NCBI GenBank assembly: GCA_013205405.1
Contig: JABMMZ010000110.1
Location: 1 to 34,735, forward strand
Direction: 5' to 3'
Length of the DNA: 34,735 nucleotides
DNA from: Bacteroidota bacterium
GTDB lineage: Bacteria > Bacteroidota > Bacteroidia > NS11-12g > UBA955
Positions 1 through 34,735 of this stretch are shown here, piece after piece. Position 1 is the first letter of the stretch. Each line of letters begins with the position of its first letter. Under the pieces are notes generated by a model. It saw only the letters and a list, made by a program, of their open reading frames with translations. It ran no database searches and was not told where the DNA came from. Both the position numbers and the translations under genes were made by a program.

Positions 1-49
1 CAATTTTGGGTGTATAGGCGAATGTTTTTGGGTTTTTTAGGTGCGCCAT
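1..49 (-). CDS. 5' end of an unknown reading frame running off the left edge
   Basis: An ATG at 49 shares one base with the stop codon of the small ORF at 49-177 (TAATG), an arrangement typical of translationally coupled genes. Only 16 codons are inside the window, beginning MAHLKNPKTF, with no stop before the edge. I do not recognise the protein. Because it could equally be a chance frame, confidence is low. Confidence 0.3.
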   Translation of the reverse strand, partial: MAHLKNPKTFAYTPKI

Positions 50-177
50 TACTTTTCAATTATAGGTATTATTTTCAATAAATCATCAAACGGACTTTTT
101 ATTTTTTTGTCATTGGTTATCCAATGCGAAATTACATTTAGATTTTCTTTATCAGATAGTATTGAAGTTAAACTCAT
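49..177 (-). CDS. Small unknown ORF, 42 aa
   Basis: The frame starts with ATG at 177 and reads MSLTSILSDKENLNVISHWI before ending in TAA at 49-51. It is too short for the ORF track. The composition (charged, with a C-terminal hydrophobic stretch DDLLKIIPIIEK) looks protein-like, and the stop overlaps the start of the next frame by one base, which supports translation. It could be a complete small protein or the surviving N-terminus of a longer gene. I recognise no family. Confidence 0.35.
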   Translation of the reverse strand: MSLTSILSDKENLNVISHWITNDKKIKSPFDDLLKIIPIIEK

Positions 178-210
178 TTTGTTACAAAATCTGCCTACAA
201 ATATTACCTA

Positions 211-443
211 TTAAATAGCTTTGTCAAACTCTATCCTAGCAAACTCATCTAAGGCTTTTCTAATGACATCTTGGTAAGACATTCCATATAGGCTAGCAGC
301 GGGTGGTTTGGGCTAAGTATGGCTATGGCTTGTGGGCTTTGGGTAGGCAAATCGTTAGGAGTGCAATGCAGGTAATTGCAAAGTTCAAATAGGGTTTTAG
401 CTTTATAACCGTTACATCTGCATACAGTATTTGGCGAGGTGTA
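211..443 (-). pseudogene. Frameshifted XRE/helix-turn-helix regulator remnant
   Basis: Read on the minus strand from 443, one frame gives SPNTVCRCNGYKAKTLFELC followed by NYLHCTPNDL. This is the recognition helix and the CTPNDLL signature of small Bacteroidota XRE-type regulators. That frame stops soon after, while a shifted frame continues with GMSYQDVIRKALDEFARIEF to a TAA at 211-213, which resembles the expected C-terminal tail. No start codon lies in frame, and a TAG precedes the conserved part at 444-446. The intact relative in this window is the gene at 13466-13819, which has LTLLCANLDCTPNDVL at the same place and also shares a following PNH..L motif. I conclude the gene is decayed by at least one frameshift and loss of its 5' end. 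Confidence 0.65.
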
Positions 444-549
444 CTATTTGAAAAACAGGTATTAAGTTTATGTGCGATTTGATTATGAATTTAAACTAAT
501 CATAATTTTAATTTATCAATTCATTTATGGCTCGATAATGTATCCAACG

Positions 550-557
550 TAATATTG
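550..557 (+). promoter_or_regulatory. Likely -7 box of the PhoD-like gene
   Basis: TAATATTG matches the Bacteroidota consensus TAnnTTTG at all but one position and lies five bases before the ATG at 563. If used, the transcript would have almost no leader. There is no convincing -33 TTTG at the usual spacing. Confidence 0.35.
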
Positions 558-562
558 CTGAA

Positions 563-2611
563 ATGAAAAATTTTTTAAAAATATACCTTATCGTGTTCCT
601 GTTATTTGTTTCAGGAAAACTAACCGCACAATCAATAATAATTGATTACAACAGAAATCTTGGTCAATCAGAAACAATGGTTTTTAATCCAGAATTAAAA
701 CCATTTTATCACGGTGTTGCATCAGGAGATCCACTCATAGACAGAGTTATAATATGGACACGTATTACACCTGATTCTGGAATTACCACTCCAAAAGATG
801 TTAAATGGCAAGTTGCAACTGATTCATTGTTTAAGTCTATTGTTAATTCGGGCGTATTTACTACCAGCTCAAGCAGAGATTATACAGTGAAGGTAGATGT
901 TACAGGACTTCAGCCAGGAACTACTTACTATTATTCATTTAGCTACCAAGGATTCTATTCATTAACTGGAAGAATGCGGACTGCTTCTAACAATGTTAAT
1001 CATTTGCGATTTGCAGTTGTATCTTGTAATAATTATGAAGCAGGTTTTTTCAATGGGTTTAAGAAAATTGGCCAACGAAATGACATTGATGCTGTGATCC
1101 ATCTTGGAGATTATATTTATGAATATCAGCCAAAAGGCTATGGAGATTCTTTAAATGGTCGTTTTGTTGAGCCAGCAAGAGAAATTGTATCAGAATCTGA
1201 TTACCGCACAAGGTATTCAGTTTACCGTTTAGATCCAGATTTGCGTTATGCACATCAACAACAAACGTTCATTTCAATTTGGGATGACCATGAATCTACA
1301 AACGATTCTTATAAAGACGGTGCAGAAAATCATCAATCAAATGAAGGTGATTGGCAAACAAGAAAAGATATATCAAAGAGAGTATATTTCGAATGGATGC
1401 CAATAAGAGACGCAAGCAGCAACGCTATCTATAGAAAAATTTCATATGGTTCAATGCTTGATTTAATAATGCTTGATACCCGATTAGAAGGAAGGGTAAA
1501 ACCACCTAGTAATTTTGATGATATTGATGTACCAACCAGAACAATGTTGGGTACAACTCAATATAATTGGTTTATTAATAACCTAAAAACATCTACAGCA
1601 AAATGGAAAGTTATAGGCAATCAAATATTATTCAGTGATATGAATGTAGGATTTGGCGCAGTTAATTCTCAAGGTCAGCCAGCAATTACTGATATCAACG
1701 CAATCCGTGCAGTAGAGAATTTATTTATTGACAATTGGGAATCTTATCCAACTGAGCGCAACTCCATAATGGATACAATAAAAAATAGAAATATTAAAAA
1801 CACAATTTTTCTAACGGGTGATTCTCATGCTAGTTGGAGTTTTGACTTAACTAAAAAACCAGCCATATATCCTAATGCTGCAACAGCCAATTTACCTACC
1901 CCATCTTCAAGCTATACAGCTTCAACTGGCAGTGGATCTGTAGGAATAGAGTTAGCAACACCGAGTATAACTTCTGCAAACTTTGACGAAGCAATAGGAA
2001 AGGCAACTACAGCGCAGTTTGAGTATTTGATCAACAATCCTGTTCCAGTAGGTCCTCCATTTGGATCAGTGGTTTATAACCCACATTTAAAATATGTAGA
2101 CCTTGACCGTCATGGTTATTTTATTTTAGATTTAAAAGATGATTCTGCACAAGCTGATTATTTTTATGTAGATACCTTGAGGATTTCTTCGAATAAAGAA
2201 TCATTTGGAAGGGGTGTTGTTACTGCAAATAATAGCAATAGAATAACACGTTTGAGTTCATCTGCTTCTATTGGAAAATCTTTACAACAAGGTCAAGCTC
2301 CTGCTAAACCTCAGCAAAAATCAACTGGTGTTAAAGAACTAAAAAGTAACGAAGCCATCATAATTGGAGCTTACCCAGTACCTACAAATGGCTTGATGAA
2401 TATCAATTATGCCTTAAATAAAAGTGGTATAATTGAAATTGCAATTTTTGATATTAATGGTAAAAATATTGGAACCGAAAAAATAGGTTTACAGTCATCA
2501 GGAATTTATACTTATAGTTTTGATGTAAGTAAACTTCCTGCAGGCGTTTATTTCTTTAATCTTATCCTTGATGGCCATATTGTAAATAACGGGAAATACA
2601 TAAAGTCCTAA
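563..2611 (+). CDS. Secreted PhoD-like alkaline phosphatase with T9SS type A sorting domain
   Basis: This is a calcium/iron-type phosphatase or phosphodiesterase of the PhoD family, expected to release phosphate from organic phosphoesters outside the cytoplasm. Residues 1-23 form a signal peptide ending LTAQ. A PhoD N-terminal Ig-like domain (about 48-140, with GVASGDPLIDRVIIWTRI) is followed by the metallophosphatase domain. Visible metal-site motifs are VSCNNYE (Cys155), LGDYIYEY (181-188), WDDHE (240-244) and LTGDSHASW (417-425). The last 80 residues (AYPVPTNG..., then LPAGVYFFNL) form a T9SS type A sorting domain, so the protein is probably exported through the type IX system and released or surface-anchored. 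It stands alone, with a perfect hairpin terminator behind it. Substrate specificity cannot be read from the sequence. No pho-box-like element was identified. Confidence 0.93.
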   Translation: MKNFLKIYLIVFLLFVSGKLTAQSIIIDYNRNLGQSETMVFNPELKPFYHGVASGDPLIDRVIIWTRITPDSGITTPKDVKWQVATDSLFKSIVNSGVFTTSSSRDYTVKVDVTGLQPGTTYYYSFSYQGFYSLTGRMRTASNNVNHLRFAVVSCNNYEAGFFNGFKKIGQRNDIDAVIHLGDYIYEYQPKGYGDSLNGRFVEPAREIVSESDYRTRYSVYRLDPDLRYAHQQQTFISIWDDHESTNDSYKDGAENHQSNEGDWQTRKDISKRVYFEWMPIRDASSNAIYRKISYGSMLDLIMLDTRLEGRVKPPSNFDDIDVPTRTMLGTTQYNWFINNLKTSTAKWKVIGNQILFSDMNVGFGAVNSQGQPAITDINAIRAVENLFIDNWESYPTERNSIMDTIKNRNIKNTIFLTGDSHASWSFDLTKKPAIYPNAATANLPTPSSSYTASTGSGSVGIELATPSITSANFDEAIGKATTAQFEYLINNPVPVGPPFGSVVYNPHLKYVDLDRHGYFILDLKDDSAQADYFYVDTLRISSNKESFGRGVVTANNSNRITRLSSSASIGKSLQQGQAPAKPQQKSTGVKELKSNEAIIIGAYPVPTNGLMNINYALNKSGIIEIAIFDINGKNIGTEKIGLQSSGIYTYSFDVSKLPAGVYFFNLILDGHIVNNGKYIKS

Positions 2612-2625
2612 TAACTGCTCTTTAT

Positions 2626-2663
2626 AAATCAAAAAGTCCAAGCTAGCTTGGACTTTTTGATTT
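2626..2663 (+). terminator. Perfect 38-bp palindromic terminator after the PhoD-like gene
   Basis: AAATCAAAAAGTCCAAGCT is followed immediately by its exact reverse complement, giving a 19-bp arm on each side with a run of T in the 3' arm. It starts 15 bases after the TAA/TAA stop region. Being symmetric it could act in both directions. Confidence 0.85.
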
Positions 2664-2997
2664 TAAGTATAAAAATTTTTATTTCATTTGTCTCAATATT
2701 TTATAGCAATCTAAACGAAGTTAAATGGATTTTGCAAGGCAAATGATTGTAATTTAAAAAATGTGTTTTTCTTATTACATAAAAATACTGGCAGTGTGCC
2801 TATTACTTTATGTTTAAGTTCGCTTAATAATGCCATACAGGGTTCTCCTATACAGTGGCTCCTAGTGTACAAGGTAGTTATAGAAGGGATACTTTAAATA
2901 TTGCTGCCGCTAATTTTATTTTATTACAAAACCAAGATCTCGTATCGGCTGGTAGTTATTAAATACGTGTGGTGGAATAAACTTTAATAAATCCGTT
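2664..2997. other. Gene-free stretch, possibly a decayed coding region
   Basis: No complete gene is visible. On the plus strand one frame around 2860-2962 reads TVAPSVQGSYRRDTLNIAAA and ends in TAA, and another frame around 2780-2900 gives a short open stretch. Neither has a start codon with a sensible N-terminus. It may be the relic of a secreted or repeat-containing protein, but I cannot support a family. Confidence 0.3.
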
Positions 2998-3036
2998 ATA
3001 AAAAAAAGCCTTGCAGTAGTGTGAGGCTTTTTTTAT
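2998..3036 (-). terminator. Bidirectional terminator at the 3' end of the M1 aminopeptidase gene
   Basis: The minus strand reads ATAAAAAAAGCCT, a 12-base loop, then AGGCTTTTTTTTAT. The A/T tracts flank a short GC core, so the hairpin has a T-run on both strands. It lies 11 bases beyond the aminopeptidase stop and also faces the PhoD-side stretch. Confidence 0.75.
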
Positions 3037-3046
3037 TATAAGGATA

Positions 3047-5491
3047 TTAGAAGGTATTTAACCCCAAAGCTGTTAAGCGCTCCTGGTCTTTAAGGCTTAG
3101 GGTAGTATTCAACTTATTTATCTCATTTGTAATCAATGTTTCGTTGTCGGTGGTTTTCATTAATTGTTTTAAAGCATCTACACATGGTCCGGCCAATCGG
3201 CTATTGTAAGACAAGGCAGCCTCTAACAAATTTTGTGCTATTTGTGAGTTGCAGTAGTTCAATCTTTTTAAAGCATTGGCTGTATTGGTGCGGGTTCTAA
3301 ATTCGTAATTTGGGCCTGCGTAGGTGCTTAGTTGTTTGTAAAGTGCTGCTTGGTCAGAAAAATTATTTTTAATAGCATACTCCAACCATTTTATTTTAAT
3401 GGTATTGTTTTGGCCAACGGTGTTTTTCATTTTGGTTAAATATGCTTTTTTGCTAGCCTCTGTTATGTCTTTGCTTTTCATTAATTTATCAAAAGCATTT
3501 TCTACTACCGAATAGCTGCTGTCTTTTAATAGTAATTCAAAAATTGTTTGTTGGTCTTTAACGGTACTATCGGCACCTATAAAGGCATTTTTAACTTCTG
3601 GTTTAGAATCCATTACGATTAAAGTGTACCATTTGTTTAAACTTTTTTGGTTGGCTAATTGGCTGGCTATTTCGGCTCTAATGGCATGGTGTTTTTCTAA
3701 GGCAAAACGGCTTTGTAAAAATACGAGTTTATCTTTTACAGCCAACTCTTTCATGGCTACTACAGCATCATATCTATCTATCATATAGCGGGCCTTGGCA
3801 GCTTGTTCCATTAATTCAGCATTCGATTTTTTGAACTCTATTTTCTTCATCATTCTGTCTTGCTCATCAAACAAAGTAAAGGCTATTTCCTTGCCATTAT
3901 TGGCTATTGTAATGGTTTGGGTTTCTATATCATTTACCCATTGGGTATCTCTTGTTATACTGCCATCTTTATAATATATAGCAAAGGTGATAGGCATTTT
4001 AAAATAATTGGTATGTCCATCTACTTGATGGGTTTGTTGAATATTAAAACTGGTAGTTTGTTTATCCGATAGGCTAGTTACTTTAAAATGCGGCTCGCCT
4101 CCTCTGTATATCCACTGATCGAAAAACCAATCATAGTTCATACCCAATTTATCTTTAATGGCTTTTTGAAAGTCGGCTGTTTCTACATTCTTATAACCAT
4201 TGGTAGCTAGGTAGTATTGTACAAAACGGGTAAAATTTTCTTTGCCCATTTGATAATATAACATACTCAATACAGCACTTCCTTTAGGGTAATGTCTGCT
4301 AGTGCCTGCTTTGGTGTGGCGTACTGGGTAATTGTCTTTTTCTGTTTGTGCCAATGCCGAGCGGTACTCGCCTCTTAAATTCCATTGGTAACTGTCTTCA
4401 CCTTCTAAAGATTCGAAGAATAATTTAGGAAAAAAAGTAGCAAAGCTTTCTTGTAACCAATGGTCGCTGCCGCCACGAGCGGTTATCAAATCGCCAAACC
4501 ATTGGTGGGTGAGTTCATGGCAATTGACACCCATGTAGTTTCTATCTTTAAAAGCGCGTTTATCTACCGTAAAAAAATCGCCAAATACGGTAGCAGAGGT
4601 GTTCTCCATAGCGCCATACAAAAAGTTTTGTACCATTACTTGGCTGTAGCTGCCCCATGGGTAGGCTGTGCCTGTGGCATCTTCCAATAGCTCTATCATT
4701 TTTTCGGTATAAATACTGGTAGGTTCTACACGGTCTTTAAATTCTGGATAGTACCAAAAACGCACGGGTGTACCGCGTTTAGTTACAGATTCTTTGATAT
4801 CGTATTTGCCTATGGCCAACATCAATAAATAGCCAGCGTGTGGTTTATCCATAGTATAATGCCATTTTTCGGAGCCATCTGCATTTGGAGATTGCGAAAG
4901 TTTACGGCCATTAGAAAGGGCTTTAAATCCTGCGGGAATATTGACAATGGTTTCGGTAATAAATTTATCATTTAAATTATCGTACATTGGTATCCAATAG
5001 CGGTTATCTGTGCCTTGGCCTTGTGTCCATATTTGTTTGCGGATGTAGTTAATATCTGGTGTAGCGGTATTTTCTGGCTCGTTCCAACCAATAAAATAAA
5101 TACCGCGTTTAGGCAATGCGGTATAGTATATCATTAAGGTGTGTTTTTCGTCCCATAGCATGGTTTTAGGAAAGCGCACTACAACACCTTCGGCATTGGA
5201 GTAAAATTTAATATCTCCTCCATCTAATTGGGCATTTAAAATGGTAATGTCGGGGGCATTAAAAAACAAGGTATCTATATTATTTTGCAGGGTAGTAAAC
5301 TCGTGATTTACCGTACCAGAAACTTTTCCTAATTGAGGCTCAAAGCTTACGTTTACAGTCATTTTGGTAATATCTACACTGTGTGGCACTTCCGCACCAT
5401 CGGGATCAGGAAGGTAATGAATATGCGTAGGCTCTTGAGACTTGGCCATAAAGGCTGATAATAGCAATGCAATTGTAACAATTTTTTTCAT
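3047..5491 (-). CDS. Secreted M1-family zinc aminopeptidase
   Basis: This gluzincin metallopeptidase removes N-terminal residues from peptides. The 814-aa product has a signal peptide (MKKIVTIALLLSAFMAKSQ). An N-terminal beta domain (about 40-240) precedes the catalytic domain with the exopeptidase motif GAMEN (293-297), the zinc motif HELTH (325-329) and the third zinc ligand Glu348 in WLQESF, which gives the exact HEXXH-x18-E spacing. A helical, HEAT-like C-terminal region (about 560-814) completes the usual M1 layout. There is no T9SS sorting domain and no lipobox, so a periplasmic location is likely. It is a single-gene unit with its own -7 box and terminator. The family assignment is firm; the substrate is not known. 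Confidence 0.95.
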   Translation of the reverse strand: MKKIVTIALLLSAFMAKSQEPTHIHYLPDPDGAEVPHSVDITKMTVNVSFEPQLGKVSGTVNHEFTTLQNNIDTLFFNAPDITILNAQLDGGDIKFYSNAEGVVVRFPKTMLWDEKHTLMIYYTALPKRGIYFIGWNEPENTATPDINYIRKQIWTQGQGTDNRYWIPMYDNLNDKFITETIVNIPAGFKALSNGRKLSQSPNADGSEKWHYTMDKPHAGYLLMLAIGKYDIKESVTKRGTPVRFWYYPEFKDRVEPTSIYTEKMIELLEDATGTAYPWGSYSQVMVQNFLYGAMENTSATVFGDFFTVDKRAFKDRNYMGVNCHELTHQWFGDLITARGGSDHWLQESFATFFPKLFFESLEGEDSYQWNLRGEYRSALAQTEKDNYPVRHTKAGTSRHYPKGSAVLSMLYYQMGKENFTRFVQYYLATNGYKNVETADFQKAIKDKLGMNYDWFFDQWIYRGGEPHFKVTSLSDKQTTSFNIQQTHQVDGHTNYFKMPITFAIYYKDGSITRDTQWVNDIETQTITIANNGKEIAFTLFDEQDRMMKKIEFKKSNAELMEQAAKARYMIDRYDAVVAMKELAVKDKLVFLQSRFALEKHHAIRAEIASQLANQKSLNKWYTLIVMDSKPEVKNAFIGADSTVKDQQTIFELLLKDSSYSVVENAFDKLMKSKDITEASKKAYLTKMKNTVGQNNTIKIKWLEYAIKNNFSDQAALYKQLSTYAGPNYEFRTRTNTANALKRLNYCNSQIAQNLLEAALSYNSRLAGPCVDALKQLMKTTDNETLITNEINKLNTTLSLKDQERLTALGLNTF

Positions 5492-5526
5492 TGGTTGTAG
5501 AATGGTATTTTATTTTTTAAAAAAAG

Positions 5527-5534
5527 CAAAAATA
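5527..5534 (-). promoter_or_regulatory. -7 box of the M1 aminopeptidase gene
   Basis: TATTTTTG on the minus strand matches TAnnTTTG exactly and lies 35 bases upstream of the ATG at 5491, leaving a leader of about 30 bases. Confidence 0.55.
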
Positions 5535-5579
5535 AGGGATTGCAACAAATGCATCATCTATTTTAGATTAAATTATAAC

Positions 5580-6149
5580 TTAAAGCAAAAAATCAGAATA
5601 GCTTTTTCTATTGCTTTCTGTTCTTTTATTTTCAATTTCGCCCAAAATAAAGAAACCCATTAATTGTTGGTTTTCTGTTAAATTTAAATAACTATGCATG
5701 TGCTTAGAATACGTGCCTAAGCCAGTGCTCCAATAGCCAACCGCATTTTCAAATTGGCTTAAAGATAAATACATATTTTGAATCCCACATGCTACTGCAC
5801 AAATATTCTCAATTGCTTTAGATTTAACTGCGTTTTCTTGCACGCAAACAATAGCGATAACATGGGATATTTTAGTTTTAAAATGCGTTAGTTTTTGTGT
5901 TTTGCTTTCTTTTTGAAGTTCAATAGGCGTTTCAATTTTATAAATTTCCAATGCTTTATCTAACCAATTGATTATTTGTTGGCCTTCTAAAATTTTAAAT
6001 CGCCAAGGGTAATTCAACGTATGATTGGGCGCCCAATGGGCATTTTGCACCAAGGTTTGTATAATGCTATTGTCTAATATTTTTCCTGAAAATTCACTTG
6101 GGTAGTGACTTCTTCTGAATTGAATAATTTTATTGATGTTGTTTTCCAT
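5580..6149 (-). CDS. Nitroreductase-family flavoprotein
   Basis: The protein is an FMN-dependent NAD(P)H oxidoreductase of the nitroreductase fold, 189 aa from the preferred start MENNINKIIQ. The N-terminal FMN-binding motif FRRSHYP and the AHWAPNHTLNYPWRF segment are characteristic of the family, and the second conserved stretch ENICAVACGIQNMYLSLSQF followed by VGYWSTG is present. The track start at 6167 adds six residues. Both ATGs lie inside the end of the upstream EamA gene, so the two genes are translationally coupled, and I prefer 6149 because homologues begin near the FRRS motif. It is the last gene of a four-gene operon starting at 9226. The physiological substrate is unknown. Confidence 0.88.
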   Translation of the reverse strand: MENNINKIIQFRRSHYPSEFSGKILDNSIIQTLVQNAHWAPNHTLNYPWRFKILEGQQIINWLDKALEIYKIETPIELQKESKTQKLTHFKTKISHVIAIVCVQENAVKSKAIENICAVACGIQNMYLSLSQFENAVGYWSTGLGTYSKHMHSYLNLTENQQLMGFFILGEIENKRTESNRKSYSDFLL

Positions 6150-7095
6150 AATTTTTGATAATTGCATGCAGAATTACACTGCTCAGAATAATTGAAGTAC
6201 CTATGTAAAACTGAATATTGAGCATTTCATGTTCTTTAAGAATGATGGCGGCTAAAATAATGCCATAAATAGGCTCTAAATTAATGGCTAAATTGGCTGT
6301 AAAAGCAGATACTTTTTTCATGGCATTAAGATTCATTACAAAAGCAATATTGGTGCATACAATAGCAAGAATAGCTATCCAAATAAAATCGGCATAAGGC
6401 GAGTTTATAAAACTTGGATGATTGGTAATTGGCAACACTTGGAACGAGTGAAGCGGCAATACAGTTTGGTATTGGCTATATAAAGGAGCAAATAATAAAA
6501 TAACATTTAAAAATAAAAAACCACCTAATAGTTCTGAAAATGAAATAACTTTGGTATCTATTTTATTGGCTAAACCCGAATTGATAGTAGAAAATAAAGC
6601 TGCCACAAAAGTAGAAAATACACCTACAATAATAGCCAAAGAGAAATTGCCGCCTTCCTTACTTTCCGAAGGGGAGTAGTAGGCTATAATAGTTATGCCC
6701 ACTAAGGCCAATAAACCTAAAAGAATTTCTATTGTATTAAATTTTTTTTTGAAAATTAAGGGTTCTAAAATGGAAGTAAAACAACTGGTAAGACCAAAAC
6801 AACCGAGTGTAAGTGAGGCGCTTTTACCTATTTTAATAGAGCCATAAAAAGTAAGCCAATGGATGGCTACCAAACAGCCTATACCAATAAGCATCAAGAA
6901 GTTTTTAAACGAAATAACTTTGAGTAATTTATAAAAATTGGGGATAAGAAAAAAACACAAGGCGGCCAACCACATGCGGTGCCACACCAAAGTAAAATGA
7001 TCGCTGCTAATTAATTTACCTAAAATAGCCGTAAAGCCAAATATAAGTACCGCTATATGAAGTTGCCAATAGGCATTTTTAGTAGCTTTATCCAT
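6130..7095 (-). CDS. EamA/DMT-superfamily inner-membrane transporter
   Basis: This is a ten-helix drug/metabolite transporter with two EamA repeats. Hydrophobic segments run from the first helix (HIAVLIFGFTAILGKLI) to the last (FYIGTSIILSSVILHAII). The repeat boundary falls near the stretch NFSLAIIVGVFSTFVAALF, and the second repeat has the typical AFTANLAINLEPIYGIILA helix. The ORF track begins at a TTG at 7134, but MDKATKNAYW with an ATG at 7095 is the better start because the extra 13 residues look like read-in. The 3' end overlaps the nitroreductase start. The substrate cannot be deduced; the neighbouring proline-catabolic gene makes an amino-acid-related exporter possible but unproven. 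Confidence 0.88.
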   Translation of the reverse strand: MDKATKNAYWQLHIAVLIFGFTAILGKLISSDHFTLVWHRMWLAALCFFLIPNFYKLLKVISFKNFLMLIGIGCLVAIHWLTFYGSIKIGKSASLTLGCFGLTSCFTSILEPLIFKKKFNTIEILLGLLALVGITIIAYYSPSESKEGGNFSLAIIVGVFSTFVAALFSTINSGLANKIDTKVISFSELLGGFLFLNVILLFAPLYSQYQTVLPLHSFQVLPITNHPSFINSPYADFIWIAILAIVCTNIAFVMNLNAMKKVSAFTANLAINLEPIYGIILAAIILKEHEMLNIQFYIGTSIILSSVILHAIIKNYGKQHQ

Positions 7096-7143
7096 AGGCA
7101 GCGAAAATAGGATAATATTCAGTTTAATTAACAATTAAAATCG

Positions 7144-7590
7144 TTAGAGTATTTTAACAATGGCTTCTAAATAGTATTTATCTATGTCGTCAAATTGGTT
7201 GAAATATTGGCTATCAATATCGAGCACGCCTATTACTTGATTATTCTTAATAATGGGAACTACTATTTCAGAATTACTCTCACTACTGCAAGCAATATGA
7301 CCTTCAAATTCATGAACATTGGGTACAATAATGGTTTCTCTTTTTGCCCAAGCTGTGCCGCAAACACCTTTGTTAAAATCAATAAGTGTGCAAGCCACAG
7401 GTCCTTGAAATGGACCAAGTTCTAATTGATTATTTTTATTAACCATATAAAAACCACACCACCAATGATTGAATGCTTGCTGAATAGCGGCAGATACATT
7501 GGCATAATTAGCTACCCACTCACATCTTTTATCTATTAAGCTTTCTATTTGAGAAAGTAAGTTTTGGTATTGAAGTTCTTTATTTATCAA
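7144..7590 (-). CDS. msrC: Free methionine-(R)-sulfoxide reductase (GAF domain)
   Basis: The protein reduces free methionine-R-sulfoxide, not the protein-bound form, using thiol chemistry in a GAF fold. At 148 aa it is a single GAF domain. The family hallmarks are all present: WCGFYMV, LGPFQGPVACTLI (Cys67), GVCGTAW (Cys77), and HIACSSESNSEIVVP (Cys101) with GVLDIDS near the C-terminus. These are the three conserved cysteines of the family, which sets it apart from nucleotide-binding GAF sensors. The start codon appears to be TTG at 7590, four bases after the upstream dehydrogenase stop, with no in-frame ATG before residue 49. That spacing points to translational coupling. Confidence 0.9.
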   Translation of the reverse strand: MINKELQYQNLLSQIESLIDKRCEWVANYANVSAAIQQAFNHWWCGFYMVNKNNQLELGPFQGPVACTLIDFNKGVCGTAWAKRETIIVPNVHEFEGHIACSSESNSEIVVPIIKNNQVIGVLDIDSQYFNQFDDIDKYYLEAIVKIL

Positions 7591-7594
7591 AAAA

Positions 7595-9226
7595 TTATTG
7601 CTCGCTTAAGAAAGGGTATCTGTAATCTTTTACAGGTGCTAAAGTTTCTTTTATGGTGCGGGTGCTGGTCCAACGTAAAAGGTTGGCTTTGCTGCCTGCT
7701 TTATCATTGGTGCCACTGGCACGGCTGCCACCGAAGGGCTGTTGACCTACGACTGCACCTGTTGGTTTATCATTTATATAAAAATTACCTGCAGCATTTC
7801 TTAATTTGTTTGTAGCAAGGGTTATCGCATATCTGTCTTGGGCAATTATAGCGCCCGTTAAAGCATATTCACTGGTGCTATCTAAAAGTTCTAAGGTTTG
7901 TTCAAACTCATTTTCTGGATAAATATAAAGTGTTAGTATTGGTCCAAATAACTCATCGCACATGGTTACATATTTAGGATTGCTGGCTACAATTATAGTA
8001 GGGTCAATAAAATAGCCTTTGGTTTTATTATAAGTACCTCCAACTATTACTTCTACAGCGCTATCAGCTTTTGCAGCATCTATATATTTCGCTAATTTAT
8101 CAAATGATTTTTCGTCAATTACCGCATTCACAAAGTTTGTAAAGTCTTCTGTAGGACCAACTTTCATGGTTTTAACTTCAGCTACCAATTTGGTTTTTAT
8201 TTCATTCCATAAGTTACTTGGAATATAGGCTCTACTGGCTGCTGAGCATTTTTGACCTTGGTACTCAAATGCACCGCGGGCTAAAGCAGTTACTGTAGTA
8301 TCTACATCGGCACTTTTATGCACCATTACAAAGTCTTTGCCTCCCGTTTCGCCTACTATGCGTGGGTAGGTTTTGTATTTGGCAATATTAGCACCAATTG
8401 TATTCCACATGCCACGGAAAACACCTGTAGAACCTGTAAAATGCAAGCCTGCAAAATCTGGGTGGTTAAAAATAACATTGCCTGTATCTGGACCAGTGGC
8501 ATATACTAAATTAATAACACCTGCTGGCAATCCTGCTTCTATAAATATTTCCATAATTACTTGCGCAGAATATATTTGCGTGTAGGCAGGTTTCCATACT
8601 ACTACATTGCCCATCATAGCCATGCAACTTGGTAAATTGCCAGCAATAGCTGTAAAATTGAATGGTGTAAGCGCAAAAGTAAAACCTTCTAATGGGCGGT
8701 GCTCCAGTCTGTTCCATATATTTTTACTATTGGCAGAGGGTTGGTCGGCATATATTTCGGCCATGTATTGCACATTGAATCTTAAAAAATCTATCAGCTC
8801 GCAAGCGCTATCTATCTCTGCTTGGTAAGCGTTTTTAGATTGTGCTAACATAGTGGCAGCATTCATCTTGGCTCTGTATGGTCCAGCTAATAATTCGGCA
8901 GCTTTTAAGAAAATGGCAGCACGCTGTTCCCAAGGTAAGTTTTCCCAAGCTGGTTTAGCGGCCATTGCCGCATTAATAGCATCGGTTACATGCTGGGCTT
9001 CGCCTTTATGAAAAGTACCTATTTGATGTTTAATATCATGTGGAGGAAAAATATCTTGTGTATCGCCAGTTCTTATTTCCATGCCATTAATGTACATGGG
9101 AATGTCTATAACCTTGCTTCTGGCTTCGGTTAAAGCTTTTTTAAGGGCTAATTTTTCTTTGCTATTGGGTGTGTAATCTAATACAGGCTCATTTATGGCC
9201 GTTGGAATTTTGAAAAAACCGTTCAT
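7595..9226 (-). CDS. pruA: L-glutamate gamma-semialdehyde (1-pyrroline-5-carboxylate) dehydrogenase
   Basis: This NAD-dependent enzyme oxidises glutamate semialdehyde to glutamate in proline and arginine breakdown, in the cytoplasm. The 543-aa single-domain protein has the length and N-terminus (NEPVLDYTPNSKEK) of the stand-alone P5C dehydrogenases common in Bacteroidota. Aldehyde dehydrogenase motifs are visible: PFNFTAIAGN (188-197), FTGST (263-267), the general base Glu293 in VGETGGKD and the catalytic Cys327 in GQKCSAASR. The C-terminal VVGQQPFGGSRASGTNDKAG segment is also typical. There is no proline dehydrogenase (PutA) fusion and none in the window. It is the first gene of the operon ending at 5580. 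Confidence 0.95.
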   Translation of the reverse strand: MNGFFKIPTAINEPVLDYTPNSKEKLALKKALTEARSKVIDIPMYINGMEIRTGDTQDIFPPHDIKHQIGTFHKGEAQHVTDAINAAMAAKPAWENLPWEQRAAIFLKAAELLAGPYRAKMNAATMLAQSKNAYQAEIDSACELIDFLRFNVQYMAEIYADQPSANSKNIWNRLEHRPLEGFTFALTPFNFTAIAGNLPSCMAMMGNVVVWKPAYTQIYSAQVIMEIFIEAGLPAGVINLVYATGPDTGNVIFNHPDFAGLHFTGSTGVFRGMWNTIGANIAKYKTYPRIVGETGGKDFVMVHKSADVDTTVTALARGAFEYQGQKCSAASRAYIPSNLWNEIKTKLVAEVKTMKVGPTEDFTNFVNAVIDEKSFDKLAKYIDAAKADSAVEVIVGGTYNKTKGYFIDPTIIVASNPKYVTMCDELFGPILTLYIYPENEFEQTLELLDSTSEYALTGAIIAQDRYAITLATNKLRNAAGNFYINDKPTGAVVGQQPFGGSRASGTNDKAGSKANLLRWTSTRTIKETLAPVKDYRYPFLSEQ

Positions 9227-9252
9227 ATCTTGCTTTTAATTTTAAGGTTCTG

Positions 9253-9260
9253 CAAATGTA
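9253..9260 (-). promoter_or_regulatory. -7 box of the P5C dehydrogenase operon
   Basis: TACATTTG on the minus strand is an exact TAnnTTTG match, 26 bases upstream of the ATG at 9226. Confidence 0.55.
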
Positions 9261-9336
9261 ATTTTTATAAGCAATAAATAATAATGAATAATTTAAATAC
9301 ATTGTAGTTTTAAAATATGGCGAAATTGATAATTTC

Positions 9337-9669
9337 TTATTGATTAAATTTTAACTTTGTTAAAAAATCAATTAAACTATCAATGTCTTTAATTTCTATT
9401 TTATTTTCAAATACTGGATTATTATTGGTTCCAGTATTTATTTGGCTATGTTCTACATGGTTAAAATAGTTAGGTCTTACTTCTTTAATAATATTTTCTA
9501 AAGGAATGTCTAATATTTCTAATATTCTAAATAGCTTAGGATCTATGAGCTTTTCAGGATTTAGTTCAATTTTATGATAATTAGGCTGAGAGGTGTGCAG
9601 CATTTCGGCCATTTCTATTTGCGAGTAACCTTTTTTATTTCGTAAATTTTTAATTAGTTCACTTAACAT
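9337..9669 (-). CDS. XRE-family helix-turn-helix regulator
   Basis: The 110-aa product begins MLSELIKNLRNKKGYSQIEM, and its HTH (about residues 3-60) has the classic GYSQIEMAEMLHTSQPNYHKIE helix pair. The second half (VEHSQINTGTNNNPVFENKI) is a polar linker and short tail of a kind common after Bacteroidota XRE domains, possibly for dimerisation. The track start at 9759 adds 30 hydrophobic residues that look like translated intergenic DNA, so I take the ATG at 9669. It stands divergent to the cysteine-rich secreted protein at 9776, about 107 bases away, and could regulate it, but there is no visible operator to support that. Confidence 0.85.
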   Translation of the reverse strand: MLSELIKNLRNKKGYSQIEMAEMLHTSQPNYHKIELNPEKLIDPKLFRILEILDIPLENIIKEVRPNYFNHVEHSQINTGTNNNPVFENKIEIKDIDSLIDFLTKLKFNQ

Positions 9670-9775
9670 ATTCACAACTATAACTAAAATGAATATATTT
9701 ATAATTATTAATGATAAATTTTGATTGAAGTTTGTAATGTGCCATAAGTTTTGGTACATTAAATAAATATTTTAT

Positions 9776-10258
9776 ATGATTTTGAATTTAAAAAGAGCTT
9801 CGTTCATCCTATTTTTAACAATAGGGTTTTTCTCGAAAACAAGCGCGCAAACCGGAATTCTTGGCATGCCATGCCTCACTTCTTGTCCGGGTCCTTGTAT
9901 GACAATTGATATTGTTAATGGCACGGGCTGCCCATTAGATTTTGCATGGACGTATGGTGCGCCTGGATGTAATTTTGTAGGCCCAGGAATTACAGTACCA
10001 GGTAGTATGACTATTACAGGACCTTGTGTGCAAGATCCTTGTGATGCCGGAGTATGTAGATGTCCTACGAGAATAGAATTACAAGTGCCCGGCTCACCAA
10101 TACCTTGGAGTTCTGGCGACTTTAGCTCACTGCCAATAGGCACTACGGTATGGGATAATGTAAGGCCATGTGGTTTTTGCCCAGGTTCTGGGATGATGAG
10201 ATTAACAATTACTTACGCTGGAGGTAATAATTGCACTTTTACCTTTACATGCATGTAA
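9776..10258 (+). CDS. Small secreted cysteine-, glycine- and proline-rich protein
   Basis: The 160-aa product has a clear signal peptide (MILNLKRASFILFLTIGFFSKTSAQ). The mature part contains 13 cysteines in about 135 residues, many as PC or CP pairs: GMPCLTSCPGPC near the start, GPCVQDPCDAGVCRCP in the middle and RPCGFCPGSGM towards the end, finishing NNCTFTFTCM. Such density suggests a disulphide-bonded extracellular domain. I recognise no family and see no T9SS sorting domain or lipobox. The opposite-strand ORF at 9772-10143 is a shadow. The next gene, a T9SS cargo protein, starts 27 bases after the stop but has its own -7 box. Confidence 0.75.
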   Translation: MILNLKRASFILFLTIGFFSKTSAQTGILGMPCLTSCPGPCMTIDIVNGTGCPLDFAWTYGAPGCNFVGPGITVPGSMTITGPCVQDPCDAGVCRCPTRIELQVPGSPIPWSSGDFSSLPIGTTVWDNVRPCGFCPGSGMMRLTITYAGGNNCTFTFTCM

Positions 10259-10269
10259 TTAATATTTAG

Positions 10270-10277
10270 TATATTTG
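10270..10277 (+). promoter_or_regulatory. -7 box of the 913-aa type B cargo gene
   Basis: TATATTTG is an exact TAnnTTTG match that ends eight bases before the ATG at 10286, implying a very short leader. Confidence 0.5.
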
Positions 10278-10285
10278 TATTTTAA

Positions 10286-13027
10286 ATGCTCAAACAATTT
10301 ACCATACTTATTCTCTATTTTCTTTTTGGGTGTACTTTGTACGCCCAAAAAGAAAATAATGTATGGTATTTTGGGCGGTATTTTGGGCTTGATTTTAATA
10401 CGGCAGAGCCTACAATAATAAAAAATTCTGCTATGTCTAGTTGGGAGGCATCATCTTGTATTTCTGACTCTTTAGGCAATATTTTAATATATAGCAATGG
10501 CGAAACAGTATGGAACAAAAAGCACCAAATAATGGTGAATGGTACAGGGCTAAATGGGCATCAATCTTCTCTGCAGGGTGCCTTAATTTTAAAAAAGCCA
10601 GAAAGCCAAAATTTATATTATTTATTTACATCAGATGAAAGATTTACTTTTATAAATAGAGGCATTCAATACTCTATTTTAGATATATCTAAAAATGGGG
10701 GTAATGGAGCCGTAGTAAGCAAGAATATTAAAATATCAAATTACTCTAACGAACAACTTTGTGCTACAAAACATGCCAATGGCAAAGATTATTGGATAGC
10801 CATAAAACAACAAAAAACAGATAGTGTATATATTTATTTACTTTCCAAAAATGGCATAAGCCCTATTCTTAAGCGATATAAAATATCTAAAGAAAAATTG
10901 TCTGGCAGTTACATGAAATTTTCACCAAATGGTAAGTATTTGTTTATTCCAAATAATGACATTGGCTTAGCAATTGATTATAACTCGTACTTATTTTCAT
11001 TCGATAATTTAAACGGAGATTTAAAATTTAAAAGTAAAATTAAAATAACTTCTTTATCATGCGAATTTTCTCCCAATAATGAATTTTTGTATTTGGGAAG
11101 TCACACACTTTATCAAATTAAATTGAGTAACATACCTGATACATTTACATTAAGCAATGTTTCAAACTCAATTGCCATACCTTTTAATAGAAGCTGTGTA
11201 AAATCTATGCAATTAGCTGTAAATGGTAAAATATATATTCAATATTGTGATTTTAATGACAGTATTTTGGATGTAATTAATTACCCTAATTCAGAATTTA
11301 CTCGTTTAGGTTTTGAAAATGACAAAATAGTTTATGAAAATAATAAGTCAGTTTATCTATTTGGATATTATTATTTTGCGGGTAATGTAGGCTTACCCAA
11401 TATCGTATTAGATAAATTTAAACCCTTTATTTACAGCGTGAATAATTGCTTAGGCGATAGCAGTGCCTTTTCAATTTACAATGCCTATAATGATTCTACA
11501 CTATGGCATTTTGGCGATGGCACACAGCAGTATTCTACTGGAGATAAAATAAAACACAAATATACTGATAGTGGGCTTTATAACTTGATGGCTATTTATA
11601 AAAATACAGATAAGTATGACACAGTTTATAAAACTATTTACATAAGTAATATATCCCCTATAACTTTAGGTACTGATACGCTTATTTGCTCATCTAATCC
11701 TATAATTAAAGATGTGTATAAACCAGATTACATTAATTACAAATGGAATACAGGCGATACAATATCTAAAATAACAATAAATAAACCTGGTGTATATTCG
11801 GTTTCAGTATTTAATAAATACAATTGCAAAAGCATTGATTCTGTTTATATAGATACATTTAATTGTAAGTTTAAAGCTTCTAAATTCTGTTTTAAGGATT
11901 CAACAATACATACTTACTATGACAATAACTTTGATTCTATCAAATGGCAGATTGATGTTATAAATAATATTACCACACAGAGTAATTCCATTAAATTAAA
12001 ATATAAAACAATTGGAACACATACCATAAAAACTAAAATATATAAGGGAGGGTTGGCTATTAATTTAATAAATTACATTAACATAGATAGTGTTATATTG
12101 CCTAATAACTTAAAGGATACTTTTATTTGCAACGGTTCAACAATATACAAAAATTTAAGTACTTATAATTATGATAGCATAAGGTGGAATGATGGTGATA
12201 ATAATGCTTTTAATAAAACTTTTACTAATGCAGGAAATTACTTTCTTAATGTTTTTAAAAATGGCTGTGTCAATAGCGATACGTTTGCGATTTATAAATT
12301 TAACTGTGGAATTATTAGCCAATTTAATTGTTTAAATGACTCTACCCAGTTTTCAATTAATGACACAAATTATGATTCATTAAAATGGAATTTTGGTGAT
12401 GGTATTAATTTAAAAACTAATTCAAAAACTATTAAACATCAGTATTTTATTGCAAATACTTACAATGGTTATTTAGATGTTTATAAAAACAATTGCACTT
12501 TAAATCAAAAGTTTACAATAGAAATTATTGATTTGCCGCCAATTGTTTTTAATTATGATTCAATTATATGCTACAATCAAAAATTGAGTTCAGGTATTAA
12601 TAATAATTCAATTTATCAAAAATGGAATACCGGTTTCATAGGTTCTGAAATACCCATTTTAGAAACTGGTAAATATACACTTTCTATTTCTAAGAAAGGA
12701 TGCGAGTATAAGGATAGCGTTACCCTAAAAGTTATTAATTGCGAATGTCCTGTTTATTTTCCAGATGTTTTTAGTCCAGATAATACAGGAATCAATGATA
12801 TTTACAAACCTGTTTCAGATTGTAAAATAGAAATTTTTTTGATAACAATATTTAATACTTGGGGCGAAATAATTTACAAAAGTTCAACTATTGACGAAGG
12901 TTGGAATGGTTCTGATTATAAAGGCATTATAGTGCCTCAAGGCATTTATTCATATTTAGTAAAGTATAAAGATTCATATAATGGAAAAATGACCGATAAA
13001 AAAGGTACTATTACCTTATTAAGGTAA
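10286..13027 (+). CDS. Secreted beta-propeller/PKD protein with T9SS type B sorting domain
   Basis: This is a 913-aa cell-surface or secreted protein whose function is not known. A signal peptide (MLKQFTILILYFLFGCTLYAQ) precedes the NNVWYFGRYFGLDF segment that opens a propeller-like domain (to about 370) with ILIYSNGETVWNKKHQIM and FSPNGKYLFI blades. PKD-type domains follow, recognisable by WHFGDGTQ and LKWNFGDGIN with a later cysteine-bounded Ig-like repeat (KWNTGD..., RWNDGD..., KWNTGF...). The C-terminus (VYFPDVFSPDNTGINDIYKP ... IFNTWGEIIYKS ... GTITLLR) is the gliding-motility-associated type B sorting domain. It is rich in Asn, Ile and Lys. Type IX export is well supported; the ligand or partner is unknown. 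Confidence 0.9.
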   Translation: MLKQFTILILYFLFGCTLYAQKENNVWYFGRYFGLDFNTAEPTIIKNSAMSSWEASSCISDSLGNILIYSNGETVWNKKHQIMVNGTGLNGHQSSLQGALILKKPESQNLYYLFTSDERFTFINRGIQYSILDISKNGGNGAVVSKNIKISNYSNEQLCATKHANGKDYWIAIKQQKTDSVYIYLLSKNGISPILKRYKISKEKLSGSYMKFSPNGKYLFIPNNDIGLAIDYNSYLFSFDNLNGDLKFKSKIKITSLSCEFSPNNEFLYLGSHTLYQIKLSNIPDTFTLSNVSNSIAIPFNRSCVKSMQLAVNGKIYIQYCDFNDSILDVINYPNSEFTRLGFENDKIVYENNKSVYLFGYYYFAGNVGLPNIVLDKFKPFIYSVNNCLGDSSAFSIYNAYNDSTLWHFGDGTQQYSTGDKIKHKYTDSGLYNLMAIYKNTDKYDTVYKTIYISNISPITLGTDTLICSSNPIIKDVYKPDYINYKWNTGDTISKITINKPGVYSVSVFNKYNCKSIDSVYIDTFNCKFKASKFCFKDSTIHTYYDNNFDSIKWQIDVINNITTQSNSIKLKYKTIGTHTIKTKIYKGGLAINLINYINIDSVILPNNLKDTFICNGSTIYKNLSTYNYDSIRWNDGDNNAFNKTFTNAGNYFLNVFKNGCVNSDTFAIYKFNCGIISQFNCLNDSTQFSINDTNYDSLKWNFGDGINLKTNSKTIKHQYFIANTYNGYLDVYKNNCTLNQKFTIEIIDLPPIVFNYDSIICYNQKLSSGINNNSIYQKWNTGFIGSEIPILETGKYTLSISKKGCEYKDSVTLKVINCECPVYFPDVFSPDNTGINDIYKPVSDCKIEIFLITIFNTWGEIIYKSSTIDEGWNGSDYKGIIVPQGIYSYLVKYKDSYNGKMTDKKGTITLLR

Positions 13028-13131
13028 GTTTTTAATTTTAAATTTAATCTGGATAATAAAAACCAATGGTGGTTCTATATCGGTTTTGGTTTGTTGAAAC
13101 ACAATAAATATTATGTCATACCAAACAAAAG

Positions 13132-13153
13132 GCAGCCCAAAGCTGCATTTTTT
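13132..13153 (+). terminator. Rho-independent terminator after the 913-aa cargo gene
   Basis: GCAGC-CCAAA-GCTGC is followed by ATTTTTT, about 105 bases after the stop. Confidence 0.65.
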
Positions 13154-13180
13154 ATGCCTAATCCTCATTATAACTCATTT

Positions 13181-13213
13181 ACAATAGGGTTTGCCAAAGG
13201 CAAACCCTATTGT
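13181..13213. repeat. Perfect hairpin with TTTGCC-AAA-GGCAAA tip
   Basis: ACAATAGGGTTTGCC, AAA, then the exact reverse complement GGCAAACCCTATTGT. The tip AGGGTTTGCC-NNN-GGCAAACCCT is shared with the hairpin at 14007-14047, while the outer stem sequence differs, so both belong to one repeat family. There is no T-run directly behind it. Confidence 0.75.
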
Positions 13214-13354
13214 ATTACCGCCCAATACTGCTGTACCAACACTCAACCCAATAGCAGAAGCTGTGCACCCTATTGAATATTATTTTTCAATAATATTACT
13301 TTGTTATTCATATTATATATGTTTAAATCATTTTAAAATATGTTGTCATTCATA
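13214..13354. other. AT-rich gene-free stretch
   Basis: Apart from a small AT-only hairpin (AATATTAT ... ATAATATT, 13276-13297) I see no gene or signal here. The ORFs of about 61-65 aa in the track run through the repeat hairpin and have no protein-like features. Confidence 0.4.
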
Positions 13355-13408
13355 TATTATACGTTATTATTCTTGTATATTACGTTAACATTAATATATA
13401 TTACGCTA
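13355..13408 (+). promoter_or_regulatory. Three 21-bp-spaced direct repeats, candidate operator
   Basis: The 12-mers TATTATACGTTA (13355), TATATTACGTTA (13376) and TATATTACGCTA (13397) recur with exactly 21 bases between starts, and a weaker copy TATTTTATTGTA falls at 13418 in the same phase. Twenty-one bases is two helical turns, so the sites lie on one face of the DNA. They end just upstream of the predicted promoter of the XRE gene at 13466, which fits autoregulation. Confidence 0.55.
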
Positions 13409-13448
13409 ATTTCAATATATTTTATTGTAAAAATAAAAAAATATACTG

Positions 13449-13456
13449 TATTTTTG
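13449..13456 (+). promoter_or_regulatory. -7 box of the second XRE gene
   Basis: TATTTTTG is an exact TAnnTTTG match. The ATG at 13457 abuts the box and would lie at or before the transcription start, so the box favours the ATG at 13466 as the real start. Confidence 0.5.
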
Positions 13457-13465
13457 ATGAAAATT

Positions 13466-13819
13466 ATGATAGAACTATATATTAAGGAATATTTAATTAT
13501 AAAAGGCTATGCACCCAAGCCAAGTACGCTTATTAAAATGGGTATAGGGCAAGATATGGCTTATAAACTGATGAAAAATAAGGTAAAAAACTTAAGCCTA
13601 AATACACTTACGCTGTTATGTGCCAATTTAGATTGCACGCCTAACGATGTGCTAAACTTTAAGCCTAGTGGATTAGCAATACCCAACCACTCTGCACTGT
13701 TCCGCATAGCCAAGCAGCTCCATACCATAAGCCCAATAGATTATGTAAAAGCCCTAAAGCCAGAGGATATAGCAATGGCAGTAGATTTTTTAAAGAATAT
13801 TGCGAATAAGGAGGGGTAA
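13466..13819 (+). CDS. Small XRE-type (CTPND) transcriptional regulator
   Basis: The 117-aa product from MIELYIKEYLIIKGY has a Bacteroidota-type XRE helix-turn-helix. The region KPSTLIKMGIGQDMAYKLMK is the helix pair, followed by LNTLTLLCANLDCTPNDVLN, the conserved end of the domain. A C-terminal helical tail (LFRIAKQLHTISPIDYVKAL...) may oligomerise. The track start at 13340 would translate the 21-bp repeats as a 7-residue periodic hydrophobic stretch (YITLTLIYITLISIY), so I reject it. Three direct repeats and a -7 box lie upstream, suggesting self-control. It sits alone among palindromic repeats, which suggests an accessory locus. A decayed relative lies at 211-443. Confidence 0.8.
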   Translation: MIELYIKEYLIIKGYAPKPSTLIKMGIGQDMAYKLMKNKVKNLSLNTLTLLCANLDCTPNDVLNFKPSGLAIPNHSALFRIAKQLHTISPIDYVKALKPEDIAMAVDFLKNIANKEG

Positions 13820-13824
13820 GGGGG

Positions 13825-13890
13825 TATTGTTGAATTGTTGTATTATTTGCATTCGCAAATGAAAATAGTTGTTATATTGTTGAATTGTTG
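13825..13890. repeat. Exact 16-bp direct repeat 50 bases apart
   Basis: TATTGTTGAATTGTTG occurs at 13825-13840 and again at 13875-13890. A small palindrome ATTTGC-ATTC-GCAAAT (13845-13860) lies between them. It begins just after the XRE stop and runs into the first palindromic repeat, so it may mark the edge of an insertion or a local duplication. Confidence 0.6.
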
Positions 13891-13891
13891 C

Positions 13892-13998
13892 TGTCATTTC
13901 GAGTGAAAATGGCTCTGCATTTTTGTATCGAGAAATGGTTTGGGCTTTCCCTATGTCTCGATACATTCCTTTCAGAGCAAAGGAACACTCGACATGAC
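13892..13998. repeat. Two-hairpin REP/BIME-like element (A)
   Basis: The element is bounded by an imperfect 13-bp inverted repeat, GTCATTTCGAGTG at 13893-13905 and CACTCGACATGAC at 13986-13998. It holds two hairpins in opposite orientation: AAAATG-GCTCTG-CATTTT (13906-13923) and TTCCTTT-CAGAGC-AAAGGAA (13966-13985). Between them GTATCGAGA and TCTCGATAC form a further inverted repeat. The ends match the TGTCATTTCGA...GAGAAAT type of element that I recall being dispersed in Bacteroidota genomes; that recall is unchecked. Confidence 0.8.
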
Positions 13999-14006
13999 CG
14001 TGCCTA

Positions 14007-14047
14007 AAAAGAAACAGGGTTTGCCTATGGCAAACCCTGTTTCTTTT
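14007..14047. repeat. Perfect 19-bp-stem hairpin with TTTGCC-TAT-GGCAAA tip
   Basis: AAAAGAAACAGGGTTTGCC, loop TAT, then its exact reverse complement ending in TTTCTTTT. It shares its ten-base tip on each side with the hairpin at 13181-13213. The A/T ends on both sides could also let it terminate transcription in either direction. Confidence 0.75.
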
Positions 14048-14052
14048 GCTGT

Positions 14053-14095
14053 GTCATTCTGAATAAATTGGCTCTGCAATTTTATTCAGAATCTA
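14053..14095. repeat. Single-hairpin REP-like element (B)
   Basis: GTCATTCTGAAT opens a long stem, ATTCTGAATAAATTG at 14056-14070, closed by CAATTTTATTCAGAAT at 14077-14092 (one bulged T), with the loop GCTCTG at 14071-14076. It has the same layout as the left half of element A, although the stem sequence differs. Confidence 0.75.
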
Positions 14096-14110
14096 AAAAT
14101 TACTTTTAAA

Positions 14111-14267
14111 CTAATCTTTTTCTATAACATTTCTATTGTTAAACATTGGATTTAAAAAAAGCTCATTGGGTAAATAAAACCTTTCACAATCAGAAATAAA
14201 TTTTATATCCTTTAGTGAATTATTATCACTCACAAATCTTTCTTTTAATACATCTGTGTAGTATTTC
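14111..14267 (-). pseudogene. C-terminal fragment of an unknown gene cut by a repeat
   Basis: The 61-aa frame in the track begins with a TTG inside the CTTCGACAAGCTCAGTG repeat, whose translation DTELVEVSK is a known by-product of that repeat. The rest, from about 14267 down (YTDVLKERFVSDNNSLKDIK...), looks protein-like and ends in a normal stop at 14111. I read it as the remaining 3' end of a gene interrupted by repeats. I recognise no family. Confidence 0.4.
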
Positions 14268-14290
14268 GACACTTCGACAAGCTCAGTGTC
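14268..14290. repeat. CTTCGACAAGCTCAGTG dispersed repeat
   Basis: GACACTTCGACAAGCTCAGTGTC carries 6-bp inverted ends (GACACT/AGTGTC). From memory this sequence is widely dispersed in Bacteroidota intergenic regions, and here it is joined directly to element D. Confidence 0.65.
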
Positions 14291-14299
14291 CGACAATAC

Positions 14300-14396
14300 T
14301 GGCGTAAGCAGCGTAAGGGATAGAAGCGATTAGCCCGCAGCGTAGCGAGGACTATTAGCGTATAGCCCGACCCTGCGCTCTGGCAGGGATACGCCC
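14300..14396. repeat. Structured, GC-richer repeat (element D), possible RNA
   Basis: This stretch (AGGGATAGAAGCGATTAGCC ... GCGAGGACTATTAGCG ... GGGATACGCCC) is distinctly richer in G+C than its surroundings. It contains internal repeats (GGGATA twice, TAGCCCG twice) and the hairpin CCCTGC-GCTCTG-GCAGGG at 14371-14388. On the plus strand a run of seven T follows at 14403-14409. It matches a repeat type I recall from Bacteroidota intergenic regions, not a coding sequence. Whether it is transcribed is unknown. Confidence 0.65.
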
Positions 14397-14418
14397 TAAT
14401 GCTTTTTTTAATTAAAAT

Positions 14419-15180
14419 TTATCTTTTATACCTTACCAAGTATTTGCCTTTATCATCTATACGCGTAGCAGGTGGCATACGCATAAGTTCAAAGTAATTG
14501 TATCCTTCTTGTAAATTCTTCCAAAAATCTATTCTTAAAGGGTCAAATTTATAACTGCTTTTTAAGTAATTCCAATTGTTGGCATTCATTCTACAAGGGT
14601 AAATATGAATTGGAATAAAATAGTTTGTATCCTTATTGCCTTGCGCTTGAATATTGCACCAATATATCTCTTTAATAATATCGGTACTCATTGGCATACA
14701 GCCAATAGTTAGGCTATCGCCATGTACAAATATTTGTCCACCATAATTGCCTTTTTTGCCTAATATACTATCGCTTTTATTAGGATATGAAACTTTAAAT
14801 GAAAGATAAAAACTACTGTATGGATTGTATTGATTAATGCAATAATAACCTTCGGGCACTTGCATATCTCCTTCAAATCTTTTAGGGCCTAAGGCACCAG
14901 AAAGGCGGACAATGTAGTAGGTTTTTACAAGTTTATATCTATGGTGGGTGCTATCTGATGCCCATAGTTCTAAGGCTTGCTCTTTTTTAAAAGCGCGCCA
15001 ATACACAAATTTGGGAGGGTATTGTAAATTGGCTGCAGTAAAGGCTTTTTTTAATGTTTCATCACTGCTTATTCTAGCATTCCAAACGCGCTGATTACCT
15101 AATTGCTGTTCGGTTAATACTTGTGGTTGTGCGTAAGCGTTAACGGTTAGTAAAATTAAAAAAAATGCCCAATATTTCAT
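14419..15180 (-). CDS. YafK-like protein with L,D-transpeptidase catalytic fold
   Basis: The product has a YkuD-type active site and is probably periplasmic, where it would form or cleave peptidoglycan-linked bonds. A signal peptide (MKYWAFFLILLTVNAYAQ) is followed by the fold core, with VRLSGALGPKRFEGDMQVPE and the catalytic motif VHGDSLTIGCMPM (His153, Cys161). The short His-to-Cys spacing and the IGC.M ending resemble E. coli YafK/DpaA more than classical Ldt enzymes with SHGC. YafK is known as an amidase acting on the meso-diaminopimelate-Lpp link, but no Lpp homologue is visible here, so the substrate is open. The start codon overlaps the pyruvate kinase stop (TAATG), so the gene is probably co-transcribed with pyk. 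Confidence 0.85.
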   Translation of the reverse strand: MKYWAFFLILLTVNAYAQPQVLTEQQLGNQRVWNARISSDETLKKAFTAANLQYPPKFVYWRAFKKEQALELWASDSTHHRYKLVKTYYIVRLSGALGPKRFEGDMQVPEGYYCINQYNPYSSFYLSFKVSYPNKSDSILGKKGNYGGQIFVHGDSLTIGCMPMSTDIIKEIYWCNIQAQGNKDTNYFIPIHIYPCRMNANNWNYLKSSYKFDPLRIDFWKNLQEGYNYFELMRMPPATRIDDKGKYLVRYKR

Positions 15181-16613
15181 TAATCAATAATACTAATTTT
15201 AATACTATTGGCCATGCTTTTATTTTTAATAGGCATACTGGCAGTATGTATTACACGGTCGCCACTTTTCACCATGCCTTCTTCCGTTAATTTTTCTATT
15301 ACGTCAGAAAAAGTTTGATCGGTGCTTTCAAATTTATCATAATAAAAACCACGCACACCCCACACCAAGTTCATGGTTTTTAGCAGTGGTTTATGACTTG
15401 TAAATATATAGATATTGGCTTTTGGTCTGAATGATGAAATTTTATTAGCAGAATATCCTGAGCGGGTCATACCTACTATAGCTTTGGCATTTAAATGGTC
15501 GCTCATACGCACAGCTGTAAAACATATTTCATCTGATATAAAAGTATTACTATACTGAACAGGTTTAATACCTTTGAAATAAACACGTCTATCGTTTTCT
15601 ACATCACGGATAATTTTTTCCATGGTTTCTACCACTTTCACCGGAAAATCACCAACACTTGTTTCGCCACTCAACATTACAGCATCTGCACCATCTATTA
15701 CCGCATTGGCAACATCAGAAACTTCTGCACGCGTAGGCGTGCTATTGGTAATCATAGTTTCCATCATTTGGGTAGCTACTATTACTGGCTTGCCAGCAGC
15801 TAAGCATTTTTCTATGATGTTTTTTTGAATAAGTGGTAAATCTTGAAATGGTAATTCAACACCCAAATCGCCACGTGCTATCATAATAGCGTCCGAAACT
15901 TCAATAATACTGTCTATGTTTTTTACTGCTTCTGGTTTTTCTATTTTAGCTACTACTCTTGTTTCTTTACCTGCTGCTGCAATAAGTTTTTTAAGCGCAA
16001 TGATGTCTTCTGCAGTGCGCGTAAAAGATAAGCCAATCCATTCTACATTATGTGCCAAACCAAAAGCTAAATCTTCTAAATCTTTTTCTGTTAAACTAGG
16101 AAAAGAGACATCTGTATGCGGCAAATTAAATCCTTTTTTAGGTTTTAAAATACCACCTTGAATTACTGTAACTAAAACGTCATGTTCGTTTAATACAGTG
16201 TCAATTCTTACTTCAAGTTTACCGTCATCTAATAAAATACTTTCGCCAGGTTTTACATCTTTAGTTAAATTAATGTAACGAATGCAAATTCGCTCTGCTG
16301 TTCCAATTTCTTCTTTAGAAGTTAAAGTAATTTGAGTGCCTTCAACCAGTATTACACCATCATTTTCTATTAAGCCCACTCTTAGTTTAGGTCCTTGCAA
16401 ATCTTGTAGAATACAAATATCACTATTGAGTTCTTCGTTTACAGAGCGGATATTTTGTATAACCTCTTCGTGATCAGCATAATTGCCATGAGAAAAATTG
16501 AGACGGCAAACATCTACACCTGCCAAAACAATGTTTTTAATCATTTCTCTAGATGAGGTGGCTGGGCCAATAGTGGCAATTATTTTTGTTTTATTAAAAT
16601 TAGACTTATACAT
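15180..16613 (-). CDS. pyk: Pyruvate kinase
   Basis: The enzyme converts phosphoenolpyruvate and ADP to pyruvate and ATP in the last step of glycolysis. The 477-aa length is that of a standard enzyme without the extra C-terminal PEP-utiliser domain. Motifs in order: TKIIATIGPATSS at the N-terminus, CRLNFSHGNY, the signature RVVAKIEKPEAV with the catalytic lysine, IMIARGDLGVELPF, and ATQMMETMITNSTPTRAEVSDVANAV. The C-terminal regulatory domain is complete. It overlaps the upstream IPExxxVDY-family gene by eight bases, a pairing that is standard in Bacteroidota. Confidence 0.97.
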   Translation of the reverse strand: MYKSNFNKTKIIATIGPATSSREMIKNIVLAGVDVCRLNFSHGNYADHEEVIQNIRSVNEELNSDICILQDLQGPKLRVGLIENDGVILVEGTQITLTSKEEIGTAERICIRYINLTKDVKPGESILLDDGKLEVRIDTVLNEHDVLVTVIQGGILKPKKGFNLPHTDVSFPSLTEKDLEDLAFGLAHNVEWIGLSFTRTAEDIIALKKLIAAAGKETRVVAKIEKPEAVKNIDSIIEVSDAIMIARGDLGVELPFQDLPLIQKNIIEKCLAAGKPVIVATQMMETMITNSTPTRAEVSDVANAVIDGADAVMLSGETSVGDFPVKVVETMEKIIRDVENDRRVYFKGIKPVQYSNTFISDEICFTAVRMSDHLNAKAIVGMTRSGYSANKISSFRPKANIYIFTSHKPLLKTMNLVWGVRGFYYDKFESTDQTFSDVIEKLTEEGMVKSGDRVIHTASMPIKNKSMANSIKISIID

Positions 16614-17037
16614 TGTATTCGGAAATAAAATTTTTGGTATTTATTAAATTATTATAAATTGAATTTTGGGGTTTTACTATAGAAAATGGAAAAGAAAAAA
16701 TATGACTAATGATTGATGTGTTTTCAACAGAGGCAACAGCACGTTCAAAGTATTTATAGATATCTTCTCCATGGCATATTAAAAAATAATCAAATAATGG
16801 CTTGCTATTAAATATGAATGATTTTTCGCTTCTATTTTGAATCAAATGCCAATTAAGTTCAACATCTTCAAATTGTTCAAAAAAATGAATATGTTTGTTA
16901 ACTTCACCTACTTTATTTTCTATTTCCCAATCAAGGCTCATGTGAAATTGCATGTCGAAAGCTTGGTTTATTTGCCAAGCTACTGTGTAGGCTGGATAAT
17001 TGGCTTTAATGCCTGCTATTTGAATATCGGTATGCAA
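16606..17037 (-). CDS. IPExxxVDY-family protein with a variant motif
   Basis: This 143-aa cytoplasmic protein belongs to a Bacteroidota family of unknown function that habitually precedes pyk. The diagnostic order of segments is present: an N-terminal KANYPAYTVAWQINQAFDM, an FFEQFEDVELNWHLIQNRSE stretch, and SFIFNSKPLFDYFLICHG. The last one occupies the place of the IPExxxVDYFLI signature, but the IPE and V are replaced (IFNSKPLFDY), which is unusual. The best start is a TTG at 17037; no ATG is in frame before residue 29. It overlaps pyk by eight bases. A role linked to pyruvate kinase is only inferred from conserved neighbourhood. Confidence 0.78.
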   Translation of the reverse strand: MHTDIQIAGIKANYPAYTVAWQINQAFDMQFHMSLDWEIENKVGEVNKHIHFFEQFEDVELNWHLIQNRSEKSFIFNSKPLFDYFLICHGEDIYKYFERAVASVENTSIISHIFSFPFSIVKPQNSIYNNLINTKNFISEYNV

Positions 17038-17076
17038 TTTACAAATGTGTAATCAATGAATTGAATAATTATAGTG

Positions 17077-17084
17077 CAAATTTA
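17077..17084 (-). promoter_or_regulatory. -7 box of the IPExxxVDY-pyk-YafK unit
   Basis: TAAATTTG on the minus strand matches TAnnTTTG exactly, 39 bases upstream of the TTG start. Confidence 0.5.
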
Positions 17085-17116
17085 CATGATGTTTAATTAA
17101 GATGATAAAATAAATT

Positions 17117-18196
17117 TTAATTTAAAGTTAATAATTTGTTAACTGATTCTAAAACTTTGTTCACAGGCAAATCTGCCATACAGCTTATTCCAATAACACA
17201 TTGTCCTCTATAAAAACAAAGACATTCTTTATCTGGCATCACTATTTCACCTTTACCAAATAAATCAAATTCATTTGCATTAAAAATATTATTCATCAAT
17301 ACAATTTTCTTTTGCATACCCAATGTAAGGTGCATACCCATAGTTACTTGTGTAACAATTAAAGTACATTGATTAATTAAATTAATAAATTGAGAAAGCG
17401 AAAAAAAGCCTAAATATTTAGCCCCAGAGAGTGCTTGAATATCCTTATTTCTTTGATCTTCCTGCTCGCCTCCGAGTAATATTACTTCAAAGCCTTGTGA
17501 TATTAATTTTTGAGCCAGTTCTGCAAAATATTCCTTTGGCCAAAGTCTTGTTGTCCATCTATCGCCACATCCTGTATTGAGTCCAATTATCGTTTTTGAT
17601 TTGTCAATACTGGTCCATTCATAGCCTTTGTCATTATGATTGTCTAACAAATAGGTTTCACCAGAATAGGTCATGCCACACATTTCAAATATTTCTTGGC
17701 AATAGTTTTGCGTATTGGCTTTGCTCACATCATCAAATAAACCAGTATGAAACTTATGGTTTGCTAAATCATTGATTGGTTGCGCCACATTGTCTTTCAG
17801 CACATAACCATATTTTTCTTTGGCATTTACTTTTAATAGTAAAGCACAAGCTTCCTTTTCTTTGTCTAAATTTATAGCAATATCAAAAGATGCATTTTCT
17901 AAATAAATAGAAGAAGCATAATCAAATTTCAAAATCTCATCAATTTTACCACTTGGCAAAATAGCAGGGGTAAGGGTAAGCCAAGTTATTTTACAATTAG
18001 GATACAGTGTTTTATATCTGGTAACAAGCGGTGTAGTGCGTATTACATCGCCTATAGCACCTAGTTTTATAATCAGTATGCGTTTAGAAATGGGCGTATA
18101 CGAAGGGCAATTATTACAATGGTAACCGCTCTCTTTGTGAGGCTTACATGGCAAGTCTCCTTTAAAAAATAAACAATCTGGTTTATAAAAATTCAT
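17117..18196 (-). CDS. Glycosyltransferase family 9 (heptosyltransferase-like)
   Basis: The protein is a GT-B enzyme related to heptosyltransferases, probably transferring a sugar to a lipid-linked or LPS-core acceptor at the inner membrane. The N-terminal domain has RILIIKLGAIGDVIRTTPLV and the C-terminal domain has IIGLNTGCGDRWTTRLWPKEYFAEL and VILLGGEQEDQRN. The donor-site region TQVTMGMHLTLGMQKKIVLM replaces the usual TGD.G..H..., so the donor may differ. Odd features are cysteine-rich ends: CLFFKGDLPCK...GYHCNNCP at residues 8-30 and CLCFYRGQCVIGISCM near the C-terminus, which could bind a metal. It is a single-gene unit just downstream of the divergent type B cargo gene. Confidence 0.88.
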   Translation of the reverse strand: MNFYKPDCLFFKGDLPCKPHKESGYHCNNCPSYTPISKRILIIKLGAIGDVIRTTPLVTRYKTLYPNCKITWLTLTPAILPSGKIDEILKFDYASSIYLENASFDIAINLDKEKEACALLLKVNAKEKYGYVLKDNVAQPINDLANHKFHTGLFDDVSKANTQNYCQEIFEMCGMTYSGETYLLDNHNDKGYEWTSIDKSKTIIGLNTGCGDRWTTRLWPKEYFAELAQKLISQGFEVILLGGEQEDQRNKDIQALSGAKYLGFFSLSQFINLINQCTLIVTQVTMGMHLTLGMQKKIVLMNNIFNANEFDLFGKGEIVMPDKECLCFYRGQCVIGISCMADLPVNKVLESVNKLLTLN

Positions 18197-18314
18197 AAAT
18201 TATTGTATTGCAAATTAATGCTTTTTTTAGGTGTAATAAAATAGGTCAACAATATTTGGTCAAATAATTGAACTAATATTAAAAAAAATACTTTAAATAT
18301 TCAAAAAAATGTGT

Positions 18315-18322
18315 TATTTTTG
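18315..18322 (+). promoter_or_regulatory. -7 box of the 1207-aa type B cargo gene
   Basis: TATTTTTG matches TAnnTTTG, and TTTA lies 19 bases upstream (18292-18295) at the place of the -33 TTTG. The ATG follows 13 bases after the box. Confidence 0.55.
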
Positions 18323-18335
18323 ATTCATATTTATA

Positions 18336-21300
18336 ATGCTTAGGCAATTTCTAAAAATATCACTATTTGTTTTAATTCTTTTCTCAGTTAAAAGTATCAG
18401 TGCTACCCATTTAGTTGGCGGGTTTATAAGTTACCAATATATTGGACAAAATTCTGGAGGAACACGTTACAAAATTATTATTACTTCTTACAGAGATTGT
18501 AAATCGGGAAGTCTTGAGTTTGCAGATGATATTGATATATGTGTTTACAATAGAAGAGATGAAATACTGCATAGCACTTTTAATTTTAGAAGAGGAGATT
18601 TAGAAAGAGTAAAACCTCTTGGTAGAACGGATTGCCCGGGCTCTGGGAATGTTTGTTTAGAAAAAACCACTTACACCGACAATATTACACTTCCAAATAA
18701 TTCTTTTGGATATATAGTAAAATGGGAAACTTGCTGCAGAAATACACAAGTAAATTTAAAAGACGATATAAGTGGTGAGCCATATATTGGACAAACCTAT
18801 GAAGCAGTTATTCCACCAACCAACATAACTAATAGTTCGCCTTTTTTTACAGAAGTTCCTGTGCCATTTATCTGTGTAAACGATACCACTGAATTAAATA
18901 ATTATGCCATAGATCCTGATGGAGATTCTTTGGTATATAAATTAGCCACCCCTTGGATAGGTACTACCTTAGGGAATCAAACACCAGGTTGTGCTAGTTT
19001 TTATAGCCCCCCTATAGATATTAGTCTTGCAGATTACAAATCGGGTTACAATGGGAATATACCATTTGGCTCAAATGGCATATCATTAATTAATTCTAGA
19101 AATGGTATTACTACTTTTTTAGCAAGACAAACAGGTAATTATGCTGTGGCTATTGATTTGTTTGAATATAGACGAGGTATTGGATTGCTGAGTAAAACTA
19201 GATTAGATTTACAAATTCTAGTAGTTAACTGTACACCCAACAACAAGCCTATTATTGCCAATTCAATTAAAAGATATACAATTGTAGCTGGCGAAAAATT
19301 ATGCTTTGATGTGATTGGTAAAGACAAAGACTTAACCCAAAATATATCATTGAAAGGTATTGGAAATTTACTAACAGGAGCCAATGGTTTTATTGGAAAT
19401 AGAGCCACTTTTAATCCTGTAACTGGCAAAGGAACTATTAGCTCTCAATTTTGTTGGCAAACCAGCTGTAATACCAATGATTCTTTTTTATTTACCGCAC
19501 AAATTATTGATGATGGCTGCCCTTCTAAGTTTACGTATGTCAATTTTAATATTATTGTTAAACCTTTTTCGGGAAAAGTAACCGTAAATGGACCCATTAA
19601 TGTTTGCCAAAATTCGAAAGGAAATATTTATACCATTACCCCAACAGCCAATACTGCTGCCGAATTGTTTGGAATAAAATATAATGTAAGCGTTAATAAT
19701 GGGGTGTTAAAATCTCAAGTGGGGCGTCTATTAACCATAGATTGGGATATGAATGTGCTTTCTGGCAGTATTGAGGTGGAACCAGAATCACAATATGGTT
19801 GCAAAGGACCTAAGTTTATTTACAATGTGCCTTTAAAGCAAGCACCACCATTGCCAATTATCACCGCCATTGATACTGTATGCGAAAATATAAATAAGAT
19901 TTATACAACTTTGCTAACAGGTGGCTTTACCTATCAATGGTGGGTTAAGAATGGAAGTGTGTTAGGTGGTAATAATTCAAATTCAATCAATATAACATGG
20001 GGTGCTCCAGGCCCAGCCTCCGCTAAATTAGTTCAATATAATCAGTTCAATTGCCCAAGTGATACTGCTTTATTAGAAGTATGGGTATCTAAGCCAGTTA
20101 CTTCTGCTATAATTGGTAGTACCACGGTTTGTCCAAATACAAAAGGTTTAGATTATGCAGTAGTTGCCAGAAATGGAAGTTCTTACAGATGGTTTGTAAC
20201 AGGCGGTGTGATAGTGGCAGGCGGCAATAGCAATGCCATACAAATTAATTGGGGCAATCAAGGTTTAGGCAGCGTTAAGGTAATAGAGGTAAACAAATTT
20301 GGTTGCTTTGGAGATACTATAACGCTAATCGTTAATAAAACTTATGCCCTTATAGCTTCAAATATAGTAGGCGATATTTCTGTATGTGAATTGACAACGA
20401 ATGTAAAATACAGTTTACCGTTTACAAAAAATTCTACCTATAATTGGTCGATTAGCGGAGGTGTTATTATTTCAGGGAATTTAACCAATCAAATAATAGT
20501 GAATTGGGGCATTGCAGGGCCCGGCAGCATTAGTATGTATGAAACCAGTTTCGACTCGGTTAATAATTTGGAATGTATAAGTAACGTAGTTGTAAAAGCA
20601 ATAAGTATTAGACCATATCCATCAACTAAAATAATAAATGGCGATTTTGAAGTTTGTCAATATACTGGTGCAGGCATATATACTGTAAATGGATTGCCTA
20701 AATCTAAGTATGTATGGGAAATAAATGGAGATAGTGCCAATATTGTGGGGCAATTAACTAATAGCATAATTATACCTTATACTGTTTTTGGAAATTTTAA
20801 TATTAAAGTAACTGAAATTTCAGAATTTGGTTGTATTGGTATTCCAATAGATTCTGTTTTAGTAATACATCCAAAACCAACCACCACGCCTATTCTTGGA
20901 GATACCATAATATGTTACCCCAATTTTAATAATTTCACCTATACAACAACAGGATTGCCAAATTCTAACTTTGATTGGTTTGTTGATGGAGGCTCAGCCT
21001 TAAGTCCTAGTATTACACCTCAAATTACAGTTAATTGGAATGGCAAACAACTAAGCTCACTTAAAGTGCTCGAAACCTCTGAATTTGGATGTGTAGGGGA
21101 TACTTTAAGGCAAAATATATTCTTTGATAGACCTTCTTTGTATTTAAATTTTACTACAGTTAATCCTCCTCCATCAGAAGATAATGGTATAGATTTATAT
21201 TGGAAACTCATAAATGCCCCACGCTATAATAACCAAATTTTTATTGAAAGAAGAGAAGCTGGTACAGCCAATCCTTTTATCATTGTAGGTGAAGTAAACG

Positions 21301-21959
21301 GCAGTATTATTACTTTTAATAATGGCAATATTTCTACAGATTTTAATGCTTGGGAATATAGAATTAAAGGATTTGATTTATGTGGGCAAGTGTTGTATAC
21401 AAGTTTGCATACCAATATACTTTTATCTGGAAAAAAAGTAAATGGATATGAAGTAAGCTTAGATTTTACACCTTACATAGGTTGGGGAAGTAGCAATATT
21501 CAATATGATGTTTACAGACAATTAAAAAGTAAAACAGGCTACGATTTGTACGAAAGTAATGTAACAAACTTTAAAGCATATTACAACAATGGATTGGAAC
21601 ATTTCACCCAATGCTACCGTATTAAAGCCACGAAAATTGGCACCGATACAGTAACTTGGAGCAATGATGTGTGCTTAAGTTTCGATCCTATTATTTTTAT
21701 TCCATCAGCCTTTAGTCTTAATGATGATGAGTTTAACGAAACTTTTTTAATGAAAGGTGGCGCGCTTAAATCAGTAGAAATAATGGTTTACAACCGTTGG
21801 GGCGAAAAATTATGGACTGGATTTGATATCAATGCACAATGGGATGGAAAGTATAAACAGAAAGACCAACCACAAGGTGTTTATACGTATTACTGCCGAT
21901 ACGAAGGTTTTGATGGTAGAAAATACTCTACAAAAGGTACTATTACCTTATTGAGATAG
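18336..21959 (+). CDS. Large secreted PKD-like repeat protein with T9SS type B sorting domain
   Basis: This 1207-aa extracellular protein has no recognised activity. A signal peptide is followed by ATHLVGGFISYQYIGQ and a conserved N-terminal domain with SYRDCKSGS, CCRN and PDGDSLVYKL motifs, seen in many Bacteroidota type B cargo proteins. About six PKD-like repeats follow from residue 410 to 930. Each has a Y.W.v..G core, an I.v.WG strand and a final FGC.GD (for example YRWFVTGGVIVAGGNSNAIQ). A fibronectin-like segment (LYWKLINAPRYNNQIFIERR) precedes the type B domain (FIPSAFSLNDDEFNETF ... VYNRWGEKLWTG ... GTITLLR). A surface or adhesion role is inferred from architecture only. Confidence 0.9.
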   Translation: MLRQFLKISLFVLILFSVKSISATHLVGGFISYQYIGQNSGGTRYKIIITSYRDCKSGSLEFADDIDICVYNRRDEILHSTFNFRRGDLERVKPLGRTDCPGSGNVCLEKTTYTDNITLPNNSFGYIVKWETCCRNTQVNLKDDISGEPYIGQTYEAVIPPTNITNSSPFFTEVPVPFICVNDTTELNNYAIDPDGDSLVYKLATPWIGTTLGNQTPGCASFYSPPIDISLADYKSGYNGNIPFGSNGISLINSRNGITTFLARQTGNYAVAIDLFEYRRGIGLLSKTRLDLQILVVNCTPNNKPIIANSIKRYTIVAGEKLCFDVIGKDKDLTQNISLKGIGNLLTGANGFIGNRATFNPVTGKGTISSQFCWQTSCNTNDSFLFTAQIIDDGCPSKFTYVNFNIIVKPFSGKVTVNGPINVCQNSKGNIYTITPTANTAAELFGIKYNVSVNNGVLKSQVGRLLTIDWDMNVLSGSIEVEPESQYGCKGPKFIYNVPLKQAPPLPIITAIDTVCENINKIYTTLLTGGFTYQWWVKNGSVLGGNNSNSINITWGAPGPASAKLVQYNQFNCPSDTALLEVWVSKPVTSAIIGSTTVCPNTKGLDYAVVARNGSSYRWFVTGGVIVAGGNSNAIQINWGNQGLGSVKVIEVNKFGCFGDTITLIVNKTYALIASNIVGDISVCELTTNVKYSLPFTKNSTYNWSISGGVIISGNLTNQIIVNWGIAGPGSISMYETSFDSVNNLECISNVVVKAISIRPYPSTKIINGDFEVCQYTGAGIYTVNGLPKSKYVWEINGDSANIVGQLTNSIIIPYTVFGNFNIKVTEISEFGCIGIPIDSVLVIHPKPTTTPILGDTIICYPNFNNFTYTTTGLPNSNFDWFVDGGSALSPSITPQITVNWNGKQLSSLKVLETSEFGCVGDTLRQNIFFDRPSLYLNFTTVNPPPSEDNGIDLYWKLINAPRYNNQIFIERREAGTANPFIIVGEVNGSIITFNNGNISTDFNAWEYRIKGFDLCGQVLYTSLHTNILLSGKKVNGYEVSLDFTPYIGWGSSNIQYDVYRQLKSKTGYDLYESNVTNFKAYYNNGLEHFTQCYRIKATKIGTDTVTWSNDVCLSFDPIIFIPSAFSLNDDEFNETFLMKGGALKSVEIMVYNRWGEKLWTGFDINAQWDGKYKQKDQPQGVYTYYCRYEGFDGRKYSTKGTITLLR

Positions 21960-22006
21960 AACATTTATAAATAAAATGATTTTAATAAGTATTGTTAAAA
22001 ATGCAT

Positions 22007-22014
22007 TAAATTTG
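22007..22014 (+). promoter_or_regulatory. -7 box of the ferredoxin operon
   Basis: TAAATTTG matches TAnnTTTG exactly, 23 bases upstream of the ATG at 22038. A weak purine stretch (AAAGAAAC) lies just before the ATG. Confidence 0.55.
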
Positions 22015-22037
22015 TGTCCTTTTAATCAAAGAAACTT

Positions 22038-22385
22038 ATGGCAATTAAAATAACAGATGATTGTATAAATTGTGGCGCATGCGAGCCAGAATGTCCCAAT
22101 AATGCAATATATGAGAGTGGAGTTGAGTGGGCTATACAAGATGGAACAAGTGTGGAAGGTAAATATACCTTAAGCAATGGAGATGTTATTTCAGTGTCAG
22201 AAAAATTTACACCGGTAAGCAATGAAGTATATTTTATAGTAGCAGATAAATGCACCGAGTGTAAAGGTTTTCACGAAGAGCCGCAGTGTGCTGCCGTATG
22301 TCCTGTAGATTGTTGTGTTCCCGATCCTGATAAGGTAGAATCGGAAGCAGTTCTGTTAGATAGAAAATCGCGCCTCCATATTTAA
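22038..22385 (+). CDS. YfhL-like 2x[4Fe-4S] ferredoxin
   Basis: The 115-aa protein is a small cytoplasmic electron carrier with two [4Fe-4S] clusters. The first site is the compact [12 protein letters not shown] at residues 9-20. The second is the extended [18 protein letters not shown], with a longer loop between the second and third cysteines as in YfhL/Allochromatium-type ferredoxins. An insertion between the sites ([20 protein letters not shown]) is also seen in the Bacteroidota form. Redox partners cannot be read from the context. The NlpC/P60 gene starts three bases after the stop and probably shares the transcript. Confidence 0.93.
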
Positions 22386-22388
22386 ATA

Positions 22389-23129
22389 ATGTCTAAAGGG
22401 ACTTGTCTTTTAAGTTATGTGCCTATGCGCAGTGAGCCACGCTCAGGTGCAGAAATGGTGAGTAGTTTAATTTTTGGTGAGTCATACTTGCTTACCTCCG
22501 AAGACAATGGTTTTGTAAAAATTACAACAGATTTTGATAACTATGAAGGTTGGATTAGTAAAAATACTGTTTCAGAATACATTCCTTTTGATAAAATAAA
22601 TGATGAATTATTTGTTATTGCAAAATCTGGCAATGAAAAAATTTTTATTCCTTGTGGAGCGAATATGCCAAGCAATAATGAATTTAAAAAAGATGAAATA
22701 ATTTTTAAGATTGAACCATCTGTAAGAACCAATCACCATTTACCCATCAAATTAAGACTAACTAAAACTGCTCAAATGTTTTTAAATACACCTTATATAT
22801 GGGGTGGACGCAGTTTTATGGGAATAGATTGCTCAGGTTTTGTACAAATAGTTTTTAAGGCCAATGGCATCAATTTGTTACGCGATACCAATCAGCAAAT
22901 TTTACAAGGAACTGAAGTGTTATTTGAGAACCGAAACGTTGGAGATTTAGTTTTTTTTAGTAAACCTAATTCTGATAAAGTAACCCATGTAGGCTTGCTT
23001 TATAATTCCGATACGGTAATTCATGCAAGTGGCTTTGTCAAGTTGCAATCATTAGAACCTGAAGGTTTAATTAATGAAAATTGTGAAACAGAATACAAAT
23101 TAATGGCAATAAAAAGATTAATTGATTAA
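22389..23129 (+). CDS. NlpC/P60 (C40) cysteine peptidase with SH3b domains
   Basis: This peptidase would cut the gamma-D-glutamyl bond in peptidoglycan stem peptides. An N-terminal SH3b pair (about 1-120; VPMRSEPRSGAEMVS, GWISKNTV) precedes the catalytic domain, which has TPYIWGGRSFMGIDCSGFVQ (Cys148), DLVFFSK, THVGLL (His200) and VIHASG (His212). This matches dipeptidyl-peptidase VI/YkfC-like enzymes. There is no signal peptide, so a cytoplasmic muropeptide-recycling role is more likely than wall remodelling. It lies between a ferredoxin and a glycosyltransferase, with a seven-base gap to the latter. Confidence 0.9.
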   Translation: MSKGTCLLSYVPMRSEPRSGAEMVSSLIFGESYLLTSEDNGFVKITTDFDNYEGWISKNTVSEYIPFDKINDELFVIAKSGNEKIFIPCGANMPSNNEFKKDEIIFKIEPSVRTNHHLPIKLRLTKTAQMFLNTPYIWGGRSFMGIDCSGFVQIVFKANGINLLRDTNQQILQGTEVLFENRNVGDLVFFSKPNSDKVTHVGLLYNSDTVIHASGFVKLQSLEPEGLINENCETEYKLMAIKRLID

Positions 23130-23136
23130 ATTACCA

Positions 23137-24336
23137 ATGCGGATTATTCATTTAAGCGCAAGCGATAAAGGAGGAGCATTTAAAATGGCTGACAAGTTAG
23201 TGAAACATCAGAATGCTAGTGGATTGATAGCGCATCATGCAATTTTTACTGGCAATTTATCAAACATTGAAGTTACAGGAATAAATTTTTTAGATAAAAT
23301 TTATAAATTTTGTTTGCATGCTTTTGAAAAATTTATTTTTTTATTTTATGAAAAGTCAAAAGATAAAAGATTTAAGTTTTCTTTCGGCTATCCAGGTGTT
23401 TCTATTAAAGTGTTAAAAAAAATAACTGAAGGGTTTGATATTATTCATATTCATTGGATTAATAAAGGCTTTATAAATATTAATGATTTATATCAACTGA
23501 ATAAACCAATAGTATGGACAACTCATGATATTTGGATAGCAACAGGAGGCTGTCATTTAACAATGGGTTGCAATCACTTTGAAAAAGAATGCGGAAACTG
23601 TTTGTATCTAAAAAGACCTTATCCAAATGATTTGTCTTTTGACTTATTTAAAATTAAAAAACAAGTTGTTTCCAACCTTAATGTTGCATTTGTAGCACCC
23701 AGTGTATGGATGTTTAATAATTTGAAAAATAGTCCAATTACTCAAAGTAAATATTTGCATAATATACCTAACGGTATAGATACAAGCATATTTAAAAATA
23801 TAGATTTACTCAGAAATGAAGTTTTTACAATTGGTTTTGTAGCTGCCAATTTGAATGATGAAAATAAAGCATTATTCCGTTTAGCAAATGCAATCAATCT
23901 CTTAGTTTCCAATTTTCTGGGTATAAAAGTAAAATTGATATTGATAGGAGAGAAGAAAGAAAATTTTAAATTTAATTTTAATTGCGCAATAGAGCAAGTA
24001 TCATTTGTGAAAAACGAGCACGAAATGGTAAATTACTACAATCAAATGGACTTGTTGGCAGTTACCTCTACCTTAGAAACATTGCCAACTAATATTATTG
24101 AGGCAGGCTGCTGTGGCACGCCCTCTATTGCCTTTAATGTTGGCGGAATAAGCGATGTTATTTCTTCTGAAAATGGAATATTAATTGAGGCTTTTGATGA
24201 ATCAGAATTTTCAAAATCATTACATTATTTAACTAAGAACGCAATGGATAGAGAAGAAATTTCTAGTTTTATGAAACAAAAATTTAGTTTGAAAAATGTA
24301 TCTGAAGCCTATTTAAAAGTTTACAATTCCTTTTAA
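23137..24336 (+). CDS. GT4-type glycosyltransferase (WcaC-like N-terminus)
   Basis: This is a GT-B glycosyltransferase for surface polysaccharide assembly. The start is the ATG at 23137 (MRIIHLSASDKGGAFKMADK), since the track start at 23122 is a TTG inside the end of the previous gene. The N-terminal domain has DIIHIHWIN, WTTHDIWIATGGC and the cysteine cluster CNHFEKECGNC, which recurs in WcaC-like transferases. The C-terminal donor domain has IPNGIDTSIF, ETLPTNIIEAGCCGTPSIAF with the EX7E glutamates, and NVGGISDVI. Its stop codon overlaps that of the convergent gene at 24333 in a shared TTAA. Donor and acceptor sugars are unknown. Confidence 0.88.
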   Translation: MRIIHLSASDKGGAFKMADKLVKHQNASGLIAHHAIFTGNLSNIEVTGINFLDKIYKFCLHAFEKFIFLFYEKSKDKRFKFSFGYPGVSIKVLKKITEGFDIIHIHWINKGFININDLYQLNKPIVWTTHDIWIATGGCHLTMGCNHFEKECGNCLYLKRPYPNDLSFDLFKIKKQVVSNLNVAFVAPSVWMFNNLKNSPITQSKYLHNIPNGIDTSIFKNIDLLRNEVFTIGFVAANLNDENKALFRLANAINLLVSNFLGIKVKLILIGEKKENFKFNFNCAIEQVSFVKNEHEMVNYYNQMDLLAVTSTLETLPTNIIEAGCCGTPSIAFNVGGISDVISSENGILIEAFDESEFSKSLHYLTKNAMDREEISSFMKQKFSLKNVSEAYLKVYNSF

Positions 24337-25529
24337 TTTTTATTTAGTGCAAAAGCATTGTTAAAATTATTTGCAACTATTTGAATATTTATTTTATCCT
24401 CAATAATTTTTAAAGAATTACTTCCTAACAAATCGATATCATTAGACCAAACATGCTTAATAGCTTCTGTTAATGATTCTAAATTCCCATCCTCAAAATA
24501 ATACCCATTTACACCTTCAAAAACTAAATGTTTTTCAGTTCCATCTGCTATTGAACAAATAATTGGTAATGAATGGCACATTGCCTCATTAATAGATAAT
24601 CCTCCCATACCAGCTAATACATAAATACCTGATTTTAAAAATTCAACACTTTGAGCCTCGCCTTCATAGATAGCGCCAAGAAATTTTATTTGATTAGTTA
24701 AGTTTAAGGATTTAGTCAATTCTTTTAAATTGCCTTCTTCTTCTCCATTTCCAATAATGGCTAATTCTATTTCGGGATAATTAGGCTTTAAAAGTTCGAC
24801 TGCACGAATAAGTAAATCAACATTTTTCCATTTAACTAGCCTTCCTACGTGAATAATTCTGAATTTATTTTTTATTATTGTTGATGTTTTATTAGATTCT
24901 ATTTTCTTTATTGTTTTGAATATATAGTCAGTATCTGGTGAGTTATAAGTTGCAAAAATTTTATTTTTATCAATACCATACGAAGCTAATATATCTATAC
25001 CAACATCTGTATATGTAAAGGCCGAATCAGCAATGAATGAATAAGTTAATTTTCGGAATAGTTTTGTTATTGAAAAGTTAAAAAATGAAGTAAATATTTT
25101 TTCATTTCTTTGACTTTCAGCACATCGTAAAGTAAAATTTTTTCTCGATTCATGATTGTAAGGGACACTAAATGGAATTTCTCTAACTATAATTTTAATT
25201 TTTTTGTATTTAAGTTTTAATAGTAATAGCGGATTGAAAATAAGCGCTAAAAAATATGGCCAACCCAAAACAATAATTTTTGTGTTTTCTGATTTAATAG
25301 TTGAGTAAAAATTTTTGAAAAAGGGCTTATTGTACCAAGTATTATATTCAACTAACTTTATTGATTTAAACGCTGTGTCTTCGTCTGATAAATGAACCCC
25401 ATTGCCTATGGTTCTGCCTCTAGTATCAGGAGAAATAGTTAGTATTTCTACCTTACTACTCTCATTTATTTTACTAAGTAATTTAATTAAATAATGGGGC
25501 AATCCGCCAAAAACAAAAACAACTTTCAT
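24333..25529 (-). CDS. GT4-type glycosyltransferase
   Basis: The 398-aa GT-B protein probably adds a sugar to a lipid-linked glycan at the cytoplasmic face. The N-terminus MKVVFVFGGLPHYLIKLLSK is the acceptor-side Rossmann strand. The C-terminal half has the family 1/4 landmarks IIHVGRLVKWKNVDLLIRA, ELAIIGNGEEEGNLKEL, and GMGGLSINEAMCHSLPIICS with the EX7E-like region, then GTEKHLVFEGVNGYYF. It converges with the gene at 23137 with overlapping stop codons, so the ends of both genes are antisense to each other. A -7 box lies nine bases before its ATG. Confidence 0.9.
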   Translation of the reverse strand: MKVVFVFGGLPHYLIKLLSKINESSKVEILTISPDTRGRTIGNGVHLSDEDTAFKSIKLVEYNTWYNKPFFKNFYSTIKSENTKIIVLGWPYFLALIFNPLLLLKLKYKKIKIIVREIPFSVPYNHESRKNFTLRCAESQRNEKIFTSFFNFSITKLFRKLTYSFIADSAFTYTDVGIDILASYGIDKNKIFATYNSPDTDYIFKTIKKIESNKTSTIIKNKFRIIHVGRLVKWKNVDLLIRAVELLKPNYPEIELAIIGNGEEEGNLKELTKSLNLTNQIKFLGAIYEGEAQSVEFLKSGIYVLAGMGGLSINEAMCHSLPIICSIADGTEKHLVFEGVNGYYFEDGNLESLTEAIKHVWSNDIDLLGSNSLKIIEDKINIQIVANNFNNAFALNKN

Positions 25530-25537
25530 TAGAAAAG

Positions 25538-25545
25538 CAAAATTA
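25538..25545 (-). promoter_or_regulatory. -7 box of the GT4 gene at 24333-25529
   Basis: TAATTTTG on the minus strand matches TAnnTTTG exactly and ends nine bases before the ATG, implying a leader of only a few bases. Confidence 0.5.
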
Positions 25546-25668
25546 AAATATTTTCATGTTTTTAACTAATTTATAATTTTTTCCCCTAACTATTCCTTTA
25601 AAATTTTGTATTCCATTTTAAGATAGATATGTTACACATTTATTAAGTATAGGCTTATACCAAAATTA

Positions 25669-25932
25669 ATGCTTAAACAAACCCATTTTAAACAAATCAA
25701 TTATCAAAATGGCACAATTGAGGAAGAAATTGTAGATGAAAAAAGCGAATATTCAAGTTTTTATCCAAGCGTAAATTTAGGATATAGATTAGAAATTCAC
25801 GTAAATTAGAATGAAGAATCCATCAGAATTGAGCCTTATGCGCAGTTTTCTTTTATCAATGCTAAAAATAAAAATTTAAGTAATTCATTAACTGGTTTTG
25901 GTTTGCGTGTTGCTTTTTTATGGATGCAATAA
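25669..25932 (+). pseudogene. C-terminal remnant of an outer-membrane beta-barrel protein
   Basis: The frame from 25669 encodes alternating strands typical of a barrel (FYPSVNLGYRLEIHV, then IRIEPYAQFSFINAK, then LTGFGLRVAFLWMQ) and ends in TAA at 25930. It is broken by an in-frame TAG at 25807-25809, and no signal peptide or N-terminal half is present. The final strands with an aromatic near the C-terminus fit an OmpA/porin-like barrel. It is too short for the ORF track. I take it as a decayed gene. Confidence 0.6.
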
Positions 25933-25934
25933 AC

Positions 25935-25942
25935 TAATTTTG
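25935..25942 (+). promoter_or_regulatory. -7 box of the methyltransferase gene
   Basis: TAATTTTG matches TAnnTTTG exactly, and only five bases separate it from the ATG at 25948, so the mRNA is probably leaderless. Confidence 0.5.
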
Positions 25943-25947
25943 CAACA

Positions 25948-26667
25948 ATGGCTGCAATTATTCAAAAAGAAATATGGACCGATAGAACGAAAGAATGGTC
26001 TAAAGAAGATATTTTAAAACTATACGAAAAACCTAATATTTTTCAAATAGACTTTTCAAGATACTTGAATGAAAATTTTATTCAAAAGGATACTAAAATT
26101 ATAGAAGTGGGTTGCGAAGCTGCTGGAACGGCTGTTTTATTAAATCAACAATCCAATATTTATTTATTGGATTACAATGAACATATTATCAATATTGTTG
26201 AAAAAGCTTGGCAACAAAAAAAGTTAAAAGCTAATTTTGTGTGTGCAGATATGTACAATATGCCTTTTGAAGATGGCTTTTTTGATGTGATATATAATGG
26301 TGGCGTTATAGAACATTATGATAGAAACGAGCGTAATAGAATTTTTAAAGAATATGCTAAAAAACTAAAAACTGGAGGGTATATGGTTATTGCTTACCCA
26401 AATCACCATTCGTTTCCATATAAAGTGGCCTATACAATACGCACACTCACTAATAGATGGCCTTTTCCAAAAGAGTTAAAAATTTATGATTTAAGAGAAT
26501 CTATACAAGGTTTAGATTTGGAATTTGTAAGCCGAAATGTATTGGCAAAACAAACTGTTTTTGATTGGCTTGGCTTTTGGAAATGGCTAAAATGGAGCTT
26601 TGAAAAACTAGACAAAGTATTCAACTATGAAGGTTATTTATCAGTGGTAGTGTTAAAGAAATTATAA
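25948..26667 (+). CDS. Class I SAM-dependent methyltransferase
   Basis: The 239-aa protein has a Rossmann methyltransferase fold. Motif I is IIEVGCEAAGTAVLL (the third glycine replaced), motif II is IYLLDYNEHIINIV, the post-II stretch is FVCADMYNMPFEDGFFDVIY and GGVIEHYD is the Methyltransf_11-type core. The tail has the hydrophobic VFDWLGFWKWLKWSF, possibly membrane-contacting. In this neighbourhood a role in modifying a glycan or its lipid carrier is plausible, but the substrate is unknown. The gene runs convergent to a glycosyltransferase with a six-base overlap of stop regions. Confidence 0.85.
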   Translation: MAAIIQKEIWTDRTKEWSKEDILKLYEKPNIFQIDFSRYLNENFIQKDTKIIEVGCEAAGTAVLLNQQSNIYLLDYNEHIINIVEKAWQQKKLKANFVCADMYNMPFEDGFFDVIYNGGVIEHYDRNERNRIFKEYAKKLKTGGYMVIAYPNHHSFPYKVAYTIRTLTNRWPFPKELKIYDLRESIQGLDLEFVSRNVLAKQTVFDWLGFWKWLKWSFEKLDKVFNYEGYLSVVVLKKL

Positions 26668-27813
26668 AGTATTTAATGCTTTAATAACATCTTGAAATAA
26701 AGTATCCATATGCCATTGGTGCTTCTTTTTTATAACATTTATTCTGCATTCTTGCAGCCACTTAGAGGTTAATTCATTTTGAACAAAATAATCAAATTTT
26801 TGCAATTCATCTATTCCGAATATCTTTCCAAAATTATTTTTATTCACTAATTCTTTTGCATCGCCATCAGGTAAAATACCGATTATTGGGAGTCCTAAAT
26901 TAAAGTATTCAAAAATTTTGCTTGGCACACAAGCCTCTAAATAAGGATTAGTAAGAGATACAATGCCTATATTTATATTTTCTGACACGAAATTTAAAAA
27001 TTCATTATGTGGCATTAATGCTCTAAAATTAAATTGATTTAAGAAAGGTAATATTGGTTTGTAATTTTGATAATTGCCTATAAAAAATACCTTTAAATTC
27101 TTTTCACTATTGGCTAATATTTTTGCTATAACCTCCACACTTTGATGTTTGCCAAAAAGACCGGCATACATTAAAGAAAGTGGATTGGAGTTAAAATTTT
27201 CACTCAATGGATAATCATAAAAATAACCATAATAATTATTCATCATGTTGCTTTCATTTAAAAATGAATACTTTTTAATAAGACTTATTTTAAAAAAATC
27301 AGAAGAAGTAATAATTAAATCAATATTGCTTAAATATTTTTTCTCAAAACTATTTCTTTTAAATCTGAGTTCATTACTTACATATAATCCATTTACAGAA
27401 GCATGGTTAATAGGATCTTGAAAATTAATAACATACTTACAATTTAACTTTTGTTTTAAATAATGCCCTATGGCTAAGGTTTCTAAACTGCCACCAGTGG
27501 TGCAAAAAACAATGTCTTGTTGAGTTACAATTTTACTTAAATATTTAATTGTATTTTTAGCAAAGAAATAATCTTTATCCGCTATCAAATTAAATCTTTC
27601 TAACACATCGCAAATTTGTTTTTGATAAAAATAAGGAATATAAGTGACATTATTTTTTACAGATATCTCTTTACCTCGTTTATTTGGCATTACAACATGC
27701 ACTTCATAATTCTTAGAAAATAATTCAATCTGCTTTTTTCTAATTAAAACACCTCCAAAATGTTTATCTGATTCAATGTCGAAATATTGAGAAATAAAAT
27801 ATAATTTCCTCAT
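26662..27813 (-). CDS. GT4-type glycosyltransferase (WbuB-like)
   Basis: The 383-aa GT-B protein belongs to the polysaccharide cluster. The N-terminus MRKLYFISQYFDIESDKHFG and VHVVMPNKRGKEISVKN give the acceptor domain. The C-terminal domain has SLMYAGLFGKHQSVEVIAKI, VFFIGNYQNY, and EACVPSKIFEYFNLGLPIIG, which resembles the P.K..EY...G.P segment of WbuB-like transferases. Its ATG overlaps the flippase stop (ATGA), so the two are translated from one mRNA. Donor and acceptor are not known. Confidence 0.85.
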   Translation of the reverse strand: MRKLYFISQYFDIESDKHFGGVLIRKKQIELFSKNYEVHVVMPNKRGKEISVKNNVTYIPYFYQKQICDVLERFNLIADKDYFFAKNTIKYLSKIVTQQDIVFCTTGGSLETLAIGHYLKQKLNCKYVINFQDPINHASVNGLYVSNELRFKRNSFEKKYLSNIDLIITSSDFFKISLIKKYSFLNESNMMNNYYGYFYDYPLSENFNSNPLSLMYAGLFGKHQSVEVIAKILANSEKNLKVFFIGNYQNYKPILPFLNQFNFRALMPHNEFLNFVSENINIGIVSLTNPYLEACVPSKIFEYFNLGLPIIGILPDGDAKELVNKNNFGKIFGIDELQKFDYFVQNELTSKWLQECRINVIKKKHQWHMDTLFQDVIKALNTL

Positions 27814-29306
27814 CTCTTACCCAATTTCCTTCCCACTAAATCTAACAATGCATTTTGGTAATTACCCATCATTACAAATACTAAAGCTACCAGTAACACA
27901 AATACTATTTTTAACCCAAACAATGCCCATGAAAAAGCAAAACCAGTAAAAAATTGATAGTATAAAACAATGGCAATTAAATACACCATTAAAAATTTAG
28001 CCAATCGCCATAAACCTAAATTCATTTTTTCTAATTTTCGGGCAAAATAAAACTCAATACTTACCATAACAATGGCTCCCATTGTTTGTGCCATAGCTAT
28101 TGCAGAAGCTCCAAATTTGGGAATTAACAAGGTATTTAAACTGTAAATAACACTAGCGCAACTTAGCACTGCAATAGTGATGAAAACAGTACGTTGATGA
28201 AAGCTAATTATAGTGCTAAACAAACGATGATAAATAGAAAATAAAAATGGAATACATAAGCCAGAAACATACACATAAGCTGTGCTATATTTGGGGTTAT
28301 TATTGGATAATAGCATAATGACCTCTTGTGCAAAAAATGTAATACCAATATGTGCAAATAAAACAACTACCATACAAAGCAAAGTCAATTCCCTTGTTTT
28401 CTTATGGGTTCTATCTCTATCGTTTATTAGTCCACTCATAACCACAGGGCTTAGCACTTGTGTAATAGCATCTATGATAAAATACATAATAGTGGCAATA
28501 CTTGCAGCTATGGAAAATAACCCCACTATATCCTGTTTAGGATATTGCTGCTGCATCATTAAAACAGGGCTTTGGGTATTTATCCATGCAGCAATACCTG
28601 TAGGCAATAATGGTACAGAAAACCATAAGGCTTCTTTTAAATACTGCCAATTAAATACAAATTTAAGATACTTGTTGCGTAAAAAATAAACAGTTACCAT
28701 TGTCATTAAAACAATGGCTATAAAAGCATCGCCAATTAATCTGCCCAATACACCCATTTGATAATGTGATACCAAAATGATAGATAAGCCAACGCCCAAT
28801 ACTGTTGCCAAAATTTGAAATAAGGTTGTTTTATGCGATTCTAAACTTTGATTAAAAAAAGCTATACCCAACTGACCAAGTTGCAATAATATTAAAGGAA
28901 AACACAGCAGAGCAATGGTATAATTTGAGTATTGAGAATTTAATTGAAAACTATAAAAACAGATACTCATAGATATAAACCCTACAATGAGCACAAACCA
29001 ATAACTGGTGCTAAACATTGATTTTAGCTTTTTGATATCCTGCTTATACAATTGAAAAAAACGAATAAACGCGCCATCAATACCAAACGAAACAATTAAA
29101 GGTAAAATACTTTTCATGGCATTTAAAGCGCCATATTCTCCTATTTCTACAGGTGATAAATAATGCGTAAAAATAGGCATAGTAAACACCGCCAAGCCTT
29201 TGATGATAAGACTTGTGAACATATACCATTTACCTACTTTAAAAATAGATTTTGCCCAACTGCCTTCGTGTATATCTGCTATATTAGTCAAATTAATGAA
29301 AGGCAA
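27810..29306 (-). CDS. Wzx-like polysaccharide flippase (MOP superfamily)
   Basis: The 498-aa membrane protein has about 12-14 hydrophobic segments and would move a lipid-linked oligosaccharide across the inner membrane. The first helix region reads YMFTSLIIKGLAVFTMPIFT followed by HYLSPVEIGEYGAL, a typical Wzx start, and later PLLPTGIAAWINTQSPVLMM is a conserved transporter stretch. The start in the track is a TTG at 29306; the first in-frame ATG is residue 29 and would remove part of the first helix, so a TTG start is more likely. The gene lies 4 bp in overlap with the downstream GT4 gene and behind a palindromic repeat. Confidence 0.9.
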   Translation of the reverse strand: MPFINLTNIADIHEGSWAKSIFKVGKWYMFTSLIIKGLAVFTMPIFTHYLSPVEIGEYGALNAMKSILPLIVSFGIDGAFIRFFQLYKQDIKKLKSMFSTSYWFVLIVGFISMSICFYSFQLNSQYSNYTIALLCFPLILLQLGQLGIAFFNQSLESHKTTLFQILATVLGVGLSIILVSHYQMGVLGRLIGDAFIAIVLMTMVTVYFLRNKYLKFVFNWQYLKEALWFSVPLLPTGIAAWINTQSPVLMMQQQYPKQDIVGLFSIAASIATIMYFIIDAITQVLSPVVMSGLINDRDRTHKKTRELTLLCMVVVLFAHIGITFFAQEVIMLLSNNNPKYSTAYVYVSGLCIPFLFSIYHRLFSTIISFHQRTVFITIAVLSCASVIYSLNTLLIPKFGASAIAMAQTMGAIVMVSIEFYFARKLEKMNLGLWRLAKFLMVYLIAIVLYYQFFTGFAFSWALFGLKIVFVLLVALVFVMMGNYQNALLDLVGRKLGKR

Positions 29307-29356
29307 AGGTAATTAAATTTGTGGGTTAGAAATACTTCAAAAGTTTTGAATAATGA

Positions 29357-29451
29357 GTCATTCTGAACTTTTTTGCTCTGAAAAAAGATTTAGAATCTAC
29401 CTAAACATCAGATTCTGTATAATTTTGCAAAGCCAAAATTTACAGAATGAC
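29357..29451. repeat. Two-hairpin REP/BIME-like element (C)
   Basis: GTCATTCTG (29357-29365) and CAGAATGAC (29443-29451) form exact inverted ends. Inside are CTTTTTT-GCTCTG-AAAAAAG (29368-29387) and AATTTTG-CAAAGC-CAAAATT (29421-29440), the second in reverse orientation and with one base changed in the loop. The layout matches element A. It separates the flippase from the upstream gene at 29483 and could affect mRNA ends there. Confidence 0.8.
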
Positions 29452-29482
29452 AGCTAATTTTCACCTCTTATTTATTAACTTT

Positions 29483-30748
29483 TTAGACCACTGCATTCAA
29501 TTTTTCTTCTAAATCATTCCTAGTGTTAAAAATATATTGGTTGTATGCTCCTAAATATTTTCTATCAATTAAATATTCGTATCCTTTTACTTCTCCTATG
29601 AATCCTATTTTATCAAAATTAAATCTATCCCAAATAGTTGTAGAAAAAGGACTAACACCTATTTCAGCCTCATACACATTAGAAATTGTATTGGGAGCTG
29701 TGCTACAATATACATTTGGCAATTGCTTTACTTGGCTTAAAAAAGGTGGTTCAATACCATGCGTGTTCAATAAGTCGCGCTCAAAGGGATGTAAATACAC
29801 TGCTAAACTTAATTGTCTTTCAGCACAAAATTGAATTGTGAAATTCAAAATATTTTGTGCAAATAAAGCAGCAGGATTATTCAAATGTAAATGGTTTTTA
29901 ATGTTGTCAATATTAAATTCTCTATCCAATCCATCTATTCTGGCCCATTCGCCACTGCTATAAAAACCTATTTTATAGGTATTTGAATTATTGTTTTTTA
30001 AATATTCATCTGTATAAATATCTACCTCCTCTAGTCCCCATCTTTCTATGGTTTTGCAAACTAGCCAATTATTTTTAACAAATATTTTTATTTCATCTTC
30101 TTGGTATTTAGAACATAATTTTAAATGAGCGTTTGGTAAATAGGAGTATCTATTGTATGGGTAAACCATAGAATTACTTGTAGAAATTTCAATAGATTTA
30201 AAACTTGAAATGAGATAACTTGTAACATATATTTCAGCCGAAAAAAGACAAAAAACAAAAAAGGAGTTTTTGTTATATTTGTTTAGACAGTATAAATTAA
30301 AAATAGAAAACAAAGAAAAAGGAATTTTCCCCTTACTAAAAATTGTAATAAAAGAAACAAAAACGGCTATCAGCCAAATTTTAATCAATAATGGTATTTT
30401 TTTAATTAATAATAAATAGCTAGAAACTGCAAACTTCATATTGTTGATAGCCTTTATACTCTCGATATCAAAGTTTGTATATTTATTTAAAAATAATTTA
30501 CGTCTGTTGTCAATATAGGCAGCATTACTCATTTCATAAAACAACAAATCTGTAGGCAATACTTTTTTAAAGCGTATAAAAAATAAAATTGGATAACAGA
30601 GAATTCTAAAAAAATCTTTTATGTTTTTAATTACTATTTCTTTATGACTAATGGTAGGAAAATTATTGTACCTTAAAAATAATGATTTTAGAAATGAAAT
30701 TTCTACTTTACCATGTATCAAATATACAAAAAGTAATACTTTCCTCAT
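29483..30748 (-). CDS. Unknown protein in the nonulosonic acid cluster, possible GT-B transferase
   Basis: I do not recognise this 421-aa protein. It begins MRKVLLFVYLIHGKVEISFL and has hydrophobic stretches around residues 45-60 and 110-150 (IWLIAVFVSFITIFSKG). The second half is soluble, with YKIGFYSSGEWARIDGL, LAVYLHPFERDLLNTHGIEP and a final NVYEAEIGVSPFSTTIWDRF ... KIGFIGE. A histidine-proline motif followed by a late S.TT segment is reminiscent of GT-B enzymes such as sialyltransferase-like or CDP-glycerol-type transferases. The ATG overlaps the PseI stop by four bases, so it belongs to that operon and may transfer or recognise the sugar made there. Confidence 0.6.
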   Translation of the reverse strand: MRKVLLFVYLIHGKVEISFLKSLFLRYNNFPTISHKEIVIKNIKDFFRILCYPILFFIRFKKVLPTDLLFYEMSNAAYIDNRRKLFLNKYTNFDIESIKAINNMKFAVSSYLLLIKKIPLLIKIWLIAVFVSFITIFSKGKIPFSLFSIFNLYCLNKYNKNSFFVFCLFSAEIYVTSYLISSFKSIEISTSNSMVYPYNRYSYLPNAHLKLCSKYQEDEIKIFVKNNWLVCKTIERWGLEEVDIYTDEYLKNNNSNTYKIGFYSSGEWARIDGLDREFNIDNIKNHLHLNNPAALFAQNILNFTIQFCAERQLSLAVYLHPFERDLLNTHGIEPPFLSQVKQLPNVYCSTAPNTISNVYEAEIGVSPFSTTIWDRFNFDKIGFIGEVKGYEYLIDRKYLGAYNQYIFNTRNDLEEKLNAVV

Positions 30749-31767
30749 ACCAAAGGTTCCCCACGTTTATAGTTTTTGATAGCTTTTGTGCCCAGTAATT
30801 TTTCAAAATGCAAAGGCTCCATTCCTCCACCTGGTCTGATAATACGTATATTTTCAGATGTTAATTCATTGCCTATTTGAATATCTTTTACAACATAAAT
30901 AGAGCGTTTGAAAACAACACTTTTTTGTTCGTTTGGCATGATAGTGGTTTGCACTGTTCCTAGCGATTGCCATGCGCTTTTACAGTCTTTTACCAATTGG
31001 GTAAATTCGGCAGGTTCTAAGCTAAATGCGCTATCTACACCGCCATCTGCTCTGCTCAAACAAAAATGTTTTTCTATTACTTGCGCGCCTAAAGCCACAC
31101 TCGCCACAGATACAGCTGTGCCCATGGTATGGTCGCTAAGTCCAATGGTAGTGTTGTAACGGTTTTTATAAAAAGGAATAGTTAATAAATTACTGTCTGT
31201 TTCTATAGCAGGATAGGTGCTTGTGCATTTTAATAAAGCTATCTCACTGCTGCCATTTTGTTTCAAAGTTTCAATCGCTAAATCTATCATTTCTATAGTG
31301 GCTATTCCACCCGAAATAATAATAGGTTTGCCTGTTTGCGCTACTTTTTTAATGAGAGGGATATGGTTATTTTCAAAAGAAGCAATTTTAAAAATAGGAT
31401 TGCCTAAGGCAGTTAAAAAATCAACAGCATATTCATCAAAAGGAGTTGAAAAACAAATAAGACCTAATTTTTGTGCATACTCAAATATTGGGGCATGCCA
31501 CTCATAAGGCGTGTAAGCTTCTTGGTATAATTCATATAAATTTTTACCATTCCAAAGCGATTTTTCGTCATTAATATCAAACAAACCACCTCTGTGATTT
31601 ATAGTGATAGAATCTGGGGTATAAGTTTGAATTTTTATAGCATGCGCACCAGTTTTGGCTACTTTCTCTACTATTTTTAAGGCACGCTCCAAACTTTGAT
31701 TGTGATTGCCGCTCATTTCGGCAATAATAAAAGGTGGTTTGCTGCTATCAAATATTTTTTCACTCAT
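30745..31767 (-). CDS. pseI: Pseudaminic acid synthase
   Basis: The enzyme condenses phosphoenolpyruvate with a 2,4-diacetamido-hexose to form the nonulosonic acid pseudaminate. The 340-aa protein has the NeuB barrel: FIIAEMSGNHNQSLERALKI, AIKIQTYTPDSI, FSTPFDEYAVDFL, KIASFENNHIPLI, LLKCTSTYP, GLSDHTMGTAVSV, and EKHFCLSRADGGVDSAFSLE. The EMSGNHNQ and RADGGVDS.FSLEP motifs mark the PseI branch as opposed to sialic or legionaminic acid synthases. A C-terminal SAF domain (VVFKRSIYVVKDIQIGNEL) is intact. It overlaps the GNAT gene upstream and the unknown gene downstream by four bases each. The exact stereochemistry of the product is inferred from family only. Confidence 0.93.
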   Translation of the reverse strand: MSEKIFDSSKPPFIIAEMSGNHNQSLERALKIVEKVAKTGAHAIKIQTYTPDSITINHRGGLFDINDEKSLWNGKNLYELYQEAYTPYEWHAPIFEYAQKLGLICFSTPFDEYAVDFLTALGNPIFKIASFENNHIPLIKKVAQTGKPIIISGGIATIEMIDLAIETLKQNGSSEIALLKCTSTYPAIETDSNLLTIPFYKNRYNTTIGLSDHTMGTAVSVASVALGAQVIEKHFCLSRADGGVDSAFSLEPAEFTQLVKDCKSAWQSLGTVQTTIMPNEQKSVVFKRSIYVVKDIQIGNELTSENIRIIRPGGGMEPLHFEKLLGTKAIKNYKRGEPLV

Positions 31768-32789
31768 ATGATACTTGCAAAAGTAAGGGCATAACTTTCA
31801 TTATTTTCAATCATTGTTTTTTCTTTTAAAATATAACCTGCTTTTATAAAACTTTGATAGGAGGCCATATTCGTTGTTTTGATATAAGCTACTATCACTT
31901 GTCCTTTATTTTTAGCCATAAAATCGTGACTTGCCATGGCTATCATTTTGGCAGAAAAGCCTTTGCCTCTATGCAAGTAATCTACCGATACGCCAATAAT
32001 ATTTTCATTCGTTTTTATTGAAATTCTCACCTGTCCAATAGCTTGTTGTTGATTATTTAAAAATAAGTAAAAGTAATTTTTAGTATTTTCAATTTGCGTT
32101 TCAAACCACTGAGAATGGTCTTGCAATGAAATAGCTTGTTGATTGTACGAATTTTCTCTTACCTCTTGATCATTGGCCCAAGTATAATATTGCATTAAAT
32201 CGGCTTTATCCGCCATTTTGAAACTGATAGGTTGAAAAATATATTCATGAATTAAAACGTCATAATTTTTATTAGCAATACTCACAGCATTTTTTATGCG
32301 TTCTTTTTCTTTAAAACCACTTTGTGATAAAGCATTGTAAAGCAGTGGGCGTATATTGTAAGCATAAGTAAAAAGGCTGTTAAAATTTAAATCTATGTCT
32401 CCTATCTGTTTTATCTGTTTTAAGTAATTACACCAATCAGACACAAATATTTCAGCGTTAATAGCTCTTTCATGTGGTGTTAAAAAAGATATTTCAGCCG
32501 TTTTTTTCTCCCAATTGATATGCACTAATCCTCCATAGCCTATCAATTTATTGTTTTCTAAAAAACTAAAGAGAAGTTGTGAAGGCTGTGCTTGCTCAAA
32601 AAGTTGATTAATAACAGTATTAAAATAATTGTCTTGCTGAGCTTCTGTTAAAGGTTCATTTTGTCTTAAAATATCAATTTGGTCATTGCGCCACTGCCTT
32701 ATAGAATGTCTATCTTCATGCCTTATAGGTATCAATTTATAATTTCCAAAACTATATGTTTGTTGATATAATGGGAGGTAGGTGCGCAT
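31764..32789 (-). CDS. Tandem-GNAT N-acetyltransferase
   Basis: The 341-aa protein has two GNAT acetyltransferase units. The first (about 13-165) has YKLIPIRHEDRHSIRQWRND, PLTEAQQDNYF and IGYGGLVHINWEKKTAEISF. The second (about 188-341) has LMQYYTWANDQEVRENSYNQ, IGQVRISIK and the acetyl-CoA-binding VSVDYLHRGKGFSAKMIAMA. The second unit resembles the GNAT module often attached to PseG or acting as PseH in pseudaminic acid synthesis; the R/Q-x-x-G-x-G/A-like site in the first is poorer, so it may be degenerate. N-acetylation of an amino-sugar precursor is the likely role. It overlaps pseI by four bases. Confidence 0.85.
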   Translation of the reverse strand: MRTYLPLYQQTYSFGNYKLIPIRHEDRHSIRQWRNDQIDILRQNEPLTEAQQDNYFNTVINQLFEQAQPSQLLFSFLENNKLIGYGGLVHINWEKKTAEISFLTPHERAINAEIFVSDWCNYLKQIKQIGDIDLNFNSLFTYAYNIRPLLYNALSQSGFKEKERIKNAVSIANKNYDVLIHEYIFQPISFKMADKADLMQYYTWANDQEVRENSYNQQAISLQDHSQWFETQIENTKNYFYLFLNNQQQAIGQVRISIKTNENIIGVSVDYLHRGKGFSAKMIAMASHDFMAKNKGQVIVAYIKTTNMASYQSFIKAGYILKEKTMIENNESYALTFASII

Positions 32790-32796
32790 GGATAAA

Positions 32797-34149
32797 TTAA
32801 AGATATTTTCTAAACACAGCCTTGGCTGGGTTGCCTACTAATAATTTTTCATACCCTATTTGTAAAGCATTTTGATATACAGACAACATTTCTTTAAAGC
32901 AATCAATAAAAAATTTAGTATCATCAATATGATGACTAAAGCAAGGCACAAAAGCACCTTGAAATAAAACGCCTCTAATTATCATTTCTTGCATTGCCAG
33001 AGTTCGCATGCCCTGACAAACCTCTAGATTCTTATTTTTAAATATAAAACTTAACATCCAATTGCAAGGTGTTATAAGAATATAACTACTCAAATTAAAT
33101 TGGTTAATTAATATGTTACATTCTTCAATTAAAAGATCACCTATTTCCTGATTATGTTGAATTACATTTTCCCTCTCAAATACATTAATTGTGGCTATTC
33201 CTGCAGCCAGGGCACTAGTTTCGCCACCATGGGTAGTTGAAATTAAAAATACTTTTTCCGCACCTTCATTTCTTATGCCTCCAAGTTCCATTACTTCTTT
33301 TGTGCCTGTTAGCGCACAAAAAGAATAACCATTGGCAATGCCTTTACCCCAAGTTGCCATATCAGGTAGCGTATTATACTTACTTATGGTGCCAGGAAAA
33401 TGGGATTTAAAGCCTGTTATCATTTCATCTTGAATAAACAAAGCACCATATCGATGGCATAATTCAATAGCTGCTTTTAAAAAATTTTCAGGCTTGTTTT
33501 TAGCTTCGCATTGGCAGTTGTAACAGGTTAATCTCTCAGGTTCAGAAATGACGCAGGCTATATCATTGGGGAATTGCTCAAAAAGCTTTTTCAACGAATC
33601 TATATCACACCCTTTGAAAGTGACACTCAATGATTTGTTTTCCTCTGGTATGCCTGCATCACATTGTGTTTTGCCAATAAACCAATCATCATAAGAATAA
33701 AATGGATGGTCGGAAGGAAACGCAACCATTTTTCTACCTGTTTTTGCACGTGCGAGTTTTACAGCCGCTGTTATTACCAATGAACCATTTTTTCCAAATT
33801 TAATCATGTCATGCTGAGGCACCAATGCTAAAAATTTTTCAGCTATTTCTTTTTCTAAAACAGAAGGGCGTTGAAAATTCACTCCTTTATCAATTTCTAA
33901 TTTAACCTTGTTGTTCACCTCTTCATAAGCATGTCCAAGGCTTACAGATGTTAATCCCATGCTGCAATCTAAATATTTATTGCCATCAATATCCCATACG
34001 TAAGGACCTTTTCCTCTTTCTATTGCTGCAGGAGAAAGCTGTGGAAACTGATCATCTCCTTTTGAATAGGTATGGGAACCGCCAGGTATCAAGTCGTGTA
34101 TTTTAGACCTGTAATCGTCCGATTTTTTAAAATTAGTAATTTTTGTCAT
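32797..34149 (-). CDS. Class III aminotransferase, glutamate-1-semialdehyde-aminomutase-like
   Basis: The 450-aa fold-type I PLP enzyme probably makes an amino sugar or related precursor in the nonulosonic acid pathway. It has IPGGSHTYSKGDDQFPQL, DIDGNKYLDCSMGLTSVSLG, FGKNGSLVITAAVKLARAKT, and the PLP aspartate and lysine sites FIQDEMITGFKSH (Asp241) and ATWGKGIANGYSF (Lys269). It is not the DegT/PseC-type aminotransferase expected in canonical pathways. An odd CYNCQCEAKN segment (Cys209, 212, 214) follows SEPERLT where heme-pathway GSA aminomutases have a different sequence. It overlaps the cytidylyltransferase gene by 17 bases. A heme-biosynthetic role is unlikely given the context. Confidence 0.85.
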   Translation of the reverse strand: MTKITNFKKSDDYRSKIHDLIPGGSHTYSKGDDQFPQLSPAAIERGKGPYVWDIDGNKYLDCSMGLTSVSLGHAYEEVNNKVKLEIDKGVNFQRPSVLEKEIAEKFLALVPQHDMIKFGKNGSLVITAAVKLARAKTGRKMVAFPSDHPFYSYDDWFIGKTQCDAGIPEENKSLSVTFKGCDIDSLKKLFEQFPNDIACVISEPERLTCYNCQCEAKNKPENFLKAAIELCHRYGALFIQDEMITGFKSHFPGTISKYNTLPDMATWGKGIANGYSFCALTGTKEVMELGGIRNEGAEKVFLISTTHGGETSALAAGIATINVFERENVIQHNQEIGDLLIEECNILINQFNLSSYILITPCNWMLSFIFKNKNLEVCQGMRTLAMQEMIIRGVLFQGAFVPCFSHHIDDTKFFIDCFKEMLSVYQNALQIGYEKLLVGNPAKAVFRKYL

Positions 34150-34735
34150 TTAATAATGATTTATTAAGTCCTTCGTTTCTATTAATGTGTTTATTCAAAT
34201 TAAAAACGGATTTATTTTTAATTATATAATCTGAATATTCTTTCCAAGTTTTATTAGTGCCCATTTGTACTATTATTTTCTTTAAAAGTTCAAAATCGTT
34301 TTGTTCATCTAAAGTTATTCTTACTTTTGAATAATCACCAAATGTATTTAAAAAATTATCAGATAAAAACTTTTTACCATTTCTATAAGTAGAATTTTTC
34401 AAAATATAAGGTGTAACATGTTCCTTTTCTGAATCTAATGTTGCTTCGAAATAAGCTTTTTCTAAAGAATCAAAAGAAAATACTTCTACATCCTGTCCAT
34501 CAGGAAACATAGGTTGTAAAGTATTGGAACAATATTCTAATTTATTCTTGATAGCAAAACTAATTACTTCATCAATCAAGTGTGGGTCAATTAAAGGACA
34601 ATCTGATGTAACCCGAACTATCCATTTTGCTTGTAAATGTTTTACAGATTGGTAATACCTATCCAGAACATCATCAATTTCTCCTCTGGCTACTTTAACA
34701 TCCAAAGAATTACAAAGGTCAACGATAGCATCGTC
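34133..34735 (-). CDS. SpsF-like cytidylyltransferase, 5' end outside the window
   Basis: The protein belongs to the SpsF/KdsB-like nucleotidyltransferase group, which would attach CMP to an acidic sugar. The visible part continues past the track start to the edge (DDAIVDLCNSLDVKVARGEI), so the ATG at 34705 is internal and the gene is truncated by the window. Motifs include DDVLDRYYQSVKHL, IVRVTSDCPLIDPHLIDEVI, MFPDGQDVEVFSFDSLEKAY, and SEKEHVTPYI. The C-terminal half (SKVRITLDEQNDFELLKKI) is complete. It heads the run of genes ending at the flippase or beyond. SpsF-type enzymes are usual in spore-coat and flagellin glycosylation clusters; here CMP activation of the PseI product is inferred. 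Confidence 0.88.
   Translation of the reverse strand, partial: DDAIVDLCNSLDVKVARGEIDDVLDRYYQSVKHLQAKWIVRVTSDCPLIDPHLIDEVISFAIKNKLEYCSNTLQPMFPDGQDVEVFSFDSLEKAYFEATLDSEKEHVTPYILKNSTYRNGKKFLSDNFLNTFGDYSKVRITLDEQNDFELLKKIIVQMGTNKTWKEYSDYIIKNKSVFNLNKHINRNEGLNKSLLNDKNY

Follow-up and report, generated by a model that had tools for sequence, protein, structure and literature searches.

Six short hairpins in a contig of a Bacteroidota bacterium close on nearly the same six bases while their stems differ, and the question is why a loop should be kept when the stem beneath it changes. All six hairpins that a sequence-only reading had described are present in the window, the whole stretch of 34,735 nucleotides that was analysed (inner spans 13906-13923, 13966-13985, 14056-14092, 14371-14388, 29368-29387, and 29421-29440), and the loop is GCTCTG in five of them and GCTTTG in the sixth. 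Five of the hairpins lie within GTCATTCTGA/GTCATTTCGA palindromes of two outer-arm types, and the one at 14371 belongs to a separate repeat family. The earlier reading had the same loop occurring in opposite orientations, while we found that the five REP loops share a single orientation, GCTYTG, when read on the strand that starts with GTCATT. The features are as follows.

13893..13937, + strand: TCGA-type REP unit; inner stem AAAATG/CATTTT, GCTCTG loop at 13912-13917; left half of an inverted dimer
13953..13998, - strand: TCGA-type REP unit; inner stem TTCCTTT/AAAGGAA, GCTCTG loop (CAGAGC on the + strand, 13973-13978); right half of the dimer
14053..14094, + strand: CTGA-type REP unit; GCTCTG loop at 14071-14076 on a 15-bp hairpin whose 3' arm bulges by one base
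14309..14400 (boundaries approximate), + strand: sequence-unrelated repeat, GGGATAG...TAGCCCGACCC-hairpin-GGGATACGCCC; terminal hairpin CCCTGC/GCAGGG at 14371-14388, loop GCTCTG
29357..29398, + strand: CTGA-type REP unit; inner stem CTTTTTT/AAAAAAG with a one-base bulge, GCTCTG loop at 29375-29380; left half of an inverted dimer
29410..29451, - strand: CTGA-type REP unit; inner stem AATTTTG/CAAAATT with a one-base bulge, GCTTTG loop (CAAAGC on the + strand, 29428-29433); right half of the dimer

Anatomy of the repeats

A REP unit is a hairpin of 42-47 nt with conserved outer arms, an inner stem that changes while staying paired, and the hexaloop GCTYTG. The outer arms are GTC-ATTCTGA...TCAGAAT-CT in the CTGA type and GTC-ATTTCGA...TCGAGAAAT in the TCGA type, the arms of the latter being GTCATTTCGAGT and TATCGAGAAA. 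CTGA-type units total 42 nt: behind the GTC come a 15-nt 5' arm, the loop, a 3' arm of 16 nt in which one base is bulged out, and a final CT. In two of the window copies this bulge sits ~7 bp beneath the loop, the usual spacing for the type, and in the third it falls inside a T run. The GTC foot is found in nearly all units, and the base before it is C in the copies on contigs C57, C54, C108, C16, and C120, T at 13893, 14053, and 29451, A at 29357, and G at 13998. In both inverted dimers (13893-13998 and 29357-29451) the GTC ends face outward, and the window clusters and ten further copies that we examined all lie outside long ORFs. Some copies are interrupted: a CTGA-type unit (L001, G000:C57:52441-52464) has its right arm broken by a second hairpin, ATTTTGCTTTGCTAAAT, and resembles nested elements, and a TCGA-type unit (L344, G000:C61:28002-28049) carries the hairpin TCCCGCAAGTGGGGA in place of its right inner half, a similar hairpin also adjoining the dimer on contig C14.

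The CCCTGC-GCTCTG-GCAGGG hairpin is part of a TAGCCCGACCC...GGGATACGCC element that is unrelated in sequence to the REP units. A loop-blind pattern for this element matched the genome at exactly two places, one copy ending in a GCTCTG tip and the other in GCTTTG. The probability of a chance tip match is ~9e-4 per hairpin from hexamer counts, or ~0.015 once the window's other hairpins are taken into account, and local copying is possible because both copies lie near a REP unit. Searching viral contigs with a pattern for this repeat gave mostly chance coding matches, except for L279, a relative in another contig that has CCCGAAGCGCAGCGAAGGG at that place.

The window holds two other prominent hairpins. 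Between the REP units, and likewise between convergent genes, a long near-perfect hairpin at 14006-14046 (AAAGAAACAGGGTTTGCC-TAT-GGCAAACCCTGTTTCTTT) is flanked by A and T runs and looks like a bidirectional terminator, and a perfect 16-bp hairpin at 2626-2663 (AAATCAAAAAGTCCAA-GCTAGC-TTGGACTTTTTGATTT) directly follows the gene at 563-2611 and is probably its terminator.

Loop preference and stem pairing across the genome

Within the window, 5 of the 24 perfect hexaloop hairpins with a stem of at least 6 bp carry this loop, and the hexamer GCTCTG occurs 12 times against 5.7 expected. Across the genome we used a 655-kb sample that is not random, about half of it coming from contigs already known to carry the arms. 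In this sample GCTCTG is the top-ranked hexamer as a hairpin tip, found 8 times versus 1.28 expected (p 6e-5 uncorrected, ~0.12 with correction for the roughly 2,000 hexamers compared), and each of the eight GCTTTG tips listed falls in a repeat. Selecting on the outer arms alone, with the loop unread, returned 19 matches, a criterion that is noisy by itself, since the reversed-sequence control returned 8; we judged 16 of the 19 to be real by eye, and the remaining three look like chance matches. Among these 16 units, 11 close on GCTYTG or GCTCTA, all with a paired inner stem, a further four have a common stem with G[CT]ACTC as its loop, and the last is a chimera. The sequence-only reading had allowed that loops elsewhere in the genome might prove random; when arms and inner pairing with a hexaloop were scored together, again ignoring the loop bases, each of the 12 top-scoring units closed on GCTYTG or GCTCTA, while below them the scan total resembles the reversed-sequence control, in which no loop recurs. 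The shared loop is real and goes beyond chance. There are exceptions, namely the G[CT]ACTC subfamily (four copies) and single copies with GCTCTA, GCTTCG (L350), and GCTTAG (C120), the last two being related to the unit at 29451, and GNA tips are present in this genome as well.

The stems had been described as unrelated, which overstates the case: several are distinct and paired, but A/T runs predominate, and a number of stems vary a common theme, AAAAAT in the TCGA type and TTTTT in the CTGA type. The covariation set comprised ten distinct cores: eight came from this genome and one each from a genome of the same genus and another Bacteroidetes record. In this set 85.7% of cells pair compared to 49.5% in shuffles and all seven pairs vary on both sides. 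The covariation score was 0.908 versus 0.234 for shuffled sets, a value reached by 0 of 500 shuffles and by no slid version, although the truly independent stems are fewer than the list suggests, as most are A/T runs. The rows were partly picked as hairpins; the arm-only catalogue, which involves no such choice, shows the same pairing. The proposed rule of one loop over compensating stems therefore survives both the loop-unread selection and the pair count, but not as an absolute rule, given the exceptions above.

Outside this genome we found almost nothing with the loop pattern in the genomes of 59 relatives, or with the outer arms in 108 genomes of the order, apart from single units (e.g. 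in G014 and G060), so that across the relative, order, and class searches the combination of arms and loop is essentially confined to this genome. The one clear unit in G014, which is of the same genus, has the same tip on a different stem. A scan that required the loop showed other stems capped by GCTCTG in Clostridia, Patescibacteria, Acidobacteria, and further groups, and matches to the GTCATTYYGA...GCTCTG pattern in viral contigs were mostly coding or chance.

Related arms in other phyla favour a different tip. The GTCATTCTGA...GAAGAATC arms enclose 105 distinct middles, 45 of which contain C-GNA-G against 9.2 expected and none its reverse complement, and in GTCATTGCGA...GAAGCAATC elements C-GNA-G occurs in 27 of 110 (9.0 expected; reverse complement 4, with 5.0 expected), flanked by complementary but variable sequence; related copies are not independent, so shuffles overstate the significance of both excesses. 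With the same arms, many inner hairpins, and a preferred tip in other genomes, a kept tip over variable stems looks superfamily-wide, and it is probably a property of the superfamily, GCTYTG being the tip of this lineage. In the IMG/VR loci L108-L227 and the GTCATTGCGA loci, C-GNA-G is favoured on the GTC strand only, and its flanks often have tandem G-A mismatches. L117 and nine other IMG/VR loci, on ten contigs, share an identical inner GGAGCGCCATTTACAC within GTCATTCTGA...GAAGAATC, which does not appear hairpin-like. Another genome of the class (G309; L074 onward) holds ~96 copies of a GTCATTCTGA...TCAGAATCT element with a constant AAATCT...AGATTT stem and a variable interior, the opposite of the pattern in the window.

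Recognition, descent, or function as RNA as possible explanations

To our knowledge, CGTC-type REPs occur in many phyla and their copying enzyme has never been found. We found no match to the Y1 (RAYT, PF01797) transposase in this 2.15 Mb, 84% complete genome, while 5 of 14 control genomes matched, and the IS110 (PF01548) transposase was likewise not found in it. Recognition by a RAYT, which the sequence-only reading had suggested, is thus unsupported, as the CGTC-tagged REP superfamily has also been reported without a dedicated transposase (Di Nocera et al. 2013, PMC3733652).

Starting from what we observed directly, namely the anatomy, loop preference, covariation, dispersal, and dimers, we lean, at somewhat less than an even chance, toward a folded single strand that is recognised at its foot and tip. 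The unit would act in this form, most likely as ssDNA, and a putative ssDNA-processing enzyme or binding protein would read GTC at the foot and the bases of the tip, whereas the stem would only be measured. C-GNA-G, the usual tip elsewhere, would have been largely replaced by GCTYTG in this lineage. DNA loops of the GNA kind are extraordinarily stable (PMC4686876), but GCTYTG is not a GNA loop, and DNA stability does not explain it. As GNA tips coexist in the genome, a single factor reading a single tip cannot serve all of the REPs here. Against recognition stand the loop exceptions, the lack of a candidate enzyme in the Y1 and IS110 searches, and the fact that descent can explain the loop within the REP units. 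It is nearly as likely, and in our view a serious possibility, that one ancestral GCTYTG REP spread in this lineage and that template switching in the hairpin copied changes from arm to arm, the stems drifting as pairs and the loop being inherited without recognition. This fits with most stems of a given arm type being A/T runs and variants of each other, with GCTTTG, GCTTCG, and GCTTAG occurring inside one subfamily as expected of drift, and with the family being carried by few close relatives. Mutational self-correction of this kind does not account for the tip being kept while adjacent stem bases are replaced, nor for the same tip in 2 of 2 copies of the unrelated repeat, at the per-hairpin chance given above.

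Two further explanations are less probable. Transcribed hairpins might serve as terminators, mRNA stabilisers, or docking sites for protein or RNA, and in one variant the complementary dimer loops GCUCUG and CAGAGC could possibly kiss. The sites are intergenic, one cluster lies between convergent genes, the RNA folds range from -10.5 to -14.9 kcal/mol, and in the 29.4-kb dimer, whose neighbouring genes are both on the minus strand, the loops read on that strand remain able to pair, with a single G-U. We nevertheless consider a function as RNA improbable, as any inverted dimer automatically has complementary loops, units also occur singly or in non-matching pairs (C108), a U tract is absent from most units, and it is as DNA that the GNA tip, the commoner one in the superfamily, has its special stability. 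The sequence-only reading had itself raised near-identity by descent, and the CTTTTTT stem is indeed common to three copies; the copies are not near-identical, however, so simple recent copying fails to explain a loop that recurs on a number of different stems, in both arm types, and in an unrelated second family. Coincidence or near-identity is refuted by the loop-unread catalogue, with its 12 top units sharing the loop and a reversed control without a recurring one, and we assign it hardly any weight.

Returning to recognition at foot and tip, it is intriguing to consider a broader version, which we regard as unlikely, in which a trans-acting ssDNA- or RNA-binding factor of this lineage would read the GCTYTG tip regardless of stem, so that unrelated families converged on it. 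Elsewhere a GNA triloop in the DNA of the GTC strand would serve as the code, and recognition would be what spreads the CGTC REPs, for which no transposase is known. For experimenters, a tip conserved above freely changing stems points to the part to use as bait. The restriction of the GNA tip to one strand suggests that the working form is folded ssDNA of one defined strand.

Relation to known repeat systems

An Rfam search of the window returned no match, and a literature search on GTCATTCTGA gave unrelated, apparently incidental matches only. The units resemble GTAG REPs and their RAYT system in being short dispersed hairpins with a conserved foot and in forming dimers, but the foot here is GTC-AT rather than the GTAG tag. 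With the multi-phylum GTCATTCTGA...GAAGAATC palindromes they share the outer arms, the orientation, variable inner stems, and a preferred tip; those palindromes have a C-GNA-G tip (often GCGNAGC), often with tandem G-A mismatches, whereas the units here have GCTYTG on Watson-Crick, mostly A/T stems.

The closest comparison is with the CGTC-tagged REPs (PMC3733652), which also have a GTC end tag (CGTC or TGTC in most copies), form head-to-head type dimers, are intergenic, and occur in Bacteroidetes. The terminal CGTC of those repeats, TGTC in many of them, is found in the units here apart from the A and G cases given above, as is A-T in the first and second stem positions, with units starting ATTCT.../...AGAAT or ATTTC.../...AAAT. 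CGTC-tagged REPs have stems of 8-9 bp, loops of 4-5 nt, and a CCA tail, whereas CTGA-type units have a bulged stem of ~15 bp, a 6-nt loop, and end in CT, and the units here keep the hexaloop GCTYTG over changing inner stems. Because of the mismatch in stem and loop size we place them outside CGTC-1 to CGTC-4. The REP units of this genome, short palindromic repeats of the non-autonomous kind, form an extended variant of the CGTC-tagged REPs with an unusual conserved tip.
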